Notes under the pieces: generated by a model
What the model was told of the DNA's origin: nothing
Seen by the model: the letters and a program-made list of their open reading frames with translations, nothing else
Database searches by the model: none
Position numbers and translations under genes: made by a program
Shown here: positions 1 through 64,000 of the stretch, one piece after another
Numbering within the stretch: the stretch's first letter is position 1
Layout of the letters: each line of letters begins with the position of its first letter
Assembly: GCA_903862955.1 (NCBI GenBank)
Contig: CAIPAH010000023.1
Span: 186,001 to 250,000, forward strand
Direction of reading: 5' to 3'
DNA length: 64,000 nucleotides
Source: an uncultured Opitutia bacterium
GTDB taxonomy: Bacteria; Verrucomicrobiota; Verrucomicrobiia; Opitutales; Opitutaceae

Positions 1-2
1 TC

Positions 3-464
3 ACCGTGTTCTGGGCCTATGTGACGTTCTCCCAGTATTTCCTGATCTGGAACGCCAATGTCCCCGAGGAAACCTTCTGGTATAACCTCCGTGAGTTGAA
101 CCACGACGGCACCACCAACCAGTGGTGGTATGTCGGCCTTGTCATCCTCTTCGGCCACTTCGTCATCCCGTTCTGCGCGCTGCTGTCCTACCGCTTCAAG
201 GTCACGCCGCACATCATCCGCCGCATCGCCTACTGGGTGCTCACGATCATCCTGATCGACATCTGCTACAACGTGCTCCCGGCCCTGAAGGATGAGCACG
301 GTGACTCGCTCCCGTTCCTCTCCATCAACCTGCTCTGGGTGCTGACTTCGGTGATCGGCGTCGGCGGCATCTGCATCTGGGCGTATCTCCGCAGTTTCCC
401 GACCACCAAGCTCATCCCGATCCGCGACCCGCGCATTGGCGAGTGCCTGACCCACCATGAGTGA
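3..464 (+). CDS. actF: Alternative complex III subunit ActF, C-terminal part (partial at window start)
   Basis: The reading frame is open from the first base and holds the last ~153 residues of a polytopic membrane protein, so the true start lies upstream. The stretch with FWAYVTFSQYFLIW followed by NVPEETFWY is typical of ActF, the smaller NrfD-like integral membrane subunit of alternative complex III (quinol:cytochrome c oxidoreductase). Three or four hydrophobic segments are visible, and the tail RDPR.GECL resembles the family C-terminus. The family transfers electrons from menaquinol to a c-type cytochrome at the cytoplasmic membrane. It overlaps the next gene by 8 bases, consistent with translational coupling and one operon with the c-type cytochrome genes that follow. 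The apparent GTG at position 6 is an internal Val codon. Confidence 0.82.
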   Translation, partial: TVFWAYVTFSQYFLIWNANVPEETFWYNLRELNHDGTTNQWWYVGLVILFGHFVIPFCALLSYRFKVTPHIIRRIAYWVLTIILIDICYNVLPALKDEHGDSLPFLSINLLWVLTSVIGVGGICIWAYLRSFPTTKLIPIRDPRIGECLTHHE

Positions 465-753
465 CACGCCTTCCCGCTCCACTCCGCTCGTGACCATCCT
501 GACCGTGCTGGCGGGCTTCGCCCTGTTCGCGGTCGTGGTTTACTATGCGTATCTGCCGAGCCAGACCGGGGCCTACACCGCTGACGGCATCCACACGGCG
601 GAGCAGCGCCACAAGAATCTCACCGAACTCCGCGCCAAGCAGGCCAAGCAGGCCGCGAGCTACGCGTGGGTTGACCAGAAAAATGGCGTCGTGCAGCTCC
701 CGCTCGACGTGGCCATGGAGTTCACCGTGCAGAAATACGCGGCCAAGAAATAA
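457..753 (+). CDS. Small single-span membrane protein of the ACIII operon
   Basis: A 98-residue protein with one hydrophobic segment at about residues 12-32, followed by a basic, Ala/Lys-rich helix and a conserved-looking C-terminal motif YAWVDQKNGVVQLPLD then AM. Similar small proteins with a YxWVD...G.V.(I/L)P(I/L)..AM signature are common in ACIII/cytochrome oxidase operons, often near SCO1 genes. I know no assigned function. The start ATG lies inside actF and the gene is followed 23 bases later by the CcoN-like gene, so it belongs to the same transcript. The topology suggests an N-in anchor with a periplasmic tail that may help assemble or dock a cytochrome; that role is inference. Confidence 0.75.
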   Translation: MSDTPSRSTPLVTILTVLAGFALFAVVVYYAYLPSQTGAYTADGIHTAEQRHKNLTELRAKQAKQAASYAWVDQKNGVVQLPLDVAMEFTVQKYAAKK

Positions 754-776
754 CCGCCGCACCCATCCTCTTAGCA

Positions 777-2198
777 ATGACCACTGTCCCCCCAGCCGCC
801 GAGACGGCCGAAGTCACCGAGATCGACAGCTCCGCGCGTTGCTCGCTGCTTCTGCTGCTGACCTGCGCCGCCCTCTGGCTGGTTCTCAGCGGCGTGCTCG
901 CCGTGGTGAACCTCGTGCAGCTCACGACGCCGACCTTTCTCGCCGACTGCCCGATCTTCACCTACGGCCGCTCCTCGGCCCTGCAGCAGTCGATCTTCGT
1001 CTACGGCTGGGCCGCCAACTCCGGCCTCGCCGTCGCGCTGTGGATCCTCGCCCGCCTCGGCGGTGAGCCGCTCCGCTCGCTTAACTGGCTCAAGGCTGGC
1101 ACCGTTTTCTGGAACATCGCCCTCGTGGTCGGCTTGGTCGGCATCGCCTCGGGCGATGGCACCTCGAACGCCTGGCTGCATCTCCCGCGCTACGTGCTGC
1201 CCGTGATGGTGGTCGCCTACGGTGTGATCGCGATGCCCGGCGTGCTGGCCTGGACTGGCCGCCGTTCGCCCATGACCTTCGCCGCGCAGTGGTATGCCGT
1301 CGCCGCGCTGTTTCTCTTCCCTTGGCTCTTCTCGGCCGCGCAGATGATGCTCGTCTTTGCCCCCGAGCGCGGCGTGCTGCAGGCGCTCGTCGCCGGCTGG
1401 TTTGTGCAGGGCGCGTGGACGCTCTGGCTCGCGCCGCTCGCGCTGGCCCCGGCCTATTATCTGGTGCCCAAGATCACCGGCCGGATCATCCCGAGCTATG
1501 ACTTTGCCTCGCTCAGCTTCTGGACGCTACTCTTCGTCGGCGCCTGGACGGGTGGGCGCCACCTGATTGGCGGGCCGGTGCCGGCGTGGATCGCGACCAT
1601 CGCGGTTGTCTCCTGCGCGCTGCTGCTTTTCCACTACATCGTGGTGGGCGTGAACCTGCGCGCGGCCTTTTCCGCCAACGGCAGCACCGTCCTGCGTTTC
1701 GTGGCGTTCGGCCTCGGGGCCTACGTGCTGGGCGGCTTCATCGATGCGGCCACCGCGATGCGCAGCGTCGCCGTCGTCACGCAGTTCACCCACTTCAGCA
1801 CCGCCCAGTCGCAGCTCGCGCTCAACGGCGCCTTCTCGATGGTGGTCTTCGGCGCCATCTACTTCCTCGGCCCGCGTATCACGGGCCGCGCCTGGCCGTC
1901 GCTCGGACTGATTCGTGCGCACTACGCCGCCGCCGTGATTGGCGTGACCGGCCTCGTGCTCGCGCTCTTCGGTGCCGGCTGGGTGCAGGGGCATGACCTC
2001 AACGACGCCACCGTTTCCTTTGCCACGATGGCCGCCCACACGCGGCCGTGGCTGCTGGCCGCGACCGCGGCGCAGGCCGTGCTGCTCTTCGGCAACCTTC
2101 TGCTGGCCGCGCATCTTTTCTGGATCGGCCTGGCCAAGTCCGCCCCCGCGACGGGCCTTTTCCAGTCCGCCCCGACGATGGAGGCGTCCGTGTCATGA
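777..2198 (+). CDS. CcoN-like protein (cbb3 oxidase subunit I homologue) lacking metal-ligand histidines
   Basis: A 473-residue polytopic protein, about 12 predicted spans, recognisable as CcoN-like from TYGR (62-65), YYLVPKITGR (227-236), the WTGGRHL block (257-263) and the THFS...NGAF...YFLGPR region (338-367). In normal CcoN, GRLRPLH carries a haem b histidine, WWYGH a CuB histidine, WAGPHH two more CuB histidines, and TIGHVH the haem b3/b ligands. Here these positions read Q70, Q211, R261-H262, L347 and L349, so five of six ligands are gone. It therefore cannot bind the low-spin haem or a haem-Cu centre in the known way. The stop overlaps the CcoO-like start (ATGA). It is likely a structural or electron-relay partner of alternative complex III rather than an oxygen reductase (inference). 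Confidence 0.8.
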   Translation: MTTVPPAAETAEVTEIDSSARCSLLLLLTCAALWLVLSGVLAVVNLVQLTTPTFLADCPIFTYGRSSALQQSIFVYGWAANSGLAVALWILARLGGEPLRSLNWLKAGTVFWNIALVVGLVGIASGDGTSNAWLHLPRYVLPVMVVAYGVIAMPGVLAWTGRRSPMTFAAQWYAVAALFLFPWLFSAAQMMLVFAPERGVLQALVAGWFVQGAWTLWLAPLALAPAYYLVPKITGRIIPSYDFASLSFWTLLFVGAWTGGRHLIGGPVPAWIATIAVVSCALLLFHYIVVGVNLRAAFSANGSTVLRFVAFGLGAYVLGGFIDAATAMRSVAVVTQFTHFSTAQSQLALNGAFSMVVFGAIYFLGPRITGRAWPSLGLIRAHYAAAVIGVTGLVLALFGAGWVQGHDLNDATVSFATMAAHTRPWLLAATAAQAVLLFGNLLLAAHLFWIGLAKSAPATGLFQSAPTMEASVS

Positions 2199-2824
2199 AA
2201 AACGGCTTTACCTATTTTCTCGGTTTGTTTCTCGCGCTGGCGCTCGCCTGGACCGGCATCGTGCTGGGTTCCCACGCCCAGCTCGGCCGCCTGTCGCCGT
2301 ATTTTGACGAGAACGAGGGCAAGGCCTTCCCCGAGCGCATGGCCGGCATCGCCGCCCGCGGCCAGCTCGTCTACCAGGACCTTGGTTGCGCCGCCTGCCA
2401 CACGCAGCAGGTTCGCCGGCCGGACTTTGGCAGCGACAAGGCCCGCGGCTGGGGCGACCGCCAGAGCGTCGCCCGCGACTACATCAGCCAGGCGCATGTG
2501 CAGCTCGGCGATAGCCGCATCGGCCCGGATCTGGCGAATTTCGGCGCGCGTCCGCTGGCCGTGGATCCTGACCGCCTCACGCAATATCTCTACGATCAGC
2601 ATGGCGGCATGCCGTCCTATCGCTTCCTGTTCGACGAGCGGAAGATCACCGGCGAGCGCTCCGCCAAGGCGCTCAAGGTCGCTGCGCCCGCAGGCACCGA
2701 GGTGGTCCCGACGCATCGCGCGGAGGCACTCGTGGCCTACCTGCAGAGCTTGAACAACGTTTACGAATATCCCGAAGCCCGCCCGGTCGAGCCTGCCGCG
2801 GCGAAGGAGGGGGAGCACAAATGA
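2195..2824 (+). CDS. CcoO-like membrane-anchored mono-haem cytochrome c
   Basis: A 209-residue protein with an N-terminal membrane anchor (about residues 5-24) and one c-type haem site, CAACH at 65-69, followed by TQQVR as in CcoO (CxxCHSQ.I/VR). Later GPDLANFG and the GGMPSY segment match the CcoO fold and supply a likely axial Met. The C-terminus ends with a VAYLQSL helix as in the family. The start was chosen at the ATG overlapping the upstream stop by 4 bases; the open frame extends further upstream only inside the neighbouring gene. The haem domain should face the periplasm and pass electrons onward. Its partner CcoN-like protein lacks haem ligands, so it probably does not serve a standard cbb3 oxidase. 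Confidence 0.85.
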   Translation: MKNGFTYFLGLFLALALAWTGIVLGSHAQLGRLSPYFDENEGKAFPERMAGIAARGQLVYQDLGCAACHTQQVRRPDFGSDKARGWGDRQSVARDYISQAHVQLGDSRIGPDLANFGARPLAVDPDRLTQYLYDQHGGMPSYRFLFDERKITGERSAKALKVAAPAGTEVVPTHRAEALVAYLQSLNNVYEYPEARPVEPAAAKEGEHK

Positions 2825-3486
2825 GCGACCCGACGCCCAAAGACCCGCGCCTGGAACAGGCCGGCGCCACCGACGAGAGCCTACTGGCCGCGCACGAGAA
2901 GCTGCTCGGCCGCAAGCCCGATGACGGCGCGCATTACAAGATGCTGCCCCTTGTGCTGCTCTTCGTCTTCAGCGGACTCATCTTCTACGCGGGCACCTAC
3001 CTGAACCGGTATTCCGTCCGTTACGATGCGACGGTGTTCGATGAAAACGGCCATTCCACCAAGGGTGTCGCCGCCGTGGCCAAGGCCGATCCGATGGTGC
3101 TCGGCAAAAAGAACTTTGAGGCCGTCTGCATCACCTGCCACCAGGCCACGGGCCTTGGCGTGGCGGGCGTTTATCCGCCTTTGGCCGGCTCCGAGTGGGT
3201 TAACGGCTCCGAGGAGCGCGTCATTCGCATCGTGCTTTACGGCCTGAAAGGGCCGGTGACCGTCAAGGGCGCTACCTACGGCGCGGTGGCCATGCCGGTC
3301 TTCGGCAAAGTCACCGGTTCGGGCTACAATTGGAATGACGAACGCATCGCGGCCGTCCTCACGTATGTCCGGGCGTCGTTTGGCAACAAGGCGCCCGCCG
3401 TCACCGCCGAGCAGGTCGCCGCCATCCATGCGAAGGAAGGCGACCGCAAGGAATGGTCCGAGGAAGAGTTGCTGAAGATCAAGTAA
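2821..3486 (+). CDS. Membrane-anchored class I cytochrome c
   Basis: A 221-residue protein with a short charged cytoplasmic N-terminus, one membrane span at about residues 42-60, and a periplasmic cytochrome c domain with CITCH (103-107). The downstream AMPVFG segment probably gives the sixth-ligand Met, followed by a YVR helix typical of class I cytochromes. A charged tail (about residues 195-221) follows the domain. The place in the operon corresponds to CcoP, but only one haem motif is present, so it is not a canonical di-haem CcoP. ATGA overlap with the gene before, and a strong terminator follows. Likely electron acceptor of alternative complex III or shuttle to a terminal oxidase encoded elsewhere. 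Confidence 0.85.
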   Translation: MSDPTPKDPRLEQAGATDESLLAAHEKLLGRKPDDGAHYKMLPLVLLFVFSGLIFYAGTYLNRYSVRYDATVFDENGHSTKGVAAVAKADPMVLGKKNFEAVCITCHQATGLGVAGVYPPLAGSEWVNGSEERVIRIVLYGLKGPVTVKGATYGAVAMPVFGKVTGSGYNWNDERIAAVLTYVRASFGNKAPAVTAEQVAAIHAKEGDRKEWSEEELLKIK

Positions 3487-3507
3487 CGCTTTCCCGCCTG
3501 TCACCGA

Positions 3508-3534
3508 GCCGCGCTCACCGAGCGCGGCTTTTTT
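3508..3534 (+). terminator. Rho-independent terminator of the ACIII/cytochrome operon
   Basis: Perfect 8-bp stem (GCCGCGCT / AGCGCGGC) with a 5-nt loop followed by six T. It lies 22 bases after the cytochrome c stop, between convergent operons. Confidence 0.9.
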
Positions 3535-3598
3535 GTGCCCGCCGGGTGGCTCGCACGGCTTCACCCGGGCGGGGTAACCGCTGCAGGTGCGGCGGGCC

Positions 3599-4630
3599 TT
3601 ATTCGCCGAGTTTGCGGTGCGGAACGAGATAGCCCTGCACGTAATCGCGCACGGCCTCGGTCAGCGGCGTCATCGGACGGTCATAGCCCGTGCTGCGAAG
3701 CTTTCCCACCTCGGCTTGGGTGAAGTATTGGTATTTTCCGCGCAGCACTTCGGGCATCGCGATGAACTCGATCTTCGGCTCCTTCCCCAGCGCGGCGAAG
3801 ATCGCGCGCGTCAGCGTGAGCCAGGTGTTGGCCTGCCCGGAGCCGAGATTGTAGAGCCCACCCGCGGTCGTCGCCTTCTCGGCGAAATGCAGCGTCATCT
3901 CGACGGCGTCCTTCACGTAGAGGAAGTCGCGCATCTGCTCGCCGTCCTTGAACTCCGGTTTGTGGCTCTTGAAGAGCTGCACCTGGCCCGTCGCCAGGAT
4001 CTGCTGATACGCCTTGTTCACCAGCGAGCGCATGTCGCCCTTGTGGTCCTCGTTCGGCCCGAAGACATTGAAATATTTCACGCCGACCATGCGCGGCAGC
4101 CAGCCATTTTTCTGGGCGAGCAGGTCGAAGTTGTGCTTCGACTCACCGTAGAGGTTCAGCGGGTGCAGCCGCGCGAGGTTCTCGTCGCGGTCGTCCATGC
4201 CCTGTGAGCCATCGCCATACGTCGCCGCCGACGACGCGTAGATGTAGCGCGCGCCGTGCCGCAGCGACCACTCGGCGAGCTCCCGCGTGTAGGCGAGGTT
4301 GTTGTCGTTCAGGTAAGCGGCGTCGCCCTCCGTCGTGGACGAGCAGGCGCCGAGGTGAAAGATCGTGGTGAAATTGCCGAATGCCGTCGGCGTGTGGGCG
4401 AGCCGCTGGCGGAAGTCGTCCGCCTCCACGAATTCGGCGAACTTCAGGGGGCCGAGATTCTTCCGCTTCTCCTCCAGGTCGGCCAGCGAGCTGGTCCGCT
4501 TGTTCTCCGGCTTCAGGAAATCGGCGATGACGATGTCGCGGTGCCCGCGCTGGTTGAGCGCCCAGACGATCGCGCTGCCGATGAAGCCGGCGCCGCCGGT
4601 GACGAGGATGCGACCGTTCAGCGTGCTCAT
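3599..4630 (-). CDS. hldD: ADP-L-glycero-D-manno-heptose 6-epimerase
   Basis: A 343-residue short-chain dehydrogenase/epimerase. The N-terminal Rossmann motif GGAGFIGSAI (12-21) binds NADP; the catalytic SS..TY and the Y161-x3-K165 pair (YGESK) are present. The FNVFGPNE...KG..S segment and length match HldD/RfaD, which inverts C6 of ADP-heptose for the LPS inner core. This implies a Gram-negative outer membrane with heptose-containing LPS. The gene overlaps proC by 4 bases (ATGA) and is last of a minus-strand set folD-kinase-proC-hldD. ADP-heptose synthesis kinase/adenylyltransferase genes are not in the window. Confidence 0.93.
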   Translation of the reverse strand: MSTLNGRILVTGGAGFIGSAIVWALNQRGHRDIVIADFLKPENKRTSSLADLEEKRKNLGPLKFAEFVEADDFRQRLAHTPTAFGNFTTIFHLGACSSTTEGDAAYLNDNNLAYTRELAEWSLRHGARYIYASSAATYGDGSQGMDDRDENLARLHPLNLYGESKHNFDLLAQKNGWLPRMVGVKYFNVFGPNEDHKGDMRSLVNKAYQQILATGQVQLFKSHKPEFKDGEQMRDFLYVKDAVEMTLHFAEKATTAGGLYNLGSGQANTWLTLTRAIFAALGKEPKIEFIAMPEVLRGKYQYFTQAEVGKLRSTGYDRPMTPLTEAVRDYVQGYLVPHRKLGE

Positions 4631-5436
4631 GTGGCATCCTTGGACATCTCCTCCGAGCGCGCTTTCGCGGCGAGGATGGTTTCCTTCATCAGGCCGCGAA
4701 AATCGCGTGCTTCCATGCGCTGTAGGCCGGCGAGCGTCATGCCTTTTGGCGAGGTGACCTGGCGGCGCAGTTCCTCGGGATCCGTGCCCGTGCGCGCGAG
4801 CAGGCGGGCCGCGCCGAGGACGGTTTCAACGGCCAGCGCCTTGGCGGTTTCCGGCGGCAGTCCGCCGGCCACGCCGCCATCGCGCAGCGCGGCGGCGAAT
4901 TCAAAGAGAAAGGCCGGGCCGCTCGCGCTGACCGCCGCCGCGACATCCATGAGCGCCTCATCCACCTCGATGGCGTTGCCGAGGGCGGCGAGCAGGGCGT
5001 CCACCGTGGCGCGGTCGGCTGCGGTGAGCGGGGCGCGGCTGCACCACGCGGTCATGCCGGCGCCGATGCGGGCGGGCGTGTTGGGCATGGCCCAGACGAT
5101 GTTACGGGCCTGCGGAAACGTCGTGGCGAGACGGGCGAGGCGTTTGCCGGCGAGGACGGAAATCACGAGCTGGCCCGCGGTAAACGCGGCGAGGCGCGGA
5201 TCGGCGCCGGCCAATTGCTGGGGCTTGAAGGCGACGACCACGACGTCGGCGGCGCGCGTGAGATCCTCGAGCGAGGACGCGAGGCGGATGCCGGTGCGGG
5301 CGGCGAGAACCGCCGCGCTCTGGCCGGAACCGCCGAGGCAGGTGAGATCGGACGGGGTGACCGTGCCCTTCGCGAGCAGGCCGTCGACCATGGCGGACGC
5401 CATGTTGCCGGCGCCCAGGAAGGCAAATTTAGGCAT
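4627..5436 (-). CDS. proC: Pyrroline-5-carboxylate reductase
   Basis: A 269-residue protein starting MPKFAFLGAGNMASAM, the usual ProC NAD(P)-binding start; the longer upstream frame is not needed. The C-terminal dimer domain carries the P5CR signature around ASGPAFLFEF and the SPKGMTLAGL segment. It reduces 1-pyrroline-5-carboxylate to proline, the last step of proline synthesis. It overlaps the upstream kinase gene by 8 bases and hldD by 4 bases, so translation of all three is probably coupled although their pathways are unrelated. Confidence 0.95.
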   Translation of the reverse strand: MPKFAFLGAGNMASAMVDGLLAKGTVTPSDLTCLGGSGQSAAVLAARTGIRLASSLEDLTRAADVVVVAFKPQQLAGADPRLAAFTAGQLVISVLAGKRLARLATTFPQARNIVWAMPNTPARIGAGMTAWCSRAPLTAADRATVDALLAALGNAIEVDEALMDVAAAVSASGPAFLFEFAAALRDGGVAGGLPPETAKALAVETVLGAARLLARTGTDPEELRRQVTSPKGMTLAGLQRMEARDFRGLMKETILAAKARSEEMSKDAT

Positions 5437-6562
5437 CGCTGCGTTTGCGCGGCTTTTGCTCCAGCGGATGCAGCAGGACACAGCTGGTTCCGCCGCCCTC
5501 GCGGTCGTTCAGCATGACTTCGCCGTCCAGGTTGCGCAGCGCGTGCCGGGCGATGGTCAGGCCCATGCCCACGCCCACCGTGTGCTTGGTGCTCACGAAC
5601 GGTTCAAAGACGCGGTCGCGGACTTCGGGATCGATGCCATGCCCCTGGTCGTCGATGCGGATCTGGAGGAATTTGTCCTTGCCCGCCTTCTCGATGAGCG
5701 ACGTGTGGATGGAAATGGGCCGGGGCCCGGCGGGCGAGGGGTCGTAGGCCTCCCAGGCGTTGCTCAGGACCTTGGAAACGACCTCCTCAAACACCTCGTA
5801 ATTGGTGTCGAACATCAGTTCACCCAGCGGGTTGTCGATGGTCACTTGGGCGGAAACCTTGGAGTCGGTCTGGAAACGCTGAACGCTGCTCTCCAGGAGC
5901 TGCTGCAGGCTGCCCTTGGCGAAAGGAGGGTAGGTGCGGACCACCAGGAGGCTGAGCTGCTTGATGATCGAGACGATCCGCGCGATGGCATTCTCAATCT
6001 GCTGGGCGTTTTTCTTCACCTGGTCTGGCTTGTCGTAATACGCCTTGATCAAGTCGAGGTGGCCGATGACGACGCCGAGGAGATTGTTGAGATTGTGGGC
6101 GATGCCCTGCGTCACGGCGCCGATGGTCGCGGCGCGGCGCGCGTCCACGAGTCGGCGCTGCAGGGCAATCATCTCGCGGTTGATCGACAGAAAACGCAGC
6201 TGCGTCTGCACGCGGGCGAGCGTTTCGTCCAGGTCGATGGGCTTCGTGATGTAATCGACGGCGCCGACGCTGAGACCTTCGATTTTTCCCTCCTTCGATG
6301 TCCGGGCGGTGACGAAGATGACCGGGATGGCGCGGGTGTCTTCAGACGCCTGCAACCGGCGGCATACCTCGATGCCGTCCATGTCCGGCATCATCACGTC
6401 GAGCAGGATGAGGTCGGGCTTGGACTGTGCGACGAGATCCAGCGCCTCCACTCCACTGTAAGCCGGGACGACATGCAGGCCCTCGCGCTCGAGCTTGCGC
6501 TTGAGCAACTGCACGTTGATCGGCTGATCATCGACGATCAGGATGGATGGGGCGGCGGTCAT
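5429..6562 (-). CDS. Response regulator-histidine kinase (REC-HisKA-HATPase)
   Basis: A 377-residue soluble signalling protein. An N-terminal receiver domain has the DD pair (11-12), phospho-acceptor D55 in LLDVMMPDMDG and the KP motif near 107-108. A linker coiled coil leads to a HisKA-like dimerisation helix with H156 in GIAHNLNNLLG, then HATPase_c with an N box (SNAWEAYD) and G boxes (DQGHGI, GVGMGLTIA). No sensor or membrane domain is present, so it is probably activated by phosphotransfer from another kinase or by partner proteins. I chose the ATG giving MTAAPSILIVDD; an upstream ATG at 6601 would add 13 residues. It lies between folD and proC with an 8-base overlap into proC. Confidence 0.85.
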   Translation of the reverse strand: MTAAPSILIVDDQPINVQLLKRKLEREGLHVVPAYSGVEALDLVAQSKPDLILLDVMMPDMDGIEVCRRLQASEDTRAIPVIFVTARTSKEGKIEGLSVGAVDYITKPIDLDETLARVQTQLRFLSINREMIALQRRLVDARRAATIGAVTQGIAHNLNNLLGVVIGHLDLIKAYYDKPDQVKKNAQQIENAIARIVSIIKQLSLLVVRTYPPFAKGSLQQLLESSVQRFQTDSKVSAQVTIDNPLGELMFDTNYEVFEEVVSKVLSNAWEAYDPSPAGPRPISIHTSLIEKAGKDKFLQIRIDDQGHGIDPEVRDRVFEPFVSTKHTVGVGMGLTIARHALRNLDGEVMLNDREGGGTSCVLLHPLEQKPRKRSDA

Positions 6563-6602
6563 ACCGGCCGGAAGCAAAGGGGCAGGATTGCCCAAGCGCA
6601 AG

Positions 6603-7478
6603 CTAGTGCGCAGTTTGGAGTCGATACGCCTTTACAGTATTTTGCATCAGCATGGCGACCGTCATGGGTCCCACGCCGCCCGGAACGGGGGTGATTTTGC
6701 TGGCCAGCTTGGAAACCGTGGGGAACTGCACGTCGCCGACCAGCCGGAAACCCGACTTTTTGGTGGCGTCGGGCAAGCGGTTGATGCCGACGTCGATGAT
6801 CACGACCCCCGGCTTGACCATGTCGGCGGTGACGAACTCCGGCCGGCCGATGGCGGCGATGAGGACGTCCGCCAGCCGGGTGATCGCGGGAAGGTTGGCC
6901 GTGGCCGAGTGGCAGACGGTGACGGTGCCGTTGGCGCCGGCCTTCTTCTGGAGCGCGAGCAGCGCGACGGGCTTGCCCACGATGAGCGAACGCCCGACCA
7001 CGACGACGTGCTTGCCCTTGAGGTCCACGTTGCTGCGCTTGAGTAATTCCATGATGCCGGCGGGCGTGCAGGCGACGAAGCCGGTTTCGTCCTCCTGCGC
7101 GATCTTGCCCAGGTTGAGCGTGTTGAAGCCATCGACGTCCTTGGTGGGGGAGACGCGGCGGAAGACCGCGACCTCGTTGATGTGCTTCGGCAGGGGCGAC
7201 TGGACAAGGATGCCGTCGACCGCCGGGTCGGCGTTCAACTGGTCGAGCAGGGCGAACAGCTCGTCCTGCGTGACCGTTTCCGGGGGCAGGATGATGCGGC
7301 TGGTGAGGCCGATCTCCGCCGCCGTTTTTTCCTTTTTCGCCACATACGAGAGCGAGGCGGGGTCATTGCCCACGCGCACGAGGGCGATGCAGGGCTTGCG
7401 CCCCTTGAGGTTGGCGACCTCGGCCTTCAATTCTGCAATGATGGCCGAGGCGATTTGGTTGCCGTCGATGAGTTCCAT
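6603..7478 (-). CDS. folD: Bifunctional methylenetetrahydrofolate dehydrogenase/methenyl-THF cyclohydrolase
   Basis: A 291-residue protein. It carries the catalytic Y..K segment (SYVAKKEK), the QSPLPKH motif, the NADP-binding [11 protein letters not shown] and the C-terminal [12 protein letters not shown] signature, all diagnostic of FolD. It interconverts 5,10-methylene-, methenyl- and 10-formyl-THF for purine and formyl-Met synthesis. The start at MELIDG was preferred to an upstream GTG that would add a seven-residue N-terminal extension. First gene of a probable run with the downstream signalling kinase, proC and hldD. Confidence 0.96.
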
Positions 7479-7525
7479 GGGAAAAGGCCCTCTGACCATC
7501 GCGCTCCGCCCGGCGGCGGACGCTG

Positions 7526-8344
7526 CTACCTCAGCTGCAGACTCTCCACGACGATCACGATGTCCTTGCTGCCAGGCACGGACTTCGCGGCGCCATACAC
7601 GACCACGTGGTGGTCAATGTATTTGTCGAGCTGCTCGGTGAGCAGGAGCTTGCTCACGTCGAGGTAGGCATAACGCTCGCCGCCGTCGTCATCCAGCGCC
7701 CAGTCATAGGGGCGGCGGGGATGAAACGCGCTGCGAGTGGAAACAAATTTGCCCTGGACGAGCCGGGGCAGGGCGCTGGAGCCGCCGTCACCGAGGTTGA
7801 CCATCGCGACCGGCTGGCCGGCCGTGGTCACGCCATAGGCGACGGGCGTCATCGGCGCCGGGGAGGGAGGCGGCGGGCTGCTCATGGGCGCGGCAACCGC
7901 CGCGGGCAGCGGGGCGCCGGCCGCGGCGCTGAGGCGGATGTAGCCGGTCAGGCGCTTTTGCAGGCTGACCTGGGTCCATTTGCCATGGAGGCCGGTGATG
8001 TTGGACTTGTCGCCCTTCGCCATCGTGGTCAGCACGCCGGACTCCGGCTTGGGAGCGAGATGAATGGGAGCGCCGTCGCGGACATCGAGGCTTTTGAGGA
8101 TGTCCTTGTTGAGCACATACCCGTCGAACGGCCCGGCCAGTTCGATCGCCGTCCAGCCGGCGGGGGTGTTGGCCATCGTAGCGCCCAAGGTCGCGACGGG
8201 CTCGGTGCCGGCGCCCAGCACGGTGATGACCGCGGAGCTTTCGTCCGGCGAGGTGTGAACGGCCGTGGCGGAGCCCAACGGGGCGGCCAGCGCGGCAGCG
8301 GCGGTCGCGAGCAAAACGAAGAGGAAATTGAAGAGGGTCTTCAT
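7526..8344 (-). CDS. Secreted SH3-like domain protein, function unknown
   Basis: A 272-residue protein with a clear signal peptide (MKTLFNFLF... ending near ALAAP, about residues 1-20). Residues 25-135 look like two bacterial SH3-like segments (Gly-rich beta pattern with a W, ending [10 protein letters not shown]). A Pro-rich linker at about 150-170 follows, then a C-terminal beta domain with a [12 protein letters not shown] stretch and [10 protein letters not shown] at the end. SH3b proteins often bind peptidoglycan or act as periplasmic scaffolds; which applies here cannot be told. It sits 2 bases from the pseudouridine synthase gene upstream, suggesting co-transcription. Confidence 0.7.
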
Positions 8345-8346
8345 GA

Positions 8347-9135
8347 TCAGGTATCGAGGGAAGGAGAGGAGGCTTCGAGTGCCGCGTGCGGGGTCCGCGG
8401 GGAATGGAAGAGCATATCAATCTCCTTTGTAGTGAGGACTTTCATCGCGTGCAACGGGATTCCCTTCACCTGCAGCGAGCCAATCTGGTACCGGCGGAGG
8501 CGCTTCACGTCGTAGCCGAGGGTGGTGAACAGCAGGCGGATCTCGCGCTTTTTGCCGTGGTGCATGTGCACGTCGAGATTCGTCGAGCTCTTGCTCGCGT
8601 CGGGGCTGATGAGCGCGGCGCGTTCGACCTTGAGTCGCTCGCCCTCGAGCACGATGCCCTTGACGAGCAGCGGCAGGCGGGCGGCGGGGTAGGGCTGCTT
8701 GAGGATGACGTGGTAGCGCTTCACGACCACGTTCGACGGGTGCATCAGCCGGTGCGCGAGGTCGCCGTCGGTGGTGAGAATGACGAGCCCCTCGCTGTCC
8801 ATGTCGAGCCGGCCGGCGCAAAAGAAGCGATACTTGGCCATTTCGCGGGGCAGCACGCTGAAGATCGTCTCGGTGTGGTGCGGATCCTCGTTGGTGCAGA
8901 CGAGGCCGCGGGGCTTGTTCATCGCGAGCGTGATCTTGGGCTGGGCGACGGGTCGCACGGCCTTGCCGCTGACGGTGACCTTGTCGACGCCAGGAGTGAT
9001 TTTCTGCCCCAGCACGGCCTTCTTGCCGTTCACCCAGACGTGGCCCTGCGCGATGAGCGCCTCTGCGTTTCGCCGCGAGCAGACGCCGGCGTCAGCGATG
9101 TATTTTTGCAGGCGAAGGAGGTCTCGGTCGGGCAT
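8347..9135 (-). CDS. 16S/23S rRNA pseudouridine synthase, RsuA/RluB family
   Basis: A 262-residue protein: N-terminal S4 RNA-binding domain (LQKYIADAGVCSRR... VWVNGK) followed by the pseudouridine synthase domain with catalytic D111 in AGRLDMDSEGLV and the KKREIRLLF motif. The layout fits RluB/RsuA-type enzymes that isomerise a uridine in ribosomal RNA; from sequence alone I cannot tell RluB from RsuA. RluB genes often lie beside scpB or chromosome-segregation genes, which are not seen here. The C-terminus (about 245-262) is a low-complexity tail. Confidence 0.88.
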   Translation of the reverse strand: MPDRDLLRLQKYIADAGVCSRRNAEALIAQGHVWVNGKKAVLGQKITPGVDKVTVSGKAVRPVAQPKITLAMNKPRGLVCTNEDPHHTETIFSVLPREMAKYRFFCAGRLDMDSEGLVILTTDGDLAHRLMHPSNVVVKRYHVILKQPYPAARLPLLVKGIVLEGERLKVERAALISPDASKSSTNLDVHMHHGKKREIRLLFTTLGYDVKRLRRYQIGSLQVKGIPLHAMKVLTTKEIDMLFHSPRTPHAALEASSPSLDT

Positions 9136-9239
9136 GAGGTGTCAGCCAGTTGGCGGGAGATTTTAAGACGTAGCAAGCCTGCGCGCGGCTCGAAACCATG
9201 CTTGCCAGAGCCGAGCGCGCGCCGCTTTCATCCGCAGCC

Positions 9240-10400
9240 ATGTCGGACGACTCCGCCTATTCCAAAGACCGGCCGTTCCTCGCGCACATTACGCAGAGCC
9301 GGATGCTGAACAAGCCGGGTTCGGCCAAGGAAACCCGGCACTTCGAGGTCAGCCTCGCCGGCAGCGGGCTGTCCTACAAGGCGGGCGATTCCCTGGGCGT
9401 CTTCGCCGAAAACCGAAAGGTTGAAGTCGACGAAATCCTCGCGGCGCTCGAGGCGAGCGGGGACGAACCCGTGTCGCCGGTCATGCTCAAGCTGCCGGCC
9501 CCGATTTCGCTGCGCGAGGCCCTGTCTTCCAGGCTCGCATTGAAAAGTCCCACCCGGAAGGTGATCGAGACGTTGGCGGAACGGGCAACTTCGCCCGACG
9601 AGAAGAGCCGGCTGGCCAACCTGCTGGTGCCGGAGGCGAAGGACGTGCTGGGATCGTTTCTGTTCGAGCGCGAGTTCGTCGATTTGCTGGCGGAATTTCC
9701 CAGTGCCCGGCTCACGCCGCAGGAGTTGGTGGACCACATGCGCAAGCTGATGCCGCGGTTGTATTCGATCGCGTCGTCGCCCCGGGCGCATCCGCAGGAC
9801 GTTCACCTCACGATCGCCGTGGTCCGCTATGTGACCAACCACCGCGAGCGCGTGGGCGCGTGCTCCACGTATCTGGCGGATCGCGTCGCGGTGGGCCAAC
9901 CGACGGTCCCCGTCTTCGTTTCCCACTCGCACTTCGGCCCGCCGGACGACGGCGCCAAGGATGTGATCATGGTCGGGCCTGGCACGGGCATCGCGCCGTT
10001 CCGGGCCTTCGTGCAGGATCGGATCGCCAGCGGGGCGACCGGACGCAACTGGCTTTTCTTCGGCGACCAGCACCGGGCGACGGACTTTCTCTACGAGGAA
10101 GATTGGTCCGCGTGGCTCGCCGCCGGTCGCCTGACGCGACTCGACACCGCGTTTTCGCGCGACCAGCTCCTCAAGGTTTATGTGCAGGACCGTATGCGCG
10201 ATAACGCCGCCGAGCTCTGGTCGTGGCTGAAGGGTGGGGCCTATTTCTACGTCTGCGGCGACGCCAAACGCATGGCGAAGGACGTGGACACGGCGCTGTT
10301 CGACATCATCGCCCAGCAAGGCGGTTTGGACGCCGCGGGCGCGGCTGACTTCATCAAGCAGCTAAAGAAAGACCGCCGCTACCAGCGCGACGTGTATTGA
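9240..10400 (+). CDS. CysJ-like FAD/NADP oxidoreductase without a flavodoxin domain
   Basis: A 386-residue protein corresponding to the FAD- and NADP-binding modules of sulfite reductase flavoprotein alpha/cytochrome P450 reductase. Seen are the connecting domain, the FAD motif RLYSIASSP, GACSTYL, the pyrophosphate motif GPGTGIAPFR, and the C-terminal YVCGDAKRMA and RRYQRDVY ending. The FMN flavodoxin domain of full CysJ (~600 aa) is absent. Such short forms may pass electrons to a separate flavodoxin or directly to a haemoprotein partner. No sulfite reductase beta gene (cysI) is nearby. Start chosen at MSDDSAYSKDRPF; an upstream ATG at 9198 adds 14 unlikely residues. Role in sulfite reduction is possible but unproven. 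Confidence 0.82.
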   Translation: MSDDSAYSKDRPFLAHITQSRMLNKPGSAKETRHFEVSLAGSGLSYKAGDSLGVFAENRKVEVDEILAALEASGDEPVSPVMLKLPAPISLREALSSRLALKSPTRKVIETLAERATSPDEKSRLANLLVPEAKDVLGSFLFEREFVDLLAEFPSARLTPQELVDHMRKLMPRLYSIASSPRAHPQDVHLTIAVVRYVTNHRERVGACSTYLADRVAVGQPTVPVFVSHSHFGPPDDGAKDVIMVGPGTGIAPFRAFVQDRIASGATGRNWLFFGDQHRATDFLYEEDWSAWLAAGRLTRLDTAFSRDQLLKVYVQDRMRDNAAELWSWLKGGAYFYVCGDAKRMAKDVDTALFDIIAQQGGLDAAGAADFIKQLKKDRRYQRDVY

Positions 10401-10491
10401 GGGGTATGGCCCTGGCGGGAGCTTGGCCGTGGCTGGCCAATTGCATTTTTCTCCTCGCTACCCGGCGCCCGCTACTGGCTACTATTCCGCC

Positions 10492-11241
10492 ATGCTTACG
10501 TTCAAACAACGCACTGCTTTGGTCACCGGAGCCGGTCGCGGCATTGGCAAGGCCATCGCCGAAACCTTGGCTCGCCAGGGCGTGACCGTCATCTGTGTCT
10601 CGAAGTCGGCCGAGTCATGCGGCGCCGTGGCCGCTGCCATCACGGCTTCGGGCGGCAAGGCGAAGGCGCTGGCGGTGGACGTCGCGGATGCTGCCGCCAT
10701 CGCCAAGGCGGCGGAGAGCCTGCTGGCCGAGTTTCCGGTGATCGACATCCTCGTCAACAATGCCGGCATCACCCGGGACGGCCTCCTCTTCCGCATGAGC
10801 GAATCCGATTGGAATGACGTCCTCGCGACGAATCTCACGAGCTGCTTCCACTGGACCAAGTACCTCGGCCGTCCGATGACCCGTGCCCGCTGGGGGCGCA
10901 TCGTCAACATCACCTCGGTCAGCGGCATCATGGGCAACGCCGGCCAGGCGAACTATTCCGCGGCGAAGGCCGGCATGATCGGCCTGACGAAGACCCTCGC
11001 CCGGGAATTTGCCGGCCGGAGCGTCACGGTCAACGCGGTGGCACCCGGATTTATCAAGACCGACATGACGACCGAGTTCGTCAACAATCCCGAGGTTTCC
11101 GCAAAGATCCTCGAGGCCGTGCCGCTGAAACGTTTCGGCGAGGCCGCGGACATCGCCGCCATGACCGCGTTTCTCTGTGCAGAAGAAGCGGGTTACATCA
11201 CCGGCCAAGTTTTTGCCGTTGACGGCGGCATGGCGATGTGA
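10492..11241 (+). CDS. fabG: 3-oxoacyl-[acyl-carrier-protein] reductase
   Basis: A 249-residue short-chain dehydrogenase. The cofactor loop TGAGRGIG, NNAGITRDGLLFRM, the catalytic Ser in ITSVSG and the Y-x3-K (NYSAAKAG), plus the C-terminal GYITGQVFAVDGGMAM, are textbook FabG. It reduces beta-ketoacyl-ACP with NADPH in fatty acid elongation. It is followed after 27 bases by acpP and then fabF, the usual fab order. Start at MLTFKQRTALVTG; the frame is open further upstream but without family support. Confidence 0.95.
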   Translation: MLTFKQRTALVTGAGRGIGKAIAETLARQGVTVICVSKSAESCGAVAAAITASGGKAKALAVDVADAAAIAKAAESLLAEFPVIDILVNNAGITRDGLLFRMSESDWNDVLATNLTSCFHWTKYLGRPMTRARWGRIVNITSVSGIMGNAGQANYSAAKAGMIGLTKTLAREFAGRSVTVNAVAPGFIKTDMTTEFVNNPEVSAKILEAVPLKRFGEAADIAAMTAFLCAEEAGYITGQVFAVDGGMAM

Positions 11242-11268
11242 ACCCTCTCAACCACTCGAATTTACAAT

Positions 11269-11532
11269 ATGGCTGACCAAAAAACCATCGAACAGCGCGT
11301 CAAAGAGATCATCGTTAATCAGCTCAACGTGAACGAGGAGCAGATTACACCGACGGCCTCGTTTCTTGACGACCTTGGGGCCGACTCGCTCGACACCGTC
11401 GAGCTGATCATGGCTTTCGAAGAGGAGTTTAAGGACGAGATCAAGGGGGAGATTCCCGAGTCCGACGCTGAAAAGCTGCAGACGGTTGGCCAAGTCATCG
11501 ACTACATCAAAGCCAAGGCCGGCAAAGCCTGA
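11269..11532 (+). CDS. acpP: Acyl carrier protein
   Basis: An 87-residue acidic protein with the phosphopantetheine attachment site DSL (S40) in [13 protein letters not shown]. Length and helical pattern match bacterial ACP; a short Lys/Ala tail (KAKAGKA) follows. Carries acyl intermediates for FabG, FabF and lipid synthesis enzymes. It lies between fabG and fabF and is followed by a long hairpin with a T run, which may set ACP messenger above fabF messenger. Confidence 0.97.
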
Positions 11533-11554
11533 GTCCTACTAGGTCAGAATTTTT

Positions 11555-11603
11555 GGCGTTCTGCCTGTTTCCCCGCGGAAATCGTCGCAGAACGCCATTT
11601 TTG
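11555..11603 (+). terminator. Terminator or attenuator between acpP and fabF
   Basis: A perfect 10-bp inverted repeat (GGCGTTCTGC at 11555-11564 with GCAGAACGCC at 11587-11596; flanking T/A adds an eleventh pair) with a 22-nt loop, followed by ATTTTTG. It lies in the gap between acpP and fabF, so partial termination could give excess acpP transcript (inference). Confidence 0.7.
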
Positions 11604-11636
11604 TCTTTGGATATCCGGAGGTAGTTTCTCCCGCTC

Positions 11637-12887
11637 ATGGAAATTCCGCTCACCCAACGCCGCGTCGTGATCACCGGCCTCGGTGTCGTCGCCTCCATCG
11701 GCCACAATGTGAACGACTTTTGGGCGAGCCTTGTCGCCGGCCGGTGCGGGATCCAGCGCGTCACGCATTTTGACCCCACGGCCTACGCCAGCCAGATCGG
11801 CGCCGAGGTGCGCGACTGGGACGCCGCTCAGCACATGGACCCGAAGGAGGCGCGCCGGAACGACCGTTACACGCACTTTGCCTTCGCCGCTGCCCGCCAG
11901 GCCGTGGCGGACGCGGCGCTCGACGTGACGCACGAAAACGGCGACCGGGTTGGCGTCATTATCGGCTCCGGCATCGGCGGCATGCAGACGATCGAAACCC
12001 AGCACGACGTGCTGCGCGAGCGCGGCCCGCGCAAGGTGTCGCCGTTCATGATCCCCGCGCTGATCGGCAACATGGCCAGCGGACTCGTGGCCATCGACCT
12101 GGGCGCGCGCGGCCCGAATTTCGGCATCGTCTCGGCCTGCGCCACGGGCACGCATGCCATTGGCGAGGCGTTTCACGCGATTCGCCGCGGTGACGCGGAC
12201 GTGATGGTGGCCGGCGGCAGCGAGGCGGCCATCACGCAACAGTCTTACGCCGGCTTTTGCTCGATGAAGGCGATGAGCACGCGCAACGACGCCCCGCAGA
12301 AAGCCTGCCGGCCCTTCGACAAGAACCGTGATGGCTTCATCATGGGCGAGGGCTCTGGCATCCTGATCCTCGAGTCGCTGGAGCACGCGCAGTCCCGCGG
12401 TGCCCGGATTTACTGCGAACTCGCCGGCTACGCCGCCACTTGCGATGCGTTCCACATCACGCAGCCCGACCCGGAGGGCAAGGGGCTGACGCTCGCCATG
12501 ATGCGGGCCCTGGCCTGTGGCGGGGTAAAGCCGGAACAGGTGGATTACATCAACGCCCACGGCACCTCCACGCCCTACAACGACAAGTTTGAGACGCTCG
12601 CGATCAAGAAACTCTTCGGCGAACACGCGCGCCGTCTCGCCATCAGCTCGACGAAATCGATGACCGGGCATCTCCTCGGCGCCGCGGGCGGTATCGAGTC
12701 GGTGATCTCGGTGAAAACGATCGAGACCGGCATGATCGCGCCGACGATCAACCTCGAGGAACCCGATCCGGATTGTGACCTCGACTACGTGCCCAACGTC
12801 GCCCGCGCGGCGAAGGTGCGCACCGTGCTCAGCAATAACCTCGGCTTCGGCGGCCAGAACGCCGCCGTCGTTTTCCGCGCGTTGTAG
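11637..12887 (+). CDS. fabF: 3-oxoacyl-[acyl-carrier-protein] synthase II
   Basis: A 416-residue condensing enzyme of the KAS II type. The catalytic triad is visible: C168 in SACATGTH, H308 in NAHGTSTPYND, H345 in MTGHLLGAAGG. N-terminal RRVVITGLGVV and C-terminal NNLGFGGQN(A)A are typical. It condenses malonyl-ACP with acyl-ACP in chain elongation. A GGAGGT sequence lies about 15 bases before the ATG. It is downstream of fabG-acpP and separated from acpP by a hairpin. Confidence 0.96.
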   Translation: MEIPLTQRRVVITGLGVVASIGHNVNDFWASLVAGRCGIQRVTHFDPTAYASQIGAEVRDWDAAQHMDPKEARRNDRYTHFAFAAARQAVADAALDVTHENGDRVGVIIGSGIGGMQTIETQHDVLRERGPRKVSPFMIPALIGNMASGLVAIDLGARGPNFGIVSACATGTHAIGEAFHAIRRGDADVMVAGGSEAAITQQSYAGFCSMKAMSTRNDAPQKACRPFDKNRDGFIMGEGSGILILESLEHAQSRGARIYCELAGYAATCDAFHITQPDPEGKGLTLAMMRALACGGVKPEQVDYINAHGTSTPYNDKFETLAIKKLFGEHARRLAISSTKSMTGHLLGAAGGIESVISVKTIETGMIAPTINLEEPDPDCDLDYVPNVARAAKVRTVLSNNLGFGGQNAAVVFRAL

Positions 12888-12895
12888 CGGCCGCC

Positions 12896-13414
12896 GTGAA
12901 GGCGATCTGCCTCAGCCTGGTCGCGTTGAGTCTCGCCGGCTGCAGCCGGCACGGGACCCCTGACGTCGCAGAGAACGGGCCGCCGCCGACCCGGGCGGAA
13001 ATCTGGACGGCGATCCAGCCGCTGGCGGCACGCTATCGGATCGCGCCGGAGTTCATCTACGCGCTCGTGGCCGCGGAATCCAATTTCGATCCCGCGGCCC
13101 ACTCGGGCTCGGCTCGTGGCCTGTTGCAGCTCAAGCCGGTGGCGTGGCAGGCCGTTTCGAAACGGCCCTACGAGCCGGGAGTCTGGGTGTGGCGCGAAAA
13201 TCTCGAGGTGGGAATCGACTATCTCGCCTATTCGCGCGCGTATCTTCACCGAAAGACAGAATTCTCTTATCCGCTGCTGCTGGCGGCGTTTCACTACGGC
13301 TTGGATTACGTCGAGGAACGCAACTTTGACGTCCGACGCATTCCCATCCCGGACAACCCGGTTTACCGCGAACTTTGGTCGGGCAATCTCTCGCCCGTGG
13401 CCCCGCCGCGCTAG
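12896..13414 (+). CDS. Lytic transglycosylase (SLT domain) lipoprotein
   Basis: A 172-residue protein starting at GTG, with a short lipoprotein signal: LSLAGC places the lipidated Cys at residue 16. The SLT goose-lysozyme-like domain follows with catalytic E61 in ALVAAESNFDP, then GSARGLLQLKP and a late AFHYGLDYV segment. It would cleave peptidoglycan glycan strands between MurNAc and GlcNAc at the outer membrane. It begins 8 bases after fabF and overlaps the convergent response regulator gene by 4 bases. Confidence 0.87.
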   Translation: MKAICLSLVALSLAGCSRHGTPDVAENGPPPTRAEIWTAIQPLAARYRIAPEFIYALVAAESNFDPAAHSGSARGLLQLKPVAWQAVSKRPYEPGVWVWRENLEVGIDYLAYSRAYLHRKTEFSYPLLLAAFHYGLDYVEERNFDVRRIPIPDNPVYRELWSGNLSPVAPPR

Positions 13415-13875
13415 TTTTGCGCGGGCATGCGGCCGCGGCCTGGGCCGAGCCATTTCTTGAGGCAGGCGTGAAGTTCGGCCCGCCGCACGGGCTTGGCCAG
13501 AAAGTCGTCCATGCCGGCCTTGGTGCAGGCGACGCGAACCTCCGTCTCGGAACTCGCGGTGAGCGCGACGATCGGAATGCGCCGGCCCTCTTTGCCTGCC
13601 CGAATCAAGCGCGTGGCCTCAAAGCCATCGATGCCAGGCAACTGGCAGTCCATGAGGATCAGGTCCCACGGCTCGCGTTCAACCCGGTCCACGGCGGTGG
13701 CGCCATCCGCGGCGACGCTGCCCTTCAAGCCGTGCTTTTCCAGCATGCGGCAGATGAGGTTCTGGTTGAGCAGGTCGTCCTCGACCACGAGGATCCGGCC
13801 GGACAGCAGCTCAAAAGGGCCGGTGCTCATGCTGGGCGCGACGGCGGGGACGGTTGGGGTCGGGGTCTTGTCCAT
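13411..13875 (-). CDS. Stand-alone response regulator receiver protein
   Basis: A 154-residue protein: a ~20-residue Pro/Thr-rich N-terminus, then one receiver domain with ILVVEDD, the phospho-acceptor Asp in LILMDCQLPGIDG, a Thr/Ser switch (ALTAS) and the KP motif (FLAKPVRR). No output domain follows, so it acts by protein contact or as a phosphorelay intermediate; the MD.QLPG(I/M)DG form is common in receivers cut from hybrid kinases. Start chosen at MDKTPTP; a longer frame to 13956 lacks support. No kinase gene is adjacent. Confidence 0.83.
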   Translation of the reverse strand: MDKTPTPTVPAVAPSMSTGPFELLSGRILVVEDDLLNQNLICRMLEKHGLKGSVAADGATAVDRVEREPWDLILMDCQLPGIDGFEATRLIRAGKEGRRIPIVALTASSETEVRVACTKAGMDDFLAKPVRRAELHACLKKWLGPGRGRMPAQN

Positions 13876-13962
13876 CAGCGGACTAGCTGGCCCAGAAGAA
13901 CGGGGGAAGAAAGCGAATTCCCCCCAATTGCCGCCTGCTACGTAGATATACCCCAAGAAAAA

Positions 13963-13985
13963 GCCCGCGGCTGCAAACCGCGGGC
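13963..13985 (-). terminator. Terminator after rpmB, bidirectional form
   Basis: Perfect 8-bp stem GCCCGCGG / CCGCGGGC with a 7-nt loop, flanked on both sides by A runs on the plus strand, i.e. a T run after the hairpin on the minus strand. It lies 25 bases past the rpmB stop. Confidence 0.85.
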
Positions 13986-14010
13986 AAAAAGGAAGAAGGA
14001 AACGGAAGGC

Positions 14011-14241
14011 TCAGGCCTTCTGGACGAGGCCGGCCTTGATGGCCTTGACCGAGACGAGCATGCGCTTGGTGCCGCCGTTGGCCAACCGGACGCGGATGCG
14101 CTGCAGGTTGGGACGGAACTTGCGCTTCGTGATGCTCGTCACGTGGGTGCCGATGCCGCCGCTCTTCTTGGACTGACCCTTGCGGTTGATGATCGAGCCC
14201 TTGACGGGACGGCGACCGGTGATTGCACAGATTCTGGCCAT
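14011..14241 (-). CDS. rpmB: 50S ribosomal protein L28
   Basis: A 76-residue basic protein starting MARICAITGRRPVKGS with RKGQSKKSGGIGTH and a C-terminal KRMLVSVKAIKAGLVQKA, matching L28 (bL28) along its length. It binds 23S rRNA near the E site. Single-gene unit with its own terminator. The N-terminal Cys5 is present but no second Cys pair, so this is the Zn-free form. Confidence 0.96.
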   Translation of the reverse strand: MARICAITGRRPVKGSIINRKGQSKKSGGIGTHVTSITKRKFRPNLQRIRVRLANGGTKRMLVSVKAIKAGLVQKA

Positions 14242-14305
14242 GGTGGTTTTGAGTTGGTTAAAGGGTCATACGTAAAGGTCGGGCCGAGGCTGAAGCAAGG
14301 GAAAT

Positions 14306-15301
14306 TTAGCCCTCACGGAAGCCATGCAGCACCTGAAACTTCTGCCCGAGATGCGAGGGATGCAGCAACTGCAGGAGGGATTGTTTCTTCGGACTGAACC
14401 GCGCGGCCTCCGCGGACGTGACGGCGGCGATGTGGGCTGAGGCGTGATGGACCAAAAAGGCCTCCTGGGACTCGACCGCGACCTCGCCGAAGCCCTGCAG
14501 GGACAGGGGGGATTTGAGCCAGTCCCAGCAAACGTGGCACGTGAGGTCCTGGTCGCCGGGGCGGGCCAGCAGGTCGTTGGATTGGGAATGGCGGTAGTAG
14601 GCCCGGGCCGTGCCTTCGGGGCAGTGCGTGGTCAACTCCGCCCAAGACTTGCCGTAATCGCACGCTACGAAAAGCCCGGTCCACGTCGGCGCCGCCAGCT
14701 GCTCCGCGAGCGTCCGGGCGGCCAGCGGGGCATCGATCACATAGCCCTCGGGAGCGGTGGCGGGCAGCTCGCCGGGGGCGATGGTCGGCATTTCGCGATA
14801 ACTCAGCGTGTCGCCGGATAAGCACACGCCGATCTCTCGCCAGGCATTTTGGCGGAACACGAAGCGGCGGAAAGGCTGGGCGTCGAAGAGCTCGTTGGAG
14901 AACACGACGCAGCGTCCCGAGAGCTCAAGCGGGTCCCCGAGTCTCGCGGTTCGCGCTGCCGCGAAGGGATGCGTTACACCCGTAAGGACTTCGCGCCCTG
15001 GTTCAGCCCCAATCTCGACGAAGGTGTAGTCGCGGGGGTTGCGGCCCTGCAGCAAGGTGACGGCCGCCGCGCAGATGAGTTCACCGAACACCGGGCCGCT
15101 CGTGCTGGCGGTGAAGAAATCCGTGTCCGCACCATAGCCGACGCGTGTCTTGGGACGCCGATAGTAACCACAGACGGGATCGTAGAGCGCCAATTCCATG
15201 AACCGCGCAAACGGAAGCCAGCTTTGGGCGTCGGCGTGTCGCCGAAAAGCAGCCAGGAAATCCGCGGAAGGCACAGACGATGGGGGAGTTGACGAACCCA
15301 T
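14306..15301 (-). CDS. MidA/NDUFAF7-like SAM-dependent methyltransferase
   Basis: A 331-residue protein. Family features are FMELALYDPVCGYY near the N-terminus, VEIGAEPG (SAM loop, in a variant form), SNELFDAQPFRRF and a DLTCHVCWDWL segment equivalent to the DITAHVDF of MidA proteins. Mitochondrial NDUFAF7 methylates an Arg of complex I; bacterial substrates are mostly unknown. The SAM glycine-rich loop is less regular than usual, so activity is not certain. The gene is divergent from ctpA with only 16 bases between the two chosen starts. Confidence 0.78.
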   Translation of the reverse strand: MGSSTPPSSVPSADFLAAFRRHADAQSWLPFARFMELALYDPVCGYYRRPKTRVGYGADTDFFTASTSGPVFGELICAAAVTLLQGRNPRDYTFVEIGAEPGREVLTGVTHPFAAARTARLGDPLELSGRCVVFSNELFDAQPFRRFVFRQNAWREIGVCLSGDTLSYREMPTIAPGELPATAPEGYVIDAPLAARTLAEQLAAPTWTGLFVACDYGKSWAELTTHCPEGTARAYYRHSQSNDLLARPGDQDLTCHVCWDWLKSPLSLQGFGEVAVESQEAFLVHHASAHIAAVTSAEAARFSPKKQSLLQLLHPSHLGQKFQVLHGFREG

Positions 15302-15317
15302 TTACAAACCGAAGCAG

Positions 15318-16622
15318 ATGCACACAGTCACCGGGATGCTCAAACGCATTCTCATCATCGCCGCCGGCGTGGTGCTTGGCCTGGTGCTCTCGCTGGGCGC
15401 GGCCCGGCTGGCGCTGGCGTGGGGATTGTTTCCCAACCGCGATCTCGAGCGATCGTCAGCCTACATGCGCGAAGTGCTGCAGCTGGTGAACGAGAACTAC
15501 GTGGATGCGAAGTCCTCGAGCTACGACCAGCTCGCGAAGTCCGCCCTCCACGGCATGGTCGAATCGCTCGACCCGCATTCGGAATTTCTCGAGTCGAAGG
15601 ACTACACGGAGCTGGAGGAGGAGTTGAGCGGGGATTTCAGCGGCATCGGCGTGCAGGTCGAGATGCGCAAGGGCCGGGTGGTGGTGATCGCGCCCATCGC
15701 GGGTTCCCCGGGCGAGAAGGCCGGCATCCTGCGCGGGGACGAACTGCTGAGCGTCGACGGCAAGCTCCTCGAGCGCGGCCTGTCGATGGACGCCGTGATC
15801 GACCGCTTGCGCGGCAAGGCCCACACCAAGGTCGCCGTGAGCCTGCTGCGGCCCAGCACCGGCCGCACGATCGACCTCACCTTGGTGCGCGAAGTCATCA
15901 AGCTCGAGAGCGTGCGCGATGTGCACGTCGTGGGGGAACACACGGGCTACATCCAGTTGACGGAATTTTCCGACCACACCGGCGAGGAGTTTGGCAAGGC
16001 GCTGGACCAGCTGCTCAAGCAGGGCATCGACAGCCTCGTCCTGGACCTGCGCAACAACCCTGGCGGGCTGCTCGACGCGGCGGTCGACGTCGCCGAACCG
16101 TTTTTCCGGAAGGGCGAACTCATCGTCTACACCCAGGGCCGCAAGCCCGCGGATCGCGAGGAGTATCGCGCCTCCGCCGAGGGGGACCCGCTCCGCCTGC
16201 CCGTCGCGATCCTCATCAACGCCGGCAGCGCCAGCGCGGCCGAGGTGGTGACCGGCGCGCTGAAGGACACCGGCCGCGCCGTCGTCGTGGGCGAGCGCTC
16301 GTTCGGCAAGGGCTCGGTGCAGTCGATTTTCAAGCTCAAGAACGGCGAGGGCCTGCGGCTGACCACCGCGAAGTATTACACGCCGAGCGGCGTGAGCATC
16401 CACGAAAAGGGCATCGCGCCGCAGGTGGAGGTCGTGATGACGCCCGAGGAAGACAGCCGGCTGCAGCTGCAGCGCCTCCGGCCGGACGTGTCGGATCCGA
16501 AGGATTTCAAGGAGAGATTTGGCTTTACGCCCGTGGAGGACCGGCAGCTGGACGCGGCGCTCGACGTGCTCAAGGGCATCAACCTGCTGCGGGAGCGCGC
16601 CGCGCCGGCGGCGGCGCACTAG
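15318..16622 (+). CDS. ctpA: Carboxy-terminal processing protease (S41, CtpA/Prc family)
   Basis: A 434-residue protein with an N-terminal signal anchor (about residues 8-34), an S41 N-terminal helical region (LDPHSEFL), a PDZ domain (SGIGVQVEM ... GEKAGILRGDELLSVDG) and the protease core. The catalytic Ser is in NAGSASAAEVV and the Lys in GERSFGKGSVQ. It would degrade or trim periplasmic proteins at their C-termini. Start ATG taken at MHTVTGMLKR; the second ATG six residues later is equally possible. Seven bases separate it from tsaD. Confidence 0.93.
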   Translation: MHTVTGMLKRILIIAAGVVLGLVLSLGAARLALAWGLFPNRDLERSSAYMREVLQLVNENYVDAKSSSYDQLAKSALHGMVESLDPHSEFLESKDYTELEEELSGDFSGIGVQVEMRKGRVVVIAPIAGSPGEKAGILRGDELLSVDGKLLERGLSMDAVIDRLRGKAHTKVAVSLLRPSTGRTIDLTLVREVIKLESVRDVHVVGEHTGYIQLTEFSDHTGEEFGKALDQLLKQGIDSLVLDLRNNPGGLLDAAVDVAEPFFRKGELIVYTQGRKPADREEYRASAEGDPLRLPVAILINAGSASAAEVVTGALKDTGRAVVVGERSFGKGSVQSIFKLKNGEGLRLTTAKYYTPSGVSIHEKGIAPQVEVVMTPEEDSRLQLQRLRPDVSDPKDFKERFGFTPVEDRQLDAALDVLKGINLLRERAAPAAAH

Positions 16623-16628
16623 CCGCGC

Positions 16629-17666
16629 ATGATCCTCGCCCTGGAAAGCTCCTGCGACGAGACGGCTGTCGCGCTCTTCGACCCCGCCCGGGGCCTCGCG
16701 GGAGAGTGGGTGCACAGCCAGATCGCGCTGCACGAGCGTCACGGCGGCGTCGTCCCGGACCTGGCCACGCGCGAACACCTGCGGCACTTTGGGCCGCTGC
16801 TTGAGCGGGCCAAGGCCATGCCGGAATTTGCGCAGGTGTCGCACGTCGCCGTCACCAACGGACCCGGCCTCGCCGCGTGCCTAGCCATCGGGGTGGCGTC
16901 GGCCAAGGCAGTGGCTCTGGCCAAGCGGTTGCCGGTGGTCGGGGTGAATCACCTCCGCGGCCACGTCTGGTCACCTTTCATCGCGCTGCACGCGGAGGCG
17001 CGGGGCGAGTTTGCCGCGCGTCTCGACGAGTTGCTGCCTCATCTGGGCCTGATTGTTTCGGGAGGAAACACGCTGCTGTTCGCCCTCGACGCGAGACGCC
17101 GCGTGACCGTGTTGTCCAGCACGCGTGACGACGCGGCAGGCGAGGCCCTCGACAAGGGCGCCAAGTTGCTGGGACTGGGTTATCCCGGTGGTCCGCTGAT
17201 CGAGCGGCAGGCGCAATCCGGCCGGCCCGATGCCTACGATTTTCCGCGGGGCATCGGTCGTCGCGATGAGTTGGATTTCAGTTTCTCCGGGGTGAAAACC
17301 AGCCTGCGTTACCTGATCGAAAAGCTGTCCCCGGCCGAGGTGCAGGCCCGCCTGCCCGACCTGTGCGCCAGCTACCAGCAAGCCGTGATCGACGCGCTGG
17401 TGCGCAAGGCGCGTGTGGCGCTGGAACGGGGTGGGGACGGATTTCGCAGCCTCGGACTGTCGGGCGGGGTGGCGAACAACCGCTTGTTGCGGGCGACGCT
17501 GGAGACGGAGGCGAAGCGCAGTGGCATTCCGTTCCTCGCCGCCCAACCGCAGCACACGGGCGACAACGCGGGCATGATCGCGTTTGCGGCGTGGGCCGAC
17601 CCGGCGGGGACGGAGCGGACGGCGGGCTTCGACCTCCGGGTGGAGCCGAGCGCGGGCCTGGCCTGA
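16629..17666 (+). CDS. tsaD: tRNA N6-adenosine threonylcarbamoyltransferase
   Basis: A 345-residue protein with the ASKHA fold of TsaD: LALESSCDETAVAL at the N-terminus, the metal-binding pair H108 and H112 in NHLRGHV, SGGNTLLF, the D.GKGAKLLGLGYPGGP-like region and DFSFSGVKT, ending with PQHTGDNAGMIA. It transfers the threonylcarbamoyl group to A37 of ANN-decoding tRNAs together with TsaB, TsaE and TsaC, which are not in this window. Co-directional with ctpA and probably co-transcribed; it converges on rpoN with a 5-base gap. Confidence 0.96.
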   Translation: MILALESSCDETAVALFDPARGLAGEWVHSQIALHERHGGVVPDLATREHLRHFGPLLERAKAMPEFAQVSHVAVTNGPGLAACLAIGVASAKAVALAKRLPVVGVNHLRGHVWSPFIALHAEARGEFAARLDELLPHLGLIVSGGNTLLFALDARRRVTVLSSTRDDAAGEALDKGAKLLGLGYPGGPLIERQAQSGRPDAYDFPRGIGRRDELDFSFSGVKTSLRYLIEKLSPAEVQARLPDLCASYQQAVIDALVRKARVALERGGDGFRSLGLSGGVANNRLLRATLETEAKRSGIPFLAAQPQHTGDNAGMIAFAAWADPAGTERTAGFDLRVEPSAGLA

Positions 17667-17671
17667 CAAGC

Positions 17672-19156
17672 CTACTTGTAGTCGCGACGGAGATTGCTCG
17701 GTAGGATGCCGAGTTCCTCGCGGTATTTCGCGACGGTGCGGCGGGCGAGACTGAGGCCCTTTTCCTGCAGCTTGACGACGAGTTCCTGGTCACTCAGCGG
17801 CGCGCCCTTGTCCTCGATGGCGACGATGTCGGCCAGCATTTCCTTCACGCTGGTGTTGGAAACGGAGGCGCCGCTGTCGGCCTGGTAGCCGGTGGTGAAG
17901 AAGAATTTGAATTCGAATATGCCGTGGGGCGTCTTCATGTATTTGTTCGCGATGGCGCGGCTGACGGTCGTCTCGTGCACGCCCACGATGTCCGCGATCT
18001 GCGTCATGGTCAGCGGTTGCAGGTGCGACACGCCGTGTTCGAAGAACGGCGTCTGGGCCTTGATGATCTCGCGGGTGATGCGCTCGATCGTGCGCTGGCG
18101 CTGCTCGATGGAGTCGATGAGGAACTTGCCGGAGCGCATGCGCTCACGGAGATATTCGCGCTCGTCCTTGCTGAGCGTGCCCTTGGCGATGAGGTCGCGA
18201 TAGGTGCTGGAAATGCGGAGGCGCGGGATGTAGTCGCTGTTGAGGTGGATCTTCCACTCGTCGCCGTCCTTCTCGACGGTGACATCGGCCACCACGACGC
18301 GATTGTTGTCCTCGGCAAACCGCCGGCCGGGCGCGGGGTCGAGTTTGCTGATCTCCTCGATGGCGGCCTGCACGTCGTCCGCCGGCGCGCCGAGCTTGCG
18401 GGCCAGTTCCGGAATGCGGCGGCGGGACAGCAGCTCGAACTGGTCGCGGAGCATGCGGGCGGCCAGGGAATCGCCGCGGCCGCGCGCCGTGAGTTGGGCG
18501 AGCAGGCACTCGGCCAGGGTTTGGCTGCCGATGCCCGGCGGATCGAAGCTTTGGAGGAGTTTCAGTGCCTCGAGGACGGTCTCGTAGGGCAGGTTGGTTT
18601 GGAGCGCGATGTCGGCGGGCGGCTGCGCGAGATAACCGCGGTCGTCGAGATTGCCCACGAGCTGGCGTAGCGCTTCCAGCACCGGTGGGCCGAGTTCGTC
18701 CAGCGCCACCTGCTGCATCAGGTGCTCCTGCAGGGAAGTCTCGGTGGCGAGGGAATCGAAGAAATGCTGGCGCCGCTCGGCGTCCTCGGCCGAGTAGGGC
18801 TGCGAGCCGCCGGCGGTGGACATGTGGTCGCGCCAGTCCTGGTCGAGTTTCCCGAGGATCTCGAACTCCTTGCTGAAATCCATCTCCTCGCGGCGGTCGC
18901 CGGCGTCGGAGGGCGCCGTTTCGGGCGTCGCCTCGTCATCGCCCGTGGCCGCCGGTGTGTCGGGCTTGTCGATGCTCTCGCCGTCCATCGGCAGCTCCTC
19001 GAGCGTGGGATTGGACTGCAGTTCCTCCTGGATGACCGACCGCAGGTCGAGCGCGGCGACCTGCAGGATCTTCAGCGAATGCCGCAGCTGGGGCGCGAGA
19101 ACGAGTGACTGGGTCTGGCGCTGGCGGAGGTCGTGGCTAAATCCGGGCCCGCTCAT
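17672..19156 (-). CDS. rpoN: RNA polymerase sigma-54 factor
   Basis: A 494-residue protein. The N-terminal activator-interaction region is Gln/Leu rich (LRQRQTQSLVLAPQLRHSL), followed by an acidic variable stretch (about 55-110), the core-binding domain, the helix-turn-helix (VGVHETTVSRAIANKY) and the RpoN box ARRTVAKYRE near the C-terminus. Sigma-54 promoters need an AAA+ enhancer-binding activator; none is encoded here. The Ser/Thr kinase gene lies just upstream on the same strand (24-base gap), and the two may share a transcript. Confidence 0.96.
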   Translation of the reverse strand: MSGPGFSHDLRQRQTQSLVLAPQLRHSLKILQVAALDLRSVIQEELQSNPTLEELPMDGESIDKPDTPAATGDDEATPETAPSDAGDRREEMDFSKEFEILGKLDQDWRDHMSTAGGSQPYSAEDAERRQHFFDSLATETSLQEHLMQQVALDELGPPVLEALRQLVGNLDDRGYLAQPPADIALQTNLPYETVLEALKLLQSFDPPGIGSQTLAECLLAQLTARGRGDSLAARMLRDQFELLSRRRIPELARKLGAPADDVQAAIEEISKLDPAPGRRFAEDNNRVVVADVTVEKDGDEWKIHLNSDYIPRLRISSTYRDLIAKGTLSKDEREYLRERMRSGKFLIDSIEQRQRTIERITREIIKAQTPFFEHGVSHLQPLTMTQIADIVGVHETTVSRAIANKYMKTPHGIFEFKFFFTTGYQADSGASVSNTSVKEMLADIVAIEDKGAPLSDQELVVKLQEKGLSLARRTVAKYREELGILPSNLRRDYK

Positions 19157-19180
19157 GTACTGGATGAAGTCTGGCGGTTA

Positions 19181-20215
19181 TCATCGCAGGGGCGTGGGGT
19201 ACGGGGGACGGGAAGAAACCGAGGTGCCGCCGAGTACGGTCACGCCAAGCAGCTCCTTGAGGTAAACTCCGAGCTTCTCGTTCGTGGGGCCGTAGCCGTC
19301 GCTGTAAAGATACATTTCCAAGTCCGTGAGCATCGCGAAGGCCGATTGGTAGCGCTGGTCGCGGTCGCGTGTGAGCGCCTTCTGGATGATGGCTTCGAGC
19401 TTGGGGTTGATGTCCGGGCGCAGTTTCGAGAACTGCGGGATGGGCATCGAGAGGATGTTGCGGCGGGACTGCGCGCGGTCCACCGAGCGGAAGATGTTTT
19501 TCCCGAGGAGGAGCTCGGTGAGCACGATGCCGAGGGGGAAGAGGTCGGCGCGGGCGTCGGTCACCGCGTAGTTGGCCTGCTCGGGTGAGAGGTATTCATC
19601 CTTGCCCGCGATCACCTTGCCTTCCTCGTTATACATCAGGTCCAGGGCCTTCGCGATGCCAAAGTCGGTGAGCTTCACGTCGCCCTCGTGGGCCATGAGG
19701 ACGTTCTTCGGGCCGATGTCGCGGTGGACGATGTTGAGGTGCCGGCCCTCGCGGTCGGTCTTCTGGTGGGCGTAGGCGAGGCCGCGGGCGACGCGCGAGA
19801 CGATGAAGGCGGCGAGATCGACGGGGATCTGCTTGTTGCGCTCGCGGTGCTTGTCGATGAAGACCTCGAGGTTCACGCCCTGCACGAACTCCATCACCAT
19901 GAAATACTGTCCGCCGACCTGGCCGAGGTGATAGGTCTGGACGATGTTGGTGTGGATCAAGTCCGCCACGAGCCGGGCTTCGCCGATGAAATTCTTCTGG
20001 AATTCCTCGATCGCGGAGAACTCCTCGCGGATCAACTTGACGGCGACAACCTTCCTGAAGTTGCCCACGCCGAGCTGGACGGCCTCATACACGACACCCA
20101 TGCCGCCCTCCGCCAGCTTGCGGAGCATCTCGTAATGAATCTCGTTGAAGAGGTGTTTGATGGACGCCACGACCTGCGAGGAAAAGCGCGGCGGGGTGCA
20201 CTGGCAAGTGTGCAT
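19181..20215 (-). CDS. Cytosolic serine/threonine protein kinase (Hanks type)
   Basis: A 344-residue protein with a full kinase fold and no membrane segment. The Gly-rich loop is [12 protein letters not shown] (34-45), the VAVK Lys is K60, the catalytic loop HRDIGPKN has D166, the DFG Asp is D184 and the activation segment ends YLSPEQA. In the catalytic loop the usual Lys after D is replaced by Gly, a variation also found as HRDVSPxN in bacterial kinases, so activity is still plausible. About 60 residues follow the kinase domain without a known sensor. It is upstream of rpoN. Confidence 0.85.
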
Positions 20216-20249
20216 TCAGAATTCGGCGCGGAATCTGCTGTGCGGATAT

Positions 20250-20277
20250 TTGACAGTCGGGATTCCGAAACTACGGT
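20250..20277 (+). promoter_or_regulatory. Candidate sigma-70 promoter of erpA
   Basis: TTGACA (20250-20255), a 16-base spacer and TACGGT (20272-20277). The expected start of transcription falls at or next to the erpA ATG at 20284, and no Shine-Dalgarno sequence is visible, so the mRNA may be leaderless. Confidence 0.42.
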
Positions 20278-20283
20278 GCGGGC

Positions 20284-20601
20284 ATGATCACCCTTTCCGC
20301 CCGCGCCGCCGATCGCGTGCGCGTCATGCAAGCCGAGCTCGACGCGCCGGCGAAGCGCCTGCGCGTCTTTGTCGAGACGGGCGGCTGCTCGGGTTTCCAG
20401 TATGGCATGTCCTTCGACGAGCGAAAGGACGGGGATGCGGAACTGGAAAGCGAAGGCGTGCAGTTCCTCGTGGATCCCTCGAGCCTGGCCTACCTCGACG
20501 GCTCGGCGATCGATTTTGACGACGGCCTGCACGGCAAGGGCTTTGCCATCAATAATCCGCAGGCGCAGAGCACCTGCGGTTGCGGCAAGTCCTTCAACTG
20601 A
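20284..20601 (+). CDS. A-type iron-sulfur cluster carrier/insertion protein (IscA/ErpA/SufA family)
   Basis: A 105-residue protein of the HesB/IscA type: one Cys in GGCSGFQY (C35) and the C-terminal C98-G-C100 pair in STCGCGKSF. These three Cys bind a [2Fe-2S]/[4Fe-4S] cluster or iron for delivery to target proteins. The stand-alone setting, away from an isc or suf operon, fits ErpA best, but the members cannot be separated with certainty. The 3' end overlaps the convergent ubiE gene by 8 bases. Confidence 0.92.
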   Translation: MITLSARAADRVRVMQAELDAPAKRLRVFVETGGCSGFQYGMSFDERKDGDAELESEGVQFLVDPSSLAYLDGSAIDFDDGLHGKGFAINNPQAQSTCGCGKSFN

Positions 20602-21316
20602 CGGACGCCGCGGCCGATTTGGTCGCTTCGTGGAGGGCGACGGTGCCGAAAGTCAGGCCGCGGGCGTTGACCTCGGCAAAACCCGCCTGGCGAATTTCCG
20701 CCGCGAGGGCGTCGCGGGCGGGAAACTGCTCGATGGTTTCATTGAGATAGACGTAGGCGGCGCGATCGCCCGTGATGAGCCCGGCGATGCGGGGCAGCAC
20801 GCGGCGGAGATAAAAGAAGTAGAACGGGCGCAGCCACGCTTGCGGCTGGGAAAACTCGAGCACAAACAGCCGCCCGCCCGGGCGCAGCACGCGCAGCATC
20901 TCGCGCAGCGAGCGGTCCCGGTCCGCCATGTTGCGCAGGCCGAAGGAAATCGTGACGGCATCAAAGCTGGCATCGGGCACCGGCAGCGCCAGGCCATCGC
21001 CCTGCTGAAATTCGAGGTTGGCTTGGCTCGCGACGGGCAGGGCGGATTTCTTCACATTGGCCTGATCCAGCATGGGTTGGCAAAAATCCATCCCGACAAT
21101 TCGCGTCCCGGGCGCTAATCCCCGCCGCAGGGCAAAAGCCACGTCACCGCTCCCGGTGGCCAAATCGAGCACGGCGGACGGCGAAATTCGGTTCACCGCC
21201 CTCACCAGCGTGCGGCGCCAGCCGTAGTCCAAACCCAAGCTTAGCAAGTGATTGGCCAAGTCATACCTCCCGGCGATCCGGGCGAACATGGAGTTGACTG
21301 CGACAGGGTCAGGCAT
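20594..21316 (-). CDS. ubiE: Demethylmenaquinone/ubiquinone C-methyltransferase
   Basis: A 240-residue SAM methyltransferase with the UbiE/MenG signatures FARIAGRYDLANHLLSLG, the SAM loop DLATGSGDVA, GMDFCQPML and SFGLRNMADR. It methylates the quinone ring (2-demethylmenaquinone to menaquinone); with alternative complex III in the same window, menaquinone is the likelier product. It converges on erpA with an 8-base overlap of coding ends. Confidence 0.93.
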   Translation of the reverse strand: MPDPVAVNSMFARIAGRYDLANHLLSLGLDYGWRRTLVRAVNRISPSAVLDLATGSGDVAFALRRGLAPGTRIVGMDFCQPMLDQANVKKSALPVASQANLEFQQGDGLALPVPDASFDAVTISFGLRNMADRDRSLREMLRVLRPGGRLFVLEFSQPQAWLRPFYFFYLRRVLPRIAGLITGDRAAYVYLNETIEQFPARDALAAEIRQAGFAEVNARGLTFGTVALHEATKSAAASVS

Positions 21317-21358
21317 GGGAGGGTTTGGGAGGATAGATATTAATCACACCCATAATAG

Positions 21359-21388
21359 TTGACGCAATTGCACATCTGCGAGTAATTT
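21359..21388 (+). promoter_or_regulatory. Candidate sigma-70 promoter of the HU/IHF-like gene
   Basis: TTGACG (21359-21364), an 18-base spacer and TAATTT (21383-21388) in the only AT-rich gap nearby. A ribosome site AGGAAA stands shortly before the ATG at 21431. Confidence 0.5.
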
Positions 21389-21430
21389 AGGGCTGTCGGT
21401 AAGGCTTTTGACGAACGAAAGGAAATCCCA

Positions 21431-21751
21431 ATGTCCACCAATCTAACCAAGCGAGAGATCGTTTTGGAAATCTACAAGAAGACCAGTTTCCCCCAGAAGC
21501 AGGTCGTCGAGACCGTTCAGCTCACGCTGGACATCATCCAAAAAGCGCTAGCTGACGGCCGCAACGTTGAGTTACGCAATTTTGGCGTCCTTGAAGTGCA
21601 GGTTCGCAAGGCCCGTATTGGCCGCAACCCTAACAAGCCCGAGGCGGAAGTCGTGATCCCCCAGCGGGCGGTCGTGAAGTTCAAGTCCGGCAAGATTCTC
21701 AAGCAACAGCTTAAGAAGCTCGACCTTGCAAAGTTGCTGCCCGGGCCCTGA
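21431..21751 (+). CDS. HU/IHF-family DNA-binding protein
   Basis: A 106-residue basic protein of the bacterial histone-like family: N-terminal LTKREIVLEIYKKT helix, VELRNFGVLEV and the beta-arm motif RKARIGRNPNKPEAEV, where the Asn-Pro pair intercalates into DNA. An extra ~15 residue Leu/Lys-rich C-terminal tail is present compared with HU (~90 aa). It bends and compacts DNA. Single-gene unit with a visible promoter and terminator. It cannot be told whether it works as a homodimer or with a partner subunit. Confidence 0.92.
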   Translation: MSTNLTKREIVLEIYKKTSFPQKQVVETVQLTLDIIQKALADGRNVELRNFGVLEVQVRKARIGRNPNKPEAEVVIPQRAVVKFKSGKILKQQLKKLDLAKLLPGP

Positions 21752-21776
21752 GGTCGACTTCAGTCTGCAGTGAACG

Positions 21777-21801
21777 AGGCCGGGTTAAACCCGGCCTTTT
21801 T
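21777..21801 (+). terminator. Terminator after the HU/IHF-like gene
   Basis: A 7-8 bp stem (GGCCGGG / CCCGGCC plus outer A-T) with a 5-nt loop (TTAAA) and five T. Confidence 0.9.
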
Positions 21802-21860
21802 GCTGGACGGATGAATATTTGCATCGCCCTGCCTCGGCGGGATTCGCCATTTTGCCCCTG

Positions 21861-23177
21861 ATGGCCACGTTCCAGTCACTGCCCGGGTTCCGCGAGTTCT
21901 ATCCCGACGAGTTTGCCCGTCGAAAGCACATCTTCGACCTCTGGCGCCGCGCCGCCCACGCGTTTGGCTTTGCGGAATACGACGCCCCGGTGCTCGAGCC
22001 GCTCGAGCTCTACAAGGCCAAGTCCGGCGACGAGATCGAGGGCCAGCTTTTCAGTTTCACCGACAAGGGCGGCCGGGAGGTTGCGCTGCGTCCGGAAATG
22101 ACGCCAACCGTCTGCCGGCTGGTGGGCGCCAAAGCCAGTGCGCTGAAGCGGCCCGTCAAGTGGTTCAACATCGGGGAATTCTACCGCTACGAACGCATGC
22201 AGAAAGGACGCGACCGCGCGTTCCGCCAGCTCAACGTCGACATTTTTGGCGAGGCCGGCCCCGAGGCGGAGATCGAGCTCATCGCCTTGCTGACGCAATG
22301 CCTGGGCGCGTTCGGCCTGACCGACCAGGATTTCTATGTTCGCATCAGCGACCGCAACCTGTGGTTTTTTTACCTTGAGGCGCTCGGCTTGGACCAGGCG
22401 CGGGTGCGGGCGATGCTCGTTGCCGTCGACAAGTTCGAAAAATACGGCGACGACGCCTTCAAAGGCTATGCGGAACAATTCGGCGCCCTCGATGCCGAGC
22501 TAAAAGCCAAGGTGCTGGCGTTCCTGCAGATCAAGGATTTCGAGTCACTCGAGCGCACGCTGGGTTCGCTGCCGCACGAAAAAATCGTGGCGCGCCTCGC
22601 GGACTGGAAGAAGCTGCTGGGCGGCCTGGACGCGATGGGCCTCAGCCGCTACATCGCGGTGGATTTGGGCGTGGTCCGCGGATTGGCCTACTACACCGGA
22701 TTTGTGTTCGAGGCCTTCGACCGGAAAGGCGAGTTGCGGGCGCTGGCGGGCGGCGGACGCTACGACGACTTGGTGGAGAAACTCGGCGGACCGGCGCTGC
22801 CGGCGGTGGGTTTTGCAATCGGGGACGTCACGACGGCGCTGCTGCTGGAACAGCGCGGCAAGATGCCGAACTTCGTTCAAGGCCCCGACGTGTATTGCGT
22901 GATCGGCGGCGAGGCCGGCCGGCGGGCGGCGTTCGCGGACATCCATCCGCTGCGCGCGGCCGGATTCCGCGTCGACTACCCGCTGAAGGACGTCGCCTTC
23001 GGCAAACAATTCAAGCTGGCGGCGGACTCGGGCGCAAAGCTCGCCCTGATTTACGGCGACGACGAACTCGCCAAGGGCGTCGTGAAGATTCGCGATCTCG
23101 GCGATCGGACGGAACACGAGGTGGCGCGGGCGGACGTGCAGGCGACCGTGCGCTCCGTCCTCAGCGGCGGAACGTGA
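21861..23177 (+). CDS. hisS: Histidyl-tRNA synthetase
   Basis: A 438-residue class II synthetase. Motif 2 region FNIGEFYRYERMQKGR and the histidine-specific signatures GLAYYTGFVFE and LAGGGRYDDL are present; a C-terminal anticodon-binding domain follows (about residues 330-435). Start set at MATFQSLPGFREFYPDE; an in-frame upstream ATG at 21819 would add 14 residues not expected in the family. Charges tRNA-His. The stop overlaps the GTG start of the YCII gene. Confidence 0.96.
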   Translation: MATFQSLPGFREFYPDEFARRKHIFDLWRRAAHAFGFAEYDAPVLEPLELYKAKSGDEIEGQLFSFTDKGGREVALRPEMTPTVCRLVGAKASALKRPVKWFNIGEFYRYERMQKGRDRAFRQLNVDIFGEAGPEAEIELIALLTQCLGAFGLTDQDFYVRISDRNLWFFYLEALGLDQARVRAMLVAVDKFEKYGDDAFKGYAEQFGALDAELKAKVLAFLQIKDFESLERTLGSLPHEKIVARLADWKKLLGGLDAMGLSRYIAVDLGVVRGLAYYTGFVFEAFDRKGELRALAGGGRYDDLVEKLGGPALPAVGFAIGDVTTALLLEQRGKMPNFVQGPDVYCVIGGEAGRRAAFADIHPLRAAGFRVDYPLKDVAFGKQFKLAADSGAKLALIYGDDELAKGVVKIRDLGDRTEHEVARADVQATVRSVLSGGT

Positions 23178-23473
23178 AGACGTATTTTTTCAAGCTGATC
23201 CCGCCGCGGCGCACGTTTCCCGGCGACATGACTCCGGCGGAGGCGAAGTTGATGCAGGAACACGCGGCCTATTGGCGCGCGCAACTGGCGAAGGACCTTG
23301 CGATCGTGCTGGGTCCGGTGATGGACCCGGCGGGAGCCTACGGCATCGGGGTGATTCGCGCCACGGATGACGCCCATGCTCGCGAGCTGGCGGAGGCGGA
23401 TCCCGTGGTGCGAGCTGGCGTCGGCTTCCGGATCGAACTGCACCCGATGGCCAGCGCGCTTGTTCGCGCCTGA
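23174..23473 (+). CDS. YCII-related domain protein
   Basis: A 99-residue protein read from the GTG overlapping the hisS stop (GTGA). It has the YCII pattern: FKLIPPR, MTPAEAKLMQEHAAYW, a GPV.D..G.YGIGV strand and an ARELAEADPVVRAGVGFRIELHP C-terminal half, with the conserved Asp-Pro pair. YCII proteins have a ferredoxin-like fold and putative active-site His/Asp; cellular function is unknown. Translation is probably coupled to hisS. Confidence 0.75.
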   Translation: MKTYFFKLIPPRRTFPGDMTPAEAKLMQEHAAYWRAQLAKDLAIVLGPVMDPAGAYGIGVIRATDDAHARELAEADPVVRAGVGFRIELHPMASALVRA

Positions 23474-23505
23474 CGATTCGCAGGGCGGCGGCGGCCGCGG
23501 GCCAA

Positions 23506-23934
23506 TCAGGCTTTCCGGCGCCGGGAGAGATCGCGCGGACCGAACGCCGCGGGCAGCAGGCGGTCGAGGGTGGTTTCGCTCCGCTCGGCCGAGTTGCAAA
23601 CGCTGAGGATGAGCGCCGTGGGGCCGAATTCATTGATCACCTGGCGGCAAGCGCCGCAGGGCGACGTGGTGGTCTTAGTCGGCGTGTAGACCGCGACGGC
23701 CTTGACGGAGCGTTCACCGGCGGCGATCGCGGAAAAGATGGCCGTGCGTTCAGCGCAGTTGCAGAGGCCGTAGGAGGCGTTCTCAACGTTGGTGCCGGTG
23801 TAGACCTTGCCCGAACCCGCGAGGACGGCGGCGCCCACGCGAAACTTGGAATAGGGTGAATACGACGCCTTTGCGGCGGCGCGCGCGGCTTTCTCGAGCC
23901 GACGACAGAGGGGGGCGGGAATTTTGGCCGGCAT
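23506..23934 (-). CDS. cdd: Cytidine deaminase
   Basis: A 142-residue tetrameric-type enzyme. Zinc ligands C60, C93 and C96 and proton-shuttle E62 are in NASYGLCNCAERTA and SPCGACRQVI; the SPYSKFRVGAAV N-terminal segment is typical. Converts cytidine and deoxycytidine to uridine and deoxyuridine for pyrimidine salvage. Its start borders a long inverted repeat separating it from kbl. Confidence 0.95.
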   Translation of the reverse strand: MPAKIPAPLCRRLEKAARAAAKASYSPYSKFRVGAAVLAGSGKVYTGTNVENASYGLCNCAERTAIFSAIAAGERSVKAVAVYTPTKTTTSPCGACRQVINEFGPTALILSVCNSAERSETTLDRLLPAAFGPRDLSRRRKA

Positions 23935-23946
23935 GATCAGGACTCT

Positions 23947-24026
23947 GTCATTCTGAGCGCAGCGAAGAATCCAGTGCGAGCCAGTTCGCCATGTCCAAGT
24001 GGATTCTTCGCTGCGCTCAAAATGAC
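23947..24026. repeat. 80-bp inverted-repeat (hairpin) element between kbl and cdd
   Basis: Two 26-base arms (23947-23972 and 24001-24026) match as inverted repeats at 25 of 26 positions, separated by 28 bases. The right arm ends 7 bases from the kbl stop, so both minus-strand genes are close. It looks like a REP- or MITE-type palindromic element; no coding potential. Confidence 0.8.
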
Positions 24027-24032
24027 GGCGGC

Positions 24033-25223
24033 TCAGAGCCCAAGCTCTTGCTTAACCTCGGCAAAAGCCTTGATCGCGAAGTCGAGATCCTCGCGGCTGT
24101 GCGCGGCGCTGACCTGCGTGCGGATGCGGGCGGTGCCCTGGGGCACGACCGGGTAGAAGAACCCGATGACGTAGATGCCTTTCTCCAACATCTTCGCGGC
24201 GAATTTCTGCGACAGCGCGGCGTCGCCGAGCATCACCGGCACGATAGGGTGGGTGCCGGGCCGGATCGTCAGGCCGGCCTTCGTCAGGCCCGCGCGGAAA
24301 TACTGCGTGCTGGCCTCCAACTTGTCGCGTAACGCGGTCGACCGGGAAATCAGGTCGAGCGTGGTGATGGAGGCGGCGGCGATGACCGGCGCGAGCGTGT
24401 TGGAGAAAAGATACGGGCGGGAACGCTGGCGCAGCAGGTCGATGATCTCTTTCTTTCCGCTGGCATAGCCGCCGCTGGCGCCGCCGAGGGCCTTGCCGAG
24501 CGTACCGGTGATGAGGTCGATCCGGCCCATGACGCCGCAGTGTTCGTGCGTGCCGCGGCCGGTTTTGCCCATGAAGCCAACGGCGTGGCTGTCGTCCACC
24601 ATGACGAGTGCGCCGTATTTGTCCGCGAGGTCGCAGATCGCTTTCAAGTTCGCGATGAAGCCGTCCATCGAGAACACGCCGTCGGTCGCGATCAGCTTGA
24701 AGCGGGCCTTGGCGGCGTCGGCTTCCTTCAGCTTGGCCTCGAGGTCGGCCATGTCGTTGTTCTTGTAACGATAGCGCTGGGCCTTGCAGAGGCGGATGCC
24801 GTCGATGATGGAGGCGTGATTGAGCTCGTCGCTGATGACGGCGTCCTCGGCGCCGAGGAGCGTTTCGAACACGCCGCCATTCGCGTCGAAGCACGAGCCA
24901 TAGAGAATCGTGTCCTCGGTGCCAAGGAACGCGCTGAGCCGGGCCTCCAGTTCCTTGTGGATCTGCTGCGTGCCGCAAATGAAGCGGACCGACGAAAGCC
25001 CGTAACCCCAGCGGTCGAGCGCGTTGCGCGCGGCGGCGATGATCTCCGGGTTGTCGCCGAGCCCGAGATAGTTGTTGGCGCAGAAGTTGAGGACCTTCGC
25101 CCCGCCCGTGACCGTGATGTGGGCGCTCTGCGGCGTGGTGATGACGCGCTCGCGCTTGAACAGGCCGGCGGACTCGATGTCGGCGAGCGTCTTCTGGACG
25201 TGGGCGAGGTAGGCGGGCGTCAT
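24033..25223 (-). CDS. kbl: Glycine C-acetyltransferase (2-amino-3-ketobutyrate CoA ligase)
   Basis: A 396-residue alpha-oxoamine synthase with PLP lysine in [15 protein letters not shown] and the substrate segment [13 protein letters not shown]. It cleaves 2-amino-3-ketobutyrate with CoA to glycine and acetyl-CoA. BioF and ALAS share this fold, but the gene is 4 bases downstream of tdh and the sequence has Kbl features ([20 protein letters not shown]). With tdh it forms the threonine-to-glycine pathway. Confidence 0.95.
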
Positions 25224-25227
25224 GGCG

Positions 25228-26268
25228 TCAGCTCCAGGTCAGCACGATCTTGCCGCTCTTGCCGGAGCGCATCAGGTCGAAGCCCTGCTGGAATTCAGTG
25301 TAGGGAAACCGGTGCGTGATGACGGGCGAGATATCGAGCCCGCTCTGGATCATGGCGGTCATCTTATACCAGGTCTCATACATCTCGCGGCCATAGATGC
25401 CGCGGATCGTGAGCATGTTGAAGACCACCTTGTTCCAGTCCACCGCGGCGGCGCCGGGCATGATGCCGAGCAGCGCGATGCGGCCACCATGGGACATGTT
25501 GTCGATCATGTCGTTCAATGCGCGCGGATTGCCGGACATCTCGAGGCCGATGTCGAAGCCCTCCTTCATGCCGATCTCACGCTGCACGTCGGGCAATTGC
25601 TCCTTGGAAACGTCCACGGTGCGCGTGGCGCCCATCTTCTTGGCGAGGGCGAGGCGGTCGGGATTGACGTCGGTCACGACGATCTTGCGCGCGCCCGCGT
25701 GGCGGGCGATCGCGACGGCCATGCAGCCGATCGGGCCGGCGCCGGTGATGAGCACGTCTTCGCCGACGAGATCATACTGCAGCGTGGTGTGTGTGGCGTT
25801 GCCGAGCGGATCGAAGCAGGAAAGGACATCGAGCGAGATCGCGGGGTCCACGTGGACGGCGTTGCTCGCGGGGATGCAGAGGTATTCGGCGAACGCGCCC
25901 TGGCGGTTCACGCCGACGCCCTTGGTGTCCTTGCACAGGTGGCGGCGGCCCGCGAGGCAGTTGCGGCAGACGCCGCAGACGATGTGGCCCTCGCCGTCGA
26001 CGAGGTCGCCCTTGGTGAAACCGATGACGTTGCTGCCGACTTCCTCGATGACGCCGACGAATTCGTGGCCGATCACCATCGGGGCCTTGATGGTTTTTTC
26101 CGCCCAGGCGTCCCAGTTGTAGATGTGCACGTCGGTCCCGCAGATGGACGTCTTGCGGATCTTGATCAGGACGTCGTTGATGCCGGGCTTGGGCACCGGC
26201 ACCTCCGTGAGGGCGACCCCGGGGCCGGGGGTTAACTTGGCAATGGCTCGCATCATTTGAGCAGGCAT
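25228..26268 (-). CDS. tdh: L-threonine 3-dehydrogenase
   Basis: A 346-residue zinc alcohol-dehydrogenase family enzyme. Catalytic zinc ligands include C43 (SICGTDVH) and the GHE motif; the structural zinc loop [15 protein letters not shown] is complete; NAD-binding GAGPIGCMA follows. It oxidises threonine to 2-amino-3-ketobutyrate, the substrate of Kbl encoded just downstream. The first Met codon is used here; a second at residue 5 or 6 (MMRAIAK) is also possible. Confidence 0.95.
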
Positions 26269-26391
26269 GGAGATAAGGTTGCATACACTGTGACCGGACG
26301 CTCTCGCGAAACAACCCCGAAGCCGCGTTTTCCCGCAGGCCGAAGCGCGCTTAATGGGCGGCGTTAGCGGCGAAGACGCCGCCCCGCTGAT

Positions 26392-26880
26392 TTACTCCGC
26401 GAAAAGCTGGGCGCCCTCGAGCGCGAGGAGGCGGAGCTTGGTCTTGATGCCGCCCGGGCCGGAGAAGCCGGTCATCTTGCCGCCGACCGAGACGATGCGG
26501 TGGCAGGGCACCAGCAACGGCCAGGGATTTGCACCGAGCGCAGTGCCGACGGCACGGCTGAGGCCGGAGGCGTAGCCCAGCTTGGCGGCGATGTCGCCGT
26601 AGCTGGACGTCTGGCCGGCCTTCACGGCCAGTGTCGCGTGGTAAACCTCACGGGGAAATTCCGCGACCGAACGGAAGTCATACTGCACGTCCGAGAAATC
26701 CTGGAGATCGCCGCCGAGATGTCGCTGCACGCGGGCCACGAGCTCCTGGATCGGGGTGGGAATCTCGGTGACATCATCGGGCTGTACGGGGGCCTCAGGC
26801 AGTTCGAAGCTGGTGAGGCCGCAGAGGCCCCACGAGAGGGCGCAGGCGCCGAAGGGGGTCGGAAAGGTGACGCGGGGCAT
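26392..26880 (-). CDS. ogt: Methylated-DNA--protein-cysteine S-methyltransferase
   Basis: A 162-residue protein with the acceptor cysteine C126 in VPCHRIVSVGG, the DNA-binding helix region TSSYGDIAAKLG and SRAVGTALGANP, and the C-terminal KTKLRLLALEG. It moves O6-alkyl groups from guanine to itself, a suicide repair reaction. No Ada-type regulatory domain is attached. It is divergent from dgt with a 72-base gap. Confidence 0.93.
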   Translation of the reverse strand: MPRVTFPTPFGACALSWGLCGLTSFELPEAPVQPDDVTEIPTPIQELVARVQRHLGGDLQDFSDVQYDFRSVAEFPREVYHATLAVKAGQTSSYGDIAAKLGYASGLSRAVGTALGANPWPLLVPCHRIVSVGGKMTGFSGPGGIKTKLRLLALEGAQLFAE

Positions 26881-26952
26881 GGGGGTGATGCCGGGCCGGG
26901 AGGATATGGGTTTGCATCATGTGCGCGTTGGCTTTCGTGTCGAAGCGATTCC

Positions 26953-28221
26953 ATGCAGAACCGCTTTTACAACGCCTTCGACACCGAGACCTACGGCGCG
27001 GGCCGGAAGGCCGACTATCGCAGCGCGTTCCAGATCGACCGCGACCGGATCATCCACGCGCACGCGTTCCGCAAGCTGCAGTCGAAGACGCAGGTTTTTC
27101 TGTCGGGCGAATACGATTTCTACCGCACGCGGCTGACGCATTCGATGGAGGTCGCGCAGATCGGGCGCTCGATCTGCCACTACCTGCTGTCGCGCGGCGG
27201 ACCGTTGAAGCCCGACTTCTGCATCGACAGCGACCTGGTCGAGGCGATCTGCCTCGCGCATGACCTCGGCCACCCGCCGTTCGGCCACTCGGGCGAGCGA
27301 ACGCTGCAGGAGCTGATGAAGAAGTGGGGCGGCTTCGAGGGCAATGCGCAGACCCTCCACCTGCTCACGGCGACGATTTACCAGAACCAGTCGAGCGTCC
27401 GCGGCATGCAGCCGACACGCGCGCTCCTCGACGGCGTGCTGAAATACAAGAAGCTCTTCAAGGAGTTCGCGCAGCCGCCCCAGAACCATTTCCTCTACGA
27501 CCCGCAGGCCGAGGTGCGGAAGTTCGTCTTCGGCGGTGCGAAGGTGCCGCGCGCGCTGCACGCGGGGGAGAAACTCAACGCCTTCAAGAGTGTCGAGTGC
27601 CAGATCATGGACTGGGCGGACGACGCGGCGTATTCGCTGAATGACATCGTCGACGGCGTGAAGGCCGAGGTGCTCTCGTTCGAGAAGATCGAGGCGTGGG
27701 CCGCCAGCCAGCCGATCGATGCCCAGCAGCAGCAGCTGATCGACGGGCTGTTCGATGCGATGCGTGGGGACCGGATCGAAGGGATGTTTTCCCAAAAAAT
27801 CGGGACTTTCATCCGGGCATGCCGCCTGCGGGAACGGGAGACGTTCATGACGGCAAAGACCAACCGTTACCGCTTCGAGCTGGTGGTCGACCCGATGGCG
27901 GAGCGTGAGGCGCTCTTTTTCAAGAAGATGGCCAACGACATCATCTTCGAGAGCCCGCAGCTGCAGCAGATCGAGCACAAGGCGCGGCGCGTGCTGTTCG
28001 ACCTGTGGAATTCCTGCTGGAATAACTACGTCGAGAAGGGCCCCCGCGTGATCAACATTTTGCCCACCCGCGTCGGGAAGCTGATCGACGCGGAGAAGAC
28101 CAAGGCCGGGAAGGCGCGGCAGATCTGCGACTATCTTGCCGGGCTGACCGACGGACTGATCGTGCGCACGTATCGCCGGCTGTTCGACCCCGAGTTCGGC
28201 TCAATCCGCGACCTGAGCTGA
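26953..28221 (+). CDS. dgt: dGTP triphosphohydrolase (HD domain)
   Basis: A 422-residue HD-superfamily protein. RTRLTHSMEVAQIGR supplies the first metal His, AHDLGHPPFGHSGE the HD pair and the following His, and MDWADDAAYSLNDI the last Asp. It hydrolyses dGTP to deoxyguanosine and triphosphate, controlling the dNTP pool. The open frame begins earlier, but the family N-terminus (RFYNAFDTETYGAGRKADYRS... split here) starts at the ATG at 26953. Length fits the ~440 aa class. Confidence 0.9.
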   Translation: MQNRFYNAFDTETYGAGRKADYRSAFQIDRDRIIHAHAFRKLQSKTQVFLSGEYDFYRTRLTHSMEVAQIGRSICHYLLSRGGPLKPDFCIDSDLVEAICLAHDLGHPPFGHSGERTLQELMKKWGGFEGNAQTLHLLTATIYQNQSSVRGMQPTRALLDGVLKYKKLFKEFAQPPQNHFLYDPQAEVRKFVFGGAKVPRALHAGEKLNAFKSVECQIMDWADDAAYSLNDIVDGVKAEVLSFEKIEAWAASQPIDAQQQQLIDGLFDAMRGDRIEGMFSQKIGTFIRACRLRERETFMTAKTNRYRFELVVDPMAEREALFFKKMANDIIFESPQLQQIEHKARRVLFDLWNSCWNNYVEKGPRVINILPTRVGKLIDAEKTKAGKARQICDYLAGLTDGLIVRTYRRLFDPEFGSIRDLS

Positions 28222-28226
28222 GGAGG

Positions 28227-28341
28227 TTGGCCACAAAGAGGCGCAAGGGCTCGGGGGCTGCGAAGGAGCCACCATTGCGCCTATAGGCGCGCGGGAGATT
28301 TGATACGTAGCCGCGGAGTCCTTGGGCCTCTTTGTGGCTAA
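28227..28341. repeat. 115-bp palindromic repeat element, copy 1
   Basis: The 23-base ends (28227-28249, 28319-28341) are inverted repeats at 20 of 23 positions. A perfect 14-bp palindrome GCGCCTATAGGCGC sits at 28277-28290, 50 bases from the left edge. A second copy of the same length, orientation and centre position occurs at 48277-48391. It lies between the convergent dgt and HD-domain genes. It looks like a non-coding mobile or REP-like element. Confidence 0.88.
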
Positions 28342-28358
28342 AATTCCGGAGAATTTAA

Positions 28359-28976
28359 TCAGGCCGAGGGGGCGGGCTTGAGGTGGCCGGCGTCGACGGC
28401 GCCTTGGACCATTTTTTCGGCGTAACGCCAGAGCTCGGCGCAGCCTTCGGCAATGTGCTTGTTGCGCGCGAGGACGCGGTCCTGCGTGACGCCGTGGCGG
28501 TTCCACGCGGCGCCCTCGGTCCGGCAGTTGAGCAGCATCGGCTGGAACCGGTCCATCGCAGTGGCGAATTTCGACTCGGGGGTCTGCTTTTCCTCGAACT
28601 CATCCCAGAGCGCGCGGAACTCGCGGCCCTGGTCGGGCGGCAGCAGGCCGAAGATGCGGTCGGCCGCGCGGGCCTCGCGCTCATGCTGCCCGGCCATCGC
28701 GGCGGTGTCGTAGGCGAAGGTGTCGCCGGCGTCGATTTCGACGAGGTCGTGCAAGATGACCATCTTCAACACGCGCAGCACGTCGAGCTTCGGCGCGTTC
28801 GCGTGCTCGGCGAGGGTGATGACGCACAGGCAGAGGTGCCAGGAGTGCTCGGCGTCGTTCTCCGCGCGGCGGCTGCGGGTGTTGATCGTCTGGCGGAAGA
28901 TCTCCTTCAGCCGGTCCACCTCGAAGATGAACTCGATCTGGCGGGCGAGACGGTCGGCGGGGGAGGGTGCGTCCAT
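28359..28976 (-). CDS. HD-domain phosphohydrolase, YfbR/HDDC2-like
   Basis: A 205-residue HD protein with the ordered metal motif: H in RAENDAEHSWHL, HD in VILHDLVEIDAGD and a later Asp in FATAMDRFQP. YfbR/HDDC2 proteins hydrolyse deoxynucleoside 5'-monophosphates, which would fit next to dgt in nucleotide clean-up; this substrate is inferred. Start placed at MDAPSPADRL rather than at the upstream codon at 29006. Confidence 0.82.
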   Translation of the reverse strand: MDAPSPADRLARQIEFIFEVDRLKEIFRQTINTRSRRAENDAEHSWHLCLCVITLAEHANAPKLDVLRVLKMVILHDLVEIDAGDTFAYDTAAMAGQHEREARAADRIFGLLPPDQGREFRALWDEFEEKQTPESKFATAMDRFQPMLLNCRTEGAAWNRHGVTQDRVLARNKHIAEGCAELWRYAEKMVQGAVDAGHLKPAPSA

Positions 28977-29074
28977 GCGCCGACCAAAGCCGCCCGCGGA
29001 CCGCATGGCAATGCGCAGATGCCGTTCATCGCGGCGCGCTTGCCTCGACCGCGTGAAAGCCCACCGTTTCCGCC

Positions 29075-31219
29075 ATGCAAAAAACCGCCCTTTTTGTCCT
29101 CAGCCTGCTCCCCCTGTCGCTCATGGCCGCACCCGAGAAATTGACTTACCCCGCCGCCCTGCGCGGCGACGTGGTGGATGACTACCACGGCACGAAAGTC
29201 GCCGATCCGTATCGCTGGATGGAGGCGATCGATTCGCCCGAGACGAAGGCGTGGATCGCTGCCGAGCGCGCGCTGACCGCCCACGCGCTGGCGCAAATGC
29301 CGGAGCGCGCGGCCATCCGCGCCCGGTTGACGCAGCTGTGGAATTTCCCGCGCTTCAGCCTGCCGGGCAAGGAAGGCGGCCATTATTTTTTCACCAAGAA
29401 TGACGGTTTGCAGAACCAGTCGGTGCTCTACGTGCAGGACTCGCTGACGAGCCCGCCGCGGGTGCTGCTCGATCCGAACGCGCTTTCGAAGGAAGGCACC
29501 GTGGCGCTCGGCGTGACCTCGGCCTCGCACGACGGGAAGTGGCTGGGCTATGCACTCAAGGCCGCAGGGTCGGACTGGGAGGAATTCCGGGTGCGCGACA
29601 TCGCGACGGGCAAGGACACGGCCGACCAGATCCAGTGGGTGAAGTTTTCCAACCTCAGCTGGACGAAGGACAGCCAGGGGTTTTTCTACACGCGCTATCC
29701 GGAATTGGCGAAAGGCGACAAGCTCTTTGGCAAGCTGGTGCACCCGAAAATTTATTATCATCACCTCGGCACCGCTCAGGCCGCTGATGTGCTCGTCTAC
29801 GAATTGCCGGAGCACCCCGAGTGGTTCCTGGGCGCGGGCCTCACGGACGACGGCCGCTACCTGACGCTCTACGTCAACCAGCCCGGCAACACGCACAACG
29901 CGATTTACTACCGCGACCTGGTCGATCCGCAGCATCCGCAGCTCGACGGGCCGCTCGTGAAGCTGCTGCCCACATTTGATGCAGACTATCGGGTCGTTGG
30001 AAACCAGGGGGACACGTTTTTCGTGAACACCAATCTCGCGGCGACCCGCGGCAAGATCGTCGCCATCGACCTGAAGGCGCCGGACGCGGCCAACTGGAAG
30101 ACGCTCGTGCCCGAGTCGGCGGACAATATCAGCGGGGTGCAGTTCATTGGCGGGCGCTTCGTCGTGGAGTATCTGCACGACGTGAAGAGCCGGCTGGCGG
30201 TGTTCGCCGTCGATGGAAAGCCGTTGGGCGACATTGCGCTGCCCGGCATCGGCAGCGTGAGCGGGGTGAGCGGGCGGGCGGAAGACGCCGAGCTGTTTTA
30301 CGATTTCTCCTCGTTCCTTTCGGCGCCGCAGATCTTCCGCTACGACCTCGACACGCAGCAGGGCGGGATTTTCCAGGCGCCGAAGATCGCCTTCGACGCG
30401 TCCCGCTACGAGACGGAGCAGGTTTGGTACATGTCGAAGGACGGCACCCGAATCCCGATGTTTTTGACGCACCGGAAAGACCTCGTTCGCGACGGCAAGG
30501 CCCCGACCTGGCTCTACGGCTACGGCGGCTTCGATATCACGATGCACCCGGAATTCGCCGTGCCGCGGCTGGTCTGGCTCGAAATGGGCGGCATCTTCGC
30601 AGTGGCCAATCTCCGCGGTGGCGGCGAATACGGCGACGCGTGGCATCTCGCGGGCACGAAGGAGCGGAAGCAGAATGTGTTCGACGATTACATCGCGGCG
30701 GCGGACTGGCTGGTGGCACAAAAATACACGAGCCACTCGCGGCTCGTGATCCAGGGCCGCTCCAATGGCGGCCTGCTGATTGGCGCCGTGCTCAACCAGC
30801 GCCCGGACCTCGCGGCGGTCGCGATTCCGCAGGTCGGCGTGATGGACATGCTGCGCTACCACAAATTCACCGTGGGCGCGGCGTGGGCGGGTGATTACGG
30901 CAACAGCGACACGCCGGAAGGGTTCGCCTACCTGCGGGCCTACTCGCCACTGCACACGATCAAGCCCGGGGCGGATTACCCGGCGGTGTTCATGACGACG
31001 GGCGACCATGACGACCGCGTTTTCCCGGCTCACACCTTCAAATACGCCGCCACGTTGCAGGCCGCGATGGCCGGCTCGAGTCACCCAGCGTTGATCCGGA
31101 TCGAGTCCAATGCCGGCCACGGCGGCTCGTCCGGCACCACGCCCGTTTCCAAGACGATCGACGAGTGGACGGACATGTATGGCTTCGCGGCGCATGTGCT
31201 TGGTTTACAAGTAAATTAG
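29075..31219 (+). CDS. Secreted prolyl oligopeptidase, S9A family
   Basis: A 714-residue exported enzyme: signal peptide at residues 1-18 (MQKTALFVLSLLPLSLMA), N-terminal helix YPAALRGDVVDDYHGTKV typical of S9A, a seven-bladed propeller region (about 60-430) and an alpha/beta hydrolase domain. The triad is Ser in QGRSNGGLLIG, Asp in GDHDDRVFP and His in SNAGHGGSS. It would cut short peptides after proline in the periplasm. Single gene, followed by a hairpin terminator before serA. Confidence 0.94.
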   Translation: MQKTALFVLSLLPLSLMAAPEKLTYPAALRGDVVDDYHGTKVADPYRWMEAIDSPETKAWIAAERALTAHALAQMPERAAIRARLTQLWNFPRFSLPGKEGGHYFFTKNDGLQNQSVLYVQDSLTSPPRVLLDPNALSKEGTVALGVTSASHDGKWLGYALKAAGSDWEEFRVRDIATGKDTADQIQWVKFSNLSWTKDSQGFFYTRYPELAKGDKLFGKLVHPKIYYHHLGTAQAADVLVYELPEHPEWFLGAGLTDDGRYLTLYVNQPGNTHNAIYYRDLVDPQHPQLDGPLVKLLPTFDADYRVVGNQGDTFFVNTNLAATRGKIVAIDLKAPDAANWKTLVPESADNISGVQFIGGRFVVEYLHDVKSRLAVFAVDGKPLGDIALPGIGSVSGVSGRAEDAELFYDFSSFLSAPQIFRYDLDTQQGGIFQAPKIAFDASRYETEQVWYMSKDGTRIPMFLTHRKDLVRDGKAPTWLYGYGGFDITMHPEFAVPRLVWLEMGGIFAVANLRGGGEYGDAWHLAGTKERKQNVFDDYIAAADWLVAQKYTSHSRLVIQGRSNGGLLIGAVLNQRPDLAAVAIPQVGVMDMLRYHKFTVGAAWAGDYGNSDTPEGFAYLRAYSPLHTIKPGADYPAVFMTTGDHDDRVFPAHTFKYAATLQAAMAGSSHPALIRIESNAGHGGSSGTTPVSKTIDEWTDMYGFAAHVLGLQVN

Positions 31220-31226
31220 GAAGTCG

Positions 31227-31262
31227 GCGGGGTCTGACTCTTTGTCATACCCCGCGTGTTTT
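31227..31262 (+). terminator. Probable terminator between the S9 peptidase and serA
   Basis: 7-bp stem GCGGGGT / ACCCCGC with a 15-nt loop, followed by GTGTTTTCCTT. It is placed just after the peptidase stop. Confidence 0.6.
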
Positions 31263-31311
31263 CCTTGCTAGCCCGGCGCGTGGACTTTTCCCTCGGAGGC
31301 ATTTTGCCCCC

Positions 31312-32901
31312 ATGAAAGTCCTCGTCGCCGACAAGATCTCACCCAAGGGCGTCGCCCACCTGCGTCAGCAGGCGGGACTTGAAGTCATTGAGGCCTATGG
31401 TTCGACCCCGGCGAAGCTTCTGGAACTGGTCAAGGACGTCCACGCGATCGCCGTCCGGTCGGAGACGAAGATCACCGCCGAGGTATTCGCCGCTGCGCCG
31501 CTGTTGAAGGTGGTTGGTCGGGCCGGGGTGGGCGTGGACAATGTCGACGTCGAGGCCGCCACGGAGCGGGGCGTCATCGTGATGAACACGCCGTCGGGCA
31601 ACACGGTGGCGACGGCGGAGCTGACGTTCACCCATCTCCTCTGCGGCGCCCGCCCGGTCCCGCAGGCGGCGGCTTCGATGCGTGCGGGGCAGTGGGATCG
31701 CAAGAATTTCTCCGGCAGCGAACTCTTCCGCAAGACCCTCGGCATCGTCGGCCTCGGTCGGATCGGCTCCGAGGTCGCCAAGCGCGCCCAGGCCTTCGGT
31801 ATGCGCGTGCTGGCGTTCGACCCATATCTCGCGCCGAGCCGGGCCAAGGCCATGCAGGTCGAGGGTGTGACGCTGGACGAGTTGCTGGCCCAGTCGGATT
31901 ACATCACGGTCCACATGCCGCTGACCGACGCGACGCACTACCTCATCGACGAGGCCGCGCTGGCGAAGTGCAGGAAAGGCGTGCGGCTCTTCAATTGCGC
32001 GCGTGGCGGCATCATCAAGGAAGATGCGCTGCTGGCCGCGCTCAAGTCCGGGCAGGTCGCCGCGGCCGGGCTCGACGTTTACGAGGACGAGCCGCTGGCG
32101 AAGGAGAGCGAGTTTCGCAGCTTGCCGAACGTCGTCCTGACGCCCCACCTCGGCGCGTCGACGGCGGAGGCGCAGGACGCGGTCGGCCTGGAAATTGCCG
32201 AGCAGATCGTGGACGTGCTCGGCGGCGGCATCATCCGCAACGCAGTCAACATGCCCAGCATGGACGCGGCGGCGCTGAAGGTGCTGGGGCCGTATCTCGA
32301 GCTCGGCGACCGGCTCGGCACGCTCGTGCAACAGGTTGCGCCGAAGCAGGTGGCCTCGCTGCGCATCACGTATTGGGGCAAGATGGTCGACATGGACGCC
32401 AATGCCGTCACGCGCTCGATCCAGCGCGGGTGGCTGCGCCGCATCAGTGGCGACTCCGTGAATTTCGTGAACGCGCCAGTGGCGCTGCAGCGGCTCGGCT
32501 TGAAACTCGAAGTGGTCAAGTCGACCGACGAGACCGATTACACCGAGTTGATCGCCGTGGAAGCCCTGGCGGGCGATGGCAGCACGCATTCGGCGAAGGG
32601 CACGCTGATTGGCAAGGCGAGCATGCCGCGAATCGTCGAGCTGAACGGCCGCGGCGTGGAGGTCGAGGCGCACGGCAAGCTGCTGATCATCGAGAACCAT
32701 GACGAGCCCGGCATGATCGGCTACGTCGGCACGCTTTTGGGCAAGGACAAGGTCAACATCGCCAACATGTCGCTCAGTCGGCAGCAGGCCGGCGAGACGG
32801 CGCTGATGGTGATCAATCTCGACAGCGAGCCGAGCGCCACCGCGCGCGCGGAATTAAAGTCGCACCGCGCCATCAAACTCGCGAAGTTCGTGCAGCTGTA
32901 A
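31312..32901 (+). CDS. serA: D-3-phosphoglycerate dehydrogenase
   Basis: A 529-residue long-form enzyme. The NAD motif GLGRIGSEVAKRA, the RGGIIKEDAL segment and the catalytic Arg/Glu/His set (RAGVGVDN; YEDEPL; TPHLGASTAEAQ) are present; an intervening domain and a C-terminal ACT domain (LLIIENHDEPGMIGYVGTLL, split across about 455-475) follow. It commits 3-phosphoglycerate to serine synthesis, and the ACT domain suggests serine feedback. The start ATG has a GGAGG about 14 bases upstream; the longer open frame is rejected. First gene of a run with plsY, hom, lysC and thrC. Confidence 0.96.
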   Translation: MKVLVADKISPKGVAHLRQQAGLEVIEAYGSTPAKLLELVKDVHAIAVRSETKITAEVFAAAPLLKVVGRAGVGVDNVDVEAATERGVIVMNTPSGNTVATAELTFTHLLCGARPVPQAAASMRAGQWDRKNFSGSELFRKTLGIVGLGRIGSEVAKRAQAFGMRVLAFDPYLAPSRAKAMQVEGVTLDELLAQSDYITVHMPLTDATHYLIDEAALAKCRKGVRLFNCARGGIIKEDALLAALKSGQVAAAGLDVYEDEPLAKESEFRSLPNVVLTPHLGASTAEAQDAVGLEIAEQIVDVLGGGIIRNAVNMPSMDAAALKVLGPYLELGDRLGTLVQQVAPKQVASLRITYWGKMVDMDANAVTRSIQRGWLRRISGDSVNFVNAPVALQRLGLKLEVVKSTDETDYTELIAVEALAGDGSTHSAKGTLIGKASMPRIVELNGRGVEVEAHGKLLIIENHDEPGMIGYVGTLLGKDKVNIANMSLSRQQAGETALMVINLDSEPSATARAELKSHRAIKLAKFVQL

Positions 32902-32910
32902 GTTGCCGCC

Positions 32911-33531
32911 ATGCTCGCACCCCTCGTCATCGCCGTGGTCGTTGGCTACCTGTTGGGCTCGCTGCCTTTCGGGTACCTGATTGCGCGCGCCAAGGGCGTG
33001 AATATCTTCGAGGTCGGCAGCAAGAGTTCCGGCGCGACCAACGTCCGCCGGGTCATCGGCAGTGGTGCGGGGATTCTCGTGCTTTTCCTGGACCTGATCA
33101 AAGGCGCGCTGGCAGCCTACATTGCCGCGATGCTCTGCCCGTCCGATGGCTACTGGGCCTTCTTTGTCCTGATCGGCATCGTGGGCGCCTTGTTGGGCCA
33201 CAGCTTTTCGTGCTTCACGCGATTTCGCGGCGGCAAGGGCGTGGCGACCGCTGCGGGCGGATTTCTCGTGCTGTTTCCCCTTGGCACCCTGGCCGCCGCG
33301 TTGGTCTGGGGCCTCGCCGTGGCGCTGACGCGCTATGTCTCGCTGGCCTCGATGGTCGCCGGAGTCGCGTTGGTGGCAGCGGCCGTGATGCTGCACCAGC
33401 CGCCCTTGGTCCTGGGCGCGTGCGTCTTGGTTCTGGCCTTCGTCATCATCCGCCATCGCGCCAACATCTCACGCCTGCTGGCCGGGACGGAGAACAAGAT
33501 CGGCCAGAAACCCGCGGAGCCCAAGCCATGA
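32911..33531 (+). CDS. plsY: Glycerol-3-phosphate acyltransferase PlsY
   Basis: A 206-residue membrane protein with five or six hydrophobic segments. The three PlsY motifs are visible: GSLPFGYLIAR, the SKSSGATNVRR phosphate loop and GHSFSCFTRFRGGKGVAT. It acylates glycerol-3-phosphate from acyl-phosphate, opening phospholipid synthesis; the acyl-phosphate comes from PlsX, not encoded here. It overlaps hom by 4 bases (ATGA), an odd pairing of lipid and amino acid genes. Confidence 0.94.
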   Translation: MLAPLVIAVVVGYLLGSLPFGYLIARAKGVNIFEVGSKSSGATNVRRVIGSGAGILVLFLDLIKGALAAYIAAMLCPSDGYWAFFVLIGIVGALLGHSFSCFTRFRGGKGVATAAGGFLVLFPLGTLAAALVWGLAVALTRYVSLASMVAGVALVAAAVMLHQPPLVLGACVLVLAFVIIRHRANISRLLAGTENKIGQKPAEPKP

Positions 33532-34859
33532 GCCAGCCTCTCGTCATTCGCATCGGCATTTGCGGCCTCGGCACGGTGGGGCAGGGCGTGTGGAAGCACC
33601 TTTCCCGCATCCGGACCGAGCTCGAGTCCCGCCTCGGCGTGAAGCTGGAGCTCGCGCGCGCTTCCGTGCGCGACCGCCGCAAGGTCCGCACGGTCAAGCT
33701 GGCCCCCGGCAAGCTCACCACCGACCCGCTGGCGGTCGCGACCGACCCGAACATCGACATTGTCTGCGAACTCATCGGCGGCACCACGGTGGCGCGCGAC
33801 GTCACGCTGGCCGCCCTCGCGTGCGGCAAGGTCGTGGTGTCCGCGAACAAGGCGCTGATTAGCAAGCACGGCGCGGAACTCTTCGAGACGGCGCGGCGCC
33901 ATGGCGGTCATTTCCTCTTCGAGGCGAGCGTGGCCGGCGGCATCCCGCTGATCAAAGCCCTGCGCGAGGGCCTCGTGGCCAACCGTTTCCCGCTCATCTA
34001 CGGCATCCTCAACGGCACGTGTAACTACATCCTCACGCAGATGGAGGAGCAGGACGCGCCGTATCCGGCCATCCTCGGCGAGGCGAAGAAACTGGGCTAC
34101 GCCGAGGCGGACGAGTCGCTGGACGTGCTGGGCTGGGACACGGCGCACAAGGCCGTGGTGCTGGCGTTTCTCGCCCACGGCACGTGGGTGAAGCCGGAAC
34201 AGATGATCGTCGAGGGCATCGACCGCATCACGCCGGGCGATTTCAAGAATGCCGCTGCGCTGGGTTACGGCATCAAGCTGCTCGCGGTCATCGCGCGGGA
34301 TTTCAAGTCGGGCGAGCTGAGCGTCCGGGTGCACCCGACGCTGCTGCCCGAGAGCCACGTCGTGGCCAAGGTCAGCGGCGTGTTCAACGCGGTCTCCGTG
34401 CAAGGCGATGTCGCGGGCACCACGCTCTATATCGGCCGCGGCGCGGGCCAGGACGCCACCGCCAGTGCAGTCATCAGCGATCTCGTCGATGCCGTTTCGC
34501 TGCTGAAAAACGACCGCCGGGCGTTCATCACCGCGCGCAAAAGCAATGCGCCCGCGCGGCCGGAGAAGGTTTGCCGCCTCGCGCCTCCGGCGCACATCCG
34601 CGGGCGTTACTACTTGCGCATGACGGTGAGCGACGAGCCGGGTGTGCTGGCGCAGATCGCCGCCGCGATGGCGGGGCAGGGCGTCAGCATCGCGAGTGTG
34701 ATCCAAAGCGCCCAGGAGCCCGCGGGCGCGGCGTCGCTCGTGCTCACGACCCACCAGAGCGACGAGCGCGCGATCGCCGCGACACTGTCCCGGCTGGCGC
34801 GCCTGAAATGCGTGCTGGAGAAGCCGCTGCTGCTCCGCATCGGGGACTTCTCCGAATAA
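33528..34859 (+). CDS. hom: Homoserine dehydrogenase
   Basis: A 443-residue protein with NAD-binding GLGTVGQGVW, TANK-type VSANKALISKHG, the GGIPLIKALREGL and GILNGTCNYILTQM catalytic region, and a C-terminal ACT domain (YYLRMTVSDEPGVLAQIA). It reduces aspartate semialdehyde to homoserine; the ACT domain suggests threonine control. Start ATG overlaps the plsY stop. It precedes lysC and thrC, so three of the threonine-pathway enzymes are in line. Confidence 0.96.
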   Translation: MSQPLVIRIGICGLGTVGQGVWKHLSRIRTELESRLGVKLELARASVRDRRKVRTVKLAPGKLTTDPLAVATDPNIDIVCELIGGTTVARDVTLAALACGKVVVSANKALISKHGAELFETARRHGGHFLFEASVAGGIPLIKALREGLVANRFPLIYGILNGTCNYILTQMEEQDAPYPAILGEAKKLGYAEADESLDVLGWDTAHKAVVLAFLAHGTWVKPEQMIVEGIDRITPGDFKNAAALGYGIKLLAVIARDFKSGELSVRVHPTLLPESHVVAKVSGVFNAVSVQGDVAGTTLYIGRGAGQDATASAVISDLVDAVSLLKNDRRAFITARKSNAPARPEKVCRLAPPAHIRGRYYLRMTVSDEPGVLAQIAAAMAGQGVSIASVIQSAQEPAGAASLVLTTHQSDERAIAATLSRLARLKCVLEKPLLLRIGDFSE

Positions 34860-34869
34860 CTTTACTGCC

Positions 34870-36087
34870 ATGGCACGCATCGTCCAAAAATACGGCGGCA
34901 CCTCGGTGGGTGACGTCCAACGCATCAAGATCGTCGCGCAGCGCATCAAGGTTTCGCGCGACGCCGGCAACGAGGTTGTCGTCGTTGTCTCCGCCCGCTC
35001 GGGCGTGACGAACGAGCTGATTGCGAAGGCCAAATCCGTCCACGACACCCCCAGCGAACGTGAAATGGACCAGCTGCTCGCGATCGGCGAGCAGGAGACG
35101 TCCGCGCTGACCGCGATGGCACTGCACGCCCTCGGCGTGGATGCGGTGAGCTACACCGGCGCGCAGGCGGGCATTTTCACCGACAAGGTGCACACGAAGG
35201 CGAAGATCCGGACGATCAACGCCAAGCCGATCGAGAAGGACTTGAAGCTGGGCCGTGTCGTGATCGTGGCCGGCTTCCAGGGCATCAACGAGGAGGGCAA
35301 CGTCACCACCTTCGGCCGCGGGGCCTCGGACCTCACGGCGATCGCCCTCTCGGCGGCGCTCAAGGCGGACAAGTGCGAGATCTACACCGACGTGGACGGC
35401 GTTTACACCGCTGACCCGCGCGTGGTGAAGGACGCGCGCAAGCTGGACGAGATCTCCTACGATGAGATGCTCGAACTCGCGTCGCTCGGCTCCAAGGTGA
35501 TGATGTCGCGCTCGGTCGAGTTCGCCAAGAAATACGGCGTCGTCTTTGAAGTCCGCTCCAGTTTCAACCATAACCCAGGAACCATCGTGAAAGAAGAAGT
35601 CGCCTACATGGAAAAGGTCGTGGTCCGCGGCGTGGCCGTGGACAAGGACCAGGCCAAGGTCATCGTCAGCAACATTCCCGACAAACCGGGTTCGGCCGCG
35701 AAGGTGTTCCGGGCGCTGTCGGATTCGAACATCAACGTCGACATGATCGTCCAGAACGTTGGCCGGCAGGGCGTGGCGAACCTCACGTTCACTGTGCCGC
35801 AGACCGAGACGGCCAAGGCCGTCAAGTCGCTCAAGCCCGTGCTGGCGGCGCTCGGCGGCGGTGAGATCACGATCCATGAGCAGATCGCCAAGCTGTCGGT
35901 GGTCGGCGTCGGCATGAAGACGCACTCCGGCGTGGCCGCGACGCTGTTCCAGGCGCTGGCCGACGTCGGAATCAACATCGAGCTGATCAGCACGTCAGAG
36001 ATCAAAATCTCGATCGTGATCGACCAAGCCCGGGCCGACGAGGCCGCGCGCGTCGCCCACGGCGCGTTCCAGCTCGACAAGAAGTGA
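34870..36087 (+). CDS. lysC: Aspartate kinase
   Basis: A 405-residue monofunctional enzyme: KYGGTSVGD at the N-terminus, the GFQGINEEG and FGRGASDLTA nucleotide/substrate loops, YTDVDGVYTADPR, and two ACT-type repeats at the C-terminus. It phosphorylates aspartate for lysine, methionine and threonine synthesis; tandem ACT domains imply allosteric control by lysine and/or threonine. An internal ATG (35608) stands at the start of the ACT part, where alpha2beta2 kinases of other bacteria start a beta subunit; this is only a possibility. Confidence 0.96.
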   Translation: MARIVQKYGGTSVGDVQRIKIVAQRIKVSRDAGNEVVVVVSARSGVTNELIAKAKSVHDTPSEREMDQLLAIGEQETSALTAMALHALGVDAVSYTGAQAGIFTDKVHTKAKIRTINAKPIEKDLKLGRVVIVAGFQGINEEGNVTTFGRGASDLTAIALSAALKADKCEIYTDVDGVYTADPRVVKDARKLDEISYDEMLELASLGSKVMMSRSVEFAKKYGVVFEVRSSFNHNPGTIVKEEVAYMEKVVVRGVAVDKDQAKVIVSNIPDKPGSAAKVFRALSDSNINVDMIVQNVGRQGVANLTFTVPQTETAKAVKSLKPVLAALGGGEITIHEQIAKLSVVGVGMKTHSGVAATLFQALADVGINIELISTSEIKISIVIDQARADEAARVAHGAFQLDKK

Positions 36088-36120
36088 CGAGCGGGGCGGC
36101 CCGCTTTCCCGCCATCCGCC

Positions 36121-37479
36121 ATGCGCTATCTTTCCACTCGCGGCGAAGCCCCTTCCCTTGGCTTTTCCGATGCCGTGGCCACCGGGCTGGCGCCGGATGG
36201 CGGACTGTATCTGCCGACTTCGCTGCCGGATTTTTCGAATGACCTGGTCCGGCTGGCGCGGCTGAATTACCCGCAGCTGTGCCTTGAGTTCCTCAGCGGC
36301 TTTGCGACGGATATCCCGCCCGCGACGCTGCGCGCCATCGTCGAGAAATCCTACACGAAGTTTGACCAGCCCGAGATCGCGCCGCTCAAGAAGCTCGGGC
36401 CCGATCTTTACGTGCTCGAGCTGTTTCACGGGCCGACGCTGGCGTTCAAGGACTTTGCGCTCCAGCTGCTGGGCAACCTCTACGAGCACCAGTGCCTGAC
36501 CCGCGGAGAGACGATCAATGTTCTCGGCGCCACCTCGGGCGACACGGGTGCGGCGGCGATCCACGGGCTGCTGGGCAAGCCGGGCACGGCCATTTTCATC
36601 CTCTACCCGGACGGCCGGGTGTCGCCGCTGCAGGAACGGCAAATGACCTGCACGGGCGCCTCGAATGTGTATGCGCTCGCGCTGGACGGCACGTTCGACG
36701 ACGCGCAGGCCGCGCTGAAGGTGATCTTTTCGAACGGCGCCTTTCGGCGCGGCCACCGGCTCTCCGCGGTCAATTCCATCAACCTCGCGCGCATCCTGGC
36801 GCAGTGCGTCTATTACCTGTATGCCTGGCTCAAGCTCTCGCCGGCCGAGCGCAGCAGCGTGGAGTTTATCGTGCCCACGGGCAATTTTGGGAACGTGTTC
36901 GCCGGCTGGCTGCTCCAGCAGATGGGCGTGCCGATCGCCGGGTTCAAGGTGGCGACGAACCAGAACGACATCCTCTGCCGCTTCTTCGAGACGGGCGAAT
37001 ACCGGGTGGGTTCGGTCTTGCCGAGCCTCGCGCCGTCGATGGACATCCAGGTGGCGTCGAATTTTGAGCGCTTCCTTTATTACCAGGCGGGACGCGACCC
37101 GCAGCGCCTGCGGGCGATGATGGAGGAGATCAAGAACACCGGGGGCGTGCGGTTGGAAAACTGGGAGCGCGGACGCTTCACGGCCTCGCGCTGCACTGAT
37201 GCGGAAATCCCCGGCATCATCCAGCGCGTGCACCGGGAGCACGGTTACATCGTCGATCCGCACACGGCCTGCGGCTTCAAGGCGCTGACGCCGGGGCGCG
37301 TGAGCGTGGTGCTGGCGACGGCGAGCCCGGCGAAATTTCCGGAGACGATTCGCGCGGCGATCGGCGTGGAGCCGACCGCGCCCGCGCTCGACGCGCTGAA
37401 GCACCGGCCCGTGATCAAGCACCGGCTGCGCGCCGATCCGGCGGAGATCATGCGCTTCATCGCGCAGCACGCTGTGTAG
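36121..37479 (+). CDS. thrC: Threonine synthase
   Basis: A 452-residue PLP enzyme. The PLP lysine is in PTLAFKDFALQL, the phosphate loop region is GATSGDTGAAAIHG and the N-terminal YLSTRGEAPSLGFSDAV motif identifies the ThrC2-type form. It converts O-phosphohomoserine to threonine. Homoserine kinase (thrB) is not seen in the window. It follows lysC by 33 bases; the downstream TPR gene begins only 8 bases later. Confidence 0.96.
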   Translation: MRYLSTRGEAPSLGFSDAVATGLAPDGGLYLPTSLPDFSNDLVRLARLNYPQLCLEFLSGFATDIPPATLRAIVEKSYTKFDQPEIAPLKKLGPDLYVLELFHGPTLAFKDFALQLLGNLYEHQCLTRGETINVLGATSGDTGAAAIHGLLGKPGTAIFILYPDGRVSPLQERQMTCTGASNVYALALDGTFDDAQAALKVIFSNGAFRRGHRLSAVNSINLARILAQCVYYLYAWLKLSPAERSSVEFIVPTGNFGNVFAGWLLQQMGVPIAGFKVATNQNDILCRFFETGEYRVGSVLPSLAPSMDIQVASNFERFLYYQAGRDPQRLRAMMEEIKNTGGVRLENWERGRFTASRCTDAEIPGIIQRVHREHGYIVDPHTACGFKALTPGRVSVVLATASPAKFPETIRAAIGVEPTAPALDALKHRPVIKHRLRADPAEIMRFIAQHAV

Positions 37480-37487
37480 AACCCGTC

Positions 37488-39314
37488 ATGTCGCGCGTGG
37501 AACCAGCCCTCGAGTCGACGCGCGACGACCGGGAGGCCGTGCGCGCGCCGCTGTGGGCGCGAAGCGCGGGCTTGGCCGCGGGCGTCATCGTCCTCGCGAC
37601 GTGGATGGCCTACGCGAACAGCTTTTGGGTGCCGTTCCTCTTCGATGACCAGCAGACGATCACGTTCAATGACTCGATCCGTCACCTGTGGCCGCTGGGG
37701 CCGGTGCTGTCGCCGCCGGCGGGTGGCGGCACGTCGGGGCGGCCGCTGGCCAACCTGACGCTGGCGGTGAATCACGCGATCGGGGGAGACGCGGTGGTGG
37801 GTTATCACGCCTTCAACCTGGCGGTGCATGTGCTGGCCGCGCTCACGCTGTTTGGGATCGTCCGGCGCACGCTCTTGCGGCCGCAGTGCGGCGATCGCTT
37901 CGCTGGACTTGCGCTGCCTCTCGCTGGCGTGAGTGCACTCCTGTGGGCGCTGCATCCGCTGCAGACCGAAGCGGTGACCTACCTTTCGCAGCGGACGGAG
38001 TCGCTCATGGGACTCTGCTACCTGCAGACGCTGTATGGCTTCATTCGCGCCTCGGAGTCCGCCACTCCTCATCGCTGGCTGGGGTGGTCGGTCGTGGCGT
38101 GCCTGCTCGGCGTGCTGACGAAGGAAGTCATCGTGACTGCCCCGCTGCTCGTGTTGCTCTATGATCGCACGTTTGTCGCCGGCACGCTGCGCGAGGCATG
38201 GCGGCAGCGGAAGGGCTATTACGTGGCCCTGGCAGGCACGTGGGTTCTCCTGGCGTGGCTGATGCGCGGTCTGGCCGCGCGCCATGTCGGATACGGGCTG
38301 GGGGTGTCACCGTGGGCGTGCGCCCTGACCGAAAGTTGGGCGGTGGTGCATTATCTCCGACTGGCGATTTGGCCCCATCCGTTGCTGTTCGATTACGGGG
38401 CGGGCCTGTTGCCGGCCTCGGCCCTGACGTTGGGGTGCATGCTGGCGGTTGCCGGCTTGGCAGGCGCGACGCTTTGGGCGTGCGGGCGGCGTCCAGCATT
38501 GGGTTTTGGCGGGGCAGCCATGTTTTTGTGCCTCGCTCCCGCGTCCAGCGTTATACCGGTCGTGATGCAACCGGTGGCGGAGCATCGGGTCTACCTGGCG
38601 CTGGCGGGCGTGGTGGTGCTCGTGGTGGTGGGAATGCACGCGGTGCTTGGGCGATGGACCATCGCGGTGGCGGCGTTCCTGGCGGTGGTGCTGGGGTTTC
38701 TCACTGTCCAGCGCAATGCGGTCTATTTCAGCGAGGCCACGCTCTGGGGCGACGTGGTGAGCCAGCGGCCGGACAATGCCCGCGCGCAAAACAACCTCGG
38801 TTCGGCGCTGGTCCGGGAGGGGCGGGTGGGGGAGGCGAGCGAACATTTCGCCCGGCTGGTGCAACTGAAACCCGCCGACGCCGAGGCCCGCTACAACCTG
38901 GGCAATGCGCTGCTGCAATTGGGCCGGATCGGCGAGGCGGCGGAGCAGTGCGCCGTCGCCCTGCGGCTGAAGCCGGACTTCGTCGAGGCGCATTGCCTCA
39001 TGGGCAGCGCGCTGGCCCAGAGCGGGCGGATGGACGAGGCTGTGAGGCATTTTCAGGCCGCGGTGAAACTCGATCCCAGCTCGTTCGGGACACATTTCGA
39101 TCTCGGGCAGGCGTGGTTCGAGATGCATCGCTACCCGGAGGCGGCGGAGGAATTTGCCGCGGTCGTGCGACTGCGCCCGGATTTTGCCGAGGCGCACCGA
39201 CGCCTGGCCAACGTCCTGACTCAACTCAAGCGCGGGGACGAGGCGAGGGCGCATCTGGCCGAAGCGCAGCGGTTGAGTGCCGCAGTCCATCCGGCGGCAA
39301 CGCCCGGCCGCTAA
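37488..39314 (+). CDS. TMTC-like GT-C membrane protein with TPR repeats (first of three)
   Basis: A 608-residue protein with ~10 membrane spans (about residues 27-410) followed by about five TPR units (about 425-600). The first loop has the acidic pair FLFDDQQTI expected of GT-C glycosyltransferases, then LHPLQTEAVTY, SQRTESLMGL and KEVIVTAPLLVLLYDRTF, all shared with eukaryotic TMTC O-mannosyltransferase-like proteins. Substrate and sugar are unknown; a polyprenyl-linked donor is usual for the fold. It is adjacent to two paralogues with the same order of domains, so the locus arose by tandem duplication. Confidence 0.78.
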   Translation: MSRVEPALESTRDDREAVRAPLWARSAGLAAGVIVLATWMAYANSFWVPFLFDDQQTITFNDSIRHLWPLGPVLSPPAGGGTSGRPLANLTLAVNHAIGGDAVVGYHAFNLAVHVLAALTLFGIVRRTLLRPQCGDRFAGLALPLAGVSALLWALHPLQTEAVTYLSQRTESLMGLCYLQTLYGFIRASESATPHRWLGWSVVACLLGVLTKEVIVTAPLLVLLYDRTFVAGTLREAWRQRKGYYVALAGTWVLLAWLMRGLAARHVGYGLGVSPWACALTESWAVVHYLRLAIWPHPLLFDYGAGLLPASALTLGCMLAVAGLAGATLWACGRRPALGFGGAAMFLCLAPASSVIPVVMQPVAEHRVYLALAGVVVLVVVGMHAVLGRWTIAVAAFLAVVLGFLTVQRNAVYFSEATLWGDVVSQRPDNARAQNNLGSALVREGRVGEASEHFARLVQLKPADAEARYNLGNALLQLGRIGEAAEQCAVALRLKPDFVEAHCLMGSALAQSGRMDEAVRHFQAAVKLDPSSFGTHFDLGQAWFEMHRYPEAAEEFAAVVRLRPDFAEAHRRLANVLTQLKRGDEARAHLAEAQRLSAAVHPAATPGR

Positions 39315-39335
39315 GTGCGCCTTGCCTGACTGCTC

Positions 39336-41534
39336 ATGGCGGCCAAGGCTCGCGGCGCCCTTTCCATGACGAAAACGAATGCGACGACCGGCCAGTCAGG
39401 GAACCCGGTAAATCTTCCCGCGCCGCCCGCGCGTCGGGAAATTTTCATCGCTGCGGGCATCATCGTGATCGCGATATGGCTGGCTTACGCGAACAGCCTC
39501 ACGACGCCTTTCGTCTTCGACGACTTCCTGGCGATTACGCAGAACCCGACGATCCGGCATCTGGAGCGGCTGGGCGACGTGCTTTCGCCGCCGAAATACG
39601 CGACCGGCTCAGTGGGCCGGCCGGTGGTGAGCCTCTCGTTGGCAGTCAACTACGCCCTCGGAGGTTACGACGTGCGCGGGTATCATATTTTCAACACGTT
39701 GGTGCATGCGCTCTCGTGTCTCGCGCTGTTTGGCATTGTGCGGCGGACGTTGCTGCGCCCGGGATTGCGGGAGCGATTCGGCGACGTGGCCCTGCCATTG
39801 GCCCTGGCGGTGGCGCTGCTGTGGGGGCTGCATCCGCTGCTCACGGAGTCGGTGACGTTCGTGGTGCAGCGGTCCGAGTCGCTGATGGGCCTCCTTTATT
39901 TGTCCACGCTCTACGGGTTCATTCGCTCGGTGGAGTCGCCGTCGCCGCTGCGCTGGCAGATCTTCACCGTGGTCGTCTGCCTGCTCGGGACGGCGACGAA
40001 GGAGGTCATCGTGTCGGCGCCGGTGCTGGTGTTGCTGTATGACCGGACATTCGTGGCCGGCGGGTTTCGAGCGGCGTGGCAGGCCCGCAGAAATTTATAC
40101 TCGGCGTTGGCAGCGACCTGGCTGCTGTTGTTTTACCTGGTCGCGAGCGCGGGCCAGCGCGGCGGAGCGGCGGGGTTCGGTCACGGCGTGAGTTCGTGGG
40201 AGTATGCCCTGACGCAATGCCGCGCGATCGTCCACTACCTGCGCCTGGCGGTGTGGCCGCATCCCCTCGTGGTCGATTATGGCATGGCGGTGGAGCACAG
40301 CCTGGCGGACGTCTCGTGGCAGGCCGTCCTGCTGGTGACGCTGGTGGCGGCCACGTTTTGGGCGCTCTGGCGCCGGCCGGTGCTGGGGTTTGTGGCGTTC
40401 TGGTTTTTCGCAATTCTAGCCCCCAGCTCGAGTTTCGTGCCGCTCATCACGCAGACGGCGGCCGAACACCGCATGTATTTGTCTCTGGCCGCGGTGGTGG
40501 TGCTTGCCGCGGTGGGCTTGCATGCGTGGGTCGGGCGCCTTGGCGTGTGGATCTGCCTCGGCTTGGCGGCCGTGGCGGGCGTGGCCACCGTGGTGCGCAA
40601 TTCGGACTACGAGAGCAACGTCAAGCTCTGGACGCTCACGGTGGCGGCGGAGCCGCAGAGTCCCCGCGCACAATCCAGCCTCGGCTGTGCGCTCGCGATC
40701 GCCGGGCAGAATGCGGAAGCGGAGCAACACCTCGCCGAGGCCGTGAAGCTCAAGCCCGACTATCCCGAGGCGCAGTTTAACCTGGGGAATTTCCTGTTCC
40801 GCCAATTTCGGCCGGCCGAGGCCCTGGAGCATTGCGAGGCGGCGGTCCGCCTGAGGCCGCCGTATTTCGATGCGCACTTTGTGCTGGCGGGCGTCCTGGT
40901 CCAGCTAGGCCGGCCGGAGGACGCGCTGACGCACTTCGAGGCCGCCTTGAAAGTCCGGCCCGATTACGTCGAGGCCAGGCAGACTTATGCCGAGACTCTC
41001 GTGCACATGGGGCGCGTCAGCGAGGGCCTGGCGCAATTTGAAGAGGCGCTGCGTCTCCAGCCCCGCAATGCCGCGCTCGAACTGGGCTTGGGCAGTGCGT
41101 TGGCGGAACTCCAGCGCTGGGACGAGGCGGCGCCTCATTTTGCCGCCGCCGTGGAGCTAAAGCCGGATTCCCCCGAGAACCAGGTCGCGCTGGGCGGCGC
41201 GCTCGGGCGGCTGGGCCGCGTGGGCGAAGCGGCGGAGCATTTTGAGGCGGCGGTGCGGCTTGACCCGGATTCCATCGCGGCGCGCTACAATCTCGGCAAT
41301 GCGTGGTTTGCCCAGCACCGCTTTGCCGAAGCGGCGGAGCAATACGGCGCGGTGATCCGGCTGCGGCCGGAGTTTGCCGAGGCGCACAACAACCTCGGCA
41401 ACGCGCTCACGCAGCTGCGCCGGTTTGACGAGGCGCTGGCGCAATACGAGGAGACGTTGCGCTTGAAGCCGGATTTTGCGCCGGCGCGGAACAATCTCGC
41501 CCGGCTGCAGGCCTTGCAGGCCCGGTCGCGTTGA
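39336..41534 (+). CDS. TMTC-like GT-C membrane protein with TPR repeats (second of three)
   Basis: A 732-residue paralogue of the previous gene: N-terminal membrane part (about 35-420) with FVFDDFLAI, LHPLLTESVTF, QRSESLMGLLYL, ATKEVIVSAPVLVLLYDRTF (split 10+10) and FGHGVSSWEYALTQ, then about eight TPR units, three more than in the first copy. The TPR block is probably periplasmic or cytoplasmic protein-binding, depending on topology. An alternative start at 39366 (MTKTNA) would drop 10 residues. It begins 21 bases after the first paralogue. Confidence 0.78.
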   Translation: MAAKARGALSMTKTNATTGQSGNPVNLPAPPARREIFIAAGIIVIAIWLAYANSLTTPFVFDDFLAITQNPTIRHLERLGDVLSPPKYATGSVGRPVVSLSLAVNYALGGYDVRGYHIFNTLVHALSCLALFGIVRRTLLRPGLRERFGDVALPLALAVALLWGLHPLLTESVTFVVQRSESLMGLLYLSTLYGFIRSVESPSPLRWQIFTVVVCLLGTATKEVIVSAPVLVLLYDRTFVAGGFRAAWQARRNLYSALAATWLLLFYLVASAGQRGGAAGFGHGVSSWEYALTQCRAIVHYLRLAVWPHPLVVDYGMAVEHSLADVSWQAVLLVTLVAATFWALWRRPVLGFVAFWFFAILAPSSSFVPLITQTAAEHRMYLSLAAVVVLAAVGLHAWVGRLGVWICLGLAAVAGVATVVRNSDYESNVKLWTLTVAAEPQSPRAQSSLGCALAIAGQNAEAEQHLAEAVKLKPDYPEAQFNLGNFLFRQFRPAEALEHCEAAVRLRPPYFDAHFVLAGVLVQLGRPEDALTHFEAALKVRPDYVEARQTYAETLVHMGRVSEGLAQFEEALRLQPRNAALELGLGSALAELQRWDEAAPHFAAAVELKPDSPENQVALGGALGRLGRVGEAAEHFEAAVRLDPDSIAARYNLGNAWFAQHRFAEAAEQYGAVIRLRPEFAEAHNNLGNALTQLRRFDEALAQYEETLRLKPDFAPARNNLARLQALQARSR

Positions 41535-41548
41535 GCTGAACTCGAGCC

Positions 41549-43618
41549 ATGCCTTCGCCCGCCACGCCCGGCACGAAACCGCTGCCTTCCCGTTCCGCCG
41601 CCTGGCTGGCCGGCGTGGGAATCGGACCGGCGGCGGCGGTCATCGTGCTGGCGACAGGAATCGCCTATGCCAACAGCTTTTCATGCCCGTTCGTGTTCGA
41701 TGACCTGAAGTCGATTACGGACAACGCGACGATCCGGCACCTGTGGCCGTTGTCAGACGTGCTCTCGCCACCGAATCACGTGACGGGAGTCGTGGGCCGC
41801 CCGATCATCAACCTGTCGCTCGCGATCAACTACGCCCTCGGCGGACTGAACGTCCAAGGCTACCATATTTTCAACACGCTCATCCACGCGCTCGCGGGCC
41901 TGGCGCTGCTGGGCGTGGTGCGGCGGACGCTGTTGCGGCCGGTCTTGCGCGCGGAATTCGGGGCGATGGCGCTGCCGATCGCGGCGGTGACGGCGCTGCT
42001 TTGGGTGCTGCATCCGCTCCAGACGGAGTCCGTGACGTGCGTCGTGCAGCGGACCGAGTCGCTGATGGGTCTCTTTTTCCTGCTCACGTTCTACAGTTTC
42101 ATTCGGAGCGTGGATTCGCCGAAGCCCGGGCCGTGGCGGATCCTCACGATCGTCATCTGTGTGCTCGGCATGGCAACGAAGGAAGTGATGGTGGCGGCAC
42201 CGGTGCTGGTGCTGCTGTATGACCGGACATTTGTGTCGGGTAGTTTCGCCGCGGCGTGGCGGTCCCGGTGGAAAATGTATCTCGGGCTGGCGGGAACGTG
42301 GGTGTTTCTCGGCTGGCTCATGACGCGCTGGAGCCAGCGCGGCGGGGTGGTGGGCTTCGGGTTGGGCGTGAGTTCGTGGGATTACGCGCTGACGCAGTGC
42401 CGGGCGATCATCCTCTATCTTCGCCTCAGCATCTGGCCGAGCCCACTTGTGGTCGACTACGGCACTGGCGTGGTGCACCGGCTGGGAGACGTGTGGCTGC
42501 AGGGGGTGGTGCTGGTCGCGTTGGTGGCAGGCACGTTTTGGGCGCTCTGGCGTCGGCCGGTGCTCGGGTTTCTCGCGTTTTCGTTTTTTGCGATCCTCGC
42601 GCCGAGTTCCAGCATCGTGCCGCTCATCTCGCAGACGATCGCCGAACACCGCATGTATCTGCCGTTGGCGGTGCTGGTCATTTTGGCCGTGGCGGGCGGT
42701 TGTCGCTGGCTGGGCAGTCGGAGCCTCGTCGCGTGGGTCGTGGTCGCCGTGATCGCGGGGTGGGGCACGGCGGAGCGCAACCGCGACTATCGCGATCCGT
42801 TGACGCTGTGGGGCGCGACAGTGGCCGAGCAGCCGGACAACCCGCGCGCCCGGATGAATTTGGGCACGGCGCTCTCCGGGCTCGGCCGGCTCGAGGAGGC
42901 GCGCGAGCAATTTGCCGCGGCGGTGACCCTTTCGCCCAATTACGCGGAGGCGCATTACAGCCTGGCGGGCGTGCTGCTGCAGTTGAACCGACCGGCGGAG
43001 ACGCAGGCGGAAGCGGAGCAGGCCGTGCGGTTGAAGCCGGATTTGGCGGAGGCGCATTACGTGCTCGGCACGGCGCTGTTGCAGCAGAGGCAGCTGGAGG
43101 CGGCGCTGGCGCAATACGAGCAGGCACTGCGGCTGAAACCCAACTTCCCCGATGCCGAGCACACGCTCGCCGGCACGCTCGCCATGGCCGGCCGAACCAG
43201 CGAGGCGATGACGCATTACGAAGCGGCACTGCGCCTGCAGCCCCGCAATGCGCTGCTCTACCAGGAAATGGGCAATCTCCTCGCGCGAAGTGACCGGCTG
43301 GAGGAGGCCGTGACGCGCTACGAGACGGCGGTGGAGCTGGATCCGCGCTCACTGATCGCACAGTTCAACCTGGGCCACGCACTGGCGGATTTGCACCGCT
43401 GGTCCGAGGCCGCGGAGCATTTTTCCGTCGCGGTGCGGATCCGCCCGGATTTCGCCGATGCGCACAATTTTCTCGGGAAGGCGTTGATGGAATTGGGGCG
43501 GCTGGGCGAGGCGCAGGCGGAGATCGAGGAAGCGCTTCGGCTGCAGCCGGACTTCCGGCGCGCGCGAGAGAATTTGGACCGGCTCGACGCGCTGCGGGCC
43601 ATCGGGAAAACGCGCTGA
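41549..43618 (+). CDS. TMTC-like GT-C membrane protein with TPR repeats (third of three)
   Basis: A 689-residue paralogue beginning 14 bases after the second copy. The membrane part (about 20-405) has FVFDDLKSI, LHPLQTESVTC, QRTESLMGLFFL, MATKEVMVAAPVLVLLYDR and the FGLGVSSWDYALTQC segment. About seven TPR units follow. The acidic pair and TMTC-type motifs are kept in all three copies, so none looks decayed; differences lie mainly in TPR number and sequence, which suggests different protein partners. Likely one operon of three. Confidence 0.78.
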   Translation: MPSPATPGTKPLPSRSAAWLAGVGIGPAAAVIVLATGIAYANSFSCPFVFDDLKSITDNATIRHLWPLSDVLSPPNHVTGVVGRPIINLSLAINYALGGLNVQGYHIFNTLIHALAGLALLGVVRRTLLRPVLRAEFGAMALPIAAVTALLWVLHPLQTESVTCVVQRTESLMGLFFLLTFYSFIRSVDSPKPGPWRILTIVICVLGMATKEVMVAAPVLVLLYDRTFVSGSFAAAWRSRWKMYLGLAGTWVFLGWLMTRWSQRGGVVGFGLGVSSWDYALTQCRAIILYLRLSIWPSPLVVDYGTGVVHRLGDVWLQGVVLVALVAGTFWALWRRPVLGFLAFSFFAILAPSSSIVPLISQTIAEHRMYLPLAVLVILAVAGGCRWLGSRSLVAWVVVAVIAGWGTAERNRDYRDPLTLWGATVAEQPDNPRARMNLGTALSGLGRLEEAREQFAAAVTLSPNYAEAHYSLAGVLLQLNRPAETQAEAEQAVRLKPDLAEAHYVLGTALLQQRQLEAALAQYEQALRLKPNFPDAEHTLAGTLAMAGRTSEAMTHYEAALRLQPRNALLYQEMGNLLARSDRLEEAVTRYETAVELDPRSLIAQFNLGHALADLHRWSEAAEHFSVAVRIRPDFADAHNFLGKALMELGRLGEAQAEIEEALRLQPDFRRARENLDRLDALRAIGKTR

Positions 43619-43690
43619 AATCCGGCGCGGGACTACGTGTTTTCACGCCAAGATTTCTGAGATTGGATTTGCTCCGGCGCGCGATCTGGA

Positions 43691-44818
43691 GTGGTGTGGG
43701 TCGTGCCCTTCCGTCTTCCCGCCGCCCGCATCAACTGGACCAACAGCGCGTTCCTTATTGGTACCGCCGTCGTGACGATCACCGCTGTGCCCTGGTATCT
43801 TTGGCACTACCATGCGGATGCCTTTCAGATCGGAATGTTCCTGTTTTACTGCGCCGCCACGGGCATGAGCATCACGCTCGGCTACCACCGGCTGTTTGCG
43901 CACAAGGCCTTCGAGGCCCGCTGGCCCGTGCGGCTTTTGACGCTGATGTTTGGCGCCGCGGCGTTCGAGAATGCCGCATTGAACTGGGTTTCCGACCATC
44001 GCCGGCACCACAAGCATGTGGATGGCGCGGAGGACCCTTACGACATCTCGCAGGGTTTCTGGTATGCGCACATGGGGTGGATCCTCTTCAAACTCGATCC
44101 GGAGCCGCCGCTCGACAATGTCGCCGACCTGCGCAAGGACCCGCTGCTGCGGTTCCAGTCGGATTTCTACGTCCCGATCGCGGTGGGGCTCGGCTTTCTC
44201 GTTCCCGCCGGCTTGGGCTGGCTGCACGCGGGCGCCGTGGGTGCCCTCGGCGGTTTCCTGCTGGCAGGCGTGGCGCGCGTCACCGTCGTCCAACACATGA
44301 CGTTTTTCATCAACTCGCTCTGCCACACCATCGGCAGCCGGCCCTACTCGGACCGCTGCAGCGCGCGCGACAGCTGGATCATGGCGCTGTTCACGTTTGG
44401 CGAGGGCTACCACAACTATCACCACGAGTTTCAGCACGACTACCGCAACGGCGTGAAATGGTGGCAGTGGGATCCGACCAAATGGTCGATCTGGACGCTC
44501 GAGCGCATCCGCCTCGTGTCCGGCCTGCGCCGCGTGTCCGAGGAAAAGATTTTGCTGCTTCAGTTGTCCGAGGCCCGTCGCCGACTCGATGAGCGCCTGG
44601 CCTGCCGCGTGACCCCGCTGCAGGGGCGCATGCGCCTCCTGCTGCAGAATTCCGGCGTTAAGCTCCATCAGCTCGGCGATCGCTGGGCGGCCATCAAGGC
44701 CGAATACTCCGAGAAGAAGGACATCAAGGTGGAACACGCCCGCGCCGCCCTGGCCGAGATCCGGCACGAGGTGCGCCACGCGTTCGACCTGCTCGAGCTC
44801 GCCAGCGCAGTGGCCTGA
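43691..44818 (+). CDS. Acyl-CoA/lipid desaturase, delta-9 type
   Basis: A ~375-residue membrane di-iron enzyme. The three histidine boxes are complete: HRLFAH, HRRHHKH and HNYHH, with four hydrophobic segments arranged as in stearoyl desaturases. A ~70-residue C-terminal helical, charged extension follows the catalytic part. It would place a cis double bond in membrane acyl chains, with oxygen and an electron donor. The start is uncertain: GTG at 43691, 43694 or 43703 are in frame, and a GGAG at 43688-43691 favours 43703. It ends 2 bases from the convergent cardiolipin synthase gene. Confidence 0.88.
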   Translation: MVWVVPFRLPAARINWTNSAFLIGTAVVTITAVPWYLWHYHADAFQIGMFLFYCAATGMSITLGYHRLFAHKAFEARWPVRLLTLMFGAAAFENAALNWVSDHRRHHKHVDGAEDPYDISQGFWYAHMGWILFKLDPEPPLDNVADLRKDPLLRFQSDFYVPIAVGLGFLVPAGLGWLHAGAVGALGGFLLAGVARVTVVQHMTFFINSLCHTIGSRPYSDRCSARDSWIMALFTFGEGYHNYHHEFQHDYRNGVKWWQWDPTKWSIWTLERIRLVSGLRRVSEEKILLLQLSEARRRLDERLACRVTPLQGRMRLLLQNSGVKLHQLGDRWAAIKAEYSEKKDIKVEHARAALAEIRHEVRHAFDLLELASAVA

Positions 44819-44820
44819 GT

Positions 44821-46266
44821 TCAGAGCAGCGGCGCCAGCAGGCGGCTGAAGTCCTCCAGCATGCCCGACCACAGGCGGTGCGGGCGCTTCCGGTTGACGA
44901 ACTCGCGGCAACTCTCCGCCTGCTCGCGGGCCCAGGCCTTCATCGCCAGCGCTTCGGCCGTGGTGTGCACCACCACGCCGATCTCGAAGTTCACGAACAG
45001 GCTGCGCAGGTCAAAATTCGCCGAGCCCAGCAAGCCGACGCGGTCGTCCACGATGACGGCCTTGCTGTGCATCATGCCGGGCTGGAACAGCAGCACGCGC
45101 CCGCCGGCCAGGCAGAGTTCCCGGATGTAGTGCCGTCGCGCGAAGTCCGTCACCGGGTGATTGGAATGTTCGGGCACGATCAGGGTCACCTCGCGTCCCG
45201 CCCGGGCCTTCACGATCAGGGAGCGCAGCAGCACGTCGTCGGGGATGAAATAGGGCGTGACGATCCAGATGCTCTTCTCGGCCTCCTGGATCATGGAGAT
45301 AATGCCCTCGTAGAGCGGATCGCCGGGCACGTCCGGGCCGCTCGCGACGACCTGCAGCTCGGCCGGGCCCCGGTCCGCCGCCGAATCGATGCGCGGGCCG
45401 CGGCGGAGCGTTTCGGGGGACTGGCGGCTCGCAAAGCACCAGTCCGCGATGAAAACCTCGTTCAACAACGTCGCGGCGGGTCCCTCGATCAGCGCCCCGA
45501 GATCGCGAAAACGTTTTCGGTAGGGCGCCGACCCCATGTATTCGTTGGCGAGGTTGTGGCCGCCGACGATGGCGATGGCGTGGTCAAAGACGGCGATTTT
45601 GCGGTGATTGCGGAGATTCGCCGAGCCGCGCGAGGTGAACGGCAGCACGCGCATGAACTTGCACACCTCGCCGCCGGCCGCGCGCAGCTCGGCGTGGAAG
45701 CTCGGGCGGATGAACATGCAGCCGACGGCGTCGAGCAGCAGCCGCACCTTCACGCCCTCGCGGGCGCGTTCCGCCAGCAGCCGCACGAGGCTCCGACCGG
45801 TGTCATCGCGCCCGAGGATGAACGTGTTGATGTGGATCGTGCGGCGGGCCGCGCGGATTTGTTTCACCAAGGTCGCGTAGGTGTCCTCGCCGGTGGTCAG
45901 CAGTTTTAGCCGGTTGCCGGCGACGGGTGCGCCAGCGCCGCTGGACATGATCGTGTGGGCGACGGGCTGCGTGGCGAAGATGGAGGCGGTGGCGGGCGAA
46001 TGGGGCAGGTGAGGGGTGAGGGGAGCCTTGCGGGCGGCCAGCCGGCGGAGTTTGCGTCCGCCGAAGATGAGGTAAAGCGGCACCCCGACGTAGGGCAGGA
46101 GCACGATGACGAGCAGCCAGGCAAACGTGTTCGCCGGGGCCTTTTTTTGGCTCATCAGGCGCGCGACCAGGAGCAGGGCGAGGACGAAACCGCCGATGGT
46201 GAGCAGGTCGTTCAGCAGCCCCCGGGCGAGGAAATCCGAGAGTATCTCTTTCGCGTCGGTGAACAT
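44821..46266 (-). CDS. cls: Cardiolipin synthase
   Basis: A 481-residue phospholipase D family protein. Two N-terminal membrane segments with the PLDc_N pattern (LIFGGRKLRRL after them) are followed by two HKD motifs: NHRKIAVFDHAIAIVGG and MHSKAVIVDDRVGLLGSANFD. It joins two phosphatidylglycerols into cardiolipin and glycerol. Start taken at MFTDAKEILSDF; the upstream ATG at 46368 is inside the tRNA-proximal region and lacks family support. Confidence 0.93.
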   Translation of the reverse strand: MFTDAKEILSDFLARGLLNDLLTIGGFVLALLLVARLMSQKKAPANTFAWLLVIVLLPYVGVPLYLIFGGRKLRRLAARKAPLTPHLPHSPATASIFATQPVAHTIMSSGAGAPVAGNRLKLLTTGEDTYATLVKQIRAARRTIHINTFILGRDDTGRSLVRLLAERAREGVKVRLLLDAVGCMFIRPSFHAELRAAGGEVCKFMRVLPFTSRGSANLRNHRKIAVFDHAIAIVGGHNLANEYMGSAPYRKRFRDLGALIEGPAATLLNEVFIADWCFASRQSPETLRRGPRIDSAADRGPAELQVVASGPDVPGDPLYEGIISMIQEAEKSIWIVTPYFIPDDVLLRSLIVKARAGREVTLIVPEHSNHPVTDFARRHYIRELCLAGGRVLLFQPGMMHSKAVIVDDRVGLLGSANFDLRSLFVNFEIGVVVHTTAEALAMKAWAREQAESCREFVNRKRPHRLWSGMLEDFSRLLAPLL

Positions 46267-46370
46267 GGCCGGGGTGCCAGGACAGCAAGCCCGGAGGGGG
46301 CCGGCAACGCGACGCTGAAAAAAGCCTTGAACTAAGCAGGGTGAGCCGAGAGTTTTCGCGCTCCCCATTT

Positions 46371-46453
<83 letters not shown>

Positions 46454-46456
<3 letters not shown>

Positions 46457-46588
46457 TCCTTCGCCGAGGCTACGGATGGCACGGCCACCCCCTAGGATTA
46501 CGGGGTCGCCAGTGGGCTGAGTGGGGAACCCGAGAGCGAAGGATGCCCTTCGAAGTCCCGCCAACGGCGGGACGAAGTAGGGTGGCAT
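46454..46588. repeat. Structured inverted-repeat element just after tRNA-Tyr
   Basis: ATCCTTCGC (46456-46464) pairs with GCGAAGGAT (46536-46544), enclosing CCATCC/GGATGG; directly after it comes a second hairpin with a 7-bp core TCCCGCC / GGCGGGA (46556-46562, 46566-46572) whose outer ends TGCC/GGCA also pair. It overlaps the last bases of the tRNA. No coding content in this 180-base gap before radC. Confidence 0.55.
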
Positions 46589-46639
46589 ACCTGAGACGCC
46601 TCATTTCGCGCGATTGGCCGATTTCCGCCCCCTCCGCCC

Positions 46640-47341
46640 TCAAATCAACCCCGCCTCGCGGAAGCTGTAAAACCCTCGCCCGGTGGGGTCTGCAGCGGTG
46701 CGGCCAAGGATCACGTGGTCCAAAAGGTCGATATCCACGGCTTTGGCCGCCTCCCGGAGCTGCCGGGTGATCTGGAGGTCGGCGGCGCTGGGCGCAGGGT
46801 CGCCGCTGGGGTGGTTGTGGACGCAAACGACCGCCGTCGCGGCCTCCCGGATGGCCTCGCGGAAGACCTCGCGAGGATGGGCCAGGGCGGCGGTAGCGGT
46901 GCCGGAGGTGACCTCCACTCGTTTGAGCAGCCGGTTCTTCCGATTCAGGCAGAGCACCCAGAATTTCTCCACCTCCAGTCCCAAGGTGAACGGCTGGAAA
47001 TACGCCGCCACGACGTCGGCGCGGTTGAGAACGGGCGCGTCGGCGGCTTGCTGGCCGATGACGCGGCGGGCGATTTCCATCGTGGTGAGCAATTGCAGGG
47101 CCTTGACGTGCCCGATGCCCCGGAGCGCCCGAAACTGTGGGGCGCGCCACGCCATCAGCCCGGCGAGCGAACCGCCCTCGGCCAGCAGGCGCGTCGCGAG
47201 GGTCATCACGTCCTGCCCGCGGGTGCCGCTGCGCAGCAGCATCGCCAGCAACTCGGTGTCACTGAGCGCGCCGGCGCCGAGGCGCTCCAACCTTTCCTGT
47301 GGTCGCTCGCCGGCGGCCATCTCCCGCAGGCGATTCGGCAC
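46640..47341 (-). CDS. radC: RadC-family JAB/MPN protein
   Basis: A ~233-residue protein with helix-hairpin-helix region (FRALRGIGHVKALQLL) and the JAMM metal motif VHNHPSGDPAPSAAD, plus HVILGR near the end, the standard RadC form. The molecular function of RadC is unsettled. The start is uncertain: GTG at 47341 gives VPNRLREMAAGERPQERL, which matches family N-termini; ATG at 47320 is the alternative, and an open frame continues to 47596. Confidence 0.88.
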   Translation of the reverse strand: MPNRLREMAAGERPQERLERLGAGALSDTELLAMLLRSGTRGQDVMTLATRLLAEGGSLAGLMAWRAPQFRALRGIGHVKALQLLTTMEIARRVIGQQAADAPVLNRADVVAAYFQPFTLGLEVEKFWVLCLNRKNRLLKRVEVTSGTATAALAHPREVFREAIREAATAVVCVHNHPSGDPAPSAADLQITRQLREAAKAVDIDLLDHVILGRTAADPTGRGFYSFREAGLI

Positions 47342-47482
47342 AGGATACTCGGCGGGATCGGCCACAGGAAGGTTGGAGCAGTGACGAGCAAGGCTGCACG
47401 TGGAACTGAATCCGACATGCGTGCCGTCTTTTTTCCGCAATCCACACCGGCTCACGCGCACGTACGGCCCACGCGGAATGGC

Positions 47483-47511
47483 TTGGACAGGTTTTCGCGT
47501 TCTGCTAAAGT
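47483..47511 (+). promoter_or_regulatory. Candidate promoter of the ThuA-like gene
   Basis: TTGGAC (47483-47488), a 17-base spacer and TAAAGT (47506-47511), 14 bases before the ATG at 47526 and within the divergent gap to radC. Confidence 0.35.
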
Positions 47512-47525
47512 CATGGTTCTCCACC

Positions 47526-48266
47526 ATGAATCCTCTACGCGTCACCGTCTGGGGCGAGAACGTCCACGAACACAAAAACGCCAAGGTAGCTGCCATCTAC
47601 CCGCGCGGCATGCACACCGCCATTGCGGAGGGCTTGCGCGAGCTGCTGCCCGGCGTCGCGGTGTCGACGGCCACGCTGCAGGAGGCCGAGCACGGCCTGA
47701 CTGTCGAGCGGCTGGCGGCGACGGATGTGCTGACGTGGTGGGGCCACATGGCGCACGATAAGGTGAGCGACGAGATCGTGGACCGCGTGCAGAAGCGCGT
47801 GCTCGAGGGCATGGGCCTGATCGTGCTGCACTCGGGGCACTACTCGAAAATCTTCAAGCGCCTGCTCGGCACGACGTGCTCGTTGACGTGGCGGGAGGCC
47901 GACGAGAAGGAGCGCCTGTGGGTGTGCAACCCGGGTCACCCCATCGCGCGGGGCCTGGACACGTATTTCGAGCTGCCGCAGGAGGAAATGTATGGCGAGC
48001 CGTTCGCGATCCCGGCGCCCGAGGAGCAGGTGCTGATCTCCTGGTTTGAGGGTGGCGAGGTGTTCCGCAGCGGCTGCTGCTGGCGCCGCGGCAACGGGAA
48101 GATCTTCTATTTCCGTCCCGGCCACGAAACCTACCCGACCTACCTCGACAAGAACGTCCGCAAAGTCATCGCCAACGCCGCCGAATGGGCGCGCCCGCAG
48201 GGCCTGTGGATCGACTCTTGCCCGAACGCGAAGAACCCGCCGGAGAAGATTGGGGCGAAGAAGTAA
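47526..48266 (+). CDS. ThuA-domain protein (trehalose-utilisation-like)
   Basis: A 246-residue protein with the class I glutamine-amidotransferase-like ThuA fold: [11 protein letters not shown] at the start, [42 protein letters not shown] and a late [13 protein letters not shown]. ThuA proteins take part in disaccharide (trehalose, 3-keto-sugar) metabolism but the reaction is not well defined. Start ATG at 47526 matches family N-termini. No sugar genes adjoin it; the 115-bp repeat copy 2 follows the stop. Confidence 0.85.
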
Positions 48267-48276
48267 GCGATTTGGG

Positions 48277-48391
48277 TTGGCCACAAAAAGGCACAAGGGC
48301 TCAGGGGCGTCGAAATTGCCTCCCGTGCGCCTATAGGCGCGATGGAGGGTAAAGCCGCAGCCTCGGAAACTTTGCGCCTCTTTGTGGCCAA
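48277..48391. repeat. 115-bp palindromic repeat element, copy 2
   Basis: Same length and orientation as 28227-28341. End arms (48277-48299, 48369-48391) are inverted repeats at 19 of 23 positions; the left arms of the two copies agree at 21 of 23. The perfect palindrome GCGCCTATAGGCGC at 48327-48340 is again exactly 50 bases from the edge. It lies between the convergent ThuA-like and VOC genes. Confidence 0.88.
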
Positions 48392-48398
48392 CCACCGC

Positions 48399-48756
48399 TC
48401 AGGCATTCTCGGATTCGCAGCCGAAGCCGAGGTGGTTGCCATCGAGGTCCAGGACCACGAAATCCCTCATACCGTAGGGGTAGTTCTTCGGCTCCGTTTT
48501 CAGGCGGGCACCTTTACGCTTTAGCTCGGCAAAATACGCGTCGATCTCATCGCAAAAACACATAGACGTTTCCGCCACCCAGCGGTCGCTCGTGGGCGTT
48601 ATGCCCCGACAGGTGCAGGTAGACCTCACCAAACTTCAAGCCGGCGTAGTCGCCGAAGCGGAATTCCTCCTCGAACCCAAGCACTTCTTTGTAGTGCTTG
48701 AGGGCGGCCTCAAGGTTGGAAACCTGAAAGACAGCGGCGGCTTTTTGCGGGGTCAT
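48399..48756 (-). pseudogene. VOC/glyoxalase-family gene with a one-base frameshift
   Basis: Two overlapping frames together make one ~118-residue VOC protein. The first (from ATG at 48756) gives AVFQVSNLEAALKHYKEVLGF and ends GGGNVYVFLR; the second gives CDEIDAYFAELKRKG through FVVLDLDGNHLGF. The break is at a run of five A on the plus strand (48554-48558): with one base fewer the reading is VYVFCDEIDAYF and the protein is continuous. It is either a recent null mutation or a homopolymer sequencing error. VOC proteins of this type include dioxygenases and bleomycin-resistance-like binders; function unknown. Confidence 0.8.
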
Positions 48757-48802
48757 CGGTCTCCGTTACCTCATTGCCGCCAGCGCCGCAGGCTTTGCGC
48801 GC

Positions 48803-49795
48803 TCAGAAGTGCTTCACGTAGCCGTTGCGGCGGAGGCGCTCGAGCCAGCGTTCCTGGCTGATCTGGCCCATCTGCTGGGCGAGGAGGCGCTCAATTTGGT
48901 CGCGGACGTCGTCGAGCTGCTGGATGCCGGCGTATTTGCGGTCCTGCACGTAGAGCAGGAAGACGCCTTCCGGTAGCACCACGGCTTGGGAGCACTCGTC
49001 CTTCTTCATGTTGAAGACAATGTCGGTGAATTCCTTGCGGAAATCGGAGCGCTTCACCCAGCCCCAGTCGCCGCCCTTGGCGTGGCGGGAGTCCTGGCTG
49101 AATTCCTTGGCGAGATCCTCGAACTTCACGCCGGCCTTCAGCCGCGCCAGCACGACGTCCGCCTTGGCCTGCAGGTCGGTGTCGGATTCGCCGTTGGCGT
49201 GGGTGAACTGGATGAGGCGGAGGTGCACGCTGTCTTCCTGGTAAAACCGGTCCTTGTTTTCCTTGTAGAACGTCTCGATGCGCACCGGGCTGATGACGGT
49301 CTGGGTCTTGCGCTGCTGCTGGCGCATATACTGGTAAATGATGTCCTCCTCGACCTCGCGATGGTAGTCGCGCAGCGTGATGCCGCGGCCCCGCAGGTAG
49401 GCGAGGAACTTGGAGCGATCGTTGTCGAACTGCTCGCTCTCGATCTCCGCGATGCGGTTGTCGACGAAGCTGGCGGGGATGTGCTTTTTCTCGTCCTTGC
49501 GGAATTCCTTCACGATCAGTACGCGGTCGATGAGCTGCTGGATGACGTCGTCCTGGAGGGCTTCGAGCTTCTCGTTGAACTCCTTCTCGCTGCGGGCTTC
49601 GCGCTGCAGCTGGGGGATGAGCGGGCTGATTTCACGGCGGACATCGTCCACGGTGATGACCTTGTCCTCCGCGATGGCCGCGATGCCGTTGGCAAAGCGC
49701 AGGTTCAGGCCGTCATTGGCGGCGGACTGGCCGCGGGCAGCGGCAAGGAGTCCGACAGCGAGGAGAGCGAGGGTGAGACGGCGACCGAACATCAT
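48803..49795 (-). CDS. SurA-like periplasmic chaperone/peptidyl-prolyl isomerase
   Basis: A 330-residue exported protein: signal peptide about residues 1-22, SurA N-terminal helical domain (IAAIAEDKVITVDDV ... QLIDRVLIVKEF) and one parvulin domain (VHLRLIQFTH ... FEDLAKEFSQDSRHAKGGDWGW split). SurA has two parvulin domains; here one is seen. It assists outer-membrane protein folding. The start overlaps the mfd stop by 4 bases; a second Met codon directly follows the first. Confidence 0.87.
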   Translation of the reverse strand: MMFGRRLTLALLAVGLLAAARGQSAANDGLNLRFANGIAAIAEDKVITVDDVRREISPLIPQLQREARSEKEFNEKLEALQDDVIQQLIDRVLIVKEFRKDEKKHIPASFVDNRIAEIESEQFDNDRSKFLAYLRGRGITLRDYHREVEEDIIYQYMRQQQRKTQTVISPVRIETFYKENKDRFYQEDSVHLRLIQFTHANGESDTDLQAKADVVLARLKAGVKFEDLAKEFSQDSRHAKGGDWGWVKRSDFRKEFTDIVFNMKKDECSQAVVLPEGVFLLYVQDRKYAGIQQLDDVRDQIERLLAQQMGQISQERWLERLRRNGYVKHF

Positions 49796-52700
49796 GGATT
49801 GGGCAGGTTGTTCAAAAAAGAGACGATTTCCCTTAACCGTAGAAGCGGGCGGGGGGCGGTCAACCTTGGAAACCGGGTGCCAACCTGCACCCAGTCATCG
49901 CGGCGGCCGGTATTGCGCAGGCACTTCAAGCGGCTGGACTCCGTTTCGACGGAAATGATGCCTTTTTGTTCCGCCCGAATGCGGACTTCCGTGACGAGCA
50001 GGAGCGCCTTAACCTCCTCGCCGAACTTGCCGAACCGGTCCCGCAAGTCGTTTTCGATCTGTTTCAACGCCGGCAAGGTGTCGGCGAGGGCGAGTTTGCG
50101 GTAGAAGTCGATGCGCAACCGGCTCTCTCCCAGATAGCTGGCAGGGATGCGCGCCTGGATGCGCTCCACCTCGGTGTGGCCGGCTTGATCTTCGGCATCC
50201 TTGAGGGCGGTGTAGCTGTCCTCGTGGCGGCCGCGGACGGGCCCGCCGGCCGGCGCGGGGCTTTCGCCGATAAAGACGAAGTCGAGCTTCACGCTGGCGC
50301 GGATGGCCGCGGCGGTCTTTTCGCCCTTCAACCGGGCCACCGACTGGCGGAGCAGTTGGCAGTAAAGCTCGAAGCCGACCCCGACGATGTGGCCGCTTTG
50401 CTCGGCGCCGAGGAGGTTGCCCGCGCCGCGCAGCTCGAGATCGCGCATCGCAATCCGAAAACCTGCGCCGAGCTGCGTGTGCTGCCGCATCGCGGTCAGA
50501 CGCTGGCGGGCGACGTCGAGCAGCCGGGTGTGCCGGTGGAGCAGGAGATACGCGTAGGCCTGGTGTTTGAAACGCCCGACGCGGCCACGGAGCTGGTAGA
50601 GTTGCGACAGTCCGAAACGGTCGGCGCCCTCGATGATGATCGTGTTGCAGTTCGGGATATCGAGTCCGCTCTCGATGATCGTGGTGCACACGAGCATCTG
50701 GTAGCGCCCGGCGACGAACTCGGTCATCACTTCCTCCAGCTCGTGGGCGTTCATCTGCCCGTGGCCAACGCCGATGGTGAGTTCGGGCAGGAGTTTCCGC
50801 AACTGGGCGGCGATGAGGTCGATCGTCTGCACGCGATTGTGCAGGTAAAACACCTGTCCGCCGCGGCGGATCTCGTGGTGGACGGCGTCGAGGACGACCT
50901 TTTCGTCGTAGGTTTTGACGATCGTTTGGATTGGATGGCGGTTAGTCGGCGCGGTCTCGATCACGCTGAGGTCGCGCGCTCCCGTGAGCGCCATGTAGAG
51001 CGTGCGGGGAATCGGCGTGGCGCTCATCGAGAGCACATCGACGGTGGCGCGGAGGGCCTTGAAACGCTCCTTGTGCTTCACGCCGAAGCGCTGCTCCTCG
51101 TCGATCACGACGAGGCCGAGTTCGCGGAACTGGACGTCGCGCTGCAGCAGCCGGTGCGTCCCGATGAGGATGTCCACCTGGCCCGCGGCCGTGGCCGTGA
51201 GGATCTTCTTTTGCTCCGCGGGCGTGCGAAAGCGGCTGATCATCTCGACGGCGATCGGGTAGCCCGCCATGCGCTCGCGAAACGTGTTGAGGTGCTGCTG
51301 CGCCAGCACCGTCGTGGGCACGAGCACCGCGACCTGCCGGCCGCCTTGGACGGCCTTGAACGCGGCTCGAATGGCGACCTCGGTTTTGCCAAAGCCCACG
51401 TCACCGCAGATGAGGCGGTCCATCGGGCGGGTGTGCTCCATGTCCGTCTTCGTCTCGGCGATGGCCTTGAGCTGGTCGCGGGTCTCGGTGAACGGGAACG
51501 ACGCCTCGAACTCCTTCTGCCAGGTGGTGTCGGCGGAAAACGCGTGACCGGGCTGCGCCTCGCGCGCGGCGTGGATGCGCAGCAGCTCGGCGGCGAGGTC
51601 GATGGTGGCGAGCTCGGCGGCTTTGCGCGCTTTTTCCCAGCGACCGGAGCCGATGCGGCCGAGTTGGGGCTTGGCCTTGCTCAGGCCCACATAACGGCTG
51701 ATGAGATGCGACTCCTGCAGGGGCACGTGCAGCGTCACGTGGTCGTCAAACTCGAGGGAAATCACCTCGCGCAGGCCCTGGGCGGTATCGAGCTTGGTCA
51801 GGCCGCGATAGAGCGCGATGCCGTGCTGGAGGTGGACCACGAAGTCACCCTCGACCAGTTCCGAAAAATCGAGCAGCTGGTCGATCTGCGCCCGCTGCGC
51901 CACGGCGCGCGGATTGAGCAGTGGACGTCGCTGCCGCTGGCGGCCGAAGATCTCGGTCTCGGTGACGACGACGAGGCCGGTCGAGATGTAGGGCGGGGTC
52001 TCCTGACCCCGCCTGGATAGGATCGCGGAAGTGGCGGGGTCGGGAGACCCCGCCCTACAATCGAGCGTCGCGCCCGGACGAAAGGTCACCCGGAAACCCT
52101 CGTTGAGCGTGCCGCGGAGGAAACGTGGGCGCATCGCCTTGAGCGCGGGTCGCTCGGCGAGGATCTCCTTGATGCGCTGTTCCTCGCCGTCCTTGCCCGT
52201 GACGATCACGATGTCGTAGCCGACTTTCCGCCACGCGGCGACTTGCAGGAGAAACTTCAGCCGCGCGTCCTCTTCGACCTGCAGCCGTTCCTGGGCAACC
52301 AGGGCGCCCTCGGGGTAAGTGCGGTGGTGGGCGAGGCTCTCGGTGTCCCACGTCGCCTCGTCGGACGCGCCGTCGAACAGCGCGCTGGCCTCGTCCAGAT
52401 CGCTGAGGCCGAAGGCCCCGGCGCAGCGGGCCAGCAGCGGGGCGAGCCCCGGGCTGCTCTCCTGGGCGAACGAGCTGAATTCCTCCTCGAGCGAGGCGGG
52501 CTCGACGAAGACGAGCTGGGTGCCGGTCGAAAGGTAGTCCGCGATGCCGGTGGTCGACTCCGCGAGGCGGACGCGCGGCGAGGCGGAAAGCGTGATCGTC
52601 GTGACGCTGGCCCCCGAGCGCTGGGTGACGGGATCGAATTCGCGGATCTCCTCAATTTCATCGCCGAAGAAATCGAGCCGATAGGGCTGGTTGGCCGTGA

Positions 52701-53235
52701 CCGGGTAAACGTCAATGATGCCACCGCGAATGGCGTAGTGGCCGGGCGCCTCGCACACGGCCTCCGAGTCGTAGTCGAGCTGCTGCAGTTGCTCGAGCAG
52801 ACCTTGGAACGACTGCTTCTGCCCGCGGGCGAGGGTAAATTCGCGCGCGGAGAATTCCTCGAGGGCGGGCACGGGCTGAAGCAACGCCGCAGGCGTGGTG
52901 GTGACGACGAGCGTGTCGGGCGCGGTGGCCAGCGCGCGCGTAGCGCGGAGCCGGGAGAGCACGGTCACCCGCTCGCTCGAAGCCGCGAACGCCTCGCGCA
53001 TGTCGCGGCTGTCGCGCATCGATTCCGGGAAAACGAGGGCGGCTAAGGGCCGCATTCCGCCGGCGGCGGCGCAAAAGAACGCGATGTCCTCCGCCAGCTG
53101 TTCGGCGGTCTTCAGGTCCTCGGCGACGACCAGCCAGACCGGCGCGGGCTGTCGGCGCACCAGCTCAGCGATCACCGCGCCCCGGGCGGGCGGGCAGATG
53201 CCGGTGAGCTTGTGACGCGGAGAATCGGCAGGCAT
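49792..53235 (-). CDS. mfd: Transcription-repair coupling factor
   Basis: A 1147-residue protein with all Mfd modules: UvrB-like N-terminus (about 1-330), RNA-polymerase-interaction domain (VEGDFVVHLQHGIALYRG), superfamily 2 helicase core with GDVGFGKTEVA, VVIDEEQRFG, SATPIPRTL and QLRGRVGR, and the C-terminal TRCF domain. It removes stalled RNA polymerase and recruits UvrA. Residues about 393-417 are encoded by a 73-bp palindromic element read in frame; the flanking family sequence is intact on both sides. It is downstream of rnc and overlaps the SurA-like gene by 4 bases. Confidence 0.96.
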   Translation of the reverse strand: MPADSPRHKLTGICPPARGAVIAELVRRQPAPVWLVVAEDLKTAEQLAEDIAFFCAAAGGMRPLAALVFPESMRDSRDMREAFAASSERVTVLSRLRATRALATAPDTLVVTTTPAALLQPVPALEEFSAREFTLARGQKQSFQGLLEQLQQLDYDSEAVCEAPGHYAIRGGIIDVYPVTANQPYRLDFFGDEIEEIREFDPVTQRSGASVTTITLSASPRVRLAESTTGIADYLSTGTQLVFVEPASLEEEFSSFAQESSPGLAPLLARCAGAFGLSDLDEASALFDGASDEATWDTESLAHHRTYPEGALVAQERLQVEEDARLKFLLQVAAWRKVGYDIVIVTGKDGEEQRIKEILAERPALKAMRPRFLRGTLNEGFRVTFRPGATLDCRAGSPDPATSAILSRRGQETPPYISTGLVVVTETEIFGRQRQRRPLLNPRAVAQRAQIDQLLDFSELVEGDFVVHLQHGIALYRGLTKLDTAQGLREVISLEFDDHVTLHVPLQESHLISRYVGLSKAKPQLGRIGSGRWEKARKAAELATIDLAAELLRIHAAREAQPGHAFSADTTWQKEFEASFPFTETRDQLKAIAETKTDMEHTRPMDRLICGDVGFGKTEVAIRAAFKAVQGGRQVAVLVPTTVLAQQHLNTFRERMAGYPIAVEMISRFRTPAEQKKILTATAAGQVDILIGTHRLLQRDVQFRELGLVVIDEEQRFGVKHKERFKALRATVDVLSMSATPIPRTLYMALTGARDLSVIETAPTNRHPIQTIVKTYDEKVVLDAVHHEIRRGGQVFYLHNRVQTIDLIAAQLRKLLPELTIGVGHGQMNAHELEEVMTEFVAGRYQMLVCTTIIESGLDIPNCNTIIIEGADRFGLSQLYQLRGRVGRFKHQAYAYLLLHRHTRLLDVARQRLTAMRQHTQLGAGFRIAMRDLELRGAGNLLGAEQSGHIVGVGFELYCQLLRQSVARLKGEKTAAAIRASVKLDFVFIGESPAPAGGPVRGRHEDSYTALKDAEDQAGHTEVERIQARIPASYLGESRLRIDFYRKLALADTLPALKQIENDLRDRFGKFGEEVKALLLVTEVRIRAEQKGIISVETESSRLKCLRNTGRRDDWVQVGTRFPRLTAPRPLLRLREIVSFLNNLPNP
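51987..52059. repeat. 73-bp palindromic element inside mfd
   Basis: Two 27-base arms (51987-52013 and 52033-52059) are inverted repeats at 26 of 27 positions with a 19-base loop. The element is inside the mfd reading frame and adds about 24 residues, including RAGSPDPATS, without breaking the frame. Confidence 0.85.
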
Positions 53236-53241
53236 CGGAAG

Positions 53242-53329
53242 ATCGCGAAAACGCGGAGGAGCGGAAACGGGAAGGCGACCAAAGGCAAAAGCGCAATTCC
53301 GCGCTTCCGCCCCTTCGCGTTTCTGCGAT
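53242..53329. repeat. 88-bp hairpin element between rnc and mfd
   Basis: 25-base ends (53242-53266, 53305-53329) are inverted repeats at 21 of 25 positions. It fills nearly the whole gap between the rnc stop and the mfd start; no coding content. Confidence 0.65.
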
Positions 53330-54027
53330 TAGAGAGTGGATCCCGGCTCGAGCGCCTTCAGCGCTTCCAGCGCGGCGGCTTCCTCAGCGTCTTTTTTGGA
53401 GGGGCCAGCGCCGCTGCCGAGCGGGCGGTCGAGCAGGTGGACGGTGACTTGGTAAGCGCGTTGGTGGGCGACGCCCGTGGTCTTGGTGACCGTGTAGCGC
53501 AGGGCATTATTGCCGTGCTTGGGCTGTACGAGTTCCTGGAGGCGTCCCTTGGGGTTGTCGGCGGGCAGGGTTTTTTCCAGGTGGGCGGCGAGGTCGCCGT
53601 AAATCCGCAGGACGGTCTCGCGCGTGGGGCCGTAGCCCGCATCGAGGTAAATCGCCGCGACGAGCGCCTCGAACGCATCCTCCAGCGCGGACTGGCTGCG
53701 GGCGAGCTCGGGGGTGGCGGGTTGCACGCGGAGGGATTCGTCGAGCGACAGTTCGCGGGCGAGCTCGGCGATGAAGCGACCCTCGACGAGTTTCTTGCGG
53801 AGGTTGGTGAGCACGCCCTCGCGCTCCGAAGGATAGAGGCGGAAAATCTCCTCGCTGAGCACCAGCTGCAGCACGGCGTCACCGAGGAACTCGAGACGCT
53901 GGTTGGCTTCCTTCAGCCCGGGCAGTTCGTTGGCGAGGGACGGATGGGTGAGCGCGCGCGCCAGCAACGCGGGGTCGCGGAACGTGTAGCCGAGGCGGCT
54001 TTGCAGCTGGAGCAGGACGTCGCTCAT
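53329..54027 (-). CDS. rnc: Ribonuclease III
   Basis: A 232-residue protein: RNase III signature QRLEFLGDAVLQLVLSEEI with the catalytic Glu/Asp pairs, a second acidic site in EDAFEALVAAIYLD, then a double-stranded RNA binding domain (PKGRLQELVQ ... SKKDAEEAAALEALKAL). It processes rRNA precursors and structured mRNAs. The long in-frame upstream extension is not part of the gene; MSDVLLQLQ is the family start. It overlaps the ABC-2 permease gene by 4 bases. Confidence 0.95.
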   Translation of the reverse strand: MSDVLLQLQSRLGYTFRDPALLARALTHPSLANELPGLKEANQRLEFLGDAVLQLVLSEEIFRLYPSEREGVLTNLRKKLVEGRFIAELARELSLDESLRVQPATPELARSQSALEDAFEALVAAIYLDAGYGPTRETVLRIYGDLAAHLEKTLPADNPKGRLQELVQPKHGNNALRYTVTKTTGVAHQRAYQVTVHLLDRPLGSGAGPSKKDAEEAAALEALKALEPGSTL

Positions 54028-54812
54028 GAACTGGCGCTGGAGTAGCGGCGGAGGCCGCGGTGGAAGACCCACACGGCGGCGCCGACCCACAGCAGTGCGG
54101 CCGCGAAAATCGCGAGGGCCCAGCGGGGTTGGAAGCCGCGCAGCAGGGTTTCGGCGGGCGCGTTGCTGACGACGACGACGGGCAGCACCCAGACGAAGGC
54201 GACGCTGGCCACGCCCTTGAAGGCGGCCTTGGGCAGGCGCGAAAACTCCGAGAGCGTAAAATAGATTCCCTCGATGCCCTGGGCGCTCGTGATCCAAAAC
54301 GCCAGCGAGATGGACAGCACCAGCATGCCGTAGTGGATGATGAGGCCGGAGAAGATCATCAGGGCGTAGACGCCCAAGTCCAACAACGTTGGGTGAAGTC
54401 CCAGGCGGTGCGCGGCGTAGGCTACGACACCCATGGCGACGAAGGAGTTGATCAGGCCATCCAGGTCGATCTTCCGCGTGGAGGCCATGAACAGGATGTT
54501 GCCGGGCTGGGCGAGGAAGTAGTCGAAATACCCGGTCCGGATGTTGCGGCCCATCTCGAAGATGCTGCTCCAGAAGAAGCCCATCAGGAAGCGCTGGATG
54601 AGGAGCGAGGTGCCGACGAGCAAGAGCATCTGGTATTTGCTCCAGCCGGCGATGGACGTGGTGTGCTCGTAGATCACCGTGATCAGGAGCAGGTTCACAC
54701 TCATCCAGAACAGCTCGACGGTGGCCCAGAGCAGGAAGTCGAAGCGGAACATCATCGTCCGCGCGACCGAATACCGCGCGCTGGCCAGCCAGATTTGGAG
54801 ATACTTCGTCAT
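54024..54812 (-). CDS. ABC-2 type permease (DUF990-like), second of a pair
   Basis: A 262-residue protein with six hydrophobic segments and the ABC-2/DUF990 pattern (SARYSVARTMMFRFDFLLW at the N-terminus, FWSSIFEMGRNIRTG, FDYFLAQP). Such pairs form the membrane part of an exporter with an ATPase of the NatA type. The substrate is unknown. No ATPase gene is next to it; it follows the first permease by 6 bases and overlaps rnc. Confidence 0.82.
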   Translation of the reverse strand: MTKYLQIWLASARYSVARTMMFRFDFLLWATVELFWMSVNLLLITVIYEHTTSIAGWSKYQMLLLVGTSLLIQRFLMGFFWSSIFEMGRNIRTGYFDYFLAQPGNILFMASTRKIDLDGLINSFVAMGVVAYAAHRLGLHPTLLDLGVYALMIFSGLIIHYGMLVLSISLAFWITSAQGIEGIYFTLSEFSRLPKAAFKGVASVAFVWVLPVVVVSNAPAETLLRGFQPRWALAIFAAALLWVGAAVWVFHRGLRRYSSASS

Positions 54813-54818
54813 GGTGCG

Positions 54819-55631
54819 TCAACCGCCGACGGCGGTGTGGCGGCGCAGGCCACGGACCCACAGGAGCTGGTTAAGGCCGAGCAGCAGGATAACCCACGCG
54901 ATCTGGATGCCAAAGCCCTGCCAGACCTCACCCAGGGAGTGAATGCGGCCCGTGAGGATCGCGACCGGGAAATACGTCTGGTAATAGAACGGCAGGAACT
55001 GTGCGACGCGGAAGACGCCGGCCGGCAGCAGGTCGAGCGGGAACATCTGCCCGCCGAGCAGGGATTCCACGGCCATCGAGAGGATGACGAAGCCCTGGAT
55101 GTCGAGGAACCAGAACGTCATCATGCCGAAGCAGTAGGCGATGCTGAATTGGATGAGCGCCGAGAGCGCCATGGCCGGCACCACCAGCCCGATGCGCCAG
55201 AAGTCGTGGGGCAGGGTGATGTATTCGTGCAGCAGCGGCAGGGTGACGAGCAGCGGCAGCAGGATCAGGATGCCGGTGACGAGGCGCGCGGCGACGAAGA
55301 TGCTGAAGCGGTAGAGGAAGTAGTTGATGGGTTTCAACAGGAACTGGTTGATGAGGCCGTTGCGGATTTCCTCGCTGATCTGGTAGTCCTCGTTGAAGGC
55401 GCCGACGAAGAACTGCATCACGAGCATCACGAGGAAGTAGGTGAGCGTCTGCCCGAAGCTGAAGCCGCCGATGTCCTTCGCGCCGGAATACACCGCACCC
55501 CAGAGGATGAAAACGACTACCAGGTGAAACATGTAGAAGAAGCCCCGGACCGCGAAATTCACGCGATAGACGAGGTTGCTCTGCAGCCCGAGGAGGAAGG
55601 CGTGGCGATATTTGGTCAGGGCGGTGAGCAC
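54819..55631 (-). CDS. ABC-2 type permease (DUF990-like), first of a pair
   Basis: A 270-residue protein starting at GTG with six membrane segments and the matching N-terminal pattern KYRHAFLLGLQSNLVYRVNF, then ISEEIRNGLINQFLLKP, the amphipathic segment that contacts the ATPase in ABC-2 systems. It pairs with the next gene as a heterodimer. The cognate ATPase would have to be supplied from elsewhere, since the gene upstream is a ParA protein. Confidence 0.82.
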   Translation of the reverse strand: MLTALTKYRHAFLLGLQSNLVYRVNFAVRGFFYMFHLVVVFILWGAVYSGAKDIGGFSFGQTLTYFLVMLVMQFFVGAFNEDYQISEEIRNGLINQFLLKPINYFLYRFSIFVAARLVTGILILLPLLVTLPLLHEYITLPHDFWRIGLVVPAMALSALIQFSIAYCFGMMTFWFLDIQGFVILSMAVESLLGGQMFPLDLLPAGVFRVAQFLPFYYQTYFPVAILTGRIHSLGEVWQGFGIQIAWVILLLGLNQLLWVRGLRRHTAVGG

Positions 55632-55697
55632 GGGTGGGAAAGTAGCGAGTAGTGAGGCGGGCGCTGCGGGCAGGGCAAGCGCGGGTTTGGGCCTTGG

Positions 55698-55756
55698 GTA
55701 GGTCGGGGTTTATCCCCGATATGAAACGCAGATATCGGGCGTAAAGCCCGACCTAC
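55698..55756. repeat. 59-bp palindromic element between parA and the ABC-2 permeases
   Basis: 25-base arms (55698-55722, 55732-55756) are inverted repeats at 22 of 25 positions with a 9-base loop. It starts GTAGGTCGGG, much like the GTAGGGCGGG start of the palindrome in mfd. Confidence 0.75.
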
Positions 55757-55766
55757 GTCAGGACGC

Positions 55767-56546
55767 CTATGCCAGGCCGAAGCGGGCGATGACTTCCTTG
55801 GCCAGGGCCCGGTAGGCGGCGGCACCGGGGCCGTGGGGGTCGTAGGCGAAGATGGGCTGGCCGAAGCTCGGCGCCTCGCTCAGCCGGACGGTGCGCGGGA
55901 TGACCGTGGCGAAGATCTTGTCCGGCAGGTGCTGCTTCACCTCGTCCACGACCTGCTTGGCGAGGTTGGTGCGCGAATCGAACATGGTCATCACGATGCC
56001 GCCGAGCTGCAGGCCGTCGTTGACGTGGGCGTTCTTGAGCCGATCGACATTGCGCAGGATCTGGCCGAGCCCCTCGAGGGCCATGTATTCGCACTGCAGC
56101 GTGATGAGCAGCCAGTCCGCGGCGGCGAGGCTGTTCATCGAGAGCATGCCGAGCGCGGGCGGGCAATCGATGATGATGACGCGGTAGCCGTTGGAAGCGC
56201 GGATGGCCTCGAGCACACCCCGGAGTTTCATCAAATAGTTTTCGGTCTGCGCCAGCTCGATCTCGGCCGCGGCGAGGTCCTCCTCGCTGGGAATGAGGGC
56301 GAGATGCTCGTAGGCGGTGGGCGTGATCATCTCGAAGGCGGTGCCCTCGCCCCGGAGCGGCCCGTAGAGGCTCCGCCCGGCCACCTTTTCGATGCCGACG
56401 GCGCTGGTGGCGCTGGCCTGCGGGTCCAGGTCGATCAGCAGCGTGTGGATCTTCTTCTCGGCCAGCGCCGCGGCGAGGTTGACCGCGGTGGTGGTCTTGC
56501 CGACGCCGCCCTTCTGGTTGGCGATGGTGAAAACAGTGGTGGCCAT
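55767..56546 (-). CDS. parA: ParA-family chromosome partitioning ATPase
   Basis: A 259-residue protein with the deviant Walker A motif KGGVGKTTTAVNLA, DLDPQASAT and the IIDCPPALGML Walker B region. The form is that of chromosomal ParA/Soj without an N-terminal DNA-binding domain. It normally works with ParB at parS sites, but no parB is adjacent; the downstream neighbours are ABC-2 permeases. Start at MATTVFTIANQ; the longer frame upstream runs through a repeat. Confidence 0.92.
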   Translation of the reverse strand: MATTVFTIANQKGGVGKTTTAVNLAAALAEKKIHTLLIDLDPQASATSAVGIEKVAGRSLYGPLRGEGTAFEMITPTAYEHLALIPSEEDLAAAEIELAQTENYLMKLRGVLEAIRASNGYRVIIIDCPPALGMLSMNSLAAADWLLITLQCEYMALEGLGQILRNVDRLKNAHVNDGLQLGGIVMTMFDSRTNLAKQVVDEVKQHLPDKIFATVIPRTVRLSEAPSFGQPIFAYDPHGPGAAAYRALAKEVIARFGLA

Positions 56547-56598
56547 GAAGCCCCCGAGTAAGGGCGATTCGGGCCGGGCCGCAAGCACGGCGGGGAGA

Positions 56599-56713
56599 GT
56601 TAAGCGCGAAGACGCGAAGGGCAGACGCAAAGAAGGCGAGGGCCGATCCATCCCGCGATGGTTCGACACTCGCCTTGCGCAGAACATTGCGACTTCGCGT
56701 CTTTGCGCTTAAC
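56599..56713. repeat. 115-bp hairpin element between parA and the ferritin-like gene
   Basis: 21-base ends (56599-56619, 56693-56713) match as inverted repeats at 20 of 21 positions, and an inner pair AAGGCGAG / CTCGCCTT (56633-56640, 56669-56676) also folds, with a small CCATC/GATGG hairpin at the tip. The length equals the 28.2/48.3-kb element, but the sequence is different. Confidence 0.75.
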
Positions 56714-56721
56714 CTTCCGGC

Positions 56722-58125
56722 TTACTCGCCGACGAGGTGCTCGATCTCCTCGCGGGTGAGGGTCTGCATGTCGATTTCCTTCTTGATCGCGCCGAGGCTC
56801 ACGAGGCACTCGGTGAACAGCTCGCGGGTGCGCAACTCCAGCGCCTTGGCGTCGAGGGTCGTCATCACCTCGATGATGTGCGTGCCCTTGCGGACATGGG
56901 TGCGTTCGTCGGCCCGGATGTAGTCGGAGATGTGGCGGAGCAACTCGTCGTTGCGGCTGGCGGCGGTGTCGATGAGGTCGTTGATGGTCTTCAGCACGCC
57001 GACTTCGCCGAAGAGGTTGATCTCCGCCATCGCGAACGCCGGGTCCATCGGGCCGCGGCAGGTGGAACTGGTGAGGCGGTTGCGCAGCTCGTAGGGATCG
57101 TAGCCCGACGCGAGCATGGCGCGGTGGCCGATCTCGGTGTGGCGCGCCTCGTCCCACGTGACGCGGGCGAGGTCGTATTCGGCGTCGAAATCCTTGAAGC
57201 GAATGTCCCAGACGAATGTCCCGAAGGCCTCGATGGCGTCCACCTCATCGCGCTGGGTGCGGATGAAGCGCAGGCGGAGGGCCTCGTAGGAATCCTTGTC
57301 GAAGCGCGTCGCGCCGTCGGCCTTCTCGTAGTCGCCGGTGTGGCGGAAGGTATCGAAGCGGGAATCGCGCATCGGCGTCGTGCCGCGCTCGTAGGGCTTG
57401 GTGTCGATGCGCAGCGGCTTGGGCGCCTCGGCGCGCGGGTCGGCGCCGGTGATGCCGCCAATGGAGGCGAGCAGGCGCGAGAGATGCCAGCGCCACGTGG
57501 AGAGCGGGGCTTCCTCCACGCCGCCGGCGATGTAGGCGTCCACCGCCTCGTCGGCCCACGCGAGCATCGGCTCGTAGTCGGTGAGGATGCGGCGGAGGCA
57601 GCGGATCGTGGGGACGTCGGTCACCTGGTCGGTGTCGTCGATGTGGTGACGGTAGGTCGTGGCGATGGCGCGGCCGACGACCTGGTGCACGCCGACCAGC
57701 AGTTCCGCAGGCGAGGCAGCGCTGAGCATCTCGTCGATGAAGCGGTCAATCTCGGGATCGCGGAAGGCGTCGATGGCCTTCGGGCGGAATTCCTGCTCCG
57801 TGAGGCGCTCGCGCAGCATGCGGGCGGCGTCGGCGTGGTAGAAAATGTGGCGCCCGGTCTCGAGCTTCACCTCGTAGTCGGGAATCGTGAGCGTCCACGA
57901 GCCCAGCGCGTGCATCAGGCGGCGCTCGAAGTAGAAGAAGCGCAGCAGCCGGCGGCTGTTTTCCTTGACGGTGAACTTGCCGCCGAGTTGGCGGCGGTCG
58001 ACGGGGAAGCGATACGGGTATTTGGCGCGGCGTTCGGCGGCGGCTTCGCGCTGGCCGGCGAGGCTCTGCGCGACGAGGGGGGCGGGGGTGACGGGACCGG
58101 TGGAGGAATCTTCAGGATGTTTCAT
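56722..58125 (-). CDS. Ferritin-like fold protein, function unknown
   Basis: A 467-residue soluble protein. A helical bundle is suggested by FFYFERRLMHALGSW near residue 65, HQVVGRAIATTYRHHIDD, RDEVDAIEAFGTFVWD and DEARHTEIGHRAM, where Glu and E-x-x-H residues resemble ferritin-like di-iron sites. I do not recognise a named family with certainty. It could be an oxygenase or a metal-binding protein. It has no operon partner: parA lies downstream across a hairpin, and a 160-base gap plus another repeat lie upstream. Confidence 0.6.
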   Translation of the reverse strand: MKHPEDSSTGPVTPAPLVAQSLAGQREAAAERRAKYPYRFPVDRRQLGGKFTVKENSRRLLRFFYFERRLMHALGSWTLTIPDYEVKLETGRHIFYHADAARMLRERLTEQEFRPKAIDAFRDPEIDRFIDEMLSAASPAELLVGVHQVVGRAIATTYRHHIDDTDQVTDVPTIRCLRRILTDYEPMLAWADEAVDAYIAGGVEEAPLSTWRWHLSRLLASIGGITGADPRAEAPKPLRIDTKPYERGTTPMRDSRFDTFRHTGDYEKADGATRFDKDSYEALRLRFIRTQRDEVDAIEAFGTFVWDIRFKDFDAEYDLARVTWDEARHTEIGHRAMLASGYDPYELRNRLTSSTCRGPMDPAFAMAEINLFGEVGVLKTINDLIDTAASRNDELLRHISDYIRADERTHVRKGTHIIEVMTTLDAKALELRTRELFTECLVSLGAIKKEIDMQTLTREEIEHLVGE

Positions 58126-58283
58126 GGGATAAAGCGCGGCGGGGCGAGGGTGGAGACGCGGCGGGGCTGACCTAGACTACATCGTAGACGCGAAGGCGCG
58201 GGGCGGCGTTCAGAATTTTCCACGGAAATGTGCAGAAAATTAACGAGGCGCCAAAAACATGCACCCGGGATCAAGGCATTTTT

Positions 58284-58363
58284 AAGCCGGAAGCCAGGAA
58301 ACCAGGAAACGGAAAATGCACGGAAGCAGGATGACTGCTTCTTGGTTTCCTGGCTTCCGGCTT
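58284..58363. repeat. 80-bp hairpin element between the ABC permease and ferritin-like genes
   Basis: 23-base arms (58284-58306, 58341-58363) are inverted repeats at 22 of 23 positions with a 34-base loop. The right arm touches the stop codon of the permease gene. No T run follows, so it is not a plain terminator. Confidence 0.75.
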
Positions 58364-59232
58364 CAGCCTTTGACGGCGCCGCTGGTCAGGCCGGAGATGA
58401 ACTCGCGCTGCAGCAACAGGAAGAGGAACATCACGGGCGCGATCGAGACGAGGGTGCCGGCCATGATCAGGTTGTAGTCGGCGGCATAGAGCCCCTTCAG
58501 TTCGAAGATCGCGACCGGGAGCGGCTGGAGTTCGGGCGACTGCAGGATGATCTGCGGGGTGATGAAGTCGTTCCACAGCGCGATGAAGGCAATGATGAGG
58601 TAGGCGCTGATCATCGGCCGGATGAGGGGCAGGACGATGGTGAAGAAGATCCGCACCTCGCCGCAGCCGTCGATCCGCGCCGATTCCAAGATGTCGTTGG
58701 GCACGCTGTTCACCATCGCCTGCCGGAAGAGATACAACCCAAACGCCGGAGCGACCGCGGGCAGGAAGATGCCGAGATAGTGGTCCACGAGGTGCAGGTG
58801 ATACAGCGTTTCGAACCGGGGGCTGAGCAGCAGCGCGCCGGGGAGGACGACCGTGCCGAGGATCAGCGTGGTCAGCAGCTCGCGACCGGGAAACTTGAAC
58901 TTGGCGAGCGCGTAGCCGCCGGCCGCGCAGAAAAATGTGGCCAGCAGGCTGCCGACCGAGGCGAGGAAGACCGAATTCAGCATCGCGCGCGGCACGGGCA
59001 GCTCGCGGAAGAGCCGGACGAACTGCGCCAACGAGAGGTGGTCCCAGGCGACGCCAAAGAGGCCGTCGCCCGGCGGCAGGAACTGTGACGTGTAGAAGTC
59101 CTGCTTCGACTTCAGCGACGCGCAGATCATCCACAGGAAGGGCAGCAGCGTGAGCAGTCCGAAGCACACCAGCAGCACGTAGATCACCAGCGTGCTGGGC
59201 CGGAGCAGGGGACGGTGGTCGGGCGTGCTCAT
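58363..59232 (-). CDS. Carbohydrate ABC transporter permease (MalG type)
   Basis: A 289-residue protein with six membrane spans and the EAA loop ESARIDGCGEVRIFFTIVLP that docks the ATPase. The C-terminal MFLFLLLQREFISGLTSGAVKG ending (read with one split) is typical of CUT1 permeases such as MalG/UgpE. It imports an oligosaccharide or similar carbohydrate with the partner permease and binding protein encoded upstream, overlapped by 4 bases. No ATPase gene lies in the cluster. Confidence 0.9.
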   Translation of the reverse strand: MSTPDHRPLLRPSTLVIYVLLVCFGLLTLLPFLWMICASLKSKQDFYTSQFLPPGDGLFGVAWDHLSLAQFVRLFRELPVPRAMLNSVFLASVGSLLATFFCAAGGYALAKFKFPGRELLTTLILGTVVLPGALLLSPRFETLYHLHLVDHYLGIFLPAVAPAFGLYLFRQAMVNSVPNDILESARIDGCGEVRIFFTIVLPLIRPMISAYLIIAFIALWNDFITPQIILQSPELQPLPVAIFELKGLYAADYNLIMAGTLVSIAPVMFLFLLLQREFISGLTSGAVKG

Positions 59233-60119
59233 GATTCTTCCGCCCGAGCCAGACGGCGTTGGATCAGGGCGAAACCGACCAGCACGAGCGTCAGCATCCA
59301 GCCGATGGCGCTGGCGTAGCCGAGGTCGCCGCTGCGGAAGCCGGTTTGGAACAGATACGTCACCACCGTCAGCGCGTGGTTGTCCGGCCCGCTGCCGGCC
59401 GTGTCGTTGTAGAGCAGGTAGGGCAGGTCAAAGAGCTGGAAGCTGCCCGTGACAACGAGCAGCAGGATGATGTTCAGCACTGGCCGGATTTCCGGCAGCG
59501 TAACGTGCCAGAAGCGCTGCCAGGCGCCGGCGCCGTCGATGTGCGCGGCGTCGAGCAGCTCACCCGGGACGTTCTGCAGCGCGGCGAGAAAGTAGACCAT
59601 GTAGAAGCCCGCCGAGAGCCAGAGTTGTGCGAGGATGAGCGACGGCATCACGTAGCGATCGAGCCAGGGGAAGTCGGGATTCCACGCGGGAAACAGGTGG
59701 TGCAGCGAGGCGTTGATGAGGCCGGTGCGCTTCTCGAGCATGAACGAGAACATGATCGCCACGAACGCGAGGCCGACAATCGACGGCGAGAAAAACACCA
59801 GCCGGAAGAACCGCCGGCCGCGCAGGTCGGAGCGGTTGAGCAGCAACGCGAGGCCCAGCGCCGCGGGGATCTGCAGGACGACGGCGGCAAGTGTGAACAC
59901 GATGGTGTTGCCCACGGCGGTCCAGAGGAAGGGATCATGGACCAAAAAACGCAGGTTCGCAGTGCCGACGAATGCCGTGGTTTTCGGCCCGTAAGTCTGT
60001 TCGAACGCCAGCATCAGCGAGCGCACCGCGGGCCAGGCGATGAACGCGCCGAAGGACAGCAGGAACGGCGCGAGGAACAGCCACGGGGTCCAGGGCGAGT
60101 GCAGGCGGGAGGATTTCAT
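59229..60119 (-). CDS. Carbohydrate ABC transporter permease (MalF type)
   Basis: A 296-residue protein with six membrane spans (first at about 12-32) and the EAA loop LDAAHIDGAGAWQRFWHVTLP, as in CUT1 permeases MalF/UgpA. It forms a heterodimer with the next gene product. The start overlaps the binding-protein stop by 4 bases (ATGA), so the three genes are translated together. Confidence 0.9.
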   Translation of the reverse strand: MKSSRLHSPWTPWLFLAPFLLSFGAFIAWPAVRSLMLAFEQTYGPKTTAFVGTANLRFLVHDPFLWTAVGNTIVFTLAAVVLQIPAALGLALLLNRSDLRGRRFFRLVFFSPSIVGLAFVAIMFSFMLEKRTGLINASLHHLFPAWNPDFPWLDRYVMPSLILAQLWLSAGFYMVYFLAALQNVPGELLDAAHIDGAGAWQRFWHVTLPEIRPVLNIILLLVVTGSFQLFDLPYLLYNDTAGSGPDNHALTVVTYLFQTGFRSGDLGYASAIGWMLTLVLVGFALIQRRLARAEES

Positions 60120-61492
60120 CGGTCGGCGCGCAGGAAGGCGTTGCGGTTGATCTGCGCCTCGATCCTGGCCTGCGCCTCATCGAGCAGCCGCTGCGCCTCG
60201 GGGACGAGCGACGGGACGTCGTAGAGGCGATGCTCGTCCGCGTAGCGACAAAGCCGGATCACCACCGAGCTGAGCAGCTGCTGCGTCATCGGGTAGTACG
60301 GCGACGACGGGCGCACCGGCACCTCGGGCGCGAGCTGGATATACATCCGGCCGATGCGCTGGTTGCCGTAAAACGGGTCGGGTTCGTCGTAGAACGGCTG
60401 GTTCCAGTTGGCCTTGATCGGCGTGACGATGCGGGCGACATCGTAGAGCCGGTGGGCGGTGTCGGAAGACAGGTAGAGCTGTTTGGCGAAAGCCCACGCC
60501 GCGCTGGTCGTTGGCCCGGCCTTGGTGATGCCGAGCATCGTGCCGCCGAGGACGGACGTCCGCCGTCCACCTTTTTCCCAGGCGGGCAGGGGCATCAACT
60601 TGAACTTCCCCGCCATGTCCGGAATGGCCACCCGGATCTGGCCGGCAAACCAATCGGGGGCCAGCATCCCGATCACGTAGCCCTCGCGGATGAGTTGAAT
60701 GGCGGACGTGCCGCCGATCGGCGCCTCGGCGGCCACCTGCGTGGGGCCGGTATACCATGTGGCCATCTTCGCGAGGATGCGCGCGTTGAGCGGCTCGTTG
60801 AGCTTGGGATGGTTGGCGTTGTCGAACAGCCGCCCGCCCCCCTGCAGCAGCAGGACTTCGTGGTAGAAAAGCGACGTCGGCGAGGAATTCAGGAGATAGC
60901 GGTCGGGACGCCCGTCGCCGTCGAGGTCCAGCATCAGCGGGCGCAGCAGGCGGAAGTAGTCGTCCCACGTCTCGATCTTCGACACGTCGATCCCCGCCGC
61001 TTCGACGAGGTCGGACCGATACATGAGCATCACCGGGTGAATGTCGTGCGGCAGGCCGAAGATGTGGCCGCGGGTTGTCCACGGGCTGAACGACGGCTCG
61101 TTGATGCCGGTGCGCAGGTTTTCACGGTCGAGCCGGTCGGTCAGATCAACGAAGCCGACGTCGGCGACGGGCCCGGCGAAGACCTGGCCGATCATCGAGC
61201 GCTCCACCTCGATGAGGTCCGCCACGGGCGTGTCGGAATAGAAGCCGCTCAGCATGCGCGTCTGGAGGGCGGCGCCGGTGATCAGCTTGACCTGCACGGG
61301 CGTCGACGGGTGCGCGCGGTTCCAGTCTTCCGCGATGTAGCCCGCGATCTTGGCGTGATTGGCGTCAAACGTCCACATCTGCATCCCATGGTTTGGCCGG
61401 ACCGGCAGGAGCGCGACCAGCACGGTCGAGACCACCGCCATCAGGAGCACGATCCAGAGGCCGGGGGAGAACAGTTTCAGCAGTGAGCGCAA
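60116..61492 (-). CDS. Carbohydrate ABC transporter substrate-binding protein
   Basis: A 458-residue protein of the extracellular solute-binding family 1. An N-terminal hydrophobic segment (about 12-30) without a lipobox suggests a membrane-anchored or cleaved signal. The body has MQMWTFDANHAKIAGYI, FGLPHDIHPVMLMYRSDL and EGYVIGMLAPDWF, consistent with sugar binding. The start codon read here is TTG at 61490-61492; the next Met is at residue 18 within the hydrophobic segment, so TTG is likelier but unproven. First gene of the three-gene importer. Confidence 0.82.
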   Translation of the reverse strand: MRSLLKLFSPGLWIVLLMAVVSTVLVALLPVRPNHGMQMWTFDANHAKIAGYIAEDWNRAHPSTPVQVKLITGAALQTRMLSGFYSDTPVADLIEVERSMIGQVFAGPVADVGFVDLTDRLDRENLRTGINEPSFSPWTTRGHIFGLPHDIHPVMLMYRSDLVEAAGIDVSKIETWDDYFRLLRPLMLDLDGDGRPDRYLLNSSPTSLFYHEVLLLQGGGRLFDNANHPKLNEPLNARILAKMATWYTGPTQVAAEAPIGGTSAIQLIREGYVIGMLAPDWFAGQIRVAIPDMAGKFKLMPLPAWEKGGRRTSVLGGTMLGITKAGPTTSAAWAFAKQLYLSSDTAHRLYDVARIVTPIKANWNQPFYDEPDPFYGNQRIGRMYIQLAPEVPVRPSSPYYPMTQQLLSSVVIRLCRYADEHRLYDVPSLVPEAQRLLDEAQARIEAQINRNAFLRADR

Positions 61493-61639
61493 AGGGAAAG
61501 CGTCACCGTGCGAAGCAACCGCCGCGGGGAAAAGCGAAATCAGCGCAAATAATCAGGCCTTGTCGGGTCGCGTGGCCTCCGCGGCCGAATGGCCGGCCGG
61601 GGATGTCGGTCTGACAGCCGAGGGCTACAAGCCGGTGGA

Positions 61640-64000
61640 TCAGCCCCCAGTCGAGGGATCATCGCTGCCGGCGGACGTGGGCTGGAGGGCGTCCCGCAGC
61701 ACCTTGAGCAAGTTGTCCTCGGTGAAGGGCTTCTTCAGGATCGCCCGGATGCCGCACGCGAGGAGGGCGGCTTCATCATCCGTGGCGTTCTTGTCCCCGA
61801 GCAAGCCGGTCGCCAGGAAGATGGGCATGGCCGGCGCCAGTTCGTGCATGAGCTTGGCGGCGGCATCGCCGCTCATGCCCGGCATCATCCGGTCGATGAC
61901 CACGACTTTGACGCGAGCCAGGTTCGCTTTGAACAGCTCGAGCGCGGCGGCGCCATCGCTCGCCACCATGCAGGTGTAGCCGTTCTGCTCGAGAATCAGG
62001 CGGGTGACCTCGAGGACGGTGGCCTCGTCGTCGACCACGAGCACCAGCTCACCCTGACTCTTGGTGAAGGGATGGGCGCTCCTGGACGCCGCCTCGGCGG
62101 TCGGCTCGGGCACGGCGGGGAAATAAACCTGGAACTCAGTGCCGTGGCCCAGTTCGCTACGGACCTTGATGAAGCCGCCCGAACTGCGGACGATGCCTTG
62201 AACGGTGGACAGGCCCAGGCCGGTGCCCTGGCCGCGGGGTTTCGTCGTGAAGAACGGGTCGAAGATCTTCTTGATGTTTTCCGGTGCGATGCCCGTGCCC
62301 GTGTCGGATACCGCGATGACCACGAAATTACCCGGCGCCACGCCCAGGTTCTCCTTGGCTTCGGTTTCGTTCACAGCGCGCTGGCTCAATGTGAACGTGA
62401 GCTTCCCGCCCTGCGGCATCGCGTCACGGGCATTGACCGCGAGGTTGAGCAACACCTGGTGCAGCTGGGTCGAATCGACGCAGATGAAATCATCGTCGGT
62501 GGTGAGGTCGTAGGAGAGGGCGATGTTCCGGGGCAGCGTTTCGGACAGCAGGCGCACCATCTCCTTGACGAGGCGCCCGACCTTGACCAGCGCTGGCCGG
62601 CCATCAGCCCCGCGAGCGAAGGTGAGCACCTGGCGCACAATGTGGGCGCCGCGCTGGGCGCACTGCTCGGTCACCTCCAGCAGGTGGCTCTCCTTGGGAT
62701 ACTTCATCTTCAGCAAGCTCATCGCGAGAGTGATGGGCGCCAGGATGTTGTTGAGATCGTGGGCGATGCCGCTGGCGAGCAGGCCGATGCTCTCGAGGCG
62801 CTGCGTCTCATGCAGTTGCTTCTGCAGCGACAACTTTTCCGAGATGTCCTGCTTCACCGCCACAAAGTGCGCGATGTCGCCGCTCCGGTCGCGCACGGGT
62901 GTGACCGTGACTTCCTCGGTGTAAAGGGCGCCGTCCTTGCGGACGTTCACAAACTCGCCGGACCAGCTCCGGCCCGCCATGATGGTCTTCCACATCTCGG
63001 CATAGTAGGCTTCCGATTGGTGCCCGGATTTCAGGATGCGCGGATTCCGCCCGAGTGCTTCCTCGGCCGTGTAGCCGGTGGATTTGGTGAAGGCCGGGTT
63101 CACCCACTCGATGTTGCCCTTCAGGTCGGTGATCACGACCGTGTTGGTCGTGGCGTTCAGCGCCGCGGATTGGAGGTGAATCGCGGCCTGGATCCGGTTC
63201 CGGGTGGCTTCGCGTTCAAGATTGTCCAGCGCGTAGCTGATGTTGCCCGCCAGCCGGATGATGAGGGTGGAGACGGCGTCATCGAAGGCGCCAAGTTCGC
63301 TCGAATAGAGTGTGAAGCTGCCCACCACCTTGCCACCCCGGGTCAGCGGCACGCAGGCCGAGGAGCGGAGACCATACTCCGCGGCGGCCCGGTGCCACGG
63401 TTCGGTCGTCGGATCCTGTTGGAAATCCTGGCTGAAAATCGGCCGATTCTCGCGGATCGCGCGTCCCGTCGGGCCGCCGCCGTGGGGATCGTTCGGCGAA
63501 ACGGAGATGTCGGCCTTATCCAGATAGCTGCGGCCGGTTCCGAACACCGCGGTGGGTTTGACCCGGTCGCTGCCGGCTTCAATCAATCCCACCCAGGCCA
63601 GAGCCAAACCGCCAATCTCCACGGCCCCCCGGCAGCTTTCCTCAAACAAGGTCTTCTCGTCCGGGCTGCGCACGATCGCCTCATTGCAGTAGCTCAAGGC
63701 GGCATAGAGTTGCGACATCTGGTGGAGCTTTTTCTCGTTCAACTTTTGCGCCGTAACATTTTGGGCGATGCCGTGCGCGCTGACTATCCGGCCGGAGGCG
63801 TCCCGGTCGGCTTCGACGCGGACCGCCAGGAATTGTAAGTTCCCCTTGGGCGCCGCCACTTCCAATTCCATTTCGGCCGGTTGCCCCAGTTCGAGTGCGT
63901 TGCGCACGGCGAGGGACATGATCTGCCAACTTGCCGGCGTGAGGAGATCTTCCTGTTGATCGAGGTCTGGCGCCGGCTCGCTGGGGTCGAGTCCGAACAT
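61640..64000 (-). CDS. Hybrid sensor histidine kinase (PAS-GAF-PAS-HisKA-HATPase-REC), N-terminus cut by window end
   Basis: At least 786 residues, open to the window edge, so the start is probably outside. Domain order: end of a PAS domain (about 10-85), GAF (about 90-265, [11 protein letters not shown] ... [10 protein letters not shown]), PAS/PAC (about 280-390, [20 protein letters not shown]), HisKA with His in [13 protein letters not shown], HATPase with N box ([11 protein letters not shown]) and G boxes ([20 protein letters not shown]), then a receiver with VVDDEA and phospho-acceptor Asp in [12 protein letters not shown]. No membrane span in the visible part. Signal unknown; the nearby sugar importer might be its target (inference). 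Confidence 0.88.

Follow-up and report, generated by a model that had tools for sequence, protein, structure and literature searches.

The closest described counterparts of the element that we analyze here are GTAG-tagged REPs lying inside genes, which were reported in 2013, in the largest number from Opitutus terrae, and many of which occupy repair genes (PMC3733652). In the sections of that paper drawn on here, over half of the intragenic inserts are dimers or groups, encoding 20–30 residues, and both uvrA genes of O. terrae carry double insertions; loops and linkers are suggested as neutral insertion sites, and a mutator role is raised as speculation. The same sections equate the intragenic CGTC repeats of Rickettsia conorii with RPE-4 and RPE-6, and list CGTC repeats without a transposase association. 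REPs otherwise seldom overlap coding regions, according to the part of PMC12306157 cited here. RAYTs with their flanking REPs were defined in 2010 (PMC2817692), and REPINs in 2011 (PMC3116915).

The locus described here, a palindromic element inside the mfd gene of an uncultured Opitutaceae bacterium, shares features with each of these systems. Like the intragenic GTAG REPs of PMC3733652, it is an in-frame palindromic dimer in a repair gene that encodes 20–30 residues, and its host belongs to the same phylum; the sections of that paper drawn on here give insertion at the same site for Xanthomonas recB and at different sites for other genes of the same category, whereas here sites are common to several mfd and to several uvrA genes. 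Like REPINs, it is an inverted REP doublet able to form a hairpin, although the REPINs of PMC3116915 were studied extragenically in the part relied on here, whereas the copy in mfd is translated, and searches of its genome turned up no close cognate RAYT. With the REP–RAYT units of PMC2817692 the family shares a GT(A/G)G head, a GC-rich palindrome with a 2–4-nt middle and inverted REPs flanking RAYT genes; that paper, in its relevant passage, describes RAYT homologues as absent outside the lineages descending after the gammaproteobacterial branch, whereas the present host is a member of the Opitutaceae. Finally, like the Rickettsia palindromic elements (RPE-1, -4 and -6), it is a palindrome translated in frame inside a protein, but RPE-4 and RPE-6 are CGTC-tagged with no known transposase, as given in PMC3733652, and the arms in mfd start with GTAG. 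In-frame GTAG REPs in repair genes are thus already published, as the cited sections of PMC3733652 make plain, and what looks new is the repeated insertion of different REPs into the same loops of Mfd. The main text of that paper does not name mfd (an O. terrae mfd entry may still stand in its Additional file 3), and among the literature matches listed there was no earlier report of REPs in mfd, PMC13289151, on cyanobacterial termination, being a match that contains the words.

The features of the locus are given below by their positions in the window, that is, the whole stretch of 64,000 nucleotides that was analyzed.

49792..53235, minus strand: mfd (transcription-repair coupling factor), 1147 aa, no stop in frame
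51987..52059, minus strand: REPIN/BIME-like REP doublet, in frame within mfd; 73 bp when the T/A beside each GTAG/CTAC is counted, residues about 393–417
51987..52013, plus strand: REP copy 1, GTAG head and palindrome GGCGGGGTC-TCCT-GACCCCGCC
52014..52032, no strand: spacer between the REP arms, 19 nt
52033..52059, minus strand: REP copy 2, inverted, GTAG head and palindrome GGCGGGGTC-TCCC-GACCCCGCC

The original prediction of a near-perfect 27-bp inverted repeat translated in frame within mfd, as residues about 393–417, was borne out: the two 27-nt arms are complementary at 26/27 positions across a spacing of 19 nt, all 1147 codons are open, and the repeat occupies gene nucleotides 1176–1249, which places it at residues 393–417 and contributes about 24 amino acids to the loop. 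Each arm is itself a hairpin, in which GGCGGGGTC and GACCCCGCC enclose a 4-nt loop behind the GTAG, so that the GT(A/G)G head and GC-rich palindrome by which a REP is recognized are present in both. The inverted-repeat score of the element is 24, and a score of at least 16 was reached by 0/220 codon-shuffled mfd genes. The element is a pair of GTAG-tagged REPs in inverted orientation, that is, a REPIN/BIME unit. The element is bordered by a 5-nt direct repeat, CTCGA, at a distance of one base from each end; this may be chance, and no clear target duplication was seen.

The host protein has the Pfam domains UvrB_inter (134–217), RID (461–516), DEAD (585–746), Helicase_C (785–889) and TRCF (1026–1105). 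The insertion had been placed between the UvrB-like region and the RNA-polymerase-interaction domain, at a linker; it does precede the latter domain, but in the AlphaFold model it sits in a loop between predicted strands at 381–384 and 420–425 rather than in a bare linker. In the E. coli Mfd chain 6x26_A, the residue equivalent by sequence to 420 is 440. That the site might tolerate insertions agrees with the length of this loop, 19–59 aa across 107 aligned Mfd proteins (3/110 were omitted for stops in the cut-out), and the host loop is, judged from these alignments, hypervariable. The model gives pLDDT values below 50 at residues 395–416 and of at least 80 in 29 of the 39 blocks of ten that make up residues 1–390, but it is only fair overall (mean pLDDT 63.5, pTM 0.45), and the low values at 395–416 are weak evidence because 381 of the 1147 residues also fall below 50. 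With that qualification, the inserted peptide probably lies in a disordered surface loop. Values of dN/dS for mfd of 0.08–0.12 against the four nearest relatives (0.03–0.14 for other pairs) fit a gene under purifying selection, and the insert is predicted most likely to be near-neutral for Mfd function.

Relatives supply the state of the gene that lacks the insert. A search of 57 genomes returned an mfd match in all of them, albeit only weak helicase-type matches in G041, G042, G048 and G050; the best 30 loci were kept and joined by 80 further ones, giving 110 mfd loci and 96 distinct genes, mostly from Opitutaceae (Verrucomicrobiota). The peptide RAGSPDP occurs in the present mfd and in 0/109 of the other loci, as expected had the residues come with the palindrome. 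The segment from NEG to VVV spans 47 residues here and 27 in the four nearest relatives (L010–L013), a net gain of 60 nt. Because the element measures 73 nt, about 13 nt of host loop were lost or the ancestral loop was shorter, so that the clean empty site foreseen in relatives holds in that the insert is absent from them but not to the base, the host loop being about 13 nt shorter than in L010–L013. The synonymous distance of this mfd to its nearest relatives is 0.63–0.70, whereas the arms differ at 1/27 sites. This near-identity suggests that the insertion may be recent, provided that the arms started alike and have stayed free of homogenization.

The repeat had also been expected elsewhere in the genome, and it is dispersed there. 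The 13-mer GTAGGGCGGGGTC has 20 exact copies, against 1 for a reversed-pattern control; the 20 are spread over 14 sites, and inverted doublets account for 6 of these. When up to 1 mismatch was allowed, 36 matches stood against 31 for the control; these counts do not separate signal from chance, and we therefore counted exact copies only. In a genome search with the whole element, matches elsewhere spanned parts of one arm with its edge, and none ran across the entire spacer from arm to arm. Judged by stop-free frames and third-position GC, 13/14 sites lie outside any convincing gene, the exception being the copy in mfd, which is flanked by GC3 values of 0.88 and 0.84. Five sites (L041, L050, L055, L057 and L060) have borderline spanning frames with lower or one-sided GC3 and no Pfam domain across the element; the only domain in these frames, in L041, starts 50 residues past it. 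Among 60 sites of GTAGGGCGGGGTC-type REPs in genomes G009 and G010, moderate GC3 on both sides was seen only at L089 and L085, with no Pfam family at either. The window also contains, at 55698–55756, another GTAG-tagged doublet of a different family (GTAGGTCGGG...), in a gap adjoining a ParA-like gene.

A transposase partner for this REP family is found in relatives. In G010, which belongs to the same genus, a 190-aa RAYT-like ORF (L143) has an mfd-type REP on both sides; it scores 106 bits on the NCBIfam model REP_Tyr_transpos, above the curated cut-off of 80, and its sole PDB match at E 0.001 is TnpArep 4er8. When L143 was searched against 120 genomes of the family, the seven strongest matches (L200–L206; E 1e-57 or better, 55–64% identity) were all genes adjoined by GTAGGGCGGG(G/A)TC REPs, so that with L143 a REP lies beside the RAYT gene, on at least one side, in 8 relatives. 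At least 9 exact REP copies were present in 7/7 genomes of L200–L206 as against 14/113 others (Fisher p 2e-6, both cuts being post hoc). The 23 weaker RAYT loci that were scanned (L207–L229) comprise 15 with other GTAG or GTGG hairpins and 8 with none detected. The position of the E-value cut matters, because four loci below it (L207, L208, L209 and L211) are still 55–57% identical to L143, yet have other REPs or none detected.

No close RAYT of the L143 type was found in the genome that carries the mfd element by searches with the PF01797 profile and the L143 protein. The profile picked out two genes; two RAYT-like genes score 56 and 74 bits on REP_Tyr_transpos, under its 80-bit cut-off. The L143 protein gave two matches, of which the one listed, a third RAYT-like gene, at C24, is 35% identical to L143 and has no mfd-type REP near it. 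On the strength of these gene neighborhoods the REP family is RAYT-linked, with no close RAYT found in this genome for the mfd copy. Also counting against the link, G009 and G026 hold 84 and 86 exact REP copies, and their best matches to L143 are only 35% and 45% identical. In G005, a RAYT gene (L141) has a GTGGGCGGGGTGCCCTCACCCCGC hairpin on both sides, whose translation resembles, by eye, the Mfd loop of L243 (WAGCPHPAG).

Doublets of this kind recur in mfd. When the genes were scanned for inverted repeats bearing GT(A/G)G at their outer ends, a criterion that 0/220 shuffled genes passed, 6 in-frame doublets were found in 5/96 distinct mfd genes, confined to two loops: the one near residues 393–417 in this genome, L253 and L302, and a second near residue 255 in L298, L302 and L308. 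The REP sequences of these doublets differ between genes. In this genome the GTAG is translated as xGT-AGG, and the phase of all six doublets, xGT-AGG or xGT-GGG, keeps TAG from being read as a stop. L302 carries two in-frame doublets of differing sequence, at residues 255–274 and 401–421. The mfd gene of L286 also passed the tagged-repeat threshold but was dropped as chance, its 129 nt being conserved and lacking the structure of a REP. A different dispersed repeat, GTAGGGCGAATCC..., is present as a partly decayed copy in the main mfd loop of G005 and G009, and nt 317–417 of the L278 mfd form an in-frame inverted repeat of GAGCT-like units with no GTAG tag. The 410 kb of sequence flanking the mfd genes contained 9 tagged repeats, and wherever a frame spanned one of them, its GC3 fell short of 0.72 on one side or both.

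A similar picture was obtained for uvrA, in which 7/90 genes carry in-frame doublets at two sites, near residues 238 and 426–453 (residues are counted from the beginning of the stop-free stretch, in the frame that contains the SGSGKS motif, and the set is 90/92 rows of the main type). The uvrA genes of G034 (L400) and G014 (L403) have two in-frame doublets each, at the same two sites. Among control genes, valS had an in-frame doublet in 1/90 genes, the query being a stop-free stretch extending past the gene start on its upstream side and the set covering 90/110 genomes, of which two came from split rows; among the 20 absent genomes most gave partial or split matches, in which insertions could go unnoticed. 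Two of three valS matches were dropped because they lay outside the gene; the valS gene of G065 (L508) holds an in-frame GTAGCGCAGGCATCC doublet. In rpoC, doublets numbered 0/80 by length (3975–3990 nt) and 0/30 by scan.

These counts bear on the idea that NER genes are not chance hosts, but that doublets enter certain loops of Mfd and UvrA again and again, or are favored there by selection, and perhaps tune repair, as a mutator or through damage-coupled insertion. Taken together, mfd and uvrA have in-frame doublets in 12/186 genes and valS and rpoC in 1/170 (p 0.003, post hoc and on rows related by descent), and PMC3733652 speculates along similar lines about REP-tagged repair genes in the sections drawn on here. 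Against this, single comparisons gave p 0.21 for mfd versus valS, 0.06 for uvrA versus valS and 0.06 for mfd versus rpoC; the tests are post hoc on rows linked by descent, 20/110 genomes fall out of the valS set, the control genes may have fewer tolerant loops, and tolerance of surface loops accounts for an identical pattern. We regard such a special role of NER genes as unlikely, and hold as similarly doubtful the stronger form in which Mfd and UvrA of Opitutaceae are preferred hosts of REP doublets, insertion being coupled there to repair or transcription, or selected for an effect on repair.

Other readings of the mfd element itself fare less well. The likeness to a Rickettsia palindromic element that was originally proposed holds in effect, since the element is inserted in frame in a protein and is absent from orthologues, but not in kind, because it is a GTAG-tagged REP with RAYT neighbors in relatives; membership of that protein-invading family, whose RPE-4 and RPE-6 are tagged CGTC and whose hosts belong to a different phylum, was rejected on the tag and is highly improbable. 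As RNA, the stretch with the mfd element folds at −73.3 kcal/mol for 113 nt (z −7.1; 0/200 shuffles equal), and a hairpin this stable might be a selected regulatory element of the mfd mRNA, acting through attenuation or ribosome pausing; we give this little credence, however, given that such a hairpin is expected of any REP doublet and that the element is present in 0/109 other loci. Because the assembly is a draft of 31 contigs, in which repeats can be misplaced, an assembly error could in principle have put a REP copy into mfd, but about 78 kb separate the site from the nearer end of its 316-kb contig, the reading frame is intact, and insertions of this class occur in that loop in other genomes, so that an artifact is scarcely credible. 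We consider it very probable, instead, that a REPIN-type REP doublet of the GTAG superfamily, non-autonomous and RAYT-linked, entered mfd in the lineage leading to this genome.

For this insertion of a REP doublet, a plausible course of events can be outlined. A RAYT, which is a Y1/HUH transposase, would have acted on a single-stranded GTAG hairpin and placed the doublet in mfd. Insertions with TAG read as a stop, or with the wrong net length, would have been lost, whereas this one would have survived because its GTAG is read as xGT-AGG, its net change is +60 nt and its peptide falls in a tolerant loop that is probably disordered and surface-exposed. Most likely, then, the doublet in mfd was mobilized by a RAYT at some time and is tolerated in a variable loop.

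The locus offers a clear example of a mobile palindrome that has become part of a protein, here a core enzyme of repair, and insert-free relatives are at hand. The recurrence of such doublets in mfd and uvrA also provides a natural set of filled and empty proteins for directly testing the idea, raised as speculation in 2013, that inserted REPs affect repair and the rate of mutation. Most worth following, in our view, is the reuse of the same sites in Mfd and UvrA by different REPs.
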